A stretch of 64,000 nt of DNA from Kutzneria kofuensis. GTDB lineage: Bacteria; Actinomycetota; Actinomycetes; Mycobacteriales; Pseudonocardiaceae. Positions 1-64,000 of the stretch are shown here, one piece after another; position 1 is the stretch's first letter; each line of letters begins with the position of its first letter. The notes below the pieces were generated by a model. It did not search any database. It saw only the letters and a program-made list of their open reading frames with translations, and was not told the origin of the DNA. Location: contig NZ_JACHIR010000001.1 of assembly GCF_014203355.1 (NCBI RefSeq), forward strand, positions 3,598,038 to 3,662,037. Reading direction: 5' to 3'. The translations under genes were made by a program, and so were the position numbers.

Positions 1-1
1 A

Positions 2-1810
2 ATAGGTGTGCAGCCGGGCGAGGGCCTGGTCCTCCGGCTCGGCCAGTGCCCGCTCGTGGGCGTACACGCGGAGCAGGTCGTACGCCTGGTAGCGGCCGGG
101 CACCAGTTGCTGCACCAGGTTCGCGGTGGACAGCTGGTCGAGCAGCCGGCGGGCCTGCTCCGGCAGGCAGTCCGCGAGCGCTCCCATCGCCTCGGGGGTG
201 AGGTCCTGGCACGGCGCGAGGCCGACCAGCCGGAACGCCCGCTTGGCCGGTTCCGCCAGCGCCTCATAGGAAAGGTCGAACGCGGCGCGGACGGTCACCG
301 TCTCGTCCCCGTCGGCGGCCAGCGCGGCCAGCCGGTTGCCCTCGCGCAGCCGGCCCAGCTGCTCGGCCAGCCGCGGCTGGCCGCCGCCGATCATGTTCGC
401 GGCCGCGATCCGCAGCGCCAGCGGGAGATGCGTGCACAGCTCGGCCAGCTCCGCCGCGGCGGTCGGCTCGACCCGAACGACCTCGTCGCCGAGGATCCGC
501 GCCAGCAACGTGTTCGACTCGGCCGGGGTGAGGCCGCCGACGTGCACGCGGCTCGCGCCCTGCTCGGCGACGAGCCCGCGCAGCGCGTCCCGGCTGGTGA
601 TCAGCACCGCGCAGCCGGGGTCGCCCGGCAGCACCGGGCGGATCTGGGCGGGGCGGGCCGCGTTGTCCAGCACGATGAGCATTCGCTTGCCGGCCAACAG
701 GGATCGCAGCGCGGCCGACTGCTCGTCGAGCTCCGTGGGCACGTCGTCGGCGGCGACGCCGAGCGCTCGCAGGAACCGGGCGAGCACCTGATCGGGGCCG
801 AGTGCCGGGACCCTCGCGTGGCCGCGAAGGTCGACGAACAGCTGGCCGTCGGGGAATCGGGCCCGCAGCCGGTGCGCCACATGCACGGCCAGCGCGGTCT
901 TTCCGGTGCCGGGCGGGCCGGTCAGCACCACCACCGGCGCGGCAGCCGGCGGCTCGGCCGGCGCGAGCCGCTCGGCGACCTGTGCCGCGGCCGCCTCCCG
1001 GCCAACGAAGTTGATCACCTCTGGCGGCAGCTGTGCCGGTACGAAAACCTTGGCGCTCAACGAGATTCGCAGGCTCGGGTGATCGGAGAGCACGGCTTGG
1101 CGCACGCGCAGCAACTCGGCGCCGGGGTCCACCCCGAGCTCATCGGAGAGGTACTCGTACACCTCTCTATATACGTGCAGCGCGTCGGCGCGGCGCCCCG
1201 ACCGGTAGAGGGCGACCATCAGCTGCGCCCACACGCGCTCGCGGGCGGGGTTCGCGTCGGCCAGCTCGCGCAGCTCCGGCACCAGCTCCTCGTGCCGGCC
1301 GAGGGTGAGGCCGGCGTCGATGCGGCGCTCGCGGGCGTCTAGCCGCTCCGCCTCCAGGCGGTTGATCTCGTCGTGCCGCAAGGGATTCAGCGGAACATCG
1401 GCCAGCACCGGGCCGCGCCACAGCGCCAGCGCCTCGGTCAGCAGGGACCAAACGGTCGCCGCGTCGTCGACCGCGCGGGCCCGGACGAGCAGCTCGCGGA
1501 ACCGGGCGGCGTCGAGCGAACCGGCCGGGACGTCGAGCGCGTAACCGTCCTGGGCGGTGCGCAGCGCGCAGGCGGGGCCGAGTTGCTGACGCAGCCGCAT
1601 GACGTAGGTGCGCAGCGTGTTACGGGCGCCGGCCGGTGGCCGCTCGCCCCACACCACGTCGACCAGCTCGGCCGCGGACACCGCGTGGTTGGCCCGGAGC
1701 AGCAGCGACCCGAGCAGCAGCCGCTGCTTGGCCGCGGGCAGCGGGCGGGGCCCACCGTCGATGAGGACCTCGAGCGGGCCGAGCACCCGGAACTCGATCT
1801 CGCCCGCCAT
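2..1810 (-). CDS. AfsR/SARP-family transcriptional regulator (3' end outside window)
   Basis: The frame is open from ATG 1810 to the window edge, giving 603 residues without a stop. Residues 1-95 read as an OmpR-like winged-helix domain (VLGPLEV start) and about 100-250 as a bacterial transcriptional activation (BTAD) domain. An NB-ARC ATPase domain follows with P-loop GPPGTGKT at residues 298-305 and a downstream LIVLDNA Walker B stretch. This is the layout of AfsR/SARP regulators, which activate secondary metabolism or development; any TPR sensor region would lie outside the window. A purine-rich ribosome site (GAGGGGAGGGG) precedes the ATG. The target is unknown because the neighbours on that side are not visible. 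Confidence 0.9.
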   Translation of the reverse strand, partial: MAGEIEFRVLGPLEVLIDGGPRPLPAAKQRLLLGSLLLRANHAVSAAELVDVVWGERPPAGARNTLRTYVMRLRQQLGPACALRTAQDGYALDVPAGSLDAARFRELLVRARAVDDAATVWSLLTEALALWRGPVLADVPLNPLRHDEINRLEAERLDARERRIDAGLTLGRHEELVPELRELADANPARERVWAQLMVALYRSGRRADALHVYREVYEYLSDELGVDPGAELLRVRQAVLSDHPSLRISLSAKVFVPAQLPPEVINFVGREAAAAQVAERLAPAEPPAAAPVVVLTGPPGTGKTALAVHVAHRLRARFPDGQLFVDLRGHARVPALGPDQVLARFLRALGVAADDVPTELDEQSAALRSLLAGKRMLIVLDNAARPAQIRPVLPGDPGCAVLITSRDALRGLVAEQGASRVHVGGLTPAESNTLLARILGDEVVRVEPTAAAELAELCTHLPLALRIAAANMIGGGQPRLAEQLGRLREGNRLAALAADGDETVTVRAAFDLSYEALAEPAKRAFRLVGLAPCQDLTPEAMGALADCLPEQARRLLDQLSTANLVQQLVPGRYQAYDLLRVYAHERALAEPEDQALARLHTY

Positions 1811-1869
1811 CGGCGCCCCTCCCCTCGACCGTCGGTGTGGGAGAGAGCCTAGCGGTCCGTGACTTGGTG

Positions 1870-1883
1870 CTGTATCGATACAG
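1870..1883. promoter_or_regulatory. Perfect 14-bp palindrome upstream of the SARP gene
   Basis: CTGTATCGATACAG is a perfect palindrome 60 bp before the SARP start codon. Its size and position suit a TetR- or similar dimeric-repressor operator. The cognate regulator is unknown. Confidence 0.4.
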
Positions 1884-2063
1884 AACGGTGCCGCGCAAGG
1901 GTTTTCCGGGCAACTTTTCGGTTGCGCAAACCCCATCGCTTTTGGCCTAAACCACGTGACACACACCTCACGTTAGGTGATCGATCTCGACTTGGAAACG
2001 GCCAGATAACGACGCTTTGAGCTGCGCAAACAGGCGGAATCGAGGTTCGTTGCGTCGCGTTAC

Positions 2064-2079
2064 TGTGATTACGGTCACA
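2064..2079. promoter_or_regulatory. CRP-type operator upstream of rpfA
   Basis: TGTGATTACGGTCACA matches the CRP consensus TGTGA-N6-TCACA exactly in both half sites. In M. tuberculosis the cAMP receptor protein Rv3676 is established as a regulator of rpfA, so a CRP site here is biologically coherent. The site lies about 300 bp before the ORF and just before the structured leader, a position compatible with a promoter near 2080-2105. Confidence 0.7.
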
Positions 2080-2104
2080 CACTTCAGCATTTGGCGATCC
2101 CGTC

Positions 2105-2275
2105 GCCGTTACGTACGGTCGCTTCTCGGTCGGACCCGAACCGACCGGCAGTACCCGAGGGACCGAAGCGCCAAACCCTGTTCGGCGGTCTCCCGGCACC
2201 AAACCCCGAGCGAAGGACAACTACCGAACAGGGGCGGGGGAACCACCCCTGGGCGCCCGAGAACCGCCCAGCGGG
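2105..2275 (+). promoter_or_regulatory. Candidate c-di-AMP (ydaO/yuaA-type) riboswitch in the rpfA leader
   Basis: The leader contains several mutually compatible helices: CGGTCGG with CCGACCG, CGCTTC with GAAGCG, and a perfect 10-bp pair CCCTGTTCGG (2176-2185) with CCGAACAGGG (2224-2233). These are followed by the purine-rich GGGGGAACC segment that is typical of the ydaO class. Actinobacterial rpf genes are well-known carriers of c-di-AMP riboswitches. I have not run a covariance model, so the class is inferred from context and motif. Confidence 0.55.
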
Positions 2276-2341
2276 ACGTGCACCACCGGTACCCATGCCG
2301 GCCACTGTGCGGGGCACCCATGTGCCTTGTGCGGCCGGTGA

Positions 2342-3028
<687 letters not shown>

Positions 3029-3073
3029 GCTTGACGTTCGCGTAGTCGCGACGGGCGGAGTGCCTGTCGCCTG

Positions 3074-3112
3074 AGCGCCCCATGTTCGCAGCAAACGCGA
3101 ACATGGGGCGCT
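3074..3112. terminator. Bidirectional terminator between rpfA and the moa operon
   Basis: A perfect 16-bp inverted repeat (AGCGCCCCATGTTCGC and its complement) encloses a 7-nt loop between convergent genes. There is no long T tract, as is usual for high-GC actinobacteria. Confidence 0.85.
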
Positions 3113-3121
3113 AGGCGTGTT

Positions 3122-3180
3122 ATTGGGGGCCGAGCCCCCAAACCCCACGCCGGGGCTCCGCCCCGGACCCCGCTCCAGCC
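3122..3180. repeat. GC-rich extragenic palindrome (REP-like)
   Basis: Short nested palindromes (GGGGGCCGAGCCCCC, then CCCCACGCCGGGG and GGGGCTCCGCCCC) sit just beyond the moaE stop. The sequence resembles the common GC-rich extragenic palindromes of actinomycetes and may help terminate the minus-strand moa transcript. No second copy was found in this window. Confidence 0.45.
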
Positions 3181-3191
3181 TGTCGGCCGCT

Positions 3192-4139
3192 TTACGGGCA
3201 GTTGACCCATTCGTCGGTGCCGTCGGTGAAGACCTGGCGCTTCCAGATGGGGAGCTTGGCCTTCACCTCGTCGACCAGTTCGGCGCAGACCACGAACGCC
3301 TCGCGCCGGTGGGCGGCGGAAACCGCGCACGCCAGGGCCACGTCGCCGATGGCGAGATGGCCGAGGCGGTGGCTGACGGCCAGGGCCCGCACGTCGGGAT
3401 GACGCGCGGCGACGGATGCGGCAACCTCGGCGATGACGTCCTTGGCGCTGGGGTGGCCGGAGTACTCCAGCTCCGTGACGTCCCGGCCGTGATCGTGGTC
3501 GCGGACCACGCCCTCGAACGTCACGACCGCGCCGGCGGTGCGGTCGGCGACCAGCGCGGCGTGCTCGGCGGCGGAGACCGGCGTCTCGCTGATCTCGGCC
3601 CGCACCACGACGGCCGGCAGTCGGCCCGCCGTGGCGCCCTCCACAGCGGCCGCTGAGGCGGCCGGCACGTGGTCGCCGCCGGCGAGCTGGTCCACGGCGT
3701 GGTCCAGCACCCCCGTCAGCACGGCCAGACCGTCCTTCACGCCCCCGGTCGAGCCGGGCAGGTTCACGACGAGCGTCGTGCCCGCCACGCCGGACACGCC
3801 CCGCGACAGCACGGCGGTCGGCACCTGGGGCAGCCCGGCCGCTCGAATGGCGTCGGCGATGCCGGGAATCTCGTAGTCCAACACCGAGCGGGTGGCCTCC
3901 GGCGTCCGGTCGGTCGGCGTCACGCCGGTGCCGCCGGTCGTCAGCACCACGGCCACGCCGTCGACGACGGCATCCCGCAGCGCGGCGGCCACCGGGTCGC
4001 CGTCGGGCACCACCACCGGATCCGGCACGTCGTAGCCGCGCTCGCGCAGCCAGTCGGCGATCACCGGCCCGGTCCGGTCCGGGTAGACTCCGGTCGCGGC
4101 CCGGTTGGATGCCACGACCACACGCGCCCGCCTGCTCAT
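3192..4139 (-). CDS. Mog-MoaE fusion protein (molybdopterin biosynthesis)
   Basis: This 315-residue protein joins two molybdenum cofactor enzymes. The N-terminal half (about 1-158) is MogA/MoaB-like, with TTGGTGVTPTDRTPEAT, SRGVSGV and VVNLPGS, and would adenylylate molybdopterin. The C-terminal half (about 172-315) is MoaE, the large subunit of molybdopterin synthase, with VRDHDHG, LEYSGHP and the conserved KAKLPIWKRQ near the end. In M. tuberculosis the matching genes (mog, moaE2) are separate. The start overlaps the moaC stop by ATGA, so the two are translationally coupled. No MoaD is visible here; it must be supplied from elsewhere. Confidence 0.93.
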   Translation of the reverse strand: MSRRARVVVASNRAATGVYPDRTGPVIADWLRERGYDVPDPVVVPDGDPVAAALRDAVVDGVAVVLTTGGTGVTPTDRTPEATRSVLDYEIPGIADAIRAAGLPQVPTAVLSRGVSGVAGTTLVVNLPGSTGGVKDGLAVLTGVLDHAVDQLAGGDHVPAASAAAVEGATAGRLPAVVVRAEISETPVSAAEHAALVADRTAGAVVTFEGVVRDHDHGRDVTELEYSGHPSAKDVIAEVAASVAARHPDVRALAVSHRLGHLAIGDVALACAVSAAHRREAFVVCAELVDEVKAKLPIWKRQVFTDGTDEWVNCP

Positions 4140-4615
4140 CGGTCCTCCGGTCGCTTCCAGCTGCCGGTCTTGCCGCCGTCCTTGCGCTCCACCCGCACCG
4201 CGTCCAGCACGGCCGCCGGGTCGACGGCCTTGACCATGTCGTGCAGGGTCAGCCCGGCCACGGCGACGGCGGTCAGCGCCTCCATCTCGACGCCGGTCCG
4301 GTCCGTCGTCTTGACGGTGGCGGTGATGCGCACAGTGTCGTCCTCGAGCCACAGGTCCACCTTCACACCGGTGATGGCGATCGGATGGCACAGCGGCACG
4401 AGGTCGGGGGTGCGCTTGGCGCCCATGATGCCGGCGATCCTGGCGGTCGCCAGCGCGTCGCCCTTGGGCAGGCCGTCCCGCCGCAGCAGGCCGACGACCT
4501 CGGCGGTGGTGCGCAGTACCCCGGTCGCGACCGCGACCCGGGCGCTGGCTTCTTTCGCCGAGACGTCGACCATCCTGGCCGCGCCGGCGGAGTCGACGTG
4601 ACTCAGCTCGCTCAC
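4136..4615 (-). CDS. moaC: Cyclic pyranopterin monophosphate synthase MoaC
   Basis: At 159 residues this has the family length. It carries the MoaC signatures MVDVSAKE, PLCHPI, GVEMEALTAV and DMVKAVDP. With MoaA it converts GTP to cyclic pyranopterin monophosphate, the first committed molybdopterin precursor. It is first in a two-gene operon with the Mog-MoaE fusion. The cofactor would serve molybdoenzymes such as the CoxL protein encoded 16 kb away. Confidence 0.96.
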   Translation of the reverse strand: MSELSHVDSAGAARMVDVSAKEASARVAVATGVLRTTAEVVGLLRRDGLPKGDALATARIAGIMGAKRTPDLVPLCHPIAITGVKVDLWLEDDTVRITATVKTTDRTGVEMEALTAVAVAGLTLHDMVKAVDPAAVLDAVRVERKDGGKTGSWKRPEDR

Positions 4616-4624
4616 GGTCGAATG

Positions 4625-6010
4625 TTAGTTGGCCTGGGCCGCGTTCTTGACGGCCTCGGCCACCGCGGGGGCCACGGCGTTGTCGAACACGCTCGGCACG
4701 ATGAACGAGGCGTTGAGCCGCTCCGGCTCCACCACGTCGGCGATGGCGTTGGCCGCGGCCACCAGCATCGCGTCGGTGATGGAGGTGGCGTGCGCGTCCA
4801 GCAGGCCGCGGAACACGCCGGGGAAGGCCAGCACGTTGTTGATCTGGTTCGGGTAGTCGCTGCGGCCGGTGGCCACGATGGCGGCGTGCTGCTGGGCCTC
4901 CACCGGGTCGATCTCCGGGTCCGGGTTGGCCAGCGCGAACACGATGGCGTCGGAGTTCATGGTGGCCACCTGGGCCGCGCCGAACAGGTTGGGCGCGGAG
5001 ACACCGATGAACACGTCCGCGCCGACCAGCGCGTCGTGCAGGGAGCCGGCCTTGTGCTCCACGTTGGTGGTGGCGGCGATCTGCTCCAGGTTGGAGTCCA
5101 GGCCGCCGCGGTCCGGGTGCACGATGCCGTGGATGTCGACGGCCAGGATGTCGGCCGGCTTCTGGTGCTGCAGCAGCCGGATGATGGCCGAACCGGCGGC
5201 GCCGACGCCGCACACCACGATCTTGCACTTGGTGATGTCCTTGCCGACCACCCGCAGCGCGTTGCGCAGAGCGCCGACCACCACGATGGCGGTGCCGTGC
5301 TGGTCGTCGTGGAAGACCGGAATGTCCAGCTTCTCCCGCAGTCGGGCCTCGATCTCGAAGCAGCGCGGGGCGGCGATGTCCTCGAGGTTGATGCCGCCGT
5401 AGACCGGGGCGATCAGCTCGACGGCGCGGATGATCTCCTCGGTGTCCTGGGTGTCCAGGCACACCGGCCAGGCGTCGACGCCGGCGAACTTCTTGAACAG
5501 CGCGGCCTTGCCCTCCATCACGGGCAGCGCGGCGGCCGGGCCGATGTTGCCGAGGCCGAGCACCGCGGTGCCGTCGGTGACCACGGCCACGGTGTTGCGC
5601 TTGATGGTGAGCCGGCGGGCGTCCTCGGGGTTGGCCGCGATGGCCTGGCAGATGCGGGCGACGCCGGGCGTGTAGGCGCGGGAGAGATCGTCACGGTTGC
5701 GCAGCGCGACCTTGGAGGTGACCTCGATCTTTCCGCCGAGGTGGACCAGGAATGTGCGGTCGGACACCTTTCGGACACGCACGCCCGGAAGTGCGTCCAG
5801 TCCGTCGGTGATGTCCTTGGCGTGATTCGCCGACATCGCGTTGCAGGTGATGTCGAACACGACCCGATCCGCGTGCGACTCGACCACGTCGAACGCGGTG
5901 ATCACACCCCCGACCCGGCCGACTGCGCTGGTCAGGTCGCCGGCAGCGCTCGCCGTCGGCGGCGCCTCGACCCGAATGGTGATCGAATATCCGGGTCCCG
6001 GAACCGGCAT
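4625..6010 (-). CDS. NAD-dependent malic enzyme with N-terminal ACT-like domain
   Basis: This 461-residue protein should decarboxylate malate to pyruvate. Residues about 5-75 read as an ACT-like regulatory domain ([11 protein letters not shown] onward). The malic enzyme core follows, with [38 protein letters not shown] and [10 protein letters not shown]. The NAD-binding part has [21 protein letters not shown] and [15 protein letters not shown]. An optimal ribosome site (GGAGGAAAGCC) precedes the ATG. It lies 9 bp before the moaC start on the same strand, so co-transcription is possible although the function is unrelated. Confidence 0.95.
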
Positions 6011-6098
6011 GGCTTTCCTCCAGATTCGACGCGGCCGACGGCCGATGAAACGAGCGTAAACCGCGTCGAATTCCGGAACGTGCGCGACTCGAAAAGCC

Positions 6099-6281
6099 TC
6101 AGCGGTTGATCTCGGTGACCGGGTGCGTGTACGGCAACGTCTCGGGGTCGACCGGGAACGTCACGTCACCGAACGGGGACAGCGCACCCTGCATGTCCGT
6201 GGCCAGCTCGCTGACCGGGTGCTTCTCACCCTCGATGTGCGGCCAAGACGGGTCGATGCGCTCGGGGCGGCCCTTCGCCAC
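6099..6281 (-). CDS. Conserved 60-residue protein of unknown function
   Basis: I chose GTG 6281 because GAGGAGG lies 4 bp upstream; a longer in-frame start would bury that site. The product starts [19 protein letters not shown] and ends in a proline-rich tail ([19 protein letters not shown]). It has no cysteine, signal peptide or membrane segment. It faces the helicase-associated gene, and its position resembles that of small Rv0863 in M. tuberculosis, but I cannot confirm homology. Function unknown. Confidence 0.7.
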
Positions 6282-6356
6282 GATTCCTCCTCGGTGAGAC
6301 GGTCCAACATGCACAGTGTGCCCGACGCCCGATCGGCGGCACAGCTAACGTGGTGC

Positions 6357-8594
6357 ATGATGGCCGGCCTCTCACTCGCGGACTGGTTGCGGGCGCTCGA
6401 CGACGACGCGCTCGTCGCGCTGCTGCGCGCCCGCCCCGACCTGGCGACACCGCCGCCCGCGGACAGCACTGTGCTGGCCACGCGGGCGGGTATCCGCGCA
6501 TCCGTGGCCCGGGCCTGTGAGGAACTGGACACCTTCACGCTGACCGTGCTCGAGGCGCTGCTCGTGCTGGACGCTGACGCCGAACCGGTGTCGGTCCGCG
6601 AGGTGGCGAAGCTGCTGGCCGCCGACGCGACCTTGACCCGCGTGACCGGCGCGATCAGGGCGCTGCGGGCACGGGCGATCGTGTGGGGCCCGGACGACGC
6701 CGTGTCGGCGGTGCCGGCCGCACGGGAGGTGGCGCCGCAGTACCCGGCCGGCCTCGGCCGCTCGTTACCGCACCTGGCCGGCAAGGACCTGACCGAGGTG
6801 CTCGCCGGGTTGGAGGAGCCGGAGCGGCGGCTGCTGTCGGCGCTGGCCGGCGAGTCGCCGATCGGGTTGACCAAGGACGCGGGCGTCGTCGTGCCGCTGG
6901 AGCGGGCCAAGACGCCGACCCAGCGGCTGCTGGCGATGGGGTTGCTCGCCCGTCGCGACAACGAGACCGTGGAGCTGCCGCGCGAGGTCGGCATGGCCGT
7001 CCGCGGCCGCCGTCCACTCGGGACGGTCCAGGTCAAGGAGCCCGAGCTCACCAGGATTTCCCGCGATCCGTCCGTTGTGGACACCACGGCGGCCGGCGAG
7101 GCGTTGGAGCTGGTCAGGCACGTCGAGGCGCTGCTGCGACTGTGGTCGGACGAGCCGGCGCCGGTGCTGCGCTCGGGTGGGCTGGGCGTGCGGGAGGTCC
7201 GCCGGATCGGCAAGGCGCTGGACGTCGACGACACCCGCGCCGGGCTGCTCGCGGAGCTGGTGGTCGGCTCGGGGCTGGTCGCCGACAGCGAGGGCGTCGA
7301 GCCGGAATGGGTGCCGACCACGCTCGCCGACGGGTGGCTGGTGGCCGCGCCGGAGCAGCGCTGGGCCACCATCGCCGCCGCCTGGCTGGAGCTGCCGCGG
7401 CTGCCGGCGCTGATCGGCACCCGTGACGAACGTGACAAGGCGATCGGCCCGCTCACCGACGACCTGCGCCGGCCGCTGGCCCCGCGCGAGCGCCGCCGGG
7501 TGCTGGAGACGCTCGCCGAGCTGCCGCCGGGCACTTCGGTGCCGAACGTCGACCAGGTGGCGGCGCTGCTGGCGTGGCGGGCGCCGCGCCGGGGCGGGCG
7601 GCTGCGGGACGACGTCGTGCGCTGGACGTACACGGAGGCGGCGACGCTGGGCGTGATGGCCCTGGGCGCGGTCAGCTCGGCGACCCGGGCGCTGCTGACC
7701 GAGGGGCCGGCGATGGCCGCCAAGCGGATGGCCGACGCGATGCCGGAGCCGCTGGACCACGTGCTCGTGCAGGCCGACCTGACGGTGGTCGCGCCCGGGC
7801 CGCTGGAGCCGATGCTGGCCGCCGACATGGCGCTGGTCGCCGACGTCGAGTCGGCCGGCGGCGCGACCGTGTACCGCGTGGGCGAGGCATCCGTGCGCAG
7901 GGCGCTCGACGCCGGCCGCACCGCCGATGAGCTGCACGAACTGTTCCGCACCCGGTCGCGGACGCCGGTGCCGCAGTCGCTGACGTACATGATCGACGAC
8001 GTGGCCCGGCGGCACGGCCGGCTGCGCGGCGGCGCGGCCGGGTCGTTCCTGCGCTGCGACGACCCCGTGCTGATCACCGAGGTGCTGGCCAACCCGGCGG
8101 CGGCGCGGCTGGAGCTGCGGCGGATCGCGCCGACCGTGCTGGTCAGCCCGCTGCCGCTGATCGAGGTGCTGGACGAGCTGCGCGCGGCCGGCTTCGCGCC
8201 GGCCGCCGAGAGCGCCGACGGCTCCGTGCTGGACCTGCGGCCGCCGGGCCGTCGCATCCCGGCCAAGGCGCGGGCGTCGCGGCGGGGTCAGGCGCCGACG
8301 GCGGTGGCCGACGAGCAGCTCGGGGCGCTGGTCGACCAGCTGCGGGCCGGCGACCGGGCGGCCTCGACGCCCCGTGGCACGGCCGTGGCGGCGACGCTGG
8401 AGCTGCTGCGGGCGGCCGCCAGCGAGGGGCGCAGCGTGTGGCTGGGCTTTGTCGACTCACGCGGGGTCGCGACGCAGCGCGTTGTCACGCCGGTGAGCGT
8501 CGCGGGCGGCATTCTGGAGGGTGTCGACGGCGGCGAGATCCGCCGCTACCCGGTGCACCTGATCACCTCGGCCGCACTGGTCGAGAGCCCCTGA
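6357..8594 (+). CDS. Helicase-associated (XPB/Ssl2 N-terminal-like) protein, Rv0862c type
   Basis: This is a 745-residue cytosolic protein rich in winged-helix-like segments ([26 protein letters not shown], then repeated helical modules). It ends in a WYL-like beta segment ([34 protein letters not shown]). It has no P-loop. In mycobacteria the corresponding gene adjoins the XPB helicase, and this window also encodes XPB about 8 kb downstream on the same strand, so a shared DNA-repair role is inferred. TAACGT sits 5 bp before tandem ATGs at 6357/6360, indicating a leaderless transcript. Confidence 0.85.
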
Positions 8595-8607
8595 CCGGCC
8601 CCGGAAA

Positions 8608-8662
8608 TGCCACATGCGGTCCGGACTTGACCTCTGGGGGCAAGTCCGGACCGCATGTGCCA
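8608..8662. terminator. Bidirectional terminator between convergent genes
   Basis: A perfect 19-bp inverted repeat (CACATGCGGTCCGGACTTG at 8611-8629 and its complement at 8641-8659) with an 11-nt loop separates the helicase-associated gene from the conservon. Confidence 0.85.
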
Positions 8663-8679
8663 GAAAGACGGGGGGTGGG

Positions 8680-9276
8680 TCAGCCGGCGCGGACGGACAT
8701 CCACTGGCGCATGGCGTGCTCGACCAGCGTGATCAGCGTCTGCTTGGTCGACTCCCGGTTGCGGGCGTCACACGTCACGATCGGCACCGACTGGTCGATC
8801 GTCAACGCCTCCCGCACGTCGTCGATCCGGTGGTGCAGCATCCCGTCGAAGCAGTTCACCGCCACCACGTACGGCAGCTGCCGGTCGTCGAAGAAGTCGA
8901 TCGACGCGAACGCGTCGGCCAACCGCCGGGTGTCCACCAGCACCACCGCGCCGATCGCACCCCGCACCAGGTCGTCCCACATGAACCAGAACCGGTGCTG
9001 GCCGGGCGTGCCGAACAGGTACAGGATCAGGTCGCTGTCCAGCGACACCCGACCGAAGTCCATCGCCACCGTCGTGGTGACCTTGTTCGGCGTCGCCGAC
9101 AGGTCGTCCACACCCAGACTGGCCTCGGTCATCACCGCCTCGGTCGTCAACGGCACGATCTCGGACACCGACCCCACGAACGTCGTCTTGCCGACACCGA
9201 ACCCACCGGCGACCACGATCTTCGCCGATGTCGTCGCCTGCCGGGCGATCTGGGGACTAGAGCCTGCGGAGCCCAC
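8680..9276 (-). CDS. cvnD: Conservon small GTPase (CvnD-type)
   Basis: This is a 198-residue Ras-like GTPase of the conservon family. G1 is GGFGVGKTTFVG, the G3 region is LFGTPGQHRFWFMWDDL, and the G4 position reads NCFD instead of NKxD, as is typical of this family. GTG 9276 is preferred because GGAGAGG lies 8 bp upstream; an upstream TTG at 9300 has no such site. The start lies inside the DUF742 gene, so translation is coupled. It is last in the kinase-roadblock-DUF742-GTPase operon, whose products form a membrane-associated complex likened to eukaryotic G-protein signalling. Confidence 0.93.
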   Translation of the reverse strand: MGSAGSSPQIARQATTSAKIVVAGGFGVGKTTFVGSVSEIVPLTTEAVMTEASLGVDDLSATPNKVTTTVAMDFGRVSLDSDLILYLFGTPGQHRFWFMWDDLVRGAIGAVVLVDTRRLADAFASIDFFDDRQLPYVVAVNCFDGMLHHRIDDVREALTIDQSVPIVTCDARNRESTKQTLITLVEHAMRQWMSVRAG

Positions 9277-10228
9277 TGAGCACCCTCTCCAGGAATTCAA
9301 TGGACGGCCTGTCCCCCACGACCAGGCCGCTTTGGTGAATCAGGACTAGACCCATGCTGGCCATGTCACCGATGAGCACCCGGACCACCCCGAGGGGCAG
9401 CCGCAGGTGCGCCGCGATCTCCGCGACCGAGCGGGTCTCCACACACAGACCGCAGATCGACCGGTGCTCGGCGGTCACTGCGGCATCCCTGTCACGGCCG
9501 TGGTCGCTGGTGGACACCAACGCCTCGATCGCCAGGTCGTAATCGGGTCGGGTCCGGCCGCCGGTCCTGGTGTAGGGACGGACGAGCGATCCGGTCTCGA
9601 CCACGGGCTCGTGCTGTGCCGGCTCCGGTTCGGGTTCCGGGTCCGGCGGCTGCACGAAGTGCACCTCGTAGCCGTCGGCATCGTAGAGCGGTCCGGACAT
9701 CGGGTCCGAAATGGGTCCCGACGGCGGCCCGCCGCGGTAGCCGGGTGCGCTGCGCTCGGCCGGCCGCTCGTCGGCGAAGCCGAAGGCGTTTCCGCCCGGC
9801 ATCTCCTCCGGCAGGCCGTACGCCCCGCGGCTGCGCGGCGGCCCCTCCACGAAGCCGTGCTCACCGAACAGGTCGGCCCCGGGCCCGCCGAACAGGCCGT
9901 TGCCGTACCCGTCGATGTCGAACCGGTTGGGCACCTCGTCCAGCCCGTGCTGCGGCGGGTCGTCAAGACCGTGAGCTGCCATGTCGCCTAGACCTCGTCC
10001 CGCGGTGCCGAAGGCCCGGCCAGCACCGGGTTGTCGGGGTGCGTCGTGCAGCTGGTGTCGTGGCGGGTCATCCAGCACCTCATCCAGCTCGTAGTGCGCG
10101 TCGTCCTCGGCGTCCGAGGAGCCCTCCGAATCGGGATCGGAGAAACTGAAGCCCTCGGCGGCCCAGGCCTGGTAGTCGAACTTCTTACCGAACCGGCCGC
10201 CGGGTACGCCAGAACCCTTGGCCATCAC
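9257..10228 (-). CDS. cvnC: DUF742 protein (CvnC-type) with a long N-terminal extension
   Basis: The DUF742 domain occupies about residues 205-323 (SLVRPYTRTGGRTRPDYDL, CVETRSVAEIAAHLRLPLGVVRVLIGDM, ending FLERVLSGLRRL), a winged-helix-like module. Before it lie about 200 acidic, Gly/Pro-rich residues of low complexity that most family members (about 120-140 residues) lack. Tandem GTG 10228/ATG 10225 are both possible starts. It lies between the roadblock and GTPase genes of the conservon and overlaps the GTPase start. Confidence 0.9.
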   Translation of the reverse strand: MMAKGSGVPGGRFGKKFDYQAWAAEGFSFSDPDSEGSSDAEDDAHYELDEVLDDPPRHQLHDAPRQPGAGRAFGTAGRGLGDMAAHGLDDPPQHGLDEVPNRFDIDGYGNGLFGGPGADLFGEHGFVEGPPRSRGAYGLPEEMPGGNAFGFADERPAERSAPGYRGGPPSGPISDPMSGPLYDADGYEVHFVQPPDPEPEPEPAQHEPVVETGSLVRPYTRTGGRTRPDYDLAIEALVSTSDHGRDRDAAVTAEHRSICGLCVETRSVAEIAAHLRLPLGVVRVLIGDMASMGLVLIHQSGLVVGDRPSIEFLERVLSGLRRL

Positions 10229-10247
10229 TTCTCACCCCCACCCGGGC

Positions 10248-10673
10248 CTATCTGCGGACCACGCCTTGCAGCTGCGCCCGTAGTTCCGGCGTCAGCTGCT
10301 GGCCGACCCGCTCGACCAGCAGGGTCATCTCGTAGGCGACGAGACCGATGTCGCAGTTGGGCGCGGCGAGGACGGAGAGGCACGAGCCGTCGCTGATGGA
10401 CATCAGGAACAGGTACCCCCGCTCCATCTCCACCACGGTCTGGTTGACCGAGCCGCCCTCGAAGCAGCGCGCGGCCCCCTGCGTCAGGCTGATCAGCCCG
10501 GACGACACCGCCGACAGTTGCTCCGCGCGGTCCCGCGGCAGGCCGTGCGAGCCGGCCAGCAGCAGACCGTCGGCGGAGACGACGACGGCGTGCGCCACGC
10601 CGGGGACCCGGCGGACGAAGTCGGTGATCAGCCAGCTGAAGCTGCCGGGCTGCTGTACAGACGCGGTAGTCAC
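10248..10673 (-). CDS. cvnB: Roadblock/LC7-domain protein (CvnB-type)
   Basis: At 141 residues this is a single roadblock/LC7 domain ([61 protein letters not shown]). Such proteins pair with small GTPases as activating or scaffold subunits. The GTG start overlaps the kinase stop codon (GTGA), so its synthesis is coupled to that of the sensor kinase. Confidence 0.93.
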
Positions 10674-13600
10674 TCCTGCTCCTCGTCTTCACTGCTCTGC
10701 GGCGATGTGGACGCATCACCAGAGTAGGCGTCTATCAAAGCGTGCCGGCCACGGCGCACGCCCTGCTGGAAGCTTGACATGCGACCCCGCACCGAGTCAG
10801 CCGACCGCGGCGCGGCCGGGGCCCGGTTGGGCACCGCCGCCGGGTTCTTCGGCGCGGCCGAGCCCGGGATGAGGTGCGCCTTCGGGACCCGTTTCGGCAG
10901 GCCGGCGTTGGTCTGCGTGTCGGGGGCCTGGTTCAGCAAGGATTCAGCAGCCTGCCATCCTTCGTCGCCAGGTGATGTCCATTCGTTACTCCGGGCCGCT
11001 GCCGGCCGGGCCGGTCTGGTGGGCAGCGGGGCCGAACCGTTGCGGGCCGCCGGGGTCTCCGGCTGCTGCTGGCGGGCAGGTTCGGACTCTACGGCCGCGG
11101 CGGGCGCCGGCGCCTGGCGCTGGTCGCTCGTCGAGCGCGGCGTGCGCTTGGGCAGCGGCATCGAGGCGGCCGGCCTGGCCGCGGCGGGCGGCTCGGCCTG
11201 CGCCTCGGGCGCGGCGGGTTCGGCCTGCTCAGCGGCCTGCGGGGCGGCTTCCGGCGCGGCGGCCTCGGCGGCGGCCTGGTCGGGCACCTCGGGCAACGGC
11301 AGCGACATGGTCGCGGTGGCCGGGCCGGCGGGCAGGTCGTCCGCGCCGGAAGCCGGCACGCCGAACGGGCCCTCCAGGTCGGGAGTCTCCTCCTCGACGG
11401 CCTGGAACCACTGCGACAGGACGGCCTCGTAGATCGGCAGCCGCTCGGTCGGCGCATCCAGTTCGTGATCTAGATCACGTGACGGGAAGGCGTTGGCCTC
11501 GGGCTGGGCCGGCGCCGGCACGGCGGCCGGCGGCGCGGCGTGGCCGTTCAGGCTGCCGTTGCCGTTGATGCCCTGGGTGAGCTGCTCCTCGGGCATCTCC
11601 TGGAAGCTGGTGCTGGCGAACATGTCCACCGGCTGGCCGGCGGCGGAGTCCTCCAGCGACGGGAACCAGGTGGCGGTGCTCTCCTGCGGCGCCGGCGCGG
11701 CCGGGGCGTTCGGCGACCAGCGCGGCACGCCGGTGACGCCCAGCTCCGGGCTGCCCGCGCTGGACACGAACTGCACCGGCACGCCGGGGTCGCCCGCCGG
11801 CTCCTGCACCTGCAGGGGCTGCTGCTCCTGCACGGGCGGGGTGGCGGGGCGCCGGGACATGCCGAACGCGTTGGCGATGCCGCCGCCGACCTGCGAGGCG
11901 GGCCGCTCGCCGCCGGACGGCGGCGTGCTGACGTCGGCCCCGGGGGCCAGCACCAGCGAGGACGGCACCACGACGAGCGCGGTCATGCCGCCCTCGATGT
12001 CCTCGTTGCCGCGCAGCCGGACCTTGATGTCGTGCCGCTTGGCCAGCCGCGCGACCACGTACAGGCCCATCCGGCGAGACACGGCGACGTCGACCTCGGG
12101 CGGGTCGGCCAGCCGCTGGTTGGTCTCCTCCACGTCCGCGGCCGACATGCCCACGCCGCGGTCGTGGATCTCGATGGCCAGCTCGCCGCGCCGCGTCTTG
12201 GCGGTGCGCACGGTGACCTTGGTGTTCGGGTCGGAGAACGCGGTCGCGTTGTCCAGCAGCTCGGCGATGAGGTGCACGAGGTCGTTGACGGCCCGGCCCT
12301 GCACGGTGAGCTCCGGCGTCGGCGCGACCTGGATGCGGGCGTACTGCTCGACCTCGGACACGGCGGCGCCGACGACGTCGCCGGCCGGGACCGGGCGGGT
12401 CAGCCGGCGGCCCAGGTCGGTGCCGGAGAGAACCAGCAGGTTCTCGCTGTTGCGCCGCATACGGGTGGCCAGGTGGTCCAGCTCGAACAGGTTGGCCAGC
12501 TGGTCCGGGTCCTGCTCGTCCTGCTCCAGCCGGTCGATCAGGCCCAGCTGGCGTTCGACCAGGGCCTGGCTGCGCCGGGACAGGTTGACGAACATGGCGT
12601 TGACGTTGTCCCGCAGCAACGCCTGCTGGGCCGCCATCCGCACCGCCTCGCCGTGCACCGCGTCGAAGGCCCGGGCCAGCTGGCCGACCTCTTCCTTGGT
12701 GTGGATCGGGACGGGGTCGACCACTTCCCGGGCCGCCTCGGCCGGGTTCGGATCGGTGAGGATGCGCTGCACTTCCTCCGGCAGGCGGTGGTCGGCGATG
12801 TCCAGCGCGGTGCGCCGCAGCACGCGCAGCGGGCGCAGCAGCGAGCGGGCCACGAACAGGGCCGTCACCAGGGCCAGCAGCAGCGCGCCGAGCACCAGCG
12901 CGGAGTTGCGGATCGCGGAGTCCTGCGAGGTGTTGGCCAGTTCGTTGGTCTGCTGCTGGAGCTGCTGCAGCAGGGCCTGCTGGACCTGGTTGGTCAGGTT
13001 GACCGTCAGCGTGGAGTCGATGTCCCACTGGGTCGTGGTCAGGCCGTCCAGCGTCTGGCCGTTGGTGCCGCGGATGAGTGCGGACTCCTCCAGCTTGTTC
13101 GCGTCGTCGACGATCAGGCCGGTGACCGTGTCGTCGAAGATGCGCTGCTGGTCGGGGGTCGCCGACTTGGCGAAGTCGTTCTTGGCGGCGTCCAGTTCGG
13201 CGTCCGCGGCCAGCAGGGCGCGGTACTGGTCGAACGGGAAGTTCTTGTTCTGGAAGACCTGCAGCAGGATGCCGCGCTTGCGGGAGTCCTGCTCCTTGGC
13301 CCGGGCCACCGCGTTGACGGCGAGCTGCAGCCGCACCAGGCTCGGGTCGGAGATCGTGGAGATGGCCTGCTCACCGAGGTCGAGCAGGTTCTGGATGGAG
13401 TCGCTGTAGGCGTTGAACGTGGCGCTGGCGGGGTACTGGGACTCCTGCACCGCCTTGCGCAGGTTCGTCAGCCGGGACAGCTGGTCGGCCGCGGTGCTGA
13501 AGCGCTGCTCGACGTCGGGTGACAGGCCGGGACCGAGCGTGTTGACCAGGTTGCGGAACGCGGTGATGTCCTGCACCACCCGGTCCCGCTCGCGGTCCAG

Positions 13601-14050
13601 GCTGACCTGGTCGCCGGTCCGGTTGGCCGCGACGAACTGCGCGGTCAGGTCGCGCTCGCGCTGGAGCTGCTGCACGAGGTCGGCGACCGAGCTCTGGAGC
13701 TGCACCTGCTTGGCCAGGCGCTGGGCGTCGGTGAGGTTGGCCACGTCGGCGCGGACGCGGATGCCACCGAGGATCAGGGCCAGGATGGTCGGGATCAGCA
13801 GGACGACCAGCAGCTTGGTGCGCAGTCGCCAGTTCTGCAGCCGCCACCGCGATCCGGTGCCGCCGGCGGTCCGGTCGGCATCGGATCTGACATCGCCGGT
13901 CTGTCCGTTGTGTGTGGTTTCTTCGCTCACGTCCGCATCACGCTGCGCAGCCAGTCCTTCACCCTTTTCGGGGCCACCCGAACGCGCCGGACCAGCGAGG
14001 CCTGGTCGGCCGGGGCCTTTGTCTCGACGGGCCACCCTGGGCTTCCTCAT
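10670..14050 (-). CDS. cvnA: NIT-domain sensor histidine kinase (CvnA-type)
   Basis: With the ATG at 14050 the protein has 1126 residues. TM1 is at about 80-97 and TM2 at about 383-401. The extracytoplasmic helical region between them reads as a nitrate/nitrite-sensing (NIT) domain ([18 protein letters not shown]). HAMP follows, then a dimerisation helix with [13 protein letters not shown] (His526) and a HATPase_c domain ([31 protein letters not shown]). The last 370 residues are a Pro/Ala-rich tail. No response regulator is encoded nearby; conservon kinases act with the roadblock, DUF742 and GTPase partners. The start is uncertain: GTG 13933 and longer forms are in frame. Confidence 0.9.
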
Positions 14051-14367
14051 TCCAGCAGCAGTGTCTCGGTCCCTCCCCGGACCAAGTTGGTTCCGAAGTG
14101 GGCCGAATTGCAGCACAACCACGGGGCGTAATGCCAGACGGCCCCGCCGCCTCCTTCTTCTGTGGTCCGCGCCGACCACATCCACTAGCCCAAGAAGCGT
14201 AGTGGCGGATACCTCGGACGGGAAGACTCCAGATGCACTCACGGTATCCGCCGTGGGGGATGCCTTCATACGTCCGGGTGGCTACCATCCCCGCATGTTG
14301 GTATCGGTCGTGGTTTGATGCCAGCGGCCCGGTTGGGGGGCCCGTAGATCAAATTAATGAGGTGCGC
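14051..14367. other. 317-bp divergent control region, kinase versus lipoprotein gene
   Basis: No credible ORF is present. Two inverted repeats stand out. TGTGGTC-N6-GACCACA (14161-14180) has the shape of a dimer operator. GGCGGATACC (14204-14213) pairs with GGTATCCGCC (14243-14252) and could form a leader hairpin. Confidence 0.6.
14161..14180. promoter_or_regulatory. Candidate operator TGTGGTC-N6-GACCACA
   Basis: Perfect 7-bp arms with a 6-bp spacer lie in the divergent region between the NIT kinase gene and the substrate-binding lipoprotein gene. The regulator is unknown. Confidence 0.4.
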
Positions 14368-15357
14368 ATGGCCATCGGAGCGGTACGACGGACCGCTGTG
14401 GCGCTCGCGGGCGCGCTGGGTCTGGTCGCTTCCGCGGCCGGCTGCAGCATGCTGCCCGGATCCGGATCTTCCAGCTCGCCGAACCTGGAGCACCCCTCGC
14501 TGCGGGTGGGCTACGAGGCGCAGGTCGACGTGGCCCCGCTGTACATGGCGGTGAAGAACAACCTGTTCGACAACGCCGGCCTGAAGATCGAGCTGGTGCA
14601 GGAGAACAACGACCAGGACGCGATCAAGCAGCTGCAGGGCGGCCAGCTCGACATCGCGTTCGCCACCCACGTCAGCTTCTTCAAGGCCGAGGCCGGCGGC
14701 GCCCAGCTGGAACTGCAGGGCGAGGCGTACCAGGCCGGCACCAACACGATGGCCCTGGTCACGCTGCCCTCGCTGGGCTACAACAACCCGTCGTCCAAGA
14801 AGGACCCGAAGATCGCCGTCAACGCGGAGAACGATCTCGGCGTGCTGACCACCAAGTCGGTGCTGGACACCGCGGGCGTGCAGCAGAACAAGATCCAGTT
14901 CTCCACCGTGCCGTTCAACGACATGATCACCGCGCTGCAGAACCGCACCGTGGACGCCGCGTGGATGGTGGAGCCGTTCATCACCAAGGCCCAGCAGCAG
15001 CTGGGCGCGACCATCCTGACCGACGCCGCCCGCGGCGCCACCCAGGAGTTCCCGATGACCGGCTACGCGTCGTCGAAGAAGTTCGCCGACGCCAACCCGA
15101 ACACCATGGCCGCGTTCCGCAAGGCGTTGCAGCAGGCCCAGGAACAGGCGTCGGACCGGCTCAAGGTGCAGAGCGTGCTGAAGGACTACGCGGGCGTCGA
15201 CGCCGGCACCGCGGACCTGATCTCGGTCGGCAACTTCCCGACCACGCTCAACGCCGTCCGTCTCCAGCGCGTCGCCGACATGATGGAGACGTCCGGAATG
15301 CTGCAGAACCGCCTGGACGCCCAGTCGATGCTGCCACCGTCGCAGCAGAACAGCTGA
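14368..15357 (+). CDS. Substrate-binding lipoprotein, NMT1/SsuA (nitrate/sulfonate/taurine) type
   Basis: This is a 329-residue periplasmic-binding-type lipoprotein. The signal peptide ends in the lipobox ASAAGC, making the Cys near residue 24 the lipidated residue. The fold signatures include LRVGYEAQVDVAPLYMAVKNNLF, QLQGGQLDIAFATHVSF and NRTVDAAWMVEPFITKAQ. ATG 14368 follows TGAGG. No permease or ATPase gene is adjacent, so it may serve a transporter encoded elsewhere or present ligand to the divergently encoded NIT-domain kinase. Confidence 0.88.
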   Translation: MAIGAVRRTAVALAGALGLVASAAGCSMLPGSGSSSSPNLEHPSLRVGYEAQVDVAPLYMAVKNNLFDNAGLKIELVQENNDQDAIKQLQGGQLDIAFATHVSFFKAEAGGAQLELQGEAYQAGTNTMALVTLPSLGYNNPSSKKDPKIAVNAENDLGVLTTKSVLDTAGVQQNKIQFSTVPFNDMITALQNRTVDAAWMVEPFITKAQQQLGATILTDAARGATQEFPMTGYASSKKFADANPNTMAAFRKALQQAQEQASDRLKVQSVLKDYAGVDAGTADLISVGNFPTTLNAVRLQRVADMMETSGMLQNRLDAQSMLPPSQQNS

Positions 15358-15382
15358 TCGAGATTTTCTGACGAAATAAGCG

Positions 15383-15415
15383 ACGGCCGGGTCGGGATTT
15401 CCCCGACCCGGCCGT
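15383..15415. terminator. Terminator after the lipoprotein gene
   Basis: A perfect 14-bp stem (ACGGCCGGGTCGGG) with loop ATTTC lies between convergent genes. Confidence 0.9.
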
Positions 15416-15439
15416 TACAACGTTGCCGCTACGGAAATA

Positions 15440-16225
15440 TCAAGACCCGCTGGGCTTCGCGAAGCAGTAGGTGAGCTTCAGCGGCGGGAAGGCGGCAGCG
15501 GCAGACGGGTCGTCGCACACGCTCTTGTCCGCCTTGTCCTTCACGACCTTGACCTGAACCGCGCTGGGGTCGGTACACGCCAGGGACGGATATCCCATGT
15601 CCGTGCCGCCCTCCTTGAACTCGTAGCACTTGCCGTCCTGGAAGACTGGCGCCAGGCACAGCTTCACGTTGTTGAGCGTGCCCTCCTCGTAGTACTCGTC
15701 GTAGTCGCTGTCGCCCGGGCAGCTCTCGGTTGCCTTAAGCACGATGCCGACGGTGTAGTTCTCCTTGCCGGAGCCGCAGTCGACCTTGTCGTAGTTCGGC
15801 TTGGTCGTGGTGCCACTGACGGTCGCGCACTCGCCGACCGCGGTGTTGTGCGCGTCGTCAGCGCTGCTCACCGCCGTGCCTACGCCGAGGCTGATGACCA
15901 CCCGCACGATGATCGCCACGACGATCACGCCGACCACGCCGCCGATGCTGGCGAGCACCTTGCGCCCCTTCTTCGGCGGCGTGCCCATCGGCGCCTGCGG
16001 GAACGGCTGCGGCTGACCCGGGCCGGGCTGGAAGCCGCCCTGCGCCGGCATCGGACCCGTGCCGGGCACCGGACCCGTACCAGGGACCGGGCCGGGCGCG
16101 CCGCCCGGGAACTGGCCTTGCGGCGCCTGGGGGTACGGCTGTCCCTGCAGCCCCTGCGGATACGGCTGGCCCTGAGGCTGCTGCGGACCCTGCGGTCCGG
16201 CAGGAGGCATGGGTGGAGTGCTCAT
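15440..16225 (-). CDS. Membrane-anchored Cys-rich protein, LppU/SCO3897-like
   Basis: This 261-residue protein has a cytoplasmic Pro/Gln/Gly-rich tail (residues 1-83, with PQGQPYPQ- and PGTGP-type repeats) and one membrane segment (about 88-113, SIGGVVGVIVVAIIVRVVISLG). The extracytoplasmic part has eight cysteines (VGECATVSGT, VDCGSG, ESCPGD, LCLAPV, KCYEF, ACTDP, VCDDP, TYCFA). The spacing pattern recalls the LppU/SCO3897 family of unknown function, which is a weak assignment. An 8-bp inverted repeat (16257-16276) lies in its promoter region. Confidence 0.75.
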   Translation of the reverse strand: MSTPPMPPAGPQGPQQPQGQPYPQGLQGQPYPQAPQGQFPGGAPGPVPGTGPVPGTGPMPAQGGFQPGPGQPQPFPQAPMGTPPKKGRKVLASIGGVVGVIVVAIIVRVVISLGVGTAVSSADDAHNTAVGECATVSGTTTKPNYDKVDCGSGKENYTVGIVLKATESCPGDSDYDEYYEEGTLNNVKLCLAPVFQDGKCYEFKEGGTDMGYPSLACTDPSAVQVKVVKDKADKSVCDDPSAAAAFPPLKLTYCFAKPSGS

Positions 16226-16445
16226 GGGTGTCCCTCTGTGGTGTTTCTCGTGACGAAACGCCTGGCCTCAGGCGTTGACCAACCCCCGAAGGCCCGGACT
16301 GTAGCCACGGCCGGGCACGCCCCGCCGGGTATTTACCGGTTGGTTATGTGACCACGAGATTCGGGAAGATCCATTGCCCGCCAACGCCCCACTGCGCTAC
16401 CGTCGGCAGCCGCACGGTCACCATTGGTGAAGGGGAGATTCAAAG

Positions 16446-16727
16446 ATGCGTCAAACGATGCTGCGTGTCTTCGGCTCCGCAGTTGCGACCGCAGTGGTCG
16501 TCGGCGGGCTCGCTCTGACGACCGCAGGTCCGGCTCAAGCCACTGCGCAGCAGTGCTACGCCTACCTGACCGATCACGGCTACACCGCCCACCCGGATAC
16601 GGAACTGGACGCGTGCTACGCCGGTGAGAACGGCTTGGGGGCGCGCTGCCACGCAATGCTCAGTCTCGGCCTGGCTATTCCAGCCGTCTATGTGAACCAG
16701 GCCTGCGAATGGGCCGCGTGGAAGTGA
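16446..16727 (+). CDS. Small secreted four-cysteine protein
   Basis: The product has 93 residues with a clear signal peptide (VFGSAVATAVVVGGLALTTAGPAQA). The mature part is about 60 residues with four cysteines (QQCYAYL, DACYAGE, ARCHAML, NQACEWA), suggesting two disulfides. The ATG follows GGGGAG. I do not recognise a family; it could be an exported peptide, inhibitor or spore-surface protein. A hairpin terminator follows directly. Confidence 0.75.
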   Translation: MRQTMLRVFGSAVATAVVVGGLALTTAGPAQATAQQCYAYLTDHGYTAHPDTELDACYAGENGLGARCHAMLSLGLAIPAVYVNQACEWAAWK

Positions 16728-16740
16728 CGCCCCGGTGATA

Positions 16741-16773
16741 GTCGGGCACAGGTCCCATCGTCCTGTGCCCGAC
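16741..16773 (+). terminator. Terminator after the small secreted protein gene
   Basis: A perfect 12-bp stem (GTCGGGCACAGG and its complement) with a 9-nt loop begins 13 bp after the stop codon. Confidence 0.85.
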
Positions 16774-16847
16774 CACCGCTGTCTGATTGGCAATCCGCTC
16801 ACCCGGCTCGGCACACTGGTCTGACCACGATGTGAGGAGCACGAGCG

Positions 16848-18509
16848 GTGACCGACGGACCACTGATCGTCCAGTCCGACAAGACGCTGCTGCTGGAGGT
16901 CGACCATCCGCTCGCCGACGAGACGCGGACGGCGATCGCGCCGTTCGCGGAGTTGGAGCGGGCCCCGGAGCACGTGCACACGTATCGGGTGACGCCGCTG
17001 GCGCTGTGGAACGCCCGGGCGGCGGGCCACGACGCGGAGCAGGTGGTGGACGCGCTGGTCCGGTACAGCCGGTACCCGGTGCCGCAGCCGCTGCTGGTCG
17101 ACGTGGTGGACACGATGGCCCGGTTCGGCCGCCTGCAGCTGGTGAACAACCCGGCGCACGGCCTGACGATGGTGTCGCTGGACCGCGCCGTGCTGGAAGA
17201 GGTGCTGCGCAACAAGAAGATCAGCCCGATGCTGGGCGCGCGGGTCGGCGACGACACGGTGGTCGTGCACCCGAGCGAGCGCGGCCGGCTCAAGCAGGCG
17301 CTGCTGAAGGTGGGCTGGCCGGCCGAGGACCACGCGGGCTACGTCGACGGCGAGGCGCACCCGATCGCGCTGGAGGAGAACGGCTGGCAGCTGCGCGACT
17401 ACCAGCGCCTGGCGGCGCAGTCGTTCTGGGCCGGCGGCTCGGGCGTGGTGGTGCTGCCGTGCGGCGCGGGCAAGACGATGGTCGGCGCGGCGGCGATGGC
17501 GGAGGCCCAGGCGACGACGCTGATCCTGGTGACGAACACGGTCGCGGGCCGGCAGTGGAAGCGCGAGCTGGTGGCGCGGACGTCGCTGACCGAGGACGAG
17601 ATCGGCGAGTACTCGGGCGAGCGCAAGGAGATCCGGCCGGTCACCATCGCCACGTACCAGGTGATCACCCGCAAGACCAAGGGCGAGTACAAGCACCTGG
17701 AGCTGTTCGACTCCCGCGACTGGGGCCTGGTCATCTACGACGAGGTGCACCTGCTGCCGGCGCCGGTGTTCCGGATGACGGCGGACCTGCAGTCGCGCCG
17801 GCGGCTGGGGCTGACGGCGACGCTGGTGCGCGAGGACGGCCGCGAGGGCGACGTGTTCTCGCTGATCGGCCCGAAGCGGTACGACGTGCCGTGGCGGGAC
17901 ATCGAGGCGCAGGGCTGGATCGCGCCGGCGGACTGCGTCGAGGTGCGGGTGACGCTGACCGACAACGAGCGGCTGACCTACGCGACGGCCGAGCCGGAGG
18001 AGCGGTACAAGATCTGCTCGACGGCACGCACGAAGCTGCCGGTGGTGCAGGCGATCCTGGACAAGCACAAGGGCGAGCCGACGCTGGTGATCGGGGCGTA
18101 CCTCGATCAGCTGGACGAGCTCGGCGAGGGCCTGAACGCGCCGGTGATCCAGGGCTCGACCAAGAACAAGGAGCGCGAGGAGCTGTTCGACGCGTTCCGC
18201 CGCGGCGAGCTGAAGACGCTGGTGGTGTCCAAGGTCGCCAACTTCTCCATCGACCTGCCGGAGGCCTCGATCGCCGTGCAGGTGTCGGGCACGTTCGGCT
18301 CGCGCCAGGAGGAGGCGCAGCGGCTGGGCCGGCTGCTGCGGCCGAAGGGCGACGGCCGGCAGGCGCACTTCTACTCGATCGTCTCCCGGGACACGTTGGA
18401 CGCGGACTACGCGGCGCACCGGCAGCGGTTCCTGGCCGAGCAGGGCTACGCGTACAAGATCGTGGACGCGGACGACCTGCTGGGGCCGGCGCTGCCCGAG
18501 GTCGGCTAG
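16848..18509 (+). CDS. DNA repair helicase XPB (Ercc3/Rad25 family)
   Basis: This 553-residue superfamily 2 helicase has the bacterial XPB layout. There is an N-terminal XPB-specific region (about 1-170) and a DRD region. Helicase domain 1 has Walker A LPCGAGKTMVG and the DEAH-like box VIYDEVHLLPA. Helicase domain 2 has GLTATLVREDGREGD, FSIDLPEA and QRLGRLLRPKGDGRQAHFY. It is a 3'-5' DNA helicase linked to repair. The GTG start follows GAGGAG. Its stop overlaps the stop of the convergent toxin-like gene within a CTAG tetranucleotide. Confidence 0.95.
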   Translation: MTDGPLIVQSDKTLLLEVDHPLADETRTAIAPFAELERAPEHVHTYRVTPLALWNARAAGHDAEQVVDALVRYSRYPVPQPLLVDVVDTMARFGRLQLVNNPAHGLTMVSLDRAVLEEVLRNKKISPMLGARVGDDTVVVHPSERGRLKQALLKVGWPAEDHAGYVDGEAHPIALEENGWQLRDYQRLAAQSFWAGGSGVVVLPCGAGKTMVGAAAMAEAQATTLILVTNTVAGRQWKRELVARTSLTEDEIGEYSGERKEIRPVTIATYQVITRKTKGEYKHLELFDSRDWGLVIYDEVHLLPAPVFRMTADLQSRRRLGLTATLVREDGREGDVFSLIGPKRYDVPWRDIEAQGWIAPADCVEVRVTLTDNERLTYATAEPEERYKICSTARTKLPVVQAILDKHKGEPTLVIGAYLDQLDELGEGLNAPVIQGSTKNKEREELFDAFRRGELKTLVVSKVANFSIDLPEASIAVQVSGTFGSRQEEAQRLGRLLRPKGDGRQAHFYSIVSRDTLDADYAAHRQRFLAEQGYAYKIVDADDLLGPALPEVG

Positions 18510-18910
18510 ATACTGATGATCGACATGGGGCGGTCGACGTCGTCGACCGCCCACATCAGCTCCAGGGCGTTCACCTCGGTGGTCACCACGATCGCCCGGT
18601 GCGCCACGGCGGTGGCGGCGACCATGGCGTCCACCCGGCTCGCCTTGCCGGTCACCATGAAGTCGATCATGTACTCGTGGACGACGCCGGTCTCGTCCTC
18701 CCACTCGGTCCGGCACGCCTTCAGCACGGCCGTCGGCTCCTTGCCGCCGGGTCGCAGCCGCAGCTCCGACCGCACCGCCGAGGGCACGATGAGCCGGCAC
18801 TCGTCGAGCAGGAAGCACTTGTGCAGCGCCATGAACCTGCGGTCGTTGGCCAGCGCCGCCTCCAGCGCGCCGACGGCGTACACCACCGGCGGCCGGTAGG
18901 TCCCGGTCAC
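18506..18910 (-). CDS. PIN-domain-like (VapC-type) protein, active site eroded
   Basis: The 134-residue product has PIN-like order: a beta strand and helix at the start (VVYAVGALEAAL), then VDAMVAATAVAHRAIVVTTEVNAL near the end. Functional VapC toxins begin VxDTSxL or VLDAGAL, but the first catalytic Asp is Ala here, and the late Asp of VTSD is Glu (VTTE). Residues 55-85 contain an extra insert. It starts by overlapping the antitoxin stop (GTGA), the usual toxin-antitoxin layout. It is either a degenerate toxin or a domesticated PIN-like partner. Confidence 0.7.
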   Translation of the reverse strand: MTGTYRPPVVYAVGALEAALANDRRFMALHKCFLLDECRLIVPSAVRSELRLRPGGKEPTAVLKACRTEWEDETGVVHEYMIDFMVTGKASRVDAMVAATAVAHRAIVVTTEVNALELMWAVDDVDRPMSIISI

Positions 18911-19161
18911 TGCTGGGGCGGCCGCAGCCGGGCGCGGGCGGCCTCGATGGCCTCGTCCGCGCTGGCCATCTCGGGCTTGGTCAGCGGGCCGTACCGGCTC
19001 TCCCAGTACTCCATGGCCGTCAGCCCCTCCTGGTTGAGCACGTGGTGCTCGACGATCCGGGTGACGTAGCTGGCCAGCGCCAGCCGCGCGTCGTCGGCCA
19101 GCTCCTGGACCCGGGGTGCCAGGTCCTCGGGCAGCGTGATCGTCACTCGCTTGCTCGGCAC
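18907..19161 (-). CDS. Ribbon-helix-helix antitoxin-like protein
   Basis: This is an 84-residue protein. The N-terminus KRVTITLPEDLAPRVQELAD is a typical CopG/RHH strand-helix DNA-binding start. The acidic, Glu/Ala-rich C-terminus (TKPEMASADEAIEAARARL) would clamp a PIN partner. It is encoded immediately before the PIN-like gene with overlapping codons and should autorepress the pair. Confidence 0.8.
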   Translation of the reverse strand: MPSKRVTITLPEDLAPRVQELADDARLALASYVTRIVEHHVLNQEGLTAMEYWESRYGPLTKPEMASADEAIEAARARLRPPQQ

Positions 19162-19186
19162 GCCGGACAGTATGGCTGGTTCCGCC

Positions 19187-19858
19187 TCACCGCCGCCGCA
19201 ACCACGCCACGATCACGATCAACAGCACGACGGCGCCGATGACCATCGCCGCCCGCTTGGCCACCGGGACGCCGGCGGCGTCGAGGAGGTCGAGGGGCTC
19301 GGCCTCCCGGGGCGGCAGCGGTGGGGATACCGCCGTCGGCCCTTGCGGAGCGCCCGGCCCGGTCGCGGCGGCCGATTCTTCCTCCGCAACGGGTTCCTCG
19401 GCGACCGGCTCCTCGGCCGGCGCCAGCTTCCCCGCCAGGCACTCCGCGAACCGGTCGAGGATCTTGCCGCCGACCTCGCTGATCATGCCGCGGCCGAACT
19501 GCGCCGGCCGGCCCGTCACGCTCAACTCCGTGACGACCGCGGCGACCGTCTCGCCGCCATCCGCCGCAAGGGTGACCTCCACGGTGGCCGAGGCGGTGCC
19601 GTTGCCGCGGCTGTCCTTGCCGGACGCCTTGATCACCGCCCGCCGGGCCGCCGCATCCGTCGACTCGAACGACCCGGCGCCCTTGTACAGCAAGGCGACC
19701 GGCCCGAGCTTCACCTTGACGGTGCCGGCGAACGACTCCCCGTCCACCGAGGTCAGCGTCGCCCCCGGCATGCAGGGGGCGACGCGCTGTGGATCGAGCA
19801 GCGCCGACCACACCTCGTCGATCGGCGCCGCCACCCGGAACTGATGTTCCAACCGCAC
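19187..19858 (-). CDS. coxG: CoxG-type SRPBCC carbon monoxide dehydrogenase accessory protein
   Basis: The product has 223 residues. Residues 1-145 form an SRPBCC/CoxG domain (MRLEHQFRVAAPIDEVWSAL, CMPGA, GRGMISEVGGKILDRFAECL). An acidic Pro/Glu linker leads to a C-terminal membrane anchor (AAMVIGAVVLLIVIVAWLRRR). CoxG proteins tether CO dehydrogenase to the inner membrane face and help move electrons to menaquinone. It is last in the cox operon, 3 bp after coxM. Confidence 0.9.
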   Translation of the reverse strand: MRLEHQFRVAAPIDEVWSALLDPQRVAPCMPGATLTSVDGESFAGTVKVKLGPVALLYKGAGSFESTDAAARRAVIKASGKDSRGNGTASATVEVTLAADGGETVAAVVTELSVTGRPAQFGRGMISEVGGKILDRFAECLAGKLAPAEEPVAEEPVAEEESAAATGPGAPQGPTAVSPPLPPREAEPLDLLDAAGVPVAKRAAMVIGAVVLLIVIVAWLRRR

Positions 19859-19861
19859 CTG

Positions 19862-20716
19862 TCAGCCTCCGACCGCCATCGTCAACGCCCGTCCGGTCAG
19901 CACCTTCGCCAGCTGGCTCCGGTACTCCGCGTCCCCGTTGCCGTCCGTGCCGGGGCTCGTGCCCTCCGCGGCGTGTTCGGCCGCCGCCCGCAACACATCC
20001 GCACCGGCCTGCTGCCCGATCAACGCCTGCTCGACGCCGACCGCCCGCACCGGAACCGATGCCATGTTCGTCAGCCCGATCCGCGCGTCGGCGATCTTGC
20101 CGCCGCTGACCTGCAGCGAGACGCCGACGGCCACGATCGACCACGCCTGCGCGACACGGTTGAACTTCTCGTAGTGCGACAGCCATCCCGTGTGCTTGGG
20201 GACCTTCACGGCGACGAGCAGTTCGTCCGGCGACAACGAGGTCGTGAAGTAGTCCACGAAGAACTCGCTCGCCGGCACATCCCGCCGCCCCGCCGGGCCT
20301 TCGACCACCATGACCGCGCCCAGCGCCAACGCCGGCGCGAGCAGGTCGCCGGCCGGATCCGCGTGCGCCAGCGAACCGCCGAACGTGCCGCGGTGCCGCA
20401 CCTGCGGATCCGCCACGGTCTCCGTGGCCCGCGCGATCAGCGAGGCATGGTCCTGCACAAGGTGATCACGTGACACGTCGTAGTGCGTGGTCATCGCGCC
20501 GATCACCAGGTTGTCGCCGTCCTCGCGCACGCCGCGAAGCTCAGGCACCCGCCCGAGATCGACCAGCACCGTCGGCGCGGCCAAGCGCATGCGCAGCACC
20601 GGAAGCAGGCTCTGCCCACCGGCCAGCACCTTCGCGTCCTCGCCGGCGTCGGCCAGCGCGCGAACCGCTTCCTCCACAGTGGACGGTCGGACGTAGTCGA
20701 ACGCGGCCGGGATCAT
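19862..20716 (-). CDS. coxM: CO dehydrogenase-type medium subunit (FAD-binding)
   Basis: This is a 284-residue FAD subunit. The FAD loops KVLAGGQSLLPVL and RHRGTFGGSLAHADPAGDL are intact. The C-terminal CoxM domain ends LAKVLTGRALTMAVGG. ATG 20716 overlaps the coxL stop by ATGA, which fixes the start. It passes electrons from the iron-sulfur subunit to FAD. Confidence 0.95.
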   Translation of the reverse strand: MIPAAFDYVRPSTVEEAVRALADAGEDAKVLAGGQSLLPVLRMRLAAPTVLVDLGRVPELRGVREDGDNLVIGAMTTHYDVSRDHLVQDHASLIARATETVADPQVRHRGTFGGSLAHADPAGDLLAPALALGAVMVVEGPAGRRDVPASEFFVDYFTTSLSPDELLVAVKVPKHTGWLSHYEKFNRVAQAWSIVAVGVSLQVSGGKIADARIGLTNMASVPVRAVGVEQALIGQQAGADVLRAAAEHAAEGTSPGTDGNGDAEYRSQLAKVLTGRALTMAVGG

Positions 20717-23136
20717 CGGATGCCTCCTTCGATCGAGCCGAGGCCGCCGCCGGCCTGTCCGCCGCCGGTGTCCGCCGCTCGCCCGTGGATCGCGCTCCAC
20801 ACCCGGAACGGCGTGCACGGCATCTCGATGTCGTTGACGCCCATGTGCCGCACCGCGTCCACGACTGCGTTGACCACCGCCGGCGTGGAGGCGATCGTGC
20901 CGGCCTCGCCAACTCCCTTGACGCCCAACGGGTTTGTCGTCGACGGCGTCTCCGTCCGGTCCGTCACGAACGACGGCAGGTCCGCCGCCGACGGCAGCAG
21001 GTAGTCGGCGAAGGTGCCGGTGGTGAGGGTGCCGTTCTCGTCGTGGACGGCCTCCTCGAACAACGCCTGGGCGATGCCCTGCGCCAGCCCGCCGTGCACC
21101 TGGCCCTCGACGATCAGCGGGTTCACGACCTTGCCGACGTCGTCGACGCAGACGTACTTGCGGATAGTGATCCGGCCGGTCTCGGTGTCCACTTCAGTCG
21201 CACAGAGGTGGGTTCCGTGCGGGAACGAGAAGTTCTCTGGGTCGAAGGTCGCCTCCGAGTCCAGACTCGGCTCCACGCCGTCGGGCAGGTCGTGCGCGGC
21301 GAACACTGCCAGCGCGATGTCGCCGATGCCGGTGCCCTTGTCCGTGCCGCGCACGGTGAACCGACCGTTGGCGAAGTCGAGGTCGTCCTCGCTGCACTCC
21401 AGCATGTGCGCGGCGATCTTGCGCGCCTTGGCAATCACCTTGTCGGCCGCCTTCACGACGGCGATCGCGCCGACGGTCAGCGAGCGGGAACCGTAGGTGT
21501 CCATGCCCTTGTGCGACGACTGGGTGTCGCCGTGCAGCACCTCGACGTCCTCGAACGGCACGCCGAGCTGGTCGGCCACAATCTGGCTCCACGCCGTCTC
21601 ATGTCCCTGCCCGTGCGGCGACGATCCCGTGACGACCTCGACCTTGCCACTGGGCAGCATGCGAATCGCCGCGTGTTCCCAACCGCCGGCCCCGTACGAC
21701 AGCGAGCCCAGCACCCGGGACGGCGCCAGTCCGCACATCTCCGTGAAGGTGGAGATCCCGATGCCCAGCTGCACGGAGTCGCCGCGGTCGCGGCGCTCCG
21801 CCTGCTCCCGCCGCAAGCCGTCGTAGTCGAACAGCTCCTTGGCCTTGTCGGTGGCGGCCTCGTAGTTGCCGGAGTCGTAGGTCAGGCCGCAGACCGTGGT
21901 GAACGGGAACTCCTCGTGCTTGATCCAGTTCTTCTCCCGGATCGCCATCGGATCCATGCCCAGCTCCGCCGCCAGCTCGTCCATCAGGCGCTCGATGGCG
22001 AAGGTGGCCTCGGGGCGGCCTGCGCCGCGGTAGGCGTCGGTCATCACCTTGTTGGTGAACACGTTGGTGCAGCTGAACCGGTAGGCCGGGATCTTGTAGA
22101 TGGCGTTGTACATGAACGCGCCGAGGATCGGAATGCCCGGCGTCACCAGGCTCAGGTACGCGCCCATGTCCGCGAGCAGGTCGACCTTCAACCCGGTGAT
22201 CGTGCCGTCGCGGGTGGCCGACATGGTCAGCCGCTGGATCTGGTCGCGACCGTGGTGGGCGGTCGCCAGCGACTCGGTGCGGGTCTCGGTGTACTTCACC
22301 GGTTTGCCCAGCCGCCGGGCCATCAGGAAGACGAGCATCTCCTCCGGCGTCACCTGCAGCTTGCCGCCGAAGCCGCCGCCGACGTCCGGCGCGATCACGC
22401 GGACCTTGTGCTCCGGCACACCCAGGGTCAGCGCCAGCATCAGCCGCAGGATGTGCGGCACCTGGGTCGCCGACCACAGCGTGAACTGCTCGCCGGTCGG
22501 ATCGCACAGCACCGACCGCGGCTCCATGAACGCCGGGATCAGCCGCTGCTGTCGAAACTTTCGCTCGATGACGACCTCGCCCGCGGCGATCGCCTCGTCG
22601 ACGTTGCCGCCGGTGCCGGCCTCGGCCGAGTCGAACACCCAGAGCGCGTTCTTGTTGGTGCCCAGGGATTCGTGCACGAGCGGCGCGCCGTCGGCGACCG
22701 CCGCCTCCATGTCCAGCACCACCGGCAGCTCGTCGTAGTCGACGTCGATGGCCTCCAGCGCGTCGTGCGCCTCGGCCGCCGACCGGGCGACGACGATCGC
22801 CACCGCCTCGCCCGCGTAGTTGACCGTGTCGACGGCGATCGACGGGTGCGGTGGGGTCTTCATGTCGGCGGTGATCGCCCACGCACAGGGCAGACTGCCC
22901 TGCTCGTCGGCCAGATCCGCGCCGGTGACGACGGCCAGCACGCCGGACATGCCGCGCGCCGCCTCGGTGTTGATGCCGGTGATCCTGGCGTGCGCCACCG
23001 GGCTGCGCAGAATCGCCATGTGCACCAGGCCGGGCAGCGTGATGTTGTCCGTCCAGCGGGTACGGCCGGTGATCAGGCGGGCGTCTTCCTTGCGGCGCCG
23101 GGACTTTCCTACCTCAGGCTCGGCGGTGGCGGTCAT
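20713..23136 (-). CDS. coxL: CO dehydrogenase-type large subunit, form II (molybdopterin)
   Basis: This is an 807-residue molybdopterin-binding subunit of the xanthine dehydrogenase/CoxL family ([51 protein letters not shown]). The active-site loop is AYRGAGR at residues 368-374. King and Weber assign AYxGAGR to form II, while true aerobic CO dehydrogenase (form I) has AYxCSFR with a Cys-bound copper. The physiological substrate is therefore open and may be a purine, aldehyde or aromatic rather than CO. Starts and stops overlap coxS and coxM by ATGA. Confidence 0.95.
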
Positions 23137-23642
23137 TCGCCACCCCCGACGGTCTCGTGCTCCGGCTGCCGCTCCCCCGCCGGCTTCAGCCGGTGCGCCG
23201 CGTCCTGGACCGCGCGCACGATGTTCTGGTAGCCGGTGCAGCGGCAGAGGTTGCCCTCCAGCCCGTGCCGCACGGTCCGCTCGTCCGGATCGGGATCGTC
23301 GGCGAGCAGGTCGATCGCCTGCATGATCATGCCCGGCGTGCAGAACCCGCACTGCAGGGCGTGGTTGTCGTGGAACGCCTGCTGCACGGGGTGCAGCCGG
23401 CCGTCCCGGGCCAGTCCCTCGATGGTGGTGATCTCACAGCCGTCGGCCTGCACCGCGAGCATCGAGCACGACTTCACGCTGTGCCCGTCCACGTGCACCG
23501 TGCAGGCCCCGCAGTTGCTGGTGTCGCAACCGACGACCGTGCCGACCTTGCCGAGCGTCTCCCGCAGGTGCTGCACCAGCAGCGTGCGCGGCTCGACCTC
23601 GTCGGTGTAGCTCACCCCGTCCACGACCATGGTGATTCGCAT
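23133..23642 (-). CDS. coxS: CO dehydrogenase-type small subunit (2x[2Fe-2S])
   Basis: At 169 residues this has the family length. The N-terminal plant-type cluster is [21 protein letters not shown]. The C-terminal cluster uses CGFCTPGM and [10 protein letters not shown]. It shuttles electrons from the molybdenum centre to FAD. ATG 23642 has GGAGG 5 bp upstream. Confidence 0.96.
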
Positions 23643-23807
23643 GTCGCCTCCAGGCAGCGTCGAGCCCGGCCGGCGGCCCACCACCGCGTCGTGACCGGGC
23701 TCACAACCCGAGCCTGCTCCGGTCGACCGGAGGAGACAACCATCCACGCAGATGCGGCAGAGCCGCAGGATTCTCCCCGCACCTACGGCATTCCGCCACC
23801 AGGCGAT

Positions 23808-23860
23808 GTTGGGAAAGGACCATTCCTGACGTTGAACGTCAGGAATGGTCCTTTCCCAAC
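23808..23860. terminator. Long palindrome between coxI and coxS, copy 1 of a dispersed family
   Basis: A 24-bp perfect stem (left arm from 23808, core GGAAAGGACCATTCC) has loop TTGAA. It lies inside the cox operon, after coxI and before coxS, so it may attenuate or process the message. The same core recurs at 46495-46537. Confidence 0.8.
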
Positions 23861-23872
23861 GTCACATCGGGG

Positions 23873-24991
23873 TCAGGCGGTGCGGTGGATGGGGCCGTCG
23901 GAGTGGGCCAGTCGGTCGCCGCGGCCGCCCCAGCGCAAGGCGATGATCTCCGCGGCGATCGACACCGCGGTCTCCTCCGGGGTCCGGGCGCCGAGATCCA
24001 GGCCGATCGGCGAGGACAGCCGGGCCAGGTCGTCGTCGGTCAGCCCGGCTTCCCGCAGCCGGGCCAGCCGGTCGTCGTGGGTGCGCCGGGACCCCATCGC
24101 GCCGACGTAGGCGACGTCGAGTCGCAGCGCCACCTCCAGCACCGGCACGTCGAACTTCGGGTCGTGGGTGAGCACCGCGATCACCGTGCGGTGGTCGATC
24201 CGGCCCGCCTCGGCCTCCTGCACCAGGTACCGGTGCGGCCAGTCGACGATCACCTCGTCGGCGTCCGGGAACCGGCCCTTCGTGGCGAACACCGCCCGCG
24301 CGTCGCAGACCGTCACGCGGTAGCCGAGGTACGCGCCGAGCCGGACCATCGCGGCGGCGAAGTCGATCGCGCCGAACACCAGCATGCGCGGCGGCGGCTC
24401 GAAGGAGTTGACGAACACCGCCATGCCCTCGCCGCGGCGCTGCCCGTCGGGGCCGTAGTGCAGCAACCCGCTACGGCCGCTGGCCAGCATGCCGCGGGCG
24501 TCGTCGGTGACGGCGTCGTCGATCCGGGCCGAGCCGAGGTCGCCGGCGCGGCGGTCCGGCCACACCACCAGGTGCCGGCCGATCAGCGCCTCGTCGGGGT
24601 GCTCGACGACGGTCGTCACGGCCACCGGCTCCTCGGCCCGCACCGACGCGACGACGTCGGCCAGTTCGGGGAAACGCTTGCCGTCGACCCGTTCGACGAA
24701 CACGTCGAGGATGCCGCCACAGGTCAGGCCGACCGCGAAGGCGTCGTCGTCGCTGACGCCGTAGCGCTGCAGCACCGGCCGCCCGTCGGCGATCACCTGC
24801 TGCGCCAGCTCGTACACCGCGCCCTCGACGCAGCCGCCGGACACGCTGCCGGACACCTGGCCGTCGTCGGCGACGAGCATCGCCGCCCCGGGCTGGCGCG
24901 GCGCTGAACGGAAGGTCGCGACCACCGTGCCGAGCGCGGTCGGCCGGCCCTCCTGCCAGTTCTCGTCGACCTTGTCGAGAACGTCACGCAC
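23873..24991 (-). CDS. XdhC/CoxI-family molybdenum cofactor maturation factor
   Basis: The 372-residue product has the XdhC layout. The N-terminal domain reads RSAPRQPGAAMLVADDGQVSGS with SGGCVEGAVYELA and GLTCGGILDVFVE. A C-terminal Rossmann domain follows (RMLVFGAIDFAAAMVRLGAYLGYRV, VLTHDPKFDVPVL, YVGAMGSRRTH). Such proteins sulfurate and insert molybdopterin into XDH-type large subunits. The start overlaps the coxE stop by 8 bp. Confidence 0.92.
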   Translation of the reverse strand: MRDVLDKVDENWQEGRPTALGTVVATFRSAPRQPGAAMLVADDGQVSGSVSGGCVEGAVYELAQQVIADGRPVLQRYGVSDDDAFAVGLTCGGILDVFVERVDGKRFPELADVVASVRAEEPVAVTTVVEHPDEALIGRHLVVWPDRRAGDLGSARIDDAVTDDARGMLASGRSGLLHYGPDGQRRGEGMAVFVNSFEPPPRMLVFGAIDFAAAMVRLGAYLGYRVTVCDARAVFATKGRFPDADEVIVDWPHRYLVQEAEAGRIDHRTVIAVLTHDPKFDVPVLEVALRLDVAYVGAMGSRRTHDDRLARLREAGLTDDDLARLSSPIGLDLGARTPEETAVSIAAEIIALRWGGRGDRLAHSDGPIHRTA

Positions 24992-26057
24992 GCCGCACCT
25001 CCGTCAGCAATTCGTCCAGCGTGGCCAGGCTGTGCCCGGCCAGCAGCCGGTCGACGTGCGGCAATGCCGCGCGGATACCGGACTGTACCGGGGCGTAGCC
25101 CGCATGGCCGACATGCGGGTTGACCCACAGGACGGCATGGGCGAGCCGGCGCAGCCGGGCCAGTTGCTCGCCGAGCAGCCGCGCGTCGCCACGCTCCCAC
25201 CCGTCCGAGAACACCACCGTGACAGCCTGCCGCGCCAGTCCCCGCTGCCCCCAGCGATCGAGAAATGCCCTGAGGGTCTCGCCGAGTCGGGTACCACCGG
25301 CGAAATCGGGCACTGCCTTGGCGGCCGCGGCGAGCGCCTGGTCGGGATCGCGCATTCGCAGCTGCCGACTCACGCGGGTCAGGCGGGTACCGAGCGTGAA
25401 CGCTTCGGTGCTCGGCGGGGAGCGCCGGACGACGGCGTGCGCGAACCTCAGCAGCGCGTCGGAGTACGGGGTCATCGAGCCGGAGACGTCGATCAGCAGC
25501 ACCAGCCGCCTCGGTCGCAAGCGCTTGCGGCGGTAGCGCAGGCGGACCGGTTCGCCGCCGGATCGCAGCAGTTCACGCAGGGTCTCATCGGGATCGAGCC
25601 GGCCGGTGCGCGATCGTCGTGTTCGGACGCTTCGCCGCAGCGGAGGATCGGTTCTCAGTGTCGCCAGAAGTTCCCTCAGCGCGGCGCCGTCCAGGGTGGT
25701 GACGTCCCGCCGGCGCAGGATTTCGGTGTCGCTGGCGGCTACTTTCAGTTCCGGCACGTCCGCGTCGCCCTCGCCCGACACCGGGGCCACCAGCGGCGCG
25801 CTGGTCGCCGTCCTTCGCCGGGTACGGCCGTTGCTGGCGGTGTGCACCGGGACGGCGCCGAACCAGGCGGCGAAGGCCGCGTCGTAGCCGGGGATGTCGT
25901 CCGGTTCGGCGCACAGGCTCAGCCGCCCCGCCCAGTACACCTGGCTCGGCTGCGCCACGTCGACATGGCTCAGCGCCGCCAGATACGCCTGCACCCGCAC
26001 CGGGTCCGCCCGCAGCACCGCGGCGAACCCCGCCAGGCCGGGCAGCGGGTCCGTCAT
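24984..26057 (-). CDS. coxE: CoxE-like von Willebrand factor A protein
   Basis: This is a 357-residue VWA protein of the CoxE family. A basic linker (RLRYRRKRLRPRR) precedes the VWA domain with MIDAS motif DVSGSM and a later VVFSDGWERGD. CoxD (MoxR AAA+) and CoxE act together to mature the molybdenum active site. It lies 16 bp after coxD. Confidence 0.92.
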   Translation of the reverse strand: MTDPLPGLAGFAAVLRADPVRVQAYLAALSHVDVAQPSQVYWAGRLSLCAEPDDIPGYDAAFAAWFGAVPVHTASNGRTRRRTATSAPLVAPVSGEGDADVPELKVAASDTEILRRRDVTTLDGAALRELLATLRTDPPLRRSVRTRRSRTGRLDPDETLRELLRSGGEPVRLRYRRKRLRPRRLVLLIDVSGSMTPYSDALLRFAHAVVRRSPPSTEAFTLGTRLTRVSRQLRMRDPDQALAAAAKAVPDFAGGTRLGETLRAFLDRWGQRGLARQAVTVVFSDGWERGDARLLGEQLARLRRLAHAVLWVNPHVGHAGYAPVQSGIRAALPHVDRLLAGHSLATLDELLTEVRRA

Positions 26058-26073
26058 CTTCGAATAATGCGAC

Positions 26074-26931
26074 TCAGGCCAGCAGCGCGTCCAACCCCTT
26101 GGCCACCACCCGGTCCGCGTCCTCCCGGTACTTCAGCACCGCGCCGAGCGTGACGGCCGCCGACTCCACGTCCAGGATCGGCCGGTCCAGGGCCAGCAAC
26201 GCCTGCGCCCAGTCCAGCGACTCGGCCACCCCCGGCGGCTTCAGCAGCTCCGCCGCCCGCATCCGGGACACCGCCGTCGCGACCTGGGTGGCCAGGGACT
26301 CCGTCAGCTCCGGCAGCCGCCGCCGCAGGATCGCCACCTCGCGGGCCAGGCCCGGATGCTCGAGCCAGTGGTAGAGGCAGCGCCGCCTCACCGCGTCGTG
26401 CACCTCGCGGGTCCGGTTGGACGTCAACACCACCACCGGCGGCTCCTCGGCGCGGATCTCCCCCAGCTCGGGGATGCTGACCGCGTGCTCGCTGAGCACC
26501 TCCAGCAGGAATGCCTCGAACTCGTCGTCGGCGCGGTCGATCTCGTCCACCAGCAGCACGCAGCCCGGCGTCTCCAGGGCCTGCAGCAGCGGCCGGGCCA
26601 GCAGGAACCGCCGCGTGTACAGCTCCGCCTCGGTATCGTCGGTCCGGCCCTGGGCCTCCATCGCCCGCAGGTGCAGCAGCTGGCGCGGGAAGTCCCAGTC
26701 GTACAGCGCGCGGGCGGCGTCGATGCCCTCGTGGCACTGCAGCCGGATCAGGGAGGTGCCCAGGGCGTCGGCCAGGGCCTTGGCCAGCGCCGTCTTGCCG
26801 GTGCCGGGCTCGCCCTCGCAGAACAGCGGCCGGCGCATCCGCAGCGCCAGGAACGCCGCGGTGGCCAGCCCCTCGTCCGCGAGGTAGCCGACCCGGTCCA
26901 GCGCCGCGGCCAGCTCACCCGGGGTGTCCAT
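26074..26931 (-). CDS. coxD: CoxD-like MoxR AAA+ ATPase
   Basis: This is a 285-residue MoxR-type AAA+ chaperone: Walker A EGEPGTGKTALAKAL, Walker B VLLVDEIDRAD, sensor 1 VVVLTSNRTRE, and RRRCLYHWLEHP. It pairs with the VWA protein CoxE to mature the dehydrogenase. It is the first gene of the operon. A -10-like TACCCT (26939-26944, minus strand) ends 7 bp before ATG 26931, indicating a leaderless operon promoter. Confidence 0.93.
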   Translation of the reverse strand: MDTPGELAAALDRVGYLADEGLATAAFLALRMRRPLFCEGEPGTGKTALAKALADALGTSLIRLQCHEGIDAARALYDWDFPRQLLHLRAMEAQGRTDDTEAELYTRRFLLARPLLQALETPGCVLLVDEIDRADDEFEAFLLEVLSEHAVSIPELGEIRAEEPPVVVLTSNRTREVHDAVRRRCLYHWLEHPGLAREVAILRRRLPELTESLATQVATAVSRMRAAELLKPPGVAESLDWAQALLALDRPILDVESAAVTLGAVLKYREDADRVVAKGLDALLA

Positions 26932-27014
26932 GGCTTGAAGGGTAGGCCCATCTCCGGGTCGAACCAGGGACGAACCCCGATGGCACGGGCCCGCCGCGGC
27001 GGCAGTCTGGTGGC

Positions 27015-27248
27015 ATGACGACGACGAACAACATCCTGAACGAGGCCGGCGACAAGATGCGCACCTTCCGCCGCAGCCGGGAGAACCGAATGCTGGCCGG
27101 CGTGTGCGGCGGCGCCGCCGAGCTGCTGGGCGTGGACGCCGCCCTGCTGCGGGTCGGCATGGTGGTCGGCACCGTGTTCTTCGCCGGCGCCGGCATCGTC
27201 CTCTACGCGGCCTGCTGGCTGTTGGTCCCCGAGGCCGAGAGTGAGTGA
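27015..27248 (+). CDS. PspC-domain small membrane protein
   Basis: The product has 77 residues. The PspC motif FRRSRENRMLAGVCGGAAELLGVDAALLRVGMVV is followed by one hydrophobic segment (TVFFAGAGIVLYAACWLLVP). Proteins of this family are envelope-stress components. It is divergent from coxD, with only 83 bp between the two starts. Confidence 0.88.
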   Translation: MTTTNNILNEAGDKMRTFRRSRENRMLAGVCGGAAELLGVDAALLRVGMVVGTVFFAGAGIVLYAACWLLVPEAESE

Positions 27249-27255
27249 GCCGGGC

Positions 27256-27296
27256 GAGTGACCCGGGACCTTCGAGGGGTAGATCCCGGGTCACTC
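27256..27296. terminator. Terminator between pspC and the GGDEF gene
   Basis: A perfect 13-bp stem (GAGTGACCCGGGA and its complement) with a 15-nt loop lies between convergent genes. Confidence 0.88.
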
Positions 27297-27315
27297 CCAT
27301 GAGCGGTACTCGGTT

Positions 27316-28632
27316 CTAGGCCGCGTCCCGCTTGTCCACAGTGGTCACGACGCGGTTCCGCCCGGTTCGCTTCGCCCGGTACACGGCCGTGTCGGCGGCC
27401 AACAACAACCGTTCCATCGTCGTGCCGCTGCTGCGGTGCACGGCGACGCCGATCGAACAGGACAGTCCGGCGATCGGCACACCTTCCTGCGGCGCCATCA
27501 CGTACAGCGCGCCGACGGTCTTGCGGATCCGTTCGGCGACCACGAGCGCGCCGGCCTCGTCGACGCCGGGCAGCAGCACCACGAACTCCTCGCCGCCGAA
27601 CCGGCCGACGGCGTCGTCCGCCCGCACCTGGTTCTTCACGGCCGTGGCAACGGACTTCAGCACGGCGTCGCCGGCGAGATGCCCGTAGGTGTCGTTGACC
27701 CGCTTGAAGTGATCGAGGTCGACCATCAGCACGCCGACCGTCGCCCGCTGATCCTGCTTGCTGCGGGCCAACTCCTGCGATGCCAGGTGGTGCCAGGTGA
27801 TGGCGTTGAGCAGACCCGTCTTCACGTCGATGGTCGCCGCCGCCTCCAGCTCCTTGACCAGCACGCTGCGGTGCAGCACGACGATCGGGCAGAACAGCAG
27901 CACCGTGAACAGCGGCTGGTACACCAGGGTGAGCGCGGTCAGCCCGCCGAGACAGAGCGTGGTCAACTCCAGCGCGTTGTCGTCCCAGCTGCCGAACAGC
28001 TCGGTCAGCGGAGCGTTGCCCCGGTTGCGCAGGTTGATGGACACGGCCAGCAACAGGGCGTCCACCAGCTCGAAGGTCAGCCCGCCCAGCAGGCACGCCA
28101 GCGTGACGCTCCAGCTCCACTCCGGCAGCCGCTCGGCCAGCGGCGTGCCGGCGACGGTGCTGGCGGCGAGGCAGGCCACGATCGCCGCGCTCGCGCCGAA
28201 CACCGTGCGGTAGAGGGTGACGTTGTGCAGGTGCTGCCAGATCCGCAGCCACATGTGCGTGTACAGCGCGACGCAGAGCACGGCGACCAGCTGCGGCGGC
28301 AGCATCAGCACCGCGGGGATCAGCCAGATCGACGTCATGTTGATGTGCGTTGAGCCGCTCATCCGGCGGCGGTCCCGCTCGATCCGCCGGGACAGCTCGG
28401 CCTGCACCATGCCCAGTGCCAGCAGGACGGCGAAGCGGACGAGGGCCACGTCGGTGATCTCGCCGCGGGTGAAGGAGGCCAGGGCCGCGACGAGCGCTAT
28501 CGCCTCCACCAGAACGGCGTAGGCGATCCAGCGCGCCGGCAGCTCCCACAGCTCGAATCCGGCCATGCGGTCTATGAGCCCGTAACGATCGACCCCTTTC
28601 GGAGAGGATCTGGACTGGCTCATACTTGACAC
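27316..28632 (-). CDS. Membrane diguanylate cyclase (GGDEF)
   Basis: The product has 438 residues. An N-terminal multi-spanning sensor (about 30-265, seven or eight hydrophobic segments) is followed by a GGDEF domain from about 268 (IDVKTGLLNAITWH, MVDLDHFKRVNDTYGH). The catalytic motif is intact as GGEEF. RADD precedes it by five residues and fits the RxxD inhibitory site, so feedback inhibition by c-di-GMP is expected. No EAL domain is present. GTG 28632 is preferred because AGGGGG lies 5 bp upstream; ATG 28623 is the alternative. Confidence 0.93.
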   Translation of the reverse strand: MSSMSQSRSSPKGVDRYGLIDRMAGFELWELPARWIAYAVLVEAIALVAALASFTRGEITDVALVRFAVLLALGMVQAELSRRIERDRRRMSGSTHINMTSIWLIPAVLMLPPQLVAVLCVALYTHMWLRIWQHLHNVTLYRTVFGASAAIVACLAASTVAGTPLAERLPEWSWSVTLACLLGGLTFELVDALLLAVSINLRNRGNAPLTELFGSWDDNALELTTLCLGGLTALTLVYQPLFTVLLFCPIVVLHRSVLVKELEAAATIDVKTGLLNAITWHHLASQELARSKQDQRATVGVLMVDLDHFKRVNDTYGHLAGDAVLKSVATAVKNQVRADDAVGRFGGEEFVVLLPGVDEAGALVVAERIRKTVGALYVMAPQEGVPIAGLSCSIGVAVHRSSGTTMERLLLAADTAVYRAKRTGRNRVVTTVDKRDAA

Positions 28633-28761
28633 GTCGCCCCCTTATTTCGACCGCCGTGTCCAGTGTTCAGCCGGGCACGGCAGATTCGCTAGGTTCATCC
28701 GGGTGAGTTCACAACCGTGATCGGGAGGGTTCGCCATGGCCGCAACGCGAAAGACACGCGA

Positions 28762-29997
28762 CTAGCTCCGTCGGGTGTCCGCTCCGGATTCCGGTGCGGG
28801 CAACCAGATATCCGGCCGGCTGGTGGTGGCGCGGCGCCATGCCACCGCCACCGGCACCGCCACGAGCAGCCCGATCAGCCCAAACCAGCCCACCGCGTCG
28901 GCCGCCCCGACACGGTCCGCGACCACACCCCCCACGAATGGGCTCAACCCCTGCGCGGCCATCATTCCCGCATATGCCAGACCCAAGACCTGAGCCCGCC
29001 GGGAATCGTGCACGCCGCGAACAATCGACGCCGTTGTCTGCATGTACGTCGCCGTGCCGAATGCGCCGGCAACGACGAATAACGCCGCCGACGCGATGAG
29101 TCCGGGATGGAGCAGGCACAACAGCAACGGCACGCCCGCGGCCACGCACATCAGCGCCAGCCCGCGGGCCTGCGCGGTCCCCGGCACGAATCGTCCGAAC
29201 ACGAACGCGCCGATCACACTGCCCACCGGATCCGCGGCCAGCAGCAGGCCGAGCGTGGCGGTGGTGCCGCCGAGTTGGTCGTTGTACGGGCCGGCCAGTC
29301 CCTCGTACACGATGAAGACGCCGGTGAGCCAGCCGATCAGCAGCAGCGCCCGCAGGCCGGGATCGTTGCGTAGCAAGGAAAACCCGCCGGGGGTGGCGCG
29401 GTGGGCCGGGTTGAGCGCGGCCGGCCGGGCCTGGACGCCGACGCGCAGCAGCACGGCGGAGACCAGGAACGACAAGGCATCCAGCGTCAACGCCCAATAA
29501 GGACCGATGACCGCCAGCAGCAGGCCGCCGCCGGCGAAGCCGAGCACCTGCGCCGACTGGTTGGTGATGTTGCGAACGGCCATGCCGGCGAGGAAGTCCT
29601 TCTGCGGCAACACATCCGCGTAGAGCGCGCCTTCGGCGGCGCGGAACGGGGCGTTCAGCAGCGACACGCCGGCCACCAGCACGCACAGCACCGGGAACGG
29701 CATGCCCGGGATCGCGACCGGCACGATCATGGCCGCCCGCAAGAGATCCGCGGTCAGCATCACGCGGCGCCGGGGCAGCCGGTCGGCCAGTCCGGACAGG
29801 AAGACGCCGCCGACGAAGGACGGCACCAGGGTCAGCGCGAAGGTCAGCCCGGTCAGCGCCGCCGAGTGCGTGTTGCCGTACACCAGGACGACCAGCGCCA
29901 CCCGGGCCAACTGGTCGCCGACCATGGACAGCCCGCCGGCGGCCCAGATCGCCCTGAACTCGGCGACCGCGAAGGCCGCCCCGAACCGTCCCGCCAT
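28762..29997 (-). CDS. MFS transporter
   Basis: The product has about 411 residues from ATG 29997 and about twelve hydrophobic segments. The loop 2-3 signature is GLADRLPRRRVM, typical of MFS drug/metabolite exporters of the actinobacterial type. A longer form from GTG 30027 is possible. Substrate unknown. It lies 85 bp after the hexosaminidase stop and may be the last gene of that transcript, so sugar export or import cannot be excluded. Confidence 0.88.
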   Translation of the reverse strand: MAGRFGAAFAVAEFRAIWAAGGLSMVGDQLARVALVVLVYGNTHSAALTGLTFALTLVPSFVGGVFLSGLADRLPRRRVMLTADLLRAAMIVPVAIPGMPFPVLCVLVAGVSLLNAPFRAAEGALYADVLPQKDFLAGMAVRNITNQSAQVLGFAGGGLLLAVIGPYWALTLDALSFLVSAVLLRVGVQARPAALNPAHRATPGGFSLLRNDPGLRALLLIGWLTGVFIVYEGLAGPYNDQLGGTTATLGLLLAADPVGSVIGAFVFGRFVPGTAQARGLALMCVAAGVPLLLCLLHPGLIASAALFVVAGAFGTATYMQTTASIVRGVHDSRRAQVLGLAYAGMMAAQGLSPFVGGVVADRVGAADAVGWFGLIGLLVAVPVAVAWRRATTSRPDIWLPAPESGADTRRS

Positions 29998-30082
29998 ACG
30001 CACCGCCCCCACCGTCCGTGCTCGCACGGTAGCGACTGGTGAGCGGAACGGGTGGTGGTCGCGGGCTTTTCACCCGCGTCGC

Positions 30083-31630
30083 CTAACGCGGCCGGCCGGG
30101 CACCCCCGGTCGGGTCTGCCACGGGTGCGGGCCGGCCAGCGGCCGATACTCCACACCGATCGCGTCCAGCCTGGGCAGATGGTGCTCGGTGAGGCGGCGG
30201 GTGAAGTCGGCCAGGTCCCGGTTGCTCCGTTCGGTCCAGACCACCTCGGCGAACGCCGACAGCCGCGGGAAGGCCGCGTAGTCGACGCGGCGGGGCGAGT
30301 CCAGGTGCTCGGTCCAGACGTTGGCCTGCGCGCCGAGGACCCGCCGCACGGCGTCGCCGGTGAGGTCGGCCGGGATCGGGTCGTACTCGTACACATCGGA
30401 CACCGTGTGCACCGTGCCGACCGGGATCGGCTCGTCGCGGCGGTCGGACTCGCGGTGGTCCAGGTACACCTTCTGTTCCGGGCACATCACCACGTCGAAG
30501 CCGGCGCGGGCGGCGGCCACACCGGCCCGCTCGCCCCGCCAGGAGGCGATGACCGCGCCGCCGGGCAGCGGGCCGACCTCGGCGATCTCGTCCCAGCCCA
30601 TCGCGCGACGTCCATGCGTGCCAAGGTGTTCCGCGATCTGACGGATGAACCAGCCGTGCAGCTCGGGGACCGTCTCGAGACCTCGCCTCTGCGCCTGTTC
30701 CGGTGTCCACTGCACCGTCGGCACCTCGTCCCCGCCGACGCAGATGATCTCCGACGGGAACACGTCCACCAGCTCGTCGAACACGTGCCGGTAGAAGTCC
30801 ACAGTGGAGTCCTCGGTGTTGAGCACGTTCTCGTTGACGCCCCACAGCGGCCATACCGGCAGCGGGTAGTCGAGGTTGCCCAGCTCAGGGTAGGCGGCGA
30901 TGGCCGACTGGCTGTGCCCCGGGATGTCGATCTCCGGCACCACCACGACGTGCCGCCGCGCCGCGTACGCCACGACCTCGCGGAGATCGTCCTGCGTGTA
31001 GAAGCCGCCGTGCGGGCGGCCGTCCGTCACGTCGTCGGTGCGGACGCCGACCCGCGACCCCTCGCGCCAGCCGCCGATCTCCGTCAGCCTCGGGTAGCGC
31101 TTGACCTCGAACCGCCAGCCCTGGTCGTCGGTCAGGTGCAGGTGCAGGCGGTTCAGCTTGTGCGCCGCCAGCAGGTCGACGAACCGGAGCAGGCCGTCCT
31201 TCGGCATGAAGTGCCTTGCCACGTCGAGCAGAGCGCCCCGCCAGCCGAAGCGCGGCCGGTCCTCCACCACCCCACACGGCAGCCACCAGTTCCGGTCGCC
31301 GATCGGCGCCTTGCGGAACGCCGCCGGGCCCAGCAGCTGCCGCACCGACTGCGCCGCGTGGAACGCGGCCTCCTCGTCCTGCGCCTCCACCAGCGCCCCG
31401 TCCGGGAACACCCGGATCAGGTGGCCGTTCAGCCACGGCACGATGCGGAACCGGATCGTCGGATCTGCCGCCGGCCGCAGCGGCAGGCCCGTCGCCGCCA
31501 CCAGCACCTCGCGCAGCCACGTCACCGCCGCCGGATCACCGTCCAGTGTGGTGTTCTCGTCCAGCGGCAGCCGGCCGCCGGTGGCGTCCACTCGCGACGG
31601 TCGGGGCAGCAACGTCTCGAATCCGCTCAC
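30083..31630 (-). CDS. Beta-N-acetylhexosaminidase, GH20
   Basis: This 515-residue GH20 enzyme lacks a recognisable signal peptide and is probably cytosolic. The non-catalytic domain (about 1-125) precedes a (beta/alpha)8 core with GWRGALLDVARHFMP, LHLHLTDDQGWR, VVVPEIDIPGHSQSA and the catalytic Asp-Glu pair in CVGGDEVP. It releases GlcNAc from chito-oligosaccharides or glycans. TAGCAT (31637-31642, minus) lies 6 bp before GTG 31630, so the gene has its own leaderless promoter, and a dre-like palindrome covers its -35 region. Confidence 0.93.
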   Translation of the reverse strand: MSGFETLLPRPSRVDATGGRLPLDENTTLDGDPAAVTWLREVLVAATGLPLRPAADPTIRFRIVPWLNGHLIRVFPDGALVEAQDEEAAFHAAQSVRQLLGPAAFRKAPIGDRNWWLPCGVVEDRPRFGWRGALLDVARHFMPKDGLLRFVDLLAAHKLNRLHLHLTDDQGWRFEVKRYPRLTEIGGWREGSRVGVRTDDVTDGRPHGGFYTQDDLREVVAYAARRHVVVVPEIDIPGHSQSAIAAYPELGNLDYPLPVWPLWGVNENVLNTEDSTVDFYRHVFDELVDVFPSEIICVGGDEVPTVQWTPEQAQRRGLETVPELHGWFIRQIAEHLGTHGRRAMGWDEIAEVGPLPGGAVIASWRGERAGVAAARAGFDVVMCPEQKVYLDHRESDRRDEPIPVGTVHTVSDVYEYDPIPADLTGDAVRRVLGAQANVWTEHLDSPRRVDYAAFPRLSAFAEVVWTERSNRDLADFTRRLTEHHLPRLDAIGVEYRPLAGPHPWQTRPGVPGRPR

Positions 31631-31654
31631 GCCCGGATGCTAGGCGAGACCCCA

Positions 31655-31664
31655 GGTCTAGACC
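31655..31664. promoter_or_regulatory. dre-like palindrome at the cutC stop / hexosaminidase promoter
   Basis: GGTCTAGACC is the core of the DasR-responsive element (consensus TGGTCTAGACCA); 11 of 12 positions match on the minus strand. It contains the cutC stop codon and sits 12 bp upstream of the inferred hexosaminidase -10. Confidence 0.65.
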
Positions 31665-32350
31665 AGCCTGTCGCAATTTCCAATCAACTCCACCCATTTC
31701 GCCACCGCCGCGGCGTCGACCGGGTAGTCCCAGCCGCCGGGACGCACCGCGCTGCCGACGTGGAACCTCCGCACCCCGTCGGCCCGCAGCCCCGGAACGT
31801 GTTCGGCGCGCAGGCCGCCGCCGGCCATCACGGCGACGCCGTCCGTCTCCTGCATGGCGGCCAGCTTGCGCAGCACCGGCAGCCCGTCGGCGACGCCCTT
31901 GCCGCTGCCGGCGGCGAGCACGGTGTCGGCGCCGAGCGCGACGACGTCCTTCCACGACGTCAGCGGGTCGGCGGCGTTGTCGAGGGCCCGGTGAAACGTG
32001 AACTTGCAGCCGTCGAGCTCGTCGATCACGGCCTGGCAGGTGGCGACGTCGACGGTGCCGGCGTCGGTGAGCCAGCCGAGCACGAACTCGGTGATGCCGA
32101 CGTCCCGCAGCGCCACGGCCTCGGCCCGCAGCTGGTCGAGCGACCACGGCGCGAAGCCGGCGTCGTCGCGCAGCATCGCGCGCACGGGCAGGTCGGTGGC
32201 GGCGAGCACGCGGCGCGCGGTGGCCACGGCGGGGGTCAACCCGTCCGCGGCCATGTCGCTGACGAGCTCGAGCCGGTCCGCCCCGCCCTCCTGGGCGGCG
32301 TGCGCGTCCCGGGCGTCGAGCGCGATGACTTCCAGCAGCAGGTCCGACAT
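31658..32350 (-). CDS. cutC: CutC family protein
   Basis: This is a 230-residue TIM-barrel CutC (LLLEVIALDARDAHAAQEGGADRLELVSDM, FHRALD, VMAGGGLRAEHVPGL, FHVGS). The family was first linked to copper homeostasis, but its enzymatic role is unsettled. It is 27 bp upstream of the GH20 gene. The shared dre-type control suggests a role in amino-sugar metabolism here rather than copper. TATGGT lies 7 bp before the ATG with no ribosome site, so the message should be leaderless. Confidence 0.9.
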   Translation of the reverse strand: MSDLLLEVIALDARDAHAAQEGGADRLELVSDMAADGLTPAVATARRVLAATDLPVRAMLRDDAGFAPWSLDQLRAEAVALRDVGITEFVLGWLTDAGTVDVATCQAVIDELDGCKFTFHRALDNAADPLTSWKDVVALGADTVLAAGSGKGVADGLPVLRKLAAMQETDGVAVMAGGGLRAEHVPGLRADGVRRFHVGSAVRPGGWDYPVDAAAVAKWVELIGNCDRLV

Positions 32351-32362
32351 GGTCTAGACCAT
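32349..32362. promoter_or_regulatory. DasR-type operator (dre) over the cutC -10 and start codon
   Basis: ATGGTCTAGACCAT contains the full 12-bp dre core TGGTCTAGACCA. DasR, the GlcNAc-responsive GntR-family repressor of actinomycetes, binds this element. The palindrome covers the presumed -10 (TATGGT) and the A of the ATG, an ideal place to block initiation. Confidence 0.8.
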
Positions 32363-33024
32363 AGGGCCAACGAGCCGGTGATCACCACCGCCGATCAGGC
32401 AAGATCGAGAACCGGGAGAAAATTTTCGTGACCTTGTATCTCCCGGCCGACCTCTCACTCCTGTCCTGGTGTCTGGCTCGTTCACCCACGCCATGGGGGA
32501 CGACAACGGCGGACCGGGCGTCCCACAGGCGCCGGTCGGGGGTGGTGGACCCGTCTGGGGAGGCGGTTCCGCCAGGTCGAGAAACGCGCGAGAGGCGCCG
32601 GCCCACGGGGTGTCGGCCGGCCCGGTGTCGAGGGGGCATCGGTTCGGCCGTCGGGAGGCGGGCGCCGCAGCGCGGTGGACCCTTCACGTCAGCGGGGGTG
32701 TGAAGGGTCCGGGCCGGAGGCGACTACGCCGGCGTCGGACGGGGAGACCCGACGCCGGGCCGCCACAGTCGCCTCCGGCCCTTTCGCGCGCCCGATGAGC
32801 GCATTCCCTTTGCCTTGTTGATCACGCGCTGGCGTGTATCTGGTCCGTTCGAGCGATCCCTTGTTAAATCGTTGCGCTGTTCGAGGCGACTCGGCGGCAC
32901 AATGAGCACGCATGGTGAACCGGGAGGGGCCGGCCACCGTGTTCGCTCCACGACAGGACGCGGCCGCGCGGGGGAAGCAGTAGGCGCGGTCCGTCACCGG
33001 GGAACCGACAGAGGGGACCGATTC
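32351..33024. other. 674-bp region upstream of the repeat-protein gene
   Basis: No ORF with coding-like codon use spans this region. It holds the cutC operator at its left end, a large folded element at 32677-32781, and a lower-GC stretch near 32805-32880 that probably carries the promoter of the gene at 33025. Confidence 0.7.
32677..32781. other. Nested-hairpin element (candidate structured RNA, attenuator or terminator)
   Basis: Two perfect hairpins lie end to end. Hairpin A has an 11-bp stem (GGACCCTTCAC) with a 12-nt loop. Hairpin B has a 15-bp outer stem (GGGCCGGAGGCGACT, 32711-32725 with 32767-32781) enclosing a 10-bp inner stem (CCGGCGTCGG). It is followed by CTTTCG. It is too far from any stop codon to be an ordinary terminator. 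Confidence 0.6.
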
Positions 33025-33324
33025 ATGAGCACCACGGACGACACCACGTCGACCAGCACTCCGGACGCGACCACTCTCGACCCCGCGATGCTGGACGAGG
33101 TCGAGCAGGCGCTGCACGCCGCGGCGCAGGACGGTGGCGGGGACACCACCGACGGTGGCATCCCGCACGCCGAGGACCACCCCGGCGCCGTCGCGCTCGC
33201 CGACGTCGAGGGCGGCGTCGCACATCCCAACGGGGGCATCCCGCACGCCGAGACCACCAAGCCGGGCGGCGGCGTCGCCCACCCGAACGGCGGCATCCCG
33301 CACGCGGAGATCGTCCGCCCGTGA
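33025..33324 (+). CDS. Small GGIPHAE-repeat protein of unknown function
   Basis: The product has 99 residues, is acidic and lacks cysteines, a signal peptide and membrane segments. The N-terminal 20 residues are Ser/Thr/Asp-rich, followed by a short helix (MLDEVEQALHAAAQ). The C-terminal half has three exact GGIPHAE motifs (44-50, 70-76, 89-95), two of them inside the longer repeat GGVAHPNGGIPHAE (63-76, 82-95). GAGGGG lies 8 bp before the ATG. It precedes a sigma factor, a 169-residue protein and a TPR-CHAT protease on the same strand. A role as CHAT substrate or signal precursor is inference only. Confidence 0.8.
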   Translation: MSTTDDTTSTSTPDATTLDPAMLDEVEQALHAAAQDGGGDTTDGGIPHAEDHPGAVALADVEGGVAHPNGGIPHAETTKPGGGVAHPNGGIPHAEIVRP

Positions 33325-33630
33325 GATTCGGTCGCGCCGGTGGCGGCCGCGCCGCCGGCGCGATCCGCGTCGTTATCGATTCGTGAGTATCTGAGCCCGA
33401 GTTCGCCGCTCTTAATCACGTCGGGGCCCGTCCGGGGGTCCGCTGGAGTGAATGGGGCGGCGGTGGCAGCACACGGAAACACGCCGGGGGGCGTGGCCGT
33501 CATCGAGCACGATTGGCCCGACTGGCTGTGGACGACTACACCAGGTAGGGCAGGATGCAGGCACGGGGTGCGTCCCCGTGGTGGGGGAACCGGGGCGCGC
33601 CGACGTACCTCAGACCCGGAGGTGCATCGA
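33325..33630 (+). other. 306-bp spacer between the repeat protein and sigma genes
   Basis: The sigma frame stays open upstream to about 33340. From GTG 33448 about 29 codons have coding-like third positions and would read GGVAVIEHDWPDWLW, after which the bias fades. This is either an N-terminal extension of the sigma factor, a tiny separate peptide, or chance. Otherwise I see nothing. Confidence 0.4.
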
Positions 33631-34245
33631 ATGGCCGTTGACACGTGGGACGGGCTGACCGGCCACGACCCTTGGGAGGGGCTGACCGGTCACGACCGCC
33701 ACGCGGCGTGTCTCGTAGCGGCCAGAGCCGGCAACCGCAAGGCGCTGGACGTGCTGGTCGCCGACCTCACGCCGCTGGTCTGGCACGTCACCCGCAGCCA
33801 GGGCCTGGACAAGGTGCACGCGGAGGACGTCGTGCAGACCGTCTGGCTCGCGCTGCTGCGCCACCTCGACCGGCTCCAGCAGCCCAAGGCGCTGGCCGCG
33901 TGGCTGATCGTGACGGCGCGCCGCGAGGCGCAGCGCGCCAAGACCACCGGCTTCGACCGGGAGACGCCGGTCGCCGCCGAGGACCTCGTCGACATTCCCG
34001 CCCAGGTGGACGGTCCCGAGCAGCACGCGCTGCGCGACGACCGGGACCGCCGGCTGTGGGCCGCGTTCAAGCAGCTCACCGACCGTTGTCAGAAACTGCT
34101 CACGCTGACCGTGCTGTCCGGACGGGCGCAGTACGACGCGGTCGCGGAGGCGCTGGAGATGCCCCGCGGCAGCATCGGCCCGACCCGGGGGCGCTGCCTG
34201 ATCGCGCTGCGCGAGCTGCTCGACAAGGAAGGGGGGCCGCAATGA
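33631..34245 (+). CDS. ECF-type sigma-70 factor
   Basis: This is a 204-residue sigma factor. Region 2 (about 45-105) reads DLTPLVWHVTRSQGLDKVHAEDVVQTVWLALLRHLDRL and continues PKALAAWLIVTARREAQR. Region 4 (about 145-198) is a helix-turn-helix segment (LLTLTVLSGRAQYDAVAEALEMPRGSIGPTRGR). The N-terminus has a tandem duplication, WDGLTGHD then WEGLTGHD. ATG 33631 follows GGAGGTG. Its stop overlaps the next start (ATGA), a common layout for a sigma factor and its regulator. Confidence 0.9.
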   Translation: MAVDTWDGLTGHDPWEGLTGHDRHAACLVAARAGNRKALDVLVADLTPLVWHVTRSQGLDKVHAEDVVQTVWLALLRHLDRLQQPKALAAWLIVTARREAQRAKTTGFDRETPVAAEDLVDIPAQVDGPEQHALRDDRDRRLWAAFKQLTDRCQKLLTLTVLSGRAQYDAVAEALEMPRGSIGPTRGRCLIALRELLDKEGGPQ

Positions 34246-34751
34246 GCCACACCGACGGCGAGAACGAGTTCGAGGCCGGCTTGGACATGGACCACCTCAC
34301 CGAGCAGGACCTGCTCCTGCTCGCCGAGCTCGACGTGCTGTTCGACAAGGTCGACCCGGTCCCGGCCGACCTCGTCGAGCGCGTGCAGTTCGCGATCGCG
34401 CTGGAGGACCTCGACGTCGAGGTCGCGCGCTGGGAGCGCGCCGAGGAGCTGGCCGGCGTCCGGGGCGCCGGCCCGAACACCGTGACCTTCACCGTGGAAG
34501 ACCTGACCATCATGGTCAGCTTCGCTCCGGCCGGTGCCGGGTACCGGTTCGACGGCTGGCTGGTACCCGGAGGCCCGCACACCGTCGAGGTCCGCGTCGC
34601 CGGGCACTCGTCGACCACCGCGGAGGCCGACGAGGGCGGCCGGTTCGCGGTCGACGACGTGCCCAAGGGCACTACGCAGCTCGTGGTGCACATGGCCAAC
34701 GGGACCGGTTCGCGGCCGCGGACGATCGTGACGCCGACGCTCATGCTGTAG
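34242..34751 (+). CDS. Sigma-linked 169-residue protein, candidate anti-sigma or CHAT adaptor
   Basis: I do not recognise the family. Residues about 12-68 are strongly acidic and helical (HLTEQDLLLLAELDVLFDKV, LVERVQFAIALEDLDVEVARW). Residues about 80-169 look beta-rich and transthyretin/Ig-like (VTFTVEDLTIMVSFAPAG, DGWLVPGGPHTVEVRVAGH, FAVDDVPKGTTQLVVHM). There is no membrane segment. The start codon overlaps the sigma stop by ATGA, so it is made in fixed ratio with sigma, and the CHAT protease gene follows 45 bp later. Anti-sigma activity is inference. Confidence 0.75.
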   Translation: MSHTDGENEFEAGLDMDHLTEQDLLLLAELDVLFDKVDPVPADLVERVQFAIALEDLDVEVARWERAEELAGVRGAGPNTVTFTVEDLTIMVSFAPAGAGYRFDGWLVPGGPHTVEVRVAGHSSTTAEADEGGRFAVDDVPKGTTQLVVHMANGTGSRPRTIVTPTLML

Positions 34752-34796
34752 CCACTCGATCTTTCCCCGGACGGTGGACACCACACCTTCGGCGGG

Positions 34797-37445
34797 GTGT
34801 GCTGGTATGTACGAGTGCCTCCGTCGTCCACTGCCGCTGCCGCGCGCCCACGCGCCGTCGCGGCCGTGCTGGACCGGGTGGCGAAGCTGCACGCCGGCGC
34901 GCACAAGACCGCGCTGTCCCAGCAGTACGCGGAGGCGTCCCGGCTGCACCGCCGGGCGCTGAGGCTGCTCGACCGGCTGCCGGCCGACGACCAGGAGCAG
35001 CAGCGGCTGCGGGTGCGGGTGCTCACCTCTCTCGCGCACACCGACGCCGAGGCGTACGGGCTGCGTGAGGGCATGCCGTCGCTGGTGCAGGCCGGCAAGC
35101 TGGTGTCGTCGATGCCGGCCGGCACCCAGCGGATGACGCTGGAGGGTCTGATCGAGCGCCAGCGCGGCAACCTGCTCTGGCGGGCCGGCCGGCTGCCCGA
35201 GGCGCTCGACGTGCTGGACAAGGCCGTGGTCGCGACCGACAAGGCGCTGGCCTCCGGCGCCCCCGTCGAGAACGGCCTGATCAGCGCGCTGACCGCCCGT
35301 GCGCTGGTGAACAGCGCCATGGGCAACCCGCACTCGGCCGGCGACGACCTGCGCCGCTGCCTGTGGCTCGGCCACACCTACCACTCCCCGCTGACGCTGG
35401 CGATCACCACCAACAACCTCGGCGAGATGCACTACCGGATGGGCGATGCCCCGACGGCGCTGCGCTACTACGAGGAGGCCGAGCGGCTGATGTCCCGCGT
35501 CGCGCCGACGGCCGTGCCGAAGGTGCGTACCGACCGCGCGCAGGTGCTGCTCTACGCCGGGCTGTCCGAGGAGGCCGCCAACGCCCTGGACGAGGCGTTC
35601 GGCAGCCTGCGTGAGCAGGGCGGCAACCGCGACCTGGCAGAGGCGGAGACGCTGCGTGCCGCCGCGGCCGTGATGGAGGGCGACTACGCCACCGCTCGGG
35701 CGTTCGCCGACCTCGCGCGGCGGCGTTACCTGCGGCAGGAGCGGCCCGCGATGGCCTGGCTGGCCTCGCTGACCGGGCTGCACGCCGCCGCCGCGGCCGC
35801 GCTGAGCGGTCCTCGCAAGCCGTCGAAGGCGTTGGTGCGGAAGGCCTTGGAGCTGTCCGAGGGGCTCGGCGAGGTCGCTCAGGCCGACGAGTCCGCCGTC
35901 GCCAAGCTGCTCGCCGTGCGCCTCCAGCTGCGGCGCGGCGAAGCCGCCGACGCCGCCCGGCTGCTGGCCGAGGTGCCCGCGCCGCGCCGGTTCACGTCCA
36001 TCGACCACCGGATGCTGCGGCGGCTGGCCCGCGCCGAGGTCGCCGTGGCCATGGGCGATCGCCGTACCGCGTTCAGCCAGGCCCGGGTCGGGTTCACCGA
36101 GCTGGGCCGCACCCGTGATCGCATGGGCGGGCTGGAGCTGGTGTGCGGCACCGCCGTGCACGGGCGGGAGCTCGGGGTGCTGGCCGTGCGCCTCGTGCTC
36201 GACGGCGGCCGGTCCGCTGCCGTCGCGCGACGGCTGTTCGGCTGGCTGGAGCGGACCCGGGCGCAGGTGTACCGGTACGAGCCGCAGCCGTCCATCGACG
36301 ATCCCGAGCTGGCCGACCGGGTCAGCGAGATCCGAAACCTGACGCGGTCCATGCAGCTGGCCAAGGCCGAGGGCCGGCGGGTGCGGGAGATGGCCGCCCG
36401 GCACGCCGCCTTGCAGCAGGAGGTCACCCGGCTCGGCTGGCAGACGACGGTGTGGGGTCGGCCTCGCCCCGTCGCCGACCTCGCCGAGGTCGGCAAGCGG
36501 CTCGAGGACCGGGCGATGATCAGCTTCGCCGCCGTGGACGATGCGCTGGTCGCCGTCGTCATCGTCGACGGGCGGCCGCGGCTCGTGCGCCTCGGCAGCG
36601 TCACCGACGCCCGGCAGAACGCCAAGATGCTGCACGCCGACCTCGACGCCCTGGCCCCCGACCACCTGCCTGCGGCCCTGGTCGAGGTCGTCTCCGCCTC
36701 CGCCCGCCGCCGTGCGCAGTTCCTCGACGACCAACTGCTGCGGCCTCTCGCCGGCATCGTCGGCGACCGGGAGCTCGTCGTCGTGCCCACCGGTCCCCTC
36801 TATCCCATCGCCTGGGGCGCTCTGCCGTCCCTGCGCGGGCGGCCCGTCGTCGTCGCCCCTTCCGCCACGGCTTGGCTCGCCGCCTCCGCCGACCAGCAGC
36901 TTCCCGGCACCGGTCGCAGCGTCCTGGTCGGCGGGCCCGACCTGCCCGCGGCCGTCGGTGAGGTCGCCCAGCTCACCCGCTACCTGCCCAGCGCCCAGGT
37001 CCTCGACGGCCCCCGTGCCACCGTCGAGGCCGTGCTGGAGGCCCTGGACGGCGCCCAGCTCGCCCACATCGCCGCCCATGGCATGCACGAGCCCGGCAAC
37101 GCCCTCTTCTCGCGGCTGGATCTTGTCGACGGCGGCCTCTTCGCCCACGAGACCGCCCGCCTGCAGCGGCCGCCCGAGCAGGTCGTCCTCGCCGCCTGCG
37201 AGCTGGCCCTCTCCCGCATCCGCCCCGGCGACGAGGCCCTCGGTTTCGCCGGCGCGTTGTTGGCGACCGGCGTCCGCACTGTCACCGCCGCGGTGTCCCG
37301 GGTCGGCGACCACACCGCCGCCGACAGCATGGCCTTCTATCACCGGCGGGTCGCCGAGGGCGCCCGCCCCGCGGTGGCCCTGGCCGACGCCACCGCCGCC
37401 GACCCCCTGCGGCGCCCCTTCATCTGCCTCGGCGCCAGCAACTAA
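34797..37445 (+). CDS. TPR-CHAT caspase-like protease
   Basis: The product has 882 residues. Residues about 30-470 are tetratricopeptide-like helices (RLHRRALRLLDRL, RQRGNLLWRAGRLPEALDVLDKAV, TTNNLGEMHYRMGDAPTALRYY). A linker coiled helix lies around 480-545. The C-terminal CHAT domain has the caspase dyad His761 (HIAAHGMHEPG) and Cys801 (VVLAACELALSR), followed by the conserved GDEALGFAGALLATGVRTV. Such proteases cleave partner proteins in signalling or defence. No signal peptide is evident. GTG 34797 is the longest start; GTG 34815 and 34869 are alternatives with no clear ribosome site. Confidence 0.9.
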   Translation: MCWYVRVPPSSTAAAARPRAVAAVLDRVAKLHAGAHKTALSQQYAEASRLHRRALRLLDRLPADDQEQQRLRVRVLTSLAHTDAEAYGLREGMPSLVQAGKLVSSMPAGTQRMTLEGLIERQRGNLLWRAGRLPEALDVLDKAVVATDKALASGAPVENGLISALTARALVNSAMGNPHSAGDDLRRCLWLGHTYHSPLTLAITTNNLGEMHYRMGDAPTALRYYEEAERLMSRVAPTAVPKVRTDRAQVLLYAGLSEEAANALDEAFGSLREQGGNRDLAEAETLRAAAAVMEGDYATARAFADLARRRYLRQERPAMAWLASLTGLHAAAAAALSGPRKPSKALVRKALELSEGLGEVAQADESAVAKLLAVRLQLRRGEAADAARLLAEVPAPRRFTSIDHRMLRRLARAEVAVAMGDRRTAFSQARVGFTELGRTRDRMGGLELVCGTAVHGRELGVLAVRLVLDGGRSAAVARRLFGWLERTRAQVYRYEPQPSIDDPELADRVSEIRNLTRSMQLAKAEGRRVREMAARHAALQQEVTRLGWQTTVWGRPRPVADLAEVGKRLEDRAMISFAAVDDALVAVVIVDGRPRLVRLGSVTDARQNAKMLHADLDALAPDHLPAALVEVVSASARRRAQFLDDQLLRPLAGIVGDRELVVVPTGPLYPIAWGALPSLRGRPVVVAPSATAWLAASADQQLPGTGRSVLVGGPDLPAAVGEVAQLTRYLPSAQVLDGPRATVEAVLEALDGAQLAHIAAHGMHEPGNALFSRLDLVDGGLFAHETARLQRPPEQVVLAACELALSRIRPGDEALGFAGALLATGVRTVTAAVSRVGDHTAADSMAFYHRRVAEGARPAVALADATAADPLRRPFICLGASN

Positions 37446-37450
37446 CCCCG

Positions 37451-37525
37451 GCGAGTCCCGCCCACAGTCACACCGAATCCGTGAAACCGATTCATACATT
37501 CGGTGTGACGCTGAGCGGGACTCGC
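37451..37525. terminator. Nested hairpin after the TPR-CHAT gene
   Basis: An 11-bp outer stem (GCGAGTCCCGC with GCGGGACTCGC) encloses a perfect 12-bp stem (GTCACACCGAAT, 37467-37478 with 37498-37509). It begins 5 bp after the protease stop codon. Confidence 0.85.
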
Positions 37526-37542
37526 GGGGGTCGGGGTAAGCA

Positions 37543-37576
37543 AAAGCCCGGCTCCGCGGGTGCGGAGCCGGGCTTT
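37543..37576 (-). terminator. groEL terminator
   Basis: A perfect 15-bp stem (AAAGCCCGGCTCCGC) with loop GGGT is flanked by A/T runs on both sides, a classical intrinsic terminator able to work in either direction. Confidence 0.93.
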
Positions 37577-37606
37577 CTGCCTTGCCTGTAGCGCAGAACC
37601 TCTAGA

Positions 37607-39368
<1,762 letters not shown>

Positions 39369-39375
39369 TTCGTGT

Positions 39376-39402
39376 TTAGCACTCGGGGCGGCCGAGTGCA
39401 AG
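39376..39402. promoter_or_regulatory. CIRCE element 2 (HrcA operator)
   Basis: TTAGCACTC-N9-GAGTGCAAG matches CIRCE with a perfect left arm and 7 of 9 in the right. It is separated from element 1 by 7 bp. Confidence 0.85.
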
Positions 39403-39412
39403 CAAGCGGCAC

Positions 39413-40591
39413 TCAGGCGGTCAGCCACACGATGAACACGACGAGAATGACGAGCAACGCGGTGCCGGCCAGGACGGGCACGGCCCAGCGGGCGGCGCCG
39501 CCGTCCTCGCGGAAGGCGGTGTTGTTGATCGGCGTCGGCGGGCGCAGCCGGACCGGCTGGTCGCCGGCCTGGGGATAGCCGTACTGCGGCTGCGCCGGCT
39601 GCTGGTACGGCCGCGGCTGCGGCTGGCTGGGGAACGGCTGCGACGACGGTCCCTGGGCGGTCTGGGCGGCGGCCTGCACGGGAACCGGCCCGCTGGCGGG
39701 CTCGGTCCGCACGGTCGGTTGCTGCGTCACGGGCGTCGGCGCGGGCACGCCCGGCTGCGCGACGGTGACCAGCGCCGAGCGGGCGGCGGCGACCAGCTCG
39801 CGGCAGTTGGCGTAGCGCTGCTTGGGATCCTTGGCCATGCCCTTGCGGATCACGTCGTCGATGCCGGCCGGCAGGTTCACCAGCTTGGTCACCGACGGCG
39901 GCTGGCTGCCCAGGTGGCCCTGGATCACCTCGGACACGCTGCCCTGATAGGGCGGGCGGCCGGTGAGGCACGCGAACAGCACACAGGCCAGGGAGTACAG
40001 GTCGGTACGGCCGTCGACGGGCTCGCCGCGCAGGTGCTCGGGCGCCGCGTACGTGGGCGAGCCGAGGAAGTCGCCGCCGCGGGTGCGGTGGCCGGTGGCG
40101 CCGCGCCGGGTCAGGCCGAAGTCGGCGAGGTAGACGTGCTCGCCCGCGGACTCGCGGCTCGTCACGAGCATGTTGGCCGGCTTGACGTCCAGGTGCACGA
40201 GGCCGCGCCCGGCCAGCATGTCCAGCGCCTCGCCGGCCTGGCTGACCAGGATCAGGGCGCGCGAGGGCGGCAGCGGGCCGTCCTTGATCAGGCTGGCCAG
40301 GTCGGACCCGTCCACCAGCCGCATGGCGATGTAGAGCAGGCCGTCCAGCTCACCGAAGTCGTACAGCGGCACGACATTGGAGTGGTCGATGGCCGCGGTG
40401 TTGCGCGCCTCGTCGACGAAGCGCTCCCGGAACTCCGGGTCCTCGGTCAGGTGTTCGGAGATGACCTTCAGCGCGACCTTGCGGCCCAGCCTCATGTCCG
40501 TCGCCCGGTACATGACGCTCATGCCGCCGCGGCCGAGCACCGCGTCGATGCGGTAGTGGCCCAGGCGCTTCCCGGTCAAGTCGTCCGACAC
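39413..40591 (-). CDS. Membrane Ser/Thr protein kinase (PknB-like)
   Basis: The product has 392 residues. The kinase domain spans about 12-270: glycine loop LGRGGMSVMYRA, VALKVI lysine, catalytic loop HLDVKPANML, ADFGLTRRG and SPTYAAPEHLRG. The catalytic loop has HLD where most kinases have HRD. A Pro/Gln-rich juxtamembrane region (about 275-360) leads to one C-terminal membrane helix (WAVPVLAGTALLVILVVFIVWL) with almost no extracellular sensor, unlike PASTA kinases. Substrates unknown. Confidence 0.92.
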   Translation of the reverse strand: MSDDLTGKRLGHYRIDAVLGRGGMSVMYRATDMRLGRKVALKVISEHLTEDPEFRERFVDEARNTAAIDHSNVVPLYDFGELDGLLYIAMRLVDGSDLASLIKDGPLPPSRALILVSQAGEALDMLAGRGLVHLDVKPANMLVTSRESAGEHVYLADFGLTRRGATGHRTRGGDFLGSPTYAAPEHLRGEPVDGRTDLYSLACVLFACLTGRPPYQGSVSEVIQGHLGSQPPSVTKLVNLPAGIDDVIRKGMAKDPKQRYANCRELVAAARSALVTVAQPGVPAPTPVTQQPTVRTEPASGPVPVQAAAQTAQGPSSQPFPSQPQPRPYQQPAQPQYGYPQAGDQPVRLRPPTPINNTAFREDGGAARWAVPVLAGTALLVILVVFIVWLTA

Positions 40592-40642
40592 GAGGTCAGC
40601 CTAACGTCCGCGAGTTTTGCCTCGCGGCCGGTTGGTGGGAAA

Positions 40643-40671
40643 ACGGCGGCGGCCGCGCGGGCCGCCGCCGT
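40643..40671 (-). terminator. Terminator of the cold-shock gene
   Basis: A perfect 12-bp GC stem (ACGGCGGCGGCC) has a 5-nt loop and is followed by TTTT on the minus strand, 15 bp after the csp stop. Confidence 0.92.
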
Positions 40672-40685
40672 CACTGGTGACTCGT

Positions 40686-40889
40686 TCAGACCTTGCGGAC
40701 GTCCGCGGCCTGGCTGCGGCCATCGCGGCCGGCCTGGACCTCGAACTCAACCCGGTCGCCCTCGGCCAGTGCCCTGAATCCGTCCATCTGAATCGCCGAG
40801 TAGTGGACGAACACGTCCTGACCACTGTCCTGAGCGATGAAGCCGTAGCCCTTTTCCGAGTTGAACCACTTGACCGTGCCGACTGCCAC
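40686..40889 (-). CDS. Cold shock protein (CspA family)
   Basis: This is a 67-residue single OB fold with the RNA-binding motifs [12 protein letters not shown] and [12 protein letters not shown] 40889 is chosen because GGAGG lies 6 bp upstream and the product matches the family length. It acts as an RNA chaperone. A long leader is possible in the 196 bp shared with the divergent moeA gene. Confidence 0.96.
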
Positions 40890-41085
40890 GGCGTCCTCCT
40901 TGAGATGTGGCGCGCGGCGCTGTGGGCGCCGAATGGATCTCACGTCAACGTTAGCGGCCACAGGGCGTCACGCCATCTGCTTGTTGGGTGCTCTTGTTGC
41001 GACAGGTTCGTTGCCGCACAGCAATTTCTGATGACTCGAACGGCGGTACCGCCGACAGCGGCGGGCATGCGGGAGGATGGGGTCC

Positions 41086-42294
41086 GTGTCCACTTCAGCT
41101 ACCCGGTTGGCGAGCGTCGACGAGCACCTTTCGACTGTGTTGGGGCTGGTCGGCAATACGCCGGTCGAACGCATTCCCGTCGCGGACTGCCTCGGTTTGG
41201 CCATCGCCGAGGACCTCCGCTCCCCGGTTGCCCTGCCGCCGTTCGACAATTCGGCGATGGACGGTTACGCCGTTCGGGCGCGAGACATCAGGGACGCCCC
41301 CGTCGAACTCCCCGTAACCGACGACATCCCCGCCGGAAAAACGGAACTGACCGACCTGGCGCCCGGAACGGCGCAGCGGATCATGACCGGCGCCCCGGTT
41401 CCGCCCGGCGCGGACGCCGTCGTCCAGGTCGAGCTCACCGACGGCGGCGTCGAGCGGGTGCTGGTGCACGGCGAGGTCGAGCCGGGCGCGCACATCCGCC
41501 GGGCCGGCGAGGACGTCCGGGTCGGCGACGTCGTGCTGCGCGCGGGCGCGGAACTCGGGCCGGCGCAGCTGGGTCTGGCCGCCGCGGTCGGCGCGGGCGA
41601 GCTCCCGGTGCGGCGGCGGCCGCGGGTTCTGGTGCTGTCGACCGGGTCCGAGCTCGTCGCGCCGGGGAATCCGTTGCTGCCCGGGCAGATCTACGAGTCC
41701 AACGGCGTGATGCTGGCGGCGGCCATCCGGTCCGCGGGTGCGCTGGCCGAGGTGCTCAGCTTCGTGCCGGACGATGTCGAGGCGTTTCACCGGGCGCTGG
41801 AGGACCGGCTGGAATCGGCCGACCTGATCGTCACATCGGGTGGGGTCAGCGCCGGCGCCTATGAAGTGGTGAAGGACGCGTTCACCGGCAACGGCGTGGA
41901 GTTCCGCAAGGTGGCGATGCAGCCGGGCATGCCGCAAGGCGCCGGCAAGTACCGGGGCGTGCCGGTGGTCACGCTGCCGGGCAACCCGGTCAGCGCACAG
42001 GTGTCGTTCGAGGTGTTCCTGCGGCCGGCCCTGCGCTCGGCGATGGGGCACGCGGTGATCCAGCGGCCGACCCGGAGCGCGGTGATCACGGAGGCGCTGC
42101 GCTCGCCGTCCGGCCGCCGGCAGTTCCGGCGCGGCCTGCTCGACCCGGCCGCCGGCACGGTCGAGCTGGTCGGCGGTCCCGGCTCGCACCTGCTGAGCGC
42201 GCTGGCGGTGGCGAACTGCCTGGTCGTCGTGCCGGAGGGGGTCAGCGAGGTGGCGGCGGGCGAGGCCGTCACGGTTGTCGGACTCGATGCGTAG
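41086..42294 (+). CDS. moeA: Molybdopterin molybdenumtransferase MoeA
   Basis: The product has 402 residues from GTG 41086, which GGGAGG precedes at proper spacing; ATG 41077 abuts that site and is unlikely. MoeA motifs are present: LPPFDNSAMDGYAV, RIMTGAPVPPGADAVV, VLSTGSELV, TSGGVSAGAYEVVKD, TLPGNPVSAQVSFE. It inserts molybdate into adenylylated molybdopterin, completing the pathway begun by moaC and mog-moaE near the left end. Its place beside psd/pssA matches moeA2 of mycobacteria. Confidence 0.96.
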   Translation: MSTSATRLASVDEHLSTVLGLVGNTPVERIPVADCLGLAIAEDLRSPVALPPFDNSAMDGYAVRARDIRDAPVELPVTDDIPAGKTELTDLAPGTAQRIMTGAPVPPGADAVVQVELTDGGVERVLVHGEVEPGAHIRRAGEDVRVGDVVLRAGAELGPAQLGLAAAVGAGELPVRRRPRVLVLSTGSELVAPGNPLLPGQIYESNGVMLAAAIRSAGALAEVLSFVPDDVEAFHRALEDRLESADLIVTSGGVSAGAYEVVKDAFTGNGVEFRKVAMQPGMPQGAGKYRGVPVVTLPGNPVSAQVSFEVFLRPALRSAMGHAVIQRPTRSAVITEALRSPSGRRQFRRGLLDPAAGTVELVGGPGSHLLSALAVANCLVVVPEGVSEVAAGEAVTVVGLDA

Positions 42295-42303
42295 AGTCGT
42301 GTC

Positions 42304-42576
42304 GTGGGACTCATCGGATGGATCGTGCTGGGCGCGATCGTGGGCTGGGCCGCCAACCTCGTCGTCGGCGGCCGGGACCGGCGACCGCAGGGCTGCATCG
42401 TCAGCATCCTGGTCGGCATCGCCGGCGCGTTCCTGGGCGGCTTCCTGTTCCAGCTGGCCACCGGGCATCCGCAGGACTTCGGCTTCAACTTCACCAGCTT
42501 CGGCATCGCGCTGGTCGGCGCCGTGCTGCTGCTGGCGGTGCTGAGCCTGTTCCGCAACGCCGGTCGCGGCCGGTAG
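42304..42576 (+). CDS. GlsB/YeaQ/YmgE-type small membrane protein
   Basis: This is a 90-residue protein with three hydrophobic helices and the family motif GWIVLGAIVGWAANLV, then GCIVSILVGIAGAFLGGFL. It is a transglycosylase-associated family of uncertain function, often stress linked. TAGAGT lies 6 bp before GTG 42304, suggesting a leaderless start within the moeA-psd interval. Confidence 0.9.
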   Translation: MGLIGWIVLGAIVGWAANLVVGGRDRRPQGCIVSILVGIAGAFLGGFLFQLATGHPQDFGFNFTSFGIALVGAVLLLAVLSLFRNAGRGR

Positions 42577-42618
42577 CCCACGCCGGGGCCCGTGCCGGGT
42601 GCCCTATCGTGTGCCGCG

Positions 42619-43329
42619 ATGAACGCCAACTCGCCCGAACCCGCCGGGTTCTCCGTCAGCCACTTCCTGGACCTGGCCCGCAAGACCGTGCCGCCGATGC
42701 ACCCGGGCGGCCGGCCGATCGTGGCCGGCTTCGCCGTCGGGGCGCTCGTGCTGCGGCTGCTCAACCGCCGGCTGGGCTTCCTGGGCTTCCTGGCCACGGC
42801 CTGGTGCGCCTGGTTCTTCCGGGAGCCGGCCCGGGTGACGCCGACCCGCCCGAACATCGCGGTCGCCGCCGCCGACGGCACGGTCGCGGACGTCACCGAG
42901 GCGGTGCCGCCGGCCGAGCTGGGCCTGCCGTTCGGGCGGATGCTGCGGATCAGCACGTTCCTCAACATCTTCGACGTGCACGTGCAGCGGCTGCCGGCGA
43001 CCGGTGAGATCACCGCCGTGCACTACCGGCCGGGCAAGTTCCTGTCCGCCGACCTGGACAAGGCGTCCGAGGACAACGAGCGCAACTCGCTGGCCATCCG
43101 CACCGAGGACGGCCACGACCTGGTGGTCGTGCAGATCGCCGGCCTGGTCGCGCGCCGCATCGTGTGCGAGGTCAACCAGGGCGAGCAGGCCGTGGCCGGC
43201 CGCACCTACGGCCTGATCCGGTTCGGCTCCCGCGTCGACCTCTACGTGCCGCTGGGCAGCCGGGTGCTGGTCGAGCCGGGGCAGCGGACCATCGGCGGCG
43301 AGACCGTGCTCGCCGAACTCGGGGGCTGA
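42619..43329 (+). CDS. psd: Phosphatidylserine decarboxylase
   Basis: This is a 236-residue short-type (mycobacterial/archaeal) Psd. Motifs are FFREPARVTPTRPNIAVAAADG, STFLNIFDVHVQRLPATG, and the self-processing site RFGSRVDLYVP, where Gly-Ser cleavage would create the pyruvoyl group. It makes phosphatidylethanolamine from phosphatidylserine. TATCGT 8 bp before the ATG indicates a leaderless start. The pssA gene follows after 4 bp. Confidence 0.95.
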   Translation: MNANSPEPAGFSVSHFLDLARKTVPPMHPGGRPIVAGFAVGALVLRLLNRRLGFLGFLATAWCAWFFREPARVTPTRPNIAVAAADGTVADVTEAVPPAELGLPFGRMLRISTFLNIFDVHVQRLPATGEITAVHYRPGKFLSADLDKASEDNERNSLAIRTEDGHDLVVVQIAGLVARRIVCEVNQGEQAVAGRTYGLIRFGSRVDLYVPLGSRVLVEPGQRTIGGETVLAELGG

Positions 43330-43333
43330 CCAG

Positions 43334-44278
43334 ATGCCCTCGGGTCCGGGTGTGCGGCTGCTGCCCAACGCCATCACGGTGCTGGCGATGTGCGCGGGCC
43401 TGTCCGGCGTGCAGTTCGCCCTCACCAACAACTACGCGGTGGCGATCGGCGCGATCGGCGCGGCCGCGATCCTGGACAGCCTGGACGGCCGGATCGCCCG
43501 GCTGCTGGACGCCACCAGCAAGATGGGCGCCGAGCTGGACTCGCTGGCCGACGCCATCTCGTTCGGCGTCTCGCCGGCGCTGATGCTGTACATCTGGGCC
43601 CACGGTTCCGACAACGGCCTGTGGATCGTCTCGCTGATCTTCGCGGCGTGCATGGTGCTGCGCCTGGCCCGGTTCAACACGCTGCTCGACGACACCGAGA
43701 AGCCGCCGTTCACCAAGGAGTTCTTCGTCGGCGTGCCGGCACCGCCGGGCGCGCTGCTGGCGCTGCTGCCGATCGTGCTGTGGCTGGCGGCCGGCAGCGG
43801 CTGGTGGACCTCGCCGATCGTGGTCGCGGTGTGGACGGTCATCGTCGCGGCTCTGATGATCAGCCGGGTCCCGACGCTGTCGCTGAAGACGATCAAGGTG
43901 CCGCCGCGGTTGGTGGCGCCGCTGCTGGTCGGCGTGGTGCTGGTGGCCGCGACCGTGCTGCTGTACCCGCTGTGGGCGCTGGTCGCCGCGATGCTGATCT
44001 ACCTGGCGCACATCCCGTACTCGATCTACCGCTACTACTGGCTGGCCCGGCACCCCGAGGCGTGGTCGGTGCCGTCGCGGGAGCGGCGGGCGATCCGCCG
44101 CGCCGGCAGCGCCGCCCGCCGGTTCGGGCTGCGGCCGCCGCTGCGCCGCCGGGTGGCCGGCGCGGCCAGCCGGATCAGCCAGGTGCGGCTGCCCCGGCGC
44201 AGCGAACCGTCCACCAACGGCGACGGCCGCCGCCGGGGTTGGCGTCAACTGGGGCTGCGCCGTCAAGAACGCCGTTGA
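43334..44278 (+). CDS. pssA: CDP-diacylglycerol-serine O-phosphatidyltransferase
   Basis: This is a 314-residue integral membrane enzyme. The CDP-alcohol phosphotransferase signature is complete (DSLDGRIAR, then GAELDSLAD). There are about eight hydrophobic segments and a basic C-terminal cytoplasmic tail of about 65 residues. It makes phosphatidylserine for the upstream Psd, so the pair forms one pathway. Confidence 0.95.
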   Translation: MPSGPGVRLLPNAITVLAMCAGLSGVQFALTNNYAVAIGAIGAAAILDSLDGRIARLLDATSKMGAELDSLADAISFGVSPALMLYIWAHGSDNGLWIVSLIFAACMVLRLARFNTLLDDTEKPPFTKEFFVGVPAPPGALLALLPIVLWLAAGSGWWTSPIVVAVWTVIVAALMISRVPTLSLKTIKVPPRLVAPLLVGVVLVAATVLLYPLWALVAAMLIYLAHIPYSIYRYYWLARHPEAWSVPSRERRAIRRAGSAARRFGLRPPLRRRVAGAASRISQVRLPRRSEPSTNGDGRRRGWRQLGLRRQERR

Positions 44279-44306
44279 GTCACGGCCGCGTGGCTAAGCT
44301 GGCCGC

Positions 44307-46487
44307 GTGATCTCGCTGACCGCCCGGTTGTCGCCGTCCGCGTTGGACACCCGGCGAGGTGTCGTCCGGCTGCACCCAGAAGTGCTCGACGCGCTCGGCC
44401 TTCGCCAGTGGGACGCGGTGAAGCTGACCGGCGCCCGGGTCAGCGCCGCCCTGGCCGCGGCGCACGACGGCGAGAGCCCGCACGGCATCGTCTACGTGGA
44501 CGACGTCACACTGTCCAATCTGGGCATCGTCGAGGGCTCGGAGATCGCGGTGGCGCCGGTCGAGGTGTCGGCGGCGCGGTCGATCGTGGTGTCCGGTTCA
44601 CGGCTGGCGTCGGCATCCGTGCACCCGGACACGCTGCGGCTGGCCCTGACCGGCAAGGTCCTGACCACGGGCGACGCCGTGTCACTGCTGCCGCAGGACC
44701 TCGCCCCGCCGCCCGGCTCGGACGTCTCGCAGGCGCGCCGGCAGCTGGCGCTGGCGATCGGCACCACGTGGACGAACGAGTTGATCACCGTGACGGCGAC
44801 ACAGCCGCCGGGGCCGGTGACCATCGGCCCGAGCAGCGTGCTGACCTGGCGCGGCGCTGAGGTAGTCGCCGAACCGGAGCCCGAGCCGGAACCGGTCGTG
44901 GTGCCGGTGGAGGCGCCCGAGGTCGCGCCCGTGCCGGTCGCGGACCTGGTGGGGCAGCAGGACTCCGCGAAGCTGTTCGGTGAGTGGCTGAACCTGGCCT
45001 TCCACCGGCCGGAGCTGCTGGCCCAGCTCGGCGCGTCGGCGCAGCTGGGTGTGCTGGTGAGCGGCCCGGAAGGCGTCGGCAAGGCGACTCTGGTGCGCGC
45101 GGTCGCCCACAGCACCGGGGCCTCGGTGGTCGAGCTGTCCGCGCCGAGCATCGCCGCGTTGGAAGCGAACGCCGCCGCCAAGCAGCTGTCGGCGGCGATT
45201 GCCAAGGCCACCAAGCCATCCGTGCTGCTGATCTCCGACATCGACGCCCTGCTGCCGGCGGCGACTCCCCCGCCGGTCGCGACGATTGTGCTGGACACGC
45301 TGCGCGCGGCCGTCCGCACCGAGGGCCTGGCGCTGGCCGTGACCAGCGCACACCCGGAGGCGATCGACCCGCGGCTGCGCGCGCCGGAGCTGGTCGACCG
45401 CACGCTGTCGCTGCCGTTGCCGGACGGCAAAGTTCGCGTCGAGCTGCTGCGGGTGCTACTGCGCGAGGTACCGCTGGAGTCCGATGTGGACCTCGGCGAG
45501 GTTGCCGACCGCACCCCCGGTTTCGTCGCCGCCGACCTGGCCGCGCTGCGTCGGGAAGCCGCGCTGCGGGCGGCTATGCGGCACCAGGGCGGCGTGCTGC
45601 AGGTGAGCCAGCAGGACCTGCTCGGGGCGCTGGAGACCGTCCGCCCGATCTCTATGTCCACTTCGGACACTCTGCGGACCGGTGGCCTCACCCTGGACGA
45701 CGTCGGCGACATGAGCGAGGTCAAGCAGGCGCTCACCGAGGCCGTGCTGTGGCCGCTGCAGTACCCGGATTCCTTTGCCCGCCTGGGGGTTCAGCCGCCG
45801 CGCGGGGTGCTGATGTACGGGCCACCCGGCTGCGGCAAGACGTTCCTGGTGCGGGCCCTGGCCGGCAGCGGGCGACTGAACGTGCTGTCGGTCAAGGGCG
45901 CGGAGCTGATGGACAAGTTCGTCGGCGAGTCCGAACGGGCCGTGCGGGAGCTGTTCCGCCGGGCCGCGGAAGCCGCGCCGACCCTGGTCTTCCTGGACGA
46001 GGTCGACGCCCTCGCGCCGCGCCGGGGCCAGTCCTCCGACTCCGGCGTCGCCGACCGGGTGGTGGCCGCCCTGCTGACCGAGCTGGACGGCGTCGAGCCG
46101 CTGCGGGACGTGATCGTGGTCGGCGCGACCAACCGGCCGGAGCTGCTCGACCCCGCGCTGCTGCGGCCGGGCCGGCTGGAGCGGGTGATCTACGTGCCGC
46201 CGCCGGACGCGGCGGCTCGGACCGAGATCCTGCGGTCGTCGTCGAAGAACATGCCGCTCGGCGCGGACGTCGACCTCGCCGCGCTGGCCGAGGAGCTCGA
46301 CGGCTATTCCGCCGCCGACTGCGCGGGGTTGGTCCGGGAGGCGGCTCTGACCGCCATGCGGGAGTCCCTGGCGGCGGCCGAGGTCACCGCCGCGCACCTG
46401 GCCAAGGCCCGCACCGCCGTCCGCCCCTCCCTGGACCCGGCGCAGCTGGCCGCCCTAGCCGCCTACGCCGACTCCCGCAAGCTCTGA
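44307..46487 (+). CDS. CDC48/VCP-like double AAA ATPase, first ring degenerate
   Basis: The product has 726 residues. The N-terminal region (1-185) has a CDC48-N double-psi barrel character (VVRLHPEVLDALGLRQWDAV). D1 has a degraded Walker A, GPEGVGKA at 253-260, with Ala at the Thr/Ser position, and Walker B LLISDIDALLP without the usual Glu. D2 is intact: GPPGCGKT at 505-512, LVFLDEVDALAPRRG, GATNRPELLDPALLRPGRL. It is probably a hexameric protein unfoldase powered by D2. TAAGCT 6 bp before GTG 44307 indicates a leaderless message. Confidence 0.93.
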   Translation: MISLTARLSPSALDTRRGVVRLHPEVLDALGLRQWDAVKLTGARVSAALAAAHDGESPHGIVYVDDVTLSNLGIVEGSEIAVAPVEVSAARSIVVSGSRLASASVHPDTLRLALTGKVLTTGDAVSLLPQDLAPPPGSDVSQARRQLALAIGTTWTNELITVTATQPPGPVTIGPSSVLTWRGAEVVAEPEPEPEPVVVPVEAPEVAPVPVADLVGQQDSAKLFGEWLNLAFHRPELLAQLGASAQLGVLVSGPEGVGKATLVRAVAHSTGASVVELSAPSIAALEANAAAKQLSAAIAKATKPSVLLISDIDALLPAATPPPVATIVLDTLRAAVRTEGLALAVTSAHPEAIDPRLRAPELVDRTLSLPLPDGKVRVELLRVLLREVPLESDVDLGEVADRTPGFVAADLAALRREAALRAAMRHQGGVLQVSQQDLLGALETVRPISMSTSDTLRTGGLTLDDVGDMSEVKQALTEAVLWPLQYPDSFARLGVQPPRGVLMYGPPGCGKTFLVRALAGSGRLNVLSVKGAELMDKFVGESERAVRELFRRAAEAAPTLVFLDEVDALAPRRGQSSDSGVADRVVAALLTELDGVEPLRDVIVVGATNRPELLDPALLRPGRLERVIYVPPPDAAARTEILRSSSKNMPLGADVDLAALAEELDGYSAADCAGLVREAALTAMRESLAAAEVTAAHLAKARTAVRPSLDPAQLAALAAYADSRKL

Positions 46488-46494
46488 CCGCTCG

Positions 46495-46537
46495 GAAAGG
46501 ACCATTCCACGCGTTGGATGCGAGGAATGGTCCTTTC
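46495..46537. terminator. Palindromic terminator, copy 2 of the GGAAAGGACCATTCC family
   Basis: A perfect 14-bp stem (GAAAGGACCATTCC) with a 15-nt loop lies between the convergent AAA ATPase and LytR_C genes. Its core equals that of the palindrome at 23808-23860. Confidence 0.88.
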
Positions 46538-46566
46538 ACGCAGCTCAGGCCCTTCCCAACGTCCGA

Positions 46567-47169
46567 TCAGCCCTTCTTGGGCGGGTTGTAGTCGTCGGTG
46601 ACGATCACGATGACACCCGGGTCGGCGGCCTGGATGCCGTCGAAGCGGGGCATCACCCGCATGTGGAAGGCCTGGCCGAGCGCGTTGGCGGCGGCTTCCT
46701 CGTCGGTGCCGGGCCGGAAGTACACCGTGGTCGTCGCGATGATGCCCTGCGAGTAGTTGCCGACCTGGGTGACGTTGAAGCCCGCGCTGGTGAAGTCGGA
46801 GGCGGCCTGCTGCGCCATGCCCTTGATGGTGCCGTTGTTGTACACGCGCACCGGCACCGACTGCGGGTTGTTCGCGGGCGGCGGCTGGGCCGGCGGGTTG
46901 GTGGTCGTGCTGGCCGGCGGCTTGGCCGTGGTCGTGGTGGGCGGCGGCGCCTGCGTGGTGGTCGTGGGCTTGGCCGGCGCGGACGACGACGTGGTGGTGG
47001 CCGGGGGCGGCGTGTTGCTGGTGGAGCCGCCGGCCTCGTTGCCCCCGCCGCCGAGCGGCAGCAGGCTGATGATGCCCATCACCAGGGCGATGGCGGCGAC
47101 GACGAGCAGGACGATGCCGGCGATGCGGGCGGGGCGGGCCGGGCCGCCGGTGGACTCCGGCGTGGTCAT
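46567..47169 (-). CDS. LytR C-terminal-domain membrane protein (Rv0431-like)
   Basis: This is a 200-residue protein. A membrane helix (about 17-39, GIVLLVVAAIALVMGIISLLP) is followed by a Thr/Pro-rich wall-spanning linker (about 45-102) and a LytR_C domain (VPVRVYNNGTIKGMAQQAASDFTSAGFNV, TVYFRPGTDEEAAANALG). Rv0431 of M. tuberculosis has the same design and neighbour. Start ATG 47169 overlaps the DUF3263 stop by ATGA. Confidence 0.92.
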   Translation of the reverse strand: MTTPESTGGPARPARIAGIVLLVVAAIALVMGIISLLPLGGGGNEAGGSTSNTPPPATTTSSSAPAKPTTTTQAPPPTTTTAKPPASTTTNPPAQPPPANNPQSVPVRVYNNGTIKGMAQQAASDFTSAGFNVTQVGNYSQGIIATTTVYFRPGTDEEAAANALGQAFHMRVMPRFDGIQAADPGVIVIVTDDYNPPKKG

Positions 47170-47462
47170 CGCGGCTCGAACCCCAGTCGGCGCGCGGCGC
47201 GGGCGCGCTGCCTGCCGGCGCGCAGCCGACGCAGCCGCTTGATCAGCATCGGGTCGGCCGCCATGGCTTCCTGCTTCTCGATCAGGCCGTTGAGCACCTG
47301 GTAGTACCGGGTCGAGGACATGTCGAACAGCTCCCTGATGGCCTGCTCCTTGGCCCCGGCGTACTTCCACCACTGACGTTCGAACGCCAGGATGGCGTGC
47401 TCGCGTCGGGTCAGGCCGTCGGCAGGCTCGTCCACCTGCGTGATGGCCTTAACGGCGTCCAT
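47166..47462 (-). CDS. DUF3263 protein (Rv0430-like)
   Basis: This 98-residue basic protein has the family motif LTRREHAILAFERQWWKYAGAKEQAIRELF and a helix-turn-helix-like segment (MSSTRYYQVLNGLIE), ending in an Arg-rich tail. DNA binding is plausible; function is unestablished. It is operonic with the LytR_C gene and divergent from def, as in mycobacteria. Confidence 0.92.
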   Translation of the reverse strand: MDAVKAITQVDEPADGLTRREHAILAFERQWWKYAGAKEQAIRELFDMSSTRYYQVLNGLIEKQEAMAADPMLIKRLRRLRAGRQRARAARRLGFEPR

Positions 47463-47497
47463 CTGGCTCCTCGCCCCTCACGGTCGCGGATCCCTGC

Positions 47498-47534
47498 GGT
47501 CGCAGGAATCACACCCGTGTGATTCCCCGCGACC
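47498..47534. promoter_or_regulatory. Palindrome in the DUF3263/def divergent region
   Basis: GGAATCACAC-CC-GTGTGATTCC is a perfect inverted repeat, flanked by outer arms GGTCGC and GCGACC. It starts 36 bp upstream of the DUF3263 gene and may be its operator. Confidence 0.55.
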
Positions 47535-47650
47535 ATTCAATCACGTGATCTTGCTCCGGGCCGTGCCCGACCCCGGCGCGTCACGATCCGGTGAACCTTA
47601 CCGACCACCCCTGACATTGATCTTGCCGAACCGGCCCCTAGGGTCGGCGC

Positions 47651-48235
47651 ATGGCGATTCACCCGATCCGCGTGGTGGGCGACCCGGTGCTGAGCACCCC
47701 TACGCGCCCGGTCACGGACTTCGACGACGAGCTGCGCACCCTGGTCGCTGACATGTACGAGACGATGGCCGCGGCCAACGGCGTCGGTCTCGCGGCCAAC
47801 CAGATCGGCGTCGACCTGCGGGTATTCGTCTACGACTGCCCGGACGACGAGGGCGTGCGACACAAGGGCGTCGTGGTCAACCCGACGCTGACCACCTCGG
47901 AGCGGCCGGAGGGCATGCCCGACCCGGACGACGACTTCGAGGGCTGCCTGTCGGTGCCGGGCGAGACCTACCCGACCGGGCGAGCGACCTGGGCCAAGGT
48001 GACCGGCTTCGACGACAGCGGCGAGCCGGTCGAGGTCGAGGGCACCGGCTTCTTCGCCCGCTGCCTGCAGCACGAGACCGACCACCTCGACGGCCTGCTC
48101 TACCTGGACCGACTGGTCGGCCGCAATGCCCGGGCGGCCAAGAAGATGGTCAAGCGCAACGGCTGGGGCGTGCCCGGCCTGTCCTGGGACCCGGCGGTCG
48201 AGCCGGATCCGTTCGCGGACGACGAAGAGGCGTAG
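47651..48235 (+). CDS. def: Peptide deformylase
   Basis: This 194-residue enzyme has all three metal-site motifs: [18 protein letters not shown] and QHETDHLDG. It removes the formyl group from nascent N-terminal methionine. A longer C-terminal tail (about 170-194, ending FADDEEA) is typical of actinobacterial forms. TAGGGT lies 6 bp before the ATG, a leaderless signature. Confidence 0.97.
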
Positions 48236-48394
48236 CCGACCGCCCGGCCGAGCGCGGCCTCGGCGCGGCTCGCGGCGGTGACCACGGTCGTGGGCACGCG
48301 GGTCGTTCTGCGTGCCCGTTCGTCCGCCCCTTGATCCTCTCCCGGTGAACGCACGTCTACTTACCGTAGGCGGAGATCTCGGGAGGACACAGCC

Positions 48395-49294
48395 ATGGGC
48401 AGGGTCGTCGTCACGGCCACCACCTCGCACCGGCGCGCGATGCGCACGATCGCCGGCGCGCTGACGGACCGCGGCCACGAAGTGGAGTTGATCACCGGCC
48501 TCGAGCCGCCGACGGGCCGGGCGCTGGTCGACCAGCACCGCCGGCTGTGCCGGCTGCTGGCGGAGTCGGACAAGCCGACGGTCGTGGTCGGCGACGTGGC
48601 GTTCCAGGGCACGTTGCCGCTCAGCTACGGCGCGCCCGGCCCGAAGCCGGCGGCGCTGATCCTGGTCGGCACGGAGCCGTACTCGCTGAGCAGCATCGAC
48701 ACCGCGCCGGCCGGTCTCGGCCTGCCGCCGGACCGCACGGCCGCCGGCCGCGAGCGCAACCGCCGCGCCTACGAGTACGTGCGGGACGCGCTCGGCGGCG
48801 TGCAGGCGGAGTTCGTCGAGGCCATGCGGTCCGTCGGCGTCACGCATGATCCGCTGCCGTTCGTGCTGGACGCCCCGGTCCTCGCGGCGGACCGGTTCCT
48901 GCAGCTGTCCGTCGAGGAGCTGAGCTACCGGCGCAGCGACACGCCTTCGCACGTGCGCTTCATCGGCACGTTGCCGTCCAAGCACATCGCGGACGAGGTG
49001 GTGATCAGCGACGGCGCCTTCGACACCGTCCAGCAGGCGTTGCGGAACGCGAAGCCGCTGGTGCTGACCGGTCGTTCGGCCGAACAGCTGGAGAGCAACA
49101 CCCGGGCCGCCGCGACGGGGGCGGCGCTGTACCTGGCCACGGACAAGCCGTCGGAGGACGACATCGAGAAGGCGGTGCGGATCGTGCTGACCGATCCGAC
49201 CTATCGGGGCAACGCCAAGCGCCTGGCCGCGGAGTACGCGCGGCTCGATGCGCTGGGCAGCATCGCCGACGCGGTGGCGGGTTACCTGTCCTGA
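48395..49294 (+). CDS. Shortened GT1-like glycosyltransferase, probably non-catalytic
   Basis: The product has 299 residues, about 100 shorter than macrolide-type GT1 enzymes. The N-terminal Rossmann part is recognisable (ATTSHRRAMRTIAGALTDRGHEVELITG), as is the C-terminal end (AAATGAALYLATDKPSEDDIEKAVRIVLTD, YRGNAKRLAAEYA). The segment after VRFIGTLPSK is missing, and the donor-binding HGG motif is replaced by SDGAFDTVQQAL. It may be a degenerate or regulatory homolog. It overlaps the convergent reductase gene by 13 bp. Confidence 0.75.
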   Translation: MGRVVVTATTSHRRAMRTIAGALTDRGHEVELITGLEPPTGRALVDQHRRLCRLLAESDKPTVVVGDVAFQGTLPLSYGAPGPKPAALILVGTEPYSLSSIDTAPAGLGLPPDRTAAGRERNRRAYEYVRDALGGVQAEFVEAMRSVGVTHDPLPFVLDAPVLAADRFLQLSVEELSYRRSDTPSHVRFIGTLPSKHIADEVVISDGAFDTVQQALRNAKPLVLTGRSAEQLESNTRAAATGAALYLATDKPSEDDIEKAVRIVLTDPTYRGNAKRLAAEYARLDALGSIADAVAGYLS

Positions 49295-50244
49295 GGCACC
49301 AGCAACAGCTTTCCCGTGGTGGCACGGGATTCGAGGTCGGCGTGCGCCTTGGCGGCGTCCCTGAGGGCGTAGCGGCCGCCGATGCGCACGGTGATCTGTC
49401 CCTTGCGGACCATGTCGAACACCTCGCCGGTGCGGCGGATCAGCGCCTCGCGCGTCGGCACGTGGTCGGCGACGACGGCGTACGACAGCAGGATGCTGTT
49501 GGGCAGGTCCATCGGCGTCAGCGTGGGAACGCCCATGAACGGTCCGTAGTAGACGTGCACGCCGTGCCGGCGCAGCGACAGCTGCGACGAGCGGAACGTC
49601 GGCGCGCCGCCGCCGTCGTAGACCACGTGCGCGCCCTCGCCGCCGGTCAGCTCGCGGATCTTGTCCTCGAAGCCGCCGCCGCTGGACACCAGCACGTGGT
49701 CGGCCGTTGCCGCGGCGACCTTATCCGGCCGTGACACCAGGCCGATCGAGGTGCCGCCGCGGGCCTTGATCATCTGGGTCAGCATCAGCCCGACCCCGCC
49801 GGCCGCGGCGTGCACGACGGCGGTGTCGCCGGGCTTGATCGCGTACGTCTCCGTGGTGAAGTGGTTCGCGGTCAGGCCCTGCATCATCACCGCCGCCGCG
49901 GTCTCGTCGTCGATGTCGTCGGGCACCTTGACCAGCGACCCCGCCGGCGCGAGGACCAGCTCCGCGTAGCTACCCGGCACGTAGTACCAGGCCACGCGGT
50001 CGCCCACGGCGAGGTCGTCCACCCCGTCCCCGACGGCGACCACGCGGCCCGCGCCCTCCACGCCCAGCGTCACCGGCGCACCCCAACCGCCCATACCGGT
50101 TTCCCGGGCGCCGATGTCCATGTAGTTCACGCCGATGGCGGTCGGCGCGACCACGGCCTGTCCGGCGCCGGGTGTGGGGTCGGGGAGTTCGGTCCAGGCC
50201 ATGACCTCGGGACCGCCGTGCCGGTCGATGTGAATTGTTCGCAT
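49282..50244 (-). CDS. Zinc-less NADPH:quinone oxidoreductase-like MDR protein
   Basis: This is a 320-residue medium-chain reductase (MRTIHIDRHGGPEVM, GVEGAGRVVAVGDGV, cofactor loop HAAAGGVGLMLTQMIK, VYDGGG). It lacks the structural-zinc cysteines. ATG 50244 gives the usual start. The physiological substrate is unknown. Confidence 0.93.
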   Translation of the reverse strand: MRTIHIDRHGGPEVMAWTELPDPTPGAGQAVVAPTAIGVNYMDIGARETGMGGWGAPVTLGVEGAGRVVAVGDGVDDLAVGDRVAWYYVPGSYAELVLAPAGSLVKVPDDIDDETAAAVMMQGLTANHFTTETYAIKPGDTAVVHAAAGGVGLMLTQMIKARGGTSIGLVSRPDKVAAATADHVLVSSGGGFEDKIRELTGGEGAHVVYDGGGAPTFRSSQLSLRRHGVHVYYGPFMGVPTLTPMDLPNSILLSYAVVADHVPTREALIRRTGEVFDMVRKGQITVRIGGRYALRDAAKAHADLESRATTGKLLLVPQDR

Positions 50245-50290
50245 GCCATCGAACGTAGGCGGCGAAAAATGGACCAGCAAGTACAGAACG

Positions 50291-51214
50291 TCAGCTCAGC
50301 AGGCGCTGCACCTCGGCCATCTCGTCCGGCTTCAGCGGCCCGAACTCCAGTGCGCCGACGTTCTCCTCGACCTGGGCGACCGTGCGGCAGCCCGGGATCG
50401 GCACGGCCCGGTCGCACCGCGCCCAGATCCACGCCAGCGCGCCCTGCGTCAGCGTCCGACCGCCCGAGGTCAACACCTCGCGGACGGCTTCCACCCGCTT
50501 GGCGAACTCCGGTGTCGGCTTGCCGTCACGGAAGAACTGCATCCAGCCCGGCACCTTGTTCCGCACGTCGTCGTCGGGCAGCGCCGCCGTGGCCCAGTCG
50601 CGGCCGGTCAGCAGCCCCATCGCCAGCGGGCCGCGGCACAGCATCGTCAGGTCGTGCTCCTCCAGCACCGGATACATGTCCGGCCGGTCGTGCAGCACGT
50701 TCATCTCCGCCTGCACGTACGAACCGAACACCTTGGCGCGTTCGGGGTCGTCCGTGCTCCACCCGTACGCCCTGATCAGCCCCTCAAGGACCAGGTCGTC
50801 GAGGGCCCCACGCAGCTCGGCGGCCTGGTCGAACGGCAGGTCACCCAGGTGCAGCTGGTAGATGTCCACGTGGTCGGTGCCCAGGCGCCGCAGCGAGTCG
50901 GTCAGCGCCCGGCGCATGTACGCCACGCTGCCGTCGCCGCCGGTCATCTGCCGCGTCGCGGAATCGAAGGTGTTCCCCCACTTCGTGGCGATCCGGATCT
51001 CGTCCCGCCGGCCGGCGAAGACCCGCCCGAGCAGCTCCTCCGCGTGCCCGGTGCCGTACACGTCGGCGGTGTCGAACAGGTTCACCCCCAGCTCGACGGC
51101 GCGCCGCAGCGCCCGCGCCGACTCCTCGTCGTCCGTCGGCCCCCAGCCGACCGCCTGCGTGCCGTCGAAGAACGGCCCGCCCATCGCCCAGGTCCCGATG
51201 CCCATGTTCGCCAT
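50291..51214 (-). CDS. Aldo/keto reductase
   Basis: This is a 307-residue TIM-barrel reductase with the catalytic-region motifs GVNLFDTADVYGTGHAEELLG, IATKWGN and VDIYQLH and the cofactor end VPIPGCRTVAQVEENVGAL. The Asp-Tyr pair of DTADVY and the Lys of TKWG are present. It lies 46 bp upstream of the quinone-reductase gene on the same strand. Confidence 0.93.
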   Translation of the reverse strand: MANMGIGTWAMGGPFFDGTQAVGWGPTDDEESARALRRAVELGVNLFDTADVYGTGHAEELLGRVFAGRRDEIRIATKWGNTFDSATRQMTGGDGSVAYMRRALTDSLRRLGTDHVDIYQLHLGDLPFDQAAELRGALDDLVLEGLIRAYGWSTDDPERAKVFGSYVQAEMNVLHDRPDMYPVLEEHDLTMLCRGPLAMGLLTGRDWATAALPDDDVRNKVPGWMQFFRDGKPTPEFAKRVEAVREVLTSGGRTLTQGALAWIWARCDRAVPIPGCRTVAQVEENVGALEFGPLKPDEMAEVQRLLS

Positions 51215-51260
51215 GGAGCCGATCCAACTAGCTGGAGCGCACTCCAGGTCAAGCGGAATG

Positions 51261-51361
51261 CGGGTTCGCCGCCGGTGCCTGGACCGCGGGCAGTTGTCGA
51301 TCGAGTCTGTTCATCGATCGACAACTGCCAAGGGAAGGCACCGGCCTCGTGGGCGAACCCG
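51261..51361 (-). terminator. Long three-tier inverted repeat
   Basis: Three perfect stems are nested: CGGGTTCGCC (51261-51270), GCCGGTGCCT (51271-51280) and GGCAGTTGTCGATCGA (51289-51304), each with its complement to the right, around a 9-nt loop. It ends 30 bp after the zinc-ribbon gene stop on the minus strand and probably terminates it. The symmetry is unusually long. Confidence 0.7.
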
Positions 51362-51391
51362 CCCCGCGCGGAACGCGCGGCGTAGACACGG

Positions 51392-52030
51392 TCAGACTTC
51401 TTTCCGCCAGGGCACGCTCGGCAGCCCGGCCAGCTCCCGCAGCGACCGGCACCGCGCCAGCTCGTCGTACCGCTCGGCCAGCACATGGGCCCGGATCCGC
51501 TGCGCCTGCGAGGTCGTGGGCAGCTCGCCGAGCAGCAGGAACGGCATGGTCAGCCGCCAGCCCTGGACGATCGTCTCGCGGTGCCGGTGCGGCGCCCGCA
51601 GCACCATCCGGGCCACCCGCATGGCGTGCTCGTTGCCGGTCATCCGGGTCGGGTAGCCCATGTGGTCCCACGCCCAGCGGTTCTCGTCGGCCACCCGGCA
51701 GCGCAGGCACGGCAGGTCGCCGGTGCCCAGCTCCGCCCCGCAGGCCGGGCAGCGCAGCAGCGTCATGGCCACGTCGGTGCAGGTCCACGGGAGCTTGCCG
51801 ACGTCCTCCAGCAGCACCAACTCGGCCAGCTCCAGCTCGGGCAGGCCGGCCACCTCCACCAGCGGCCGCCAGTCCAGCGTCCAGAACTGGTCCACCAGTT
51901 CGGCGCAGACCAGGCACGTCGGATAGCCGCGGCCGGCCAGCTCGCCGCAGGCCGGGCAGTCGATGACCGCCGTCGGTCGAACCGCCCGTCGGGCGCCGGG
52001 TGGAAACGGTTGATCGTCTGCCACCGGCAC
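51392..52030 (-). CDS. Double zinc-ribbon protein of unknown function
   Basis: The product has about 212 residues from GTG 52030 (GTG 52024 also possible). Two four-cysteine knuckles are visible: CPACGELAGRGYPTCLVC near the start and CPACGAELGTGDLPCLRC at mid-length. The remainder is helical (NEHAMRVARMVLRAP, AQRIRAHVLAERYDELARC). It may bind nucleic acid or protein. The gene diverges from thiC. I do not recognise the family. Confidence 0.75.
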   Translation of the reverse strand: MPVADDQPFPPGARRAVRPTAVIDCPACGELAGRGYPTCLVCAELVDQFWTLDWRPLVEVAGLPELELAELVLLEDVGKLPWTCTDVAMTLLRCPACGAELGTGDLPCLRCRVADENRWAWDHMGYPTRMTGNEHAMRVARMVLRAPHRHRETIVQGWRLTMPFLLLGELPTTSQAQRIRAHVLAERYDELARCRSLRELAGLPSVPWRKEV

Positions 52031-52097
52031 AAGGTACGCGACTCGAGGCTGGCAGGAACCGCCCGCATTCGCTAGCGTCGGGACCCGACAACTGAAC

Positions 52098-53859
<1,762 letters not shown>

Positions 53860-53860
<1 letters not shown>

Positions 53861-54687
53861 TGGGGGCAACTCCCCCTCGGGCACTGACGATCGCCGGCAC
53901 CGACTCCGGCGGCGGCGCCGGTGTGCACGCCGACTGCCGGACGTTCTTCGCCTGCGGCGTGCACGCCACCACCGCGGTCACCGCGGTCACCGTGCAGAAC
54001 TCGGTCGGGGTCTCGGGTTTCCACGAGATCCCGCCCGAGGTGGTGGCCGCGCAGATCGAGGCGGTGGTGACCGACATCGGCGTGACCGCGGCGAAAACCG
54101 GCATGCTGGCGTCGGCGCCGATCATCGAGGCCATCACCGAAGCGATCGACAAGGTCGGCATCGGCCGTGACCGGCAGATCCCGTTTGTCGTCGACCCGGT
54201 GTCCGCGTCGATGCACGGCCACCAGCTGCTGCACGACAATGCCTTGGCGGGCCTGAAGAAGCTGCTGTTTCCGAGGGCCTGTCTCGTCACGCCCAATCTG
54301 GACGAGGTGCGTCTGCTCACCGGCATCGACGTCACCAGCCGGGACATGATGCTCGACGCCGCCAAGGCCATGTTCGACCTCGGACCGCAGTGGGTGCTGA
54401 TCAAGGCCGGGCACCTGCGGTCGGATCCGGAGTGCGTGGACATCCTCTACGACGGCGTCGCCGTGATCGAGCTGCCCGGTCCGCGCTTCGACGTCACCGA
54501 CACGCACGGCAGCGGCGACACCCTGGCGTCGTCGATCACCTCGGCCCTGGCCAAGGGCGCGACCATGCCGGCGGCGGTGGAGTTCGGCAAGCGCTTCATC
54601 GTCCACGCGGTGAGGAACGCCTACCCGCTGGGCCACGGCGTCGGCCCGGTCTCGAACTTCTGGCGGCTCTCCGACGAACCGATCTGA
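53860..54687 (+). CDS. thiD: HMP/HMP-P kinase ThiD
   Basis: This is a 275-residue ribokinase-fold kinase with TIAGTDSGGGAGVHADCRTF, FVVDPVSAS, LVTPNLDEVRLLTG and the catalytic DTHGSGDTLASSI. It phosphorylates HMP-P to HMP-PP. The ATG shares its A with the thiC stop. It is not fused to ThiE or TenA. Its stop abuts the stop of the convergent HxlR gene. Confidence 0.97.
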
Positions 54688-55074
54688 TCAGCTCACCGGC
54701 TGCGGCGCGGCCTCGGCGGCCGCGTCGTAGGCGGCGCGGGCCCGCCTGATCTCGTCGAAGTTGGCCTGGGTCCAGTTGTTCAGCGCGATCAGGTGCACGC
54801 TGATGCTCTGCCCGAGCGGCGTGAGGGCGTACTCCACGCTCGGCGGCGTCGTCGGGTAGACGGTGCGGCTGATCAGGCCGTCGCGCTCCAGGCTGCGCAG
54901 GTTCTGGGTGAGCACCTTCGGTGTGATGCCGGCCACCTCACGGCGCAGCTCGCCGAAGCGGTGCGGGCGCTGCGCCAGCCGGCCGATCATCAGGGCGGTC
55001 CACTTGTTGGCCACCAGATCGAGCACGTCCCGGCACGGACAGGCGCGAAGGTACACGTCCCAGGCAGTATCCAT
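54688..55074 (-). CDS. HxlR-family transcriptional regulator
   Basis: This is a 128-residue winged-helix regulator (CPCRDVLDLVANKWTALMIGRL, RFGELRREVAGITPKVLTQNLRSLERDGLISR). The paired cysteines near the N-terminus (Cys12, Cys14) could act as a redox switch, as in YodB/HypR-type members. It is divergent from an oxidoreductase gene it probably controls. Confidence 0.93.
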   Translation of the reverse strand: MDTAWDVYLRACPCRDVLDLVANKWTALMIGRLAQRPHRFGELRREVAGITPKVLTQNLRSLERDGLISRTVYPTTPPSVEYALTPLGQSISVHLIALNNWTQANFDEIRRARAAYDAAAEAAPQPVS

Positions 55075-55093
55075 CAGGTACCTACTTTACAAA

Positions 55094-55107
55094 TTAGTGC
55101 GTACTAG
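55094..55107. promoter_or_regulatory. Candidate HxlR operator
   Basis: TTAGTGCGTACTAG contains the inverted pair TAGT-N4-ACTA in the short divergent region between the HxlR and oxidoreductase genes, in an AT-rich patch likely to be a promoter. Confidence 0.5.
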
Positions 55108-55170
55108 CGATTGTGTACCGCTTCCCACAGGATGACTGAGCAATCGTTCGATGGGAAGGGACAGATCGAG

Positions 55171-56109
55171 ATGCGAGTCGTGCGCCAGACCGAACTGGGC
55201 GGGACCGACGTGCTCAAGGTGGTCGAGGTCGAGCGACCCGAGCCGGGGCCGACGGAGATTCTCGTCCGCGTGCACGCGGCCGGCGTGAACCCGGTGGACT
55301 GGAAGACCCGGGAACACGGCGTGTTCCTGGGCACGCCGCCGTTCGTGCTGGGCTGGGACGTCTCCGGCACGGTCGAACAGGTCGGCTTCGGGGTCAGCTG
55401 GCTCAAGCCCGGTGACGAGGTGCTGGGCATGCCGCACTTCCCGAAGGAGGCCGGCGGCTACGGCGAGTACGTCGTCGCCCCGTCGCGGCACTTCGTGCGC
55501 AAGCCGGCCGGACTCAGCCACGTCGAGGCGGCCGGGCTGCCGCTGGCCGGCCTCACCGCGTGGCAGGCGCTCGTCGACGACGCCGACGTGCGGCCGGGCC
55601 AGAAGGTGCTCGTGCACGCCGCGGCCGGCGGCGTCGGCCACCTGGCCGTGCAGATCGCCAAGGCGCACGGCGCCTACGTGTACGGCACCGCCCGCACGGT
55701 GAAGCACGACTTCCTGCGGGACATCGGCGTCGACGAGCCGATCGACTACACCACCACCGACTTCACCGAGGTCGCACGGGACGTCGACGTCGTGTTCGAC
55801 CTGATCGGCGGGGACAACGCGCTCCGCTCGGTGGACACGCTTCGCCCCGGCGGCACGGTGTTCGCGGTGCCCGGCGGCGTCAACGACGAGCTCGCGGCGA
55901 AGGCCCGGCAGCGCGGGGTGCGCGCCACCGGCATCCTCGTCGAACCGGACCAGCGCGGCCTGCTCGCCCTGCTGGACCTGGTCAACGCCGGCAAGCTGAC
56001 CGTGCACGTCGAGCAGGTGCTGCCGCTGGCCGACGCCGGCAAGGCGCACGAGATCGGCGCGGCGGGCAAGCTCACCGGCAAGCTCGTGCTGGACGTGGCC
56101 GGCGACTGA
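55171..56109 (+). CDS. NADP-dependent zinc-less oxidoreductase
   Basis: This is a 312-residue quinone-reductase-like MDR protein (MRVVRQTELGGTDVL, FVLGWDVSGTVEQVG, cofactor loop HAAAGGVGHLAVQIAKA). ATG 55171 is preferred since GGAAGGGA lies 9 bp upstream; ATG 55132 is in frame. Divergence from HxlR suggests induction by electrophiles or quinones. Confidence 0.93.
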   Translation: MRVVRQTELGGTDVLKVVEVERPEPGPTEILVRVHAAGVNPVDWKTREHGVFLGTPPFVLGWDVSGTVEQVGFGVSWLKPGDEVLGMPHFPKEAGGYGEYVVAPSRHFVRKPAGLSHVEAAGLPLAGLTAWQALVDDADVRPGQKVLVHAAAGGVGHLAVQIAKAHGAYVYGTARTVKHDFLRDIGVDEPIDYTTTDFTEVARDVDVVFDLIGGDNALRSVDTLRPGGTVFAVPGGVNDELAAKARQRGVRATGILVEPDQRGLLALLDLVNAGKLTVHVEQVLPLADAGKAHEIGAAGKLTGKLVLDVAGD

Positions 56110-56114
56110 CGTCG

Positions 56115-56555
56115 CTAGATGTCCTCGGACACCAATGCCTCCAGCGCCGGCAGGGCGGCGGCCAGCGCGGTCCGCTGCTCCTCGGTCAGCCGCTCCAGGC
56201 GGTTGTGCAACTCGTGCAGCCGCTCGGAGCGGACACCGGCGATCACCTGCTCCCCCTGCGGCGTCGCGCGCACCAGCGATGCCCGGCCGTCCTGCGGGTC
56301 GGCCTCCCGCATCACGTAGCCGGACTCCACCAGCGCGGCGATGATCCGGGACAGGGTCGGCGGGGCCACCCCCTCGCGGCCGGCCAGGTCGCCCAGCCGC
56401 ATCGGACCCTTGTACGCCAGCGTGGCCAGGGCCGAGATCGAGCCCTGGCCCAGGCCGGGCGACCCGCTGCGGCGCAGGATCCGGGACAGCCGGCCGACCG
56501 CCAGGTACAGCCGCGTGGTCTCGTCGACCGTAGCCGTCGTCGTCGACATCGCCAC
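56115..56555 (-). CDS. MarR-family transcriptional regulator
   Basis: The product has about 146 residues; the winged helix spans about 35-105 (SISALATLAYKGPMRLGDLAGREGVAPPTLSRIIAALVESGYVMR, DPQDGRASLVRATPQG). GTG 56555 has GAGGAG 8 bp upstream; ATG 56549 is an alternative. A palindrome just upstream is the probable autoregulatory operator. Confidence 0.9.
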   Translation of the reverse strand: MAMSTTTATVDETTRLYLAVGRLSRILRRSGSPGLGQGSISALATLAYKGPMRLGDLAGREGVAPPTLSRIIAALVESGYVMREADPQDGRASLVRATPQGEQVIAGVRSERLHELHNRLERLTEEQRTALAAALPALEALVSEDI

Positions 56556-56570
56556 GACACTCACTCCTCA

Positions 56571-56587
56571 GGTAGGTGGCACCTACC
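56571..56587. promoter_or_regulatory. MarR-type operator palindrome
   Basis: GGTAGGTG-G-CACCTACC is a 17-bp palindrome with perfect 8-bp arms, 16 bp upstream of the MarR start and 13 bp from the thiG stop. Confidence 0.7.
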
Positions 56588-56599
56588 GTTCATGATGAC

Positions 56600-57559
<960 letters not shown>

Positions 57560-58663
57560 TCAGCCTCCCCCGTTCGTGACGGCGAGCAGTCGGCCCGGGT
57601 CGGCGGCGCGCGCCGGCTCCGGGGGTTCACGGCCGGCGAGCAGGTCGACCACCGCCTCGGCGGTGATCGGGGCGAGCAGGATGCCGTTGCGGTGGTGGCC
57701 GGTCGCGGCCAGCACGCCCGGCTCCAGCCAGCCCAGCACCGGCAGGTTGTCGGGGCTGCCGGGGCGCAGTCCGGCGGCGCACTCCAGGACCGCGTACTCG
57801 CCGATGCCCGGCAGCACGCGCTCGGCGTCGCGCAGCAGGTCCCGGACGCCGCCGACGGTCACCTCGGTGTCGAAGCCCGCCTCGTACTGGGTGGCGCCCA
57901 GCACCAGGCCGCGGCCGTCCCTCGGCACCAGGTAGACCTGTCGGCCTTCGACCAGTGCTCGGACGGTTCGCGTCGGCGGGTCCAGGGCCCCGTCGCGGGC
58001 CTTGAGCCGCAGCACCTCGCCCTTGACCGGCCGGACGACCTTCGCCAGCCCGTTGTAGAGGCCGCCGCTCCAAGCACCCGCGGCCAGCACGACAACGTCG
58101 CACTCGACCGTGGATCCGTTGGCCAGAGCCACTTCGCCGGCGCTGACGCTGGTCGCGGCGACCGCGATCGGCTGCGTGCCGGCCTCCACCGCCGCCTTGC
58201 GCAACGACGAGAGCAGCACCCTGTTGTCCACGGCCAGGTCCCCGGGCACCAACAGTCCACTTCGGACGGACGTGCCGAGCGACGGCTCCAGCCGGCGGAC
58301 CTCCCGCGCGGTCACCCGCGTGACCTCGCGGCCGAGCTTGGCCAGGAAGTCCGCCACTCCGTCAAGTTCCGCCCGGTCCGCGCCGTCGACGGCGACGACC
58401 AGCGTCCCCTCCGTGCGCAGGCCGCCGTTCTTGTCCAATCTGGCGGCAAAATCCGGCCAGCGGTCCAGCGACGCGCTGCCCAGCGCCAGCACGTGCTCCT
58501 CGCCCGGCCACGCCTCCGTGACCGGCGCGAGCATGCCGCCCGCCACCCAGGACGCGCCCGAACCCGGCGCGGCATCGATCAACTGCACCTGGTGGCCCGC
58601 CACGGCGGCCGCCCACGCGACCGACAGACCGACGACCCCACCACCGACAACGGCGACCTTCAA
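57560..58663 (-). CDS. thiO: Glycine oxidase ThiO
   Basis: This is a 367-residue FAD-dependent amine oxidase (KVAVVGGGVVGLSVAWAAA, SGASWVAGGMLAP, VLAAGAWSGGL, TGHHRNGILLAP). It oxidises glycine to the imine used by ThiG, the aerobic route to thiamine. It is first in thiO-thiS-thiG, under its own TPP riboswitch. Confidence 0.96.
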   Translation of the reverse strand: MKVAVVGGGVVGLSVAWAAAVAGHQVQLIDAAPGSGASWVAGGMLAPVTEAWPGEEHVLALGSASLDRWPDFAARLDKNGGLRTEGTLVVAVDGADRAELDGVADFLAKLGREVTRVTAREVRRLEPSLGTSVRSGLLVPGDLAVDNRVLLSSLRKAAVEAGTQPIAVAATSVSAGEVALANGSTVECDVVVLAAGAWSGGLYNGLAKVVRPVKGEVLRLKARDGALDPPTRTVRALVEGRQVYLVPRDGRGLVLGATQYEAGFDTEVTVGGVRDLLRDAERVLPGIGEYAVLECAAGLRPGSPDNLPVLGWLEPGVLAATGHHRNGILLAPITAEAVVDLLAGREPPEPARAADPGRLLAVTNGGG

Positions 58664-58674
58664 GACACATCACG

Positions 58675-58760
58675 CTCCCTGCGCCGGCATGACCCGGATC
58701 AGGTTCGACGGTCGGGGCTGGTAAGCCCCCTCTCAGCCCGGTTCCTCCAGGCTCCCGTGC
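58675..58760 (-). promoter_or_regulatory. TPP riboswitch (THI box) of thiOSG
   Basis: On the minus strand the blocks CGGGAGCC, CGGGCTGAGAGGGGG, CGACCGTCGAACCTGATC and GGGTCATGCCGGCGCAGGGAG are in order, directly before the thiO ATG. Confidence 0.95.
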
Positions 58761-58784
58761 GGACCGGGTTCTACCGTAGCACCC

Positions 58785-59438
58785 GTGCCAGGACTGGATG
58801 GAGAACAGATCAGGAAGCGGCTCGCCGACGCACGGCTCTACCTGTGCACCGACGCCCGCACCGGGACCGGCGATCTCGCCGAGTTCGCCGACGCCGCCCT
58901 CGCCGGCGGCGTCGACATCGTGCAGCTGCGGGACAAGGGCATGGAGGCTCGGTTCGAGCTCGCCGCCCTGGAGGTGCTCGCCGAGGCCTGCGCCCGCCAC
59001 GGCGCGTTGCTCGCCGTCAACGACCGGGCCGACGTGGCCGTGGCCGCCGGGGCCGACGTGCTGCACCTCGGCCAGGACGACCTGCCCGTGCCGCTGGCCC
59101 GCCGCATCGCCGGCGACGACATCGCCATCGGCCGGTCCACCCACGACGTCGCGCAGGCCGACGCCGCCGCGGTGGAGGCGGGCGTGGACTACTTCTGCAC
59201 CGGCCCGTGCTGGCCGACGCCGACCAAGCCCAGCCGGCCGGCGCCGGGGCTGGATCTGGTGCGCCACGTGAAGTCGGAACGGCCCTGGTTCGCCATCGGC
59301 GGCATCGACCTGCCCCGGCTGGACGAGGTGCTGGCGGCCGGTGCGCGGCGGATCGTGGTCGTCCGGGCCATCACGGCCGCCGAGGACCCACGGGCCGCGG
59401 CTGAGGCCTTGAAGGCTCGCCTGCTTTCCGCCACGTGA
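58785..59438 (+). CDS. thiE: Thiamine-phosphate synthase ThiE
   Basis: This is a 217-residue TIM-barrel enzyme ([70 protein letters not shown]). It couples HMP-PP and thiazole phosphate. It diverges from thiOSG and is not behind a riboswitch: TACCGT lies 7 bp before GTG 58785, implying a leaderless message free of TPP control. Confidence 0.96.
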
Positions 59439-59512
59439 GTGGCTCACTTCGCCTTTTCGGCCACCTGAGCCACTCAGGTGGCCCCTGGATGCGAAATGAG
59501 CCACTCACGTGG
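59431..59512. terminator. Nested palindrome built from TGAGCCACTCA units
   Basis: A perfect 16-bp outer stem (CCACGTGAGTGGCTCA with TGAGCCACTCACGTGG) encloses an 11-bp stem (GGCCACCTGAG). The left arm contains the thiE stop codon. It lies between the convergent thiE and protease genes. Confidence 0.85.
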
Positions 59513-59602
59513 AGCAAAAGCGCCCCGGCGGCCGGCGTTGCAGGGAGGGGTGCCGGCCGCCGGGGCGGGTTGGTGGGCTTGCAGGGGGAGCCCACCTGGG
59601 AA

Positions 59603-60760
59603 TCAGCTCGTGACGAGCCGTAGTCCGTAGGCGCTCAGCGCCGGGTTCACCGGGCTGAAGTACGTGGTGCCGCCGTGCGTGCAGTCGCCGGAGCCGCCGG
59701 AGGTGACGCCCTGGGCCTGGTTGCCGCTGATCCAGGCGCCACCGGAGTCGCCGGGCTCGGCGCAGACGTTGGTCTTGGTCAGGCCGGTGACCGTGCCCTC
59801 GGCGTAGACCACGGTCTGGTTCTTGGCCTGGATGGTGCCGCAGTGCCAGCCGGTGGTGGAGCCGGAGCGGCAGACCGCCGCGCCGACGGCCGCCTCGGCG
59901 GAGCCCTTGACCGCCACGGCGCCGCCGCCGTCGGCCACGGTGCCGGACAGCGTCCACTGGCCGCTGGTGACGTCGACCCGGCCGTAGTCGCCGCCGGAGC
60001 CGAAGTGGCTGCCGTTGATCCGACCGAGTGAAACTTGGTTGTACCCGGATGCAGTACCGCCGCCGGCCGTGCAGTGCCCGGCGGTGACGAAGTGCTTGGC
60101 GCCGGAAGCGTCGGTCGCGCTGAATCCGACCGAGCACCGGAAGTTCGATCCGTACCACGCGTCACCGCCGCGAACGGCGTACAGCGGCCGCGGCCGGGCG
60201 GCCACGGTCTCCTCGCGGGCGGCCGCGCCGGCCGTCGCCACGAAGGCCTCGGTGGCCGGCGAACGGTCCAGGACCTGAACCACGACCTGATCGGTCGGCA
60301 GGTCGACGTACCACCCGACGACCCCCGCGGGCACCGGCTTGTGCCGCAGTCCGTCGGCGACGGCGCTCAGCTGCGCGTCCGTACGGGTGACAACCCTTGC
60401 CTCAACGCCCGCCGCGCGCACCCGCGGCACAAATGTGACGTCAGTCACCGCGACCACGGCCTGGTCGGCCGCCGCGTCGAACCAGGAGCCGGCGAAGATC
60501 GGCCCGAGCAGTGTGCGCAGGGTTGCGACCTGGGCATCGGCGCGATCCTGCCGGGCGAACAGACCTATCGCCCGTGCGGGTGACAACCCCAGATCACGCT
60601 GCAGCGCGCTCGCTACATCGGGTGATATGACCACACCATTCGTGGACGTATCGACAGAGACGGGCGCAGAAGTCGCCGCTGCCGGTACGCTGACAGTAGC
60701 GGCGAGGCCAAGGGACAACAGGGCAGCGCCGGTGATCCGAGCCGCACGAGTGCGGTTCAT
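59603..60760 (-). CDS. Secreted S1 serine protease (streptogrisin/alpha-lytic type)
   Basis: This is a 385-residue preproprotease. The signal peptide is at 1-30 (ITGAALLSLGLAATVSVPAAA). The pro-region (about 45-185) has two alpha-lytic pro-repeats and ends before RPRPLYAVRGGDAWY. The catalytic triad is His229 (VTAGHC), Asp258 (GGDYGRVDV) and Ser339 (EPGDSGGAW). Six cysteines of the mature domain can form three disulfides. It is exported and self-processed; the target is extracellular protein. GGGAG precedes the ATG. Confidence 0.95.
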   Translation of the reverse strand: MNRTRAARITGAALLSLGLAATVSVPAAATSAPVSVDTSTNGVVISPDVASALQRDLGLSPARAIGLFARQDRADAQVATLRTLLGPIFAGSWFDAAADQAVVAVTDVTFVPRVRAAGVEARVVTRTDAQLSAVADGLRHKPVPAGVVGWYVDLPTDQVVVQVLDRSPATEAFVATAGAAAREETVAARPRPLYAVRGGDAWYGSNFRCSVGFSATDASGAKHFVTAGHCTAGGGTASGYNQVSLGRINGSHFGSGGDYGRVDVTSGQWTLSGTVADGGGAVAVKGSAEAAVGAAVCRSGSTTGWHCGTIQAKNQTVVYAEGTVTGLTKTNVCAEPGDSGGAWISGNQAQGVTSGGSGDCTHGGTTYFSPVNPALSAYGLRLVTS

Positions 60761-61219
60761 CAGACGTCTCCCTCATCTTCGGATGCGGGGACTCGGGAGT
60801 GGCGGTTGCAGGGACCCCTTCCCGAGCCTTTCAGGGGGACGGGCGGTGGGGCGGCGGCAGGGGTCGCCCCACCTTCCCCCCACCTCTGACTCTTCGAGTC
60901 CCGGTGGTCGCCGCCACTGCCGCCAAATTCGCCTCCCCCAGTGCCGAACCCGTTGGGGCACGCCGCCGAATGACCTTCGGCGGAGAGTCCGATCGGGCGC
61001 AAAGCGTGTCACATGATCCGACCGCGTGGGTACGACGCGTAGCGGTTAACACTTGACGTTTAGGTAACGCCCCGCAGAAATCGTGTTCCATACCGCCGGC
61101 CGCGATCCGTTGCCCGTCCGTACGCCGCCGTGACCGTTCGGCCGATCGGCATCGCCCGTGCTACCCGAACCGGTGGCAGCCGGCTTGGCCCCTGGCGAGC
61201 AGCGCCGCCAGGGGGCTAG
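60761..61219. other. 459-bp region upstream of the protease gene
   Basis: No supported gene is present. A 9-bp hairpin (GGTGGGGCG 60845-60853 with CGCCCCACC 60865-60873) could lie in the protease leader. An AT-richer patch near 61040-61070 is the best promoter candidate. Nothing else recognisable. Confidence 0.6.
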
Positions 61220-61879
61220 TCAGTTCACGCCCGGCGGCGGCCCGCCGCTGGTGCCGGTCGGCTGCTGCGAGGTCGTCGTGGTGGTCGTCGACGTGCTCGT
61301 GCCGGTGGACGAGCTCGTTGTCGACGACGGTGGCGTTGTGCTGGACGTGGTCGTCGGCGTGCTGGTCGACGTCGTCGTCGAGGACGTGGTGGGCGGCGGT
61401 GTGCTGGTCGGATGCGGCGTGCTGCTCTGGGCCGGCTGCCCGAACAGGGCGCCGACGGTGGTGCGGTTGCCGTTGCCGGAGGTGGCCTGGCCGCCGAGCA
61501 GCTCCACGGTCGTCAGCACGCCCATGCCCAGCACGAAGGCGACCACGACGGCGGCGGCCACCATCGGCCACCGGCGCTTGCCGGGCTCCTCCTTGGGCGG
61601 TGCGACCTTCAGCCGCACGGTCTCGGCGTCGTGCGACGCCCCGACCGGCGGCTGCTCCTGCCTGATCCGGGTCGTCACCCGCTCCCGCGCGGCCTGGATG
61701 GAACGCTCGTACATGGCCGTGCCCACGGTGCCGACCACGCTGGCCAGCCCGGCGCCGGTCACGGTGCCCGCGACTCCCAGTTTCGACCCCAGTACGGCCG
61801 CCGTCACGGACGCCAGCGCGCCCGCCGCGACCTGCGTCGGCTTGATGTCGAGCCGAATCGTGCTCTTCTCCTTGCTCAT
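61220..61879 (-). CDS. Membrane protein with Ser/Thr/Pro-rich C-terminal tail
   Basis: The product has about 219 residues from ATG 61879. The N-terminal region is a Gly/Ala/Val-rich amphipathic or membrane-associating segment (AAGALASVTAAVLGSKLGVAGTVTGAGLASVVG). A clear membrane helix lies at about 105-126 (MVAAAVVVAFVLGMGVLTTVELL). The last 75 residues are almost only Ser, Thr and Pro, likely a wall-spanning and possibly O-mannosylated stalk. No family recognised. Confidence 0.75.
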   Translation of the reverse strand: MSKEKSTIRLDIKPTQVAAGALASVTAAVLGSKLGVAGTVTGAGLASVVGTVGTAMYERSIQAARERVTTRIRQEQPPVGASHDAETVRLKVAPPKEEPGKRRWPMVAAAVVVAFVLGMGVLTTVELLGGQATSGNGNRTTVGALFGQPAQSSTPHPTSTPPPTTSSTTTSTSTPTTTSSTTPPSSTTSSSTGTSTSTTTTTTSQQPTGTSGGPPPGVN

Positions 61880-61965
61880 CGCTCCCAATCCCCTACCGCA
61901 CTACCAACGCACAAGACGTGGCGCGCACTCCCGGGGTTGGGCGATCGTGAGCACGAACACCCCGT

Positions 61966-63492
61966 TCAGTCCACTGTGGACGAATGGTGCGGCACCACGT
62001 GCGTCGGCGGTCCCTCCACACCGCAGTGCAGGCAATCCCCCGGATGCGGGGAATCCTCGACAACCGCGGGCGTCGGCGGCTCACCCAGAACCCGGTTGTC
62101 CACCCAGAAAGCGATCAAACCCCCGAGCACCGCCGCGATCGCGCAGATCAGCAGCGCCATCTGCCAGCCGGCGGTCAGCGCCGCCGGATCGGCGTACTTC
62201 TCGCCGGTGATGCCGGCCGCCGCGGGCAGCACGGCCACCGCGAGCAGCGACCCCGTCCGCGCCACCGCGTTGTTCACGCCGGAGGCCACGCCCGCGTGCC
62301 GGTCGGGGGCGGCGGCCAGCACCGTCGCCGTCACCGGTGCGACGGCGATCACCAGGCCGAGGCCGAACACCACGACACCCGGCAGCACGCCGGTCAGATA
62401 CGAGGAGCCGGGCACGGCCCAGCGCAACATCAGCATGCCGACGCCGACCAGGATCGGGCCGACGATCAGCTGCAGCCGCGGGCCGATGCGCTGGGCCAGC
62501 TTCCCGGACTGCGCGGAGCCGAGCAGCATGATCACCGTGATCGGCAGCCCGGCCAGGCCGGCCAGCACCGGCGGGTAGTTCATGGACACCTGCAGCTGCA
62601 TCACCATCAGCATCATCACGCCGCCGAGGGCCGCGTAGAGCAGGAACGTCAGCAGGTTGGACACGGTGAACGTGCGGTTGGCGAACAGGTCCGGCGGCAC
62701 GAGCGGGTCCCGCTGCCGCAGCTGGAGCACGCAGAACCCGGCCAGCGACAGCACGCCGACCACCGTCGCGACCAGCACGATCGGGTCGGTCACGCCGCGT
62801 GACGGCCCCTCCACCAGCGCACCGGTGACGCCGGCCAGGCCCAGCGCGCACAGGACCGTGCCGAGCACCTCCGGGTGGCCCTTCATCTCCGGATCCCGCG
62901 ATTCCGGCACGTAACGCCGGCACAGGTAGATGCACAGCACCGCCACGGGCACGTTGACCAGGAACGCCAGCCGCCACGACCAGGCCTGGATGAGCAGGCC
63001 GCCCACCAGCGGCCCGACCGCCGTGGCCACGCCGCCCAGGCCCGACCACGCGCCGATGGCCCGGGCCCGGTCGTCGTGCGCGAAGGCCGACTGCAGGATC
63101 GCCAGCGAGCCCGGGGTCAGCAGCGCCCCGCCGATGCCCTGGAGCACCCGTGCGGCCACCAGCACCCCGGTGGTGGGCGCGACACCGCAGAGGACCGACG
63201 CCAGGCCGAACCAGACCACTCCGATCTCGAACACGCGGCGCCGGCCGTAGCGGTCACCGAGCGAGCCGGCGACGAGGATCAGCGACGCCAGCGACAGCAG
63301 GTAGCCGTCCAGCACCCACTGCAACCCCGTCACCGACGCGGTGAAGTCGGCGCCGATCTTGGGCAGGGCGATGTTGACGATCGTGCCGTCCAGCATCGCC
63401 ATGCCGGAACCGCAGACGGTGGCGGCGAGCACGCCGCGGGCCTGCGGACTGCCCCAGTGCACGCCGCTCGACACATTGCCCGTGGTGGTCAT
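61966..63492 (-). CDS. DHA2-family (EmrB/QacA) MFS drug exporter
   Basis: This is a 508-residue transporter with about fourteen hydrophobic segments. Motif A is GSLGDRYGRRRVFEIG, motif C-like text is GVATAVGPLVGG, and the first helix has the DHA2 signature LDGTIVNIALPKIG. The cytoplasmic C-terminus carries an unusual Cys/His tail (HPGDCLHCGVEG, THVVPHH). Proton-driven export of drugs or a metabolite is expected. ATG 63492 fits the family start. Confidence 0.93.
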   Translation of the reverse strand: MTTTGNVSSGVHWGSPQARGVLAATVCGSGMAMLDGTIVNIALPKIGADFTASVTGLQWVLDGYLLSLASLILVAGSLGDRYGRRRVFEIGVVWFGLASVLCGVAPTTGVLVAARVLQGIGGALLTPGSLAILQSAFAHDDRARAIGAWSGLGGVATAVGPLVGGLLIQAWSWRLAFLVNVPVAVLCIYLCRRYVPESRDPEMKGHPEVLGTVLCALGLAGVTGALVEGPSRGVTDPIVLVATVVGVLSLAGFCVLQLRQRDPLVPPDLFANRTFTVSNLLTFLLYAALGGVMMLMVMQLQVSMNYPPVLAGLAGLPITVIMLLGSAQSGKLAQRIGPRLQLIVGPILVGVGMLMLRWAVPGSSYLTGVLPGVVVFGLGLVIAVAPVTATVLAAAPDRHAGVASGVNNAVARTGSLLAVAVLPAAAGITGEKYADPAALTAGWQMALLICAIAAVLGGLIAFWVDNRVLGEPPTPAVVEDSPHPGDCLHCGVEGPPTHVVPHHSSTVD

Positions 63493-63634
63493 GGCAGCAC
63501 GGTGCTCCCGCCGCCCCGGGCGACGCAAGCCGAGGTGGAACGAGGCACGACTTCGTGTCACTTCTGCCGGGAAATCCACGCCTTCGCTCGGATCGAGCTT
63601 CCCAGCCGGCCCCGGGTGTGGCTAGGTTCCGCCA

Positions 63635-64000
63635 ATGGCCGAAACGCGCTCACTCCGCAGTCACGGCTGGTTCGCCGACCAGGGTGTGCTGGGCTTCACC
63701 CACCGGTCCTGGCTGCGCAACCAGGGCCATCCCGACCACGCCTTCGACGGGCGGCCGGTGATCGGCATCTGCCAGACCGCCAGCGATCTCACGCCGTGCA
63801 ACGCGCACCTGCGGGAGATCGCCGAGCACGTGAAGCGGGGCGTGTACGAGGCCGGCGGGCTGCCGATGGAGTTCCCGGTCACCTCGCTCGGCGAGGTCCT
63901 GATGCGGCCGACCACGATGCTCTTCCGCAACCTGGTCTCGATGGACGTCGAGGAGACGCTGCGGGCCAACCCGCTGGACGGCGTGGTGCTGCTGACCGGC
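63635..64000 (+). CDS. IlvD/Edd-family dehydratase, N-terminal part
   Basis: The first 122 residues are visible and the frame runs off the window. The sequence IGICQTASDLTPCNAHLREIAEHVKRGVYEAGGLP and FPVTSLGEVLMRPTTMLFRNLVSMDVEE is characteristic of dihydroxyacid/sugar-acid dehydratases. The form RSLRSHGWFADQGVLGFTHRSW suits the sugar-acid (arabonate/xylonate-like) branch more than biosynthetic IlvD. TAGGTT 6 bp before the ATG indicates a leaderless start. Confidence 0.92.
   Translation, partial: MAETRSLRSHGWFADQGVLGFTHRSWLRNQGHPDHAFDGRPVIGICQTASDLTPCNAHLREIAEHVKRGVYEAGGLPMEFPVTSLGEVLMRPTTMLFRNLVSMDVEETLRANPLDGVVLLTG

Follow-up and report, generated by a model that had tools for sequence, protein, structure and literature searches.

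A small acidic motif peptide beside the TPR-CHAT protease of an ECF54-like sigma factor locus in Kutzneria kofuensis

Regarding ECF sigma factors that stand beside proteases, the passages on the actinobacterial group ECF54 in a published review describe a context of a carboxypeptidase-type domain, a subtilase, and a CHAT protein, from which proteolytic control was proposed; only one other sigma factor, AntA, is named there as experimentally demonstrated (PMC8999054). A Csx29-Csx30-CASP sigma arrangement is described for type III-E systems in the corresponding part of another study (PMC10028731), and the section on EACC2-caspase systems places a caspase-fold protease, a TPR protein, and an ECF sigma factor in one neighborhood, with no CHAT domain named in that section (PMC8195603). 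A CHAT domain is also tied to sigma control in DdvA, in which it lies inside a transmembrane chain titled anti-sigma factor. The CHAT fold further recalls separase, the partner of which, securin, is small, acidic, and disordered and occupies the caspase-type site of the enzyme.

An ECF54-like locus with an additional gene

The locus in the present study was noted at 32,677..37,445 of the window, by which we mean the whole 64,000-nucleotide stretch of Kutzneria kofuensis DNA that was analyzed. Together with the sequence just ahead of it, it includes the following features.

32435..32463, + strand: promoter-like element 1, TGTATCT-N16-CTCCTG, ahead of a structured leader
32681..32706, + strand: conserved hairpin (CCTTCAC-N12-GTGAAGG) belonging to a leader or small RNA that has no conserved reading frame
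32835..32863, + strand: promoter-like element 2, upstream of the gene for the repeat peptide, with tail CCCTT and one mismatch
33025..33324, + strand: acidic repeat peptide of 99 aa with three GGIPHAE motifs, probably disordered
33387..33413, + strand: promoter-like element 3, GTATCT-N16-CTCTT, ahead of the sigma factor gene
33631..34245, + strand: ECF sigma factor (TIGR02937, E 3.9e-20; Sigma70_r2, E 8.5e-11), ECF54-like by gene context
34242..34751, + strand: 169-aa protein with two N-terminal helices and a beta sandwich, overlapping the sigma factor gene at ATGA
34797..37445, + strand: TPR-CHAT protease (CHAT PF12770, E 3.6e-26, plus TPR), catalytic His761 and Cys801

The initial annotation had proposed a set of four same-strand genes behind a folded leader, namely a 99-residue GGIPHAE-repeat protein, an ECF-type sigma factor, an overlapping 169-residue protein, and a TPR-CHAT protease with its catalytic pair preserved, and each of these elements was recovered, the four genes being real and intact. 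Its view of the exact set as undescribed gave way to the ECF54 context, in which the review passage already brings together a sigma factor, a carboxypeptidase-type protein, and CHAT (PMC8999054). Since three genes match this context, the 169-aa protein less clearly than the other two, the sigma factor, the 169-aa protein, and the TPR-CHAT protease are not a new set; what is new at the locus is the fourth gene, which encodes the small acidic motif peptide. The analogy with type III-E systems, which had also been drawn, stands insofar as a sigma factor, a possible inhibitor, and a TPR-CHAT fold with a His/Cys site are comparable to the CASP arrangement, but does not extend to the novelty of the set; neither Cas7-11 nor Csx30 was present among the genes as read at the locus, and the window CHAT scored 16.3 bits against the Csx29 family model NF041237, below its membership cut-off of 300. 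As in EACC2-caspase systems, a protease of caspase fold, TPR, and an ECF sigma factor occur together.

The 169-aa protein showed a weak match to CarboxypepD_reg (E 0.0046; 17.7 bits, with the cut-off at 32.3) and a single weak sequence match, NOMO2 (E 8.6e-4), and no known fold in the PDB was matched at E 1e-3. It looks like a regulatory-type beta-sandwich domain and not an enzyme, by which we infer a difference from the carboxypeptidase-type protein of ECF54, and it is likely to be a sigma partner or anti-sigma factor. The sigma and 169-aa genes were adjacent in 80/80 and 59/60 loci. The gene set recurs widely. Of the 76 evaluable Pseudonocardiaceae-type loci, 36 keep the sigma-169 pair without a local CHAT; the same applies to a paralogue in the window's own genome (L094) and to at least 14 further loci. 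A local CHAT is not needed for the pair to persist.

The peptide and the TPR-CHAT protease

Three other, ordinary ECF54-like sets have an S8 subtilase no more than 4.5 kb from CHAT in 38/39, 38/40, and 18/20 of their loci, and the window-type sets have none (0/42 and 0/20 loci), the sets being partly overlapping. A subtilase is present at the second locus of the window's genome (L185). The locus is a branch of the ECF54-type sigma/protease locus in which the second protease is absent and a motif peptide stands beside CHAT instead, and because of this exchange the peptide is probably the private partner of CHAT. The peptide was read by eye in all 40 evaluable CHAT-positive, sigma-linked loci, and it lies upstream of CHAT in 18/18 paralogous loci that have no sigma-169 pair (17 by the gene caller and one by hand); by comparison, the same paralogous loci contain 103 further large genes, 28 of which have a small same-strand gene upstream. 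The previously suggested tie between CHAT and the repeat protein is upheld, the peptide following CHAT and not sigma. A point against the pairing is that in the window the sigma and 169-aa genes sit between the peptide gene and the CHAT gene.

His761 and Cys801 were invariant across 61 aligned CHAT sequences, that of the window included. The start of the protein is uncertain, with a GTG at 34797 that has no clear ribosome site and a gene-caller preference for 34866. The structure model (pLDDT 90.8), which contains a long helical TPR region, matched separase, Csx29, and the CHAT-bearing anti-sigma factor DdvA with modest TM-scores of 0.26-0.46 by query length. Separases were the first six structural matches, at low TM-scores, a likeness of structure, whereas DdvA was matched in both structure and sequence; unlike DdvA, the window has its CHAT and its putative anti-sigma factor in separate genes. 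In the CHAT tree, the peptide-type CHATs form a single clade (38 rows, support 95), in a hand-picked sample of 20/42 loci from set A, 18/18 from set C, 23/39 from set B, 20/40 from set D, and 19/20 from set E, from which 17/100 (sets B, D, and E only) were dropped for an extracted piece shorter than 600 aa.

The window peptide carries 16 acidic and 2 Lys/Arg residues. GGIPHAE is the motif in Kutzneria, and GAWDPNT, GWDPYA, GNWEPN, GHHQTH, and GGPYKPT occur in other loci; 10 of the 18 sigma-unlinked peptides are rich in Cys and His (e.g., MCIGGGC and CCGPPIHY). This wide variation in motif chemistry, together with the Cys/His-rich versions, is odd for one protease site. In Amycolatopsis and Prauserella, the repeats are fused to a beta domain. 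A genome-wide search for the GGIPHAE DNA pattern in the window's genome found no copy outside the repeat-peptide gene; other genes with this tag were considered and set aside, the remaining protein matches being weak (E 0.02 or worse).

The peptide decays at loci that have no CHAT of their own. At least two motifs in one reading frame were found in 17/40 CHAT-positive versus 0/36 CHAT-negative loci, after exclusion of five loci at contig ends (L021, L038, L039, L058, and L073), and Fisher tests, which took related genomes as independent and included repeated loci, are indicative only. An automatic motif expression gave at least one match in 37/40 versus 4/36 loci (reverse strand, 7/40 and 1/36; shuffled mean, 0.27 and 0.23), all four CHAT-negative matches and some of the 37 lying in spurious-looking frames and only one of the three GGIPHAE copies of the window being detected. 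Among the 36 sigma loci without a local CHAT, one short intact relative of the peptide was recognized (L011). Remnants consist of CHAT fragments with a frameshifted peptide (L015), a motif part lacking a start in the normal position (L020), and a 21-aa stub (L014); at L049, L050, L052, and L055, which have no local CHAT, the beta-domain protein is present without the repeats of its Prauserella and Amycolatopsis counterparts. Tree-corrected co-change was weak (4/5 independent pairs, p 0.125). Genome-wide loss of CHAT was ruled out by the presence of other CHATs in 9/9 searched genomes that have none at this locus, which prompted the survey of paralogues; since these genomes hold other peptide-CHAT pairs, the loss is local only, and CHATs elsewhere in the genome could act in trans.

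Upstream elements and the leader

At a spacing of 16, the form GTATCT-N16-CTCHT precedes sigma in 68/81 loci of Pseudonocardiaceae type and in 19/59 others. Because the element was first spotted by eye in the 81, the 59 alone provide an independent test, and a single genus accounts for 9 of their 19 matches. Five permuted patterns gave 0-3 matches in the 81 loci and 0 in the 59; a spacing of 13 also gave 26 matches in the 81. Element 1, in the form GTATCT-N16-CTCMT, was kept in 6/6 Kutzneria loci, and no other site in the window's genome fits the searched pattern without a mismatch. The element was found upstream of 0/18 sigma-unlinked peptide-CHAT pairs. A regulon could not be drawn from it, the genome-wide scan giving 11 matches versus 13 in a reversed-pattern control.

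The folding z-score of the leader (32470-32830) is -3.29, and of the 100 shuffles used for comparison, one folded equally well. Its hairpin at 32681-32706, which occurs once in the window's genome and is followed by a second, terminator-like hairpin, was kept in 6/6 Kutzneria loci, with one loop base differing in L009. A search of 32300-34000 against Rfam gave no match up to E 1, and a gene between elements 1 and 2 was rejected because the frames are not conserved.

Possible roles of the peptide

From gene content and comparison, we give about an even chance to an ECF54-like regulator joined to a two-gene protease unit. The regulator would consist of sigma and its translationally coupled 169-aa partner, probably an inhibitory anti-sigma factor; the protease unit would consist of TPR-CHAT and the peptide, which may have replaced the subtilase of canonical ECF54-like loci and would bind CHAT either as a dedicated substrate, cleaved at or near the motif, or as a substrate-like inhibitor occupying the caspase-type site, in the manner of securin in separase. 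In Kutzneria, sigma probably recognizes the common GTATCT-N16-CTC element and drives its own operon (sigma-169-CHAT) as well as the peptide gene, so that the protease and its partner would be made together. More tentatively, and with the odds against it, the Pseudonocardiaceae may hold a family of private protease-peptide pairs, in which every TPR-CHAT of this one clade is matched by a small disordered partner of its own, whose fast-diverging, self-homogenizing motif is a cleavage tag or pseudosubstrate lock, a bacterial counterpart of separase-securin that arose once when a peptide replaced the ECF54-like subtilase and was then duplicated off sigma into parallel insulated pairs.

A Csx29-like relay, in which CHAT cuts the 169-aa anti-sigma factor to free sigma and the sigma-induced peptide is a many-site decoy that ends the response, appears rather unlikely. 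It agrees with the near-constant adjacency of the sigma and 169-aa genes, the element ahead of both sigma and the peptide gene, the CHAT within an anti-sigma factor in DdvA, the proteolysis proposed in the ECF54 passages (PMC8999054), and the Csx30/CASP-sigma precedent as described (PMC10028731); however, the sigma-169 pair persists without a local CHAT, peptide-CHAT pairs exist without the sigma-169 pair, and no convincing copy of the repeat motif was seen by eye in the 169-aa protein. A role of the motif peptide, whole or in short fragments, as a signal perceived by the TPR domain is quite unlikely. In RRNPPA systems, TPR receptors sense propeptides, and a small gene with fast-diverging repeated motifs, parallel paralogous pairs, and the long helical TPR region would suit such a receptor, but the peptides start with acidic, hydrophilic stretches in which no export signal was recognized by eye, and the catalytic residues of CHAT are invariant. 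That the peptide is a separate effector, such as a metal- or surface-binding protein or a modified-peptide precursor, merely co-regulated with CHAT, as its Cys/His-rich versions and beta-domain fusions might suggest, is very unlikely given that it follows CHAT even apart from sigma and degenerates at loci without a local CHAT.

With the dedicated substrate or inhibitor as the preferred reading, the variant provides a small candidate partner for an ECF54-type CHAT, a candidate promoter element for sigma, and natural knock-outs. Should the peptides prove to be cleavage tags, their paralogous pairs with CHAT would form a set of protease/tag pairs usable as tools. The suggestion of a defense cassette was not sustained, with no match to the PADLOC defense models at E 0.001 for the four proteins. 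groEL lies within the retrieved neighborhood in 44/81 loci, and such a fixed address does not resemble a mobile defense island.

Gene content of the window locus

The four genes proposed for this locus by the initial annotation, in a host genome of 10.4 Mb, were borne out by the sequence, as were the ATGA overlap between the sigma and 169-aa genes, the catalytic pair of CHAT (His761/Cys801), and the structured leader.

32435-32800, promoter-like element, then a strongly folded stretch without a conserved ORF
33025-33324, + strand, 99-aa repeat (motif) peptide with three GGIPHAE copies
33631-34245, + strand, ECF sigma factor
34242-34751, + strand, 169-aa protein
34797-37445, + strand, TPR-CHAT protease, starting at either GTG 34797 or GTG 34866

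The further claim that this exact set had not been described held for the repeat peptide only, because the sigma factor, the 169-aa protein, and CHAT, together with the subtilase of related loci, agree with the ECF54 gene context in its published description (PMC8999054). No CHAT-linked motif peptide was found described in the open-licence PMC papers searched. A survey of 394 Actinomycetes genomes found relatives of the 169-aa protein in 60 of them (63 places, 60 of which were read), and a sigma gene adjoined the 169-aa gene in 59 of these 60 loci and in 80/80 named loci (best 80 of 112). CHAT was present in 39/60 of the former and, with the window added to the latter, in 42/81. In canonical ECF54-like loci, the neighbouring 350-609-aa gene encoded an S8 subtilase in 7/7 scanned.

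The model of the 169-aa protein (pLDDT 83.7) comprises two helices and a beta sandwich and had no PDB match at E 1e-3. The CHAT model (pLDDT 90.8) matched separase (the first six matches), Csx29 (next), and DdvA (within the first 13), with modest TM-scores by query length of 0.26-0.46.

The genome of the window carries two further ECF54-like loci, an orphan sigma and 169-like pair (L094, G000:C1:788000-803000) and a canonical locus with S8 subtilase and CHAT (L185, G000:C1:3261000-3269000).

S8 subtilase and motif peptide as probable partners of CHAT

S8 subtilase genes within 4.5 kb of CHAT (searched with seven S8 proteins, all taken from B or D loci)
Set A; window-type sigma loci with CHAT; 0/42
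Set B; 169-aa loci of sampled Actinomycetes genomes with CHAT; 38/39
Set C; further window-type loci, of CHATs with 47-53% identity, two duplicating set A; 0/20
Set D; hand-picked CHAT loci, two shared with B; 38/40
Set E; loci of weaker CHAT matches; 18/20, one of the two exceptions (L244) being a window-type locus

A small peptide was present, by reading, in 40/40 evaluable set A loci and in all 18 set C loci left after the removal of duplicates, 16 of which had neither a sigma nor a 169-aa gene nearby and two a sigma gene alone. In a FastTree tree of a hand-picked subset, peptide-type CHATs formed a single clade (38 rows, support 95); 18 of these rows, the sigma-unlinked ones, clustered together inside it with support 100. 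The sister row, L186, carries an S8 gene. These gene neighbourhoods indicate that the repeat peptide marks a swap of partner at CHAT, S8 subtilase versus peptide.

Sigma loci without CHAT serve as natural knock-outs; among 36 of them, an intact motif peptide was recognised in only one, as a 39-aa ORF (L011). In L015, CHAT is fragmented and the peptide frameshifted; L020 keeps the motif-bearing part of the peptide without a start at the usual position, and L014 a 21-aa stub. Four CHAT-less loci (L049, L050, L052, and L055) retain a beta-domain protein without repeats, accompanied in L050 by a papain gene; the same protein carries repeats in the CHAT-bearing loci of Prauserella and Amycolatopsis. 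On the sigma+169 tree, CHAT changed eight times (five forced), and a peptide change accompanied it in 4/5 supported pairs (p 0.125). Other CHATs were found in 13/13 genomes searched, including nine without CHAT at the sigma locus.

A papain-family protease and/or small beta-domain protein (motif WKRLSPAS; the L084 version has no Pfam match) lies 5' of sigma in L049-L056, L059, L060, L062, L063, L069, L079, and L084, and the beta domain is fused to motif repeats in several species.

Motifs and possible roles of the peptide

The motif recurs closely within multi-copy peptides, many peptides have a single copy, and the motif differs among genera (GIPHAE, GIPQAE, GIGHAE, GAWDPNT, GNWSPNT, GNWEPN, GWEGNS, GWDPYA, GHHQTHS, GHHETNG, GATDPS, GGPYKPT, and GTYPFD). 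By eye, the layout Gly-x-(W/H/P/T)-(acidic/polar)-(P/T/A/G)-(polar)-(small) resembles a caspase-type site; 10 of 18 sigma-unlinked peptides are Cys/His-rich and fall outside it.

The pairing of peptide and CHAT is well supported by sequence, and, in the favoured reading, the peptide is a dedicated, substrate-like partner of CHAT, with sigma and the 169-aa protein as the candidate controlling pair. The peptide may be cut by CHAT, inhibit it, or act as a signal. The CRISPR-free analogue of the Csx29-Csx30-sigma relay initially proposed, with cleavage of the repeat or 169-aa protein by CHAT freeing sigma, is possible, the peptide then acting as a feedback decoy. That the substrate-like partners form a family of private protease-peptide pairs, similar to separase and securin, is a tentative and rather doubtful extension.

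Cys- or His-rich paralogue peptides (e.g., MCIGGGC, CCGPPIHY, and NCGPPCYQ) lie 5' of CHAT in L174-L181, L183, and L184, and might bind metal or undergo modification. Nine sigma-unlinked pairs (L165, L167, L170, L172, L173, L179, L180, L182, and L184) are, by eye, near a gatB-like gene, and groEL lies within the fetched stretch in 44/81 sigma-linked loci.

Putative promoter element and leader

GTATCT-N16-CTCHT (at most one mismatch, at most 900 bp 5' of sigma) occurred in 68/81 Pseudonocardiaceae-type loci, against 26 matches for spacing 13, 0-13 for the remaining spacings, and 0-3 for permuted patterns. Since the element was first spotted in these loci, the 59 other loci served as the test set, and 19 had it (nine from one genus), against 0-3 for alternative spacings and 0 for permuted patterns. 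In the window, it stands ahead of the leader, peptide gene, and sigma, and we infer that the window sigma reads it. A one-mismatch scan of the window's genome revealed no enrichment of the element, and, thus, the regulon may scarcely exceed the locus itself.

A hairpin within the folded stretch at 32435-32800 is almost invariant across six Kutzneria loci, and this stretch is possibly a new small RNA or leader. On the sigma+169 tree, Kutzneria sp. 744 is the nearest row to the window, and JOAA01000004.1 and JOAA01000009.1 (L052 and L064), titled Rhodococcus rhodnii NRRL B-16535, fall inside Kibdelosporangium; this record is perhaps a mislabelled genome.
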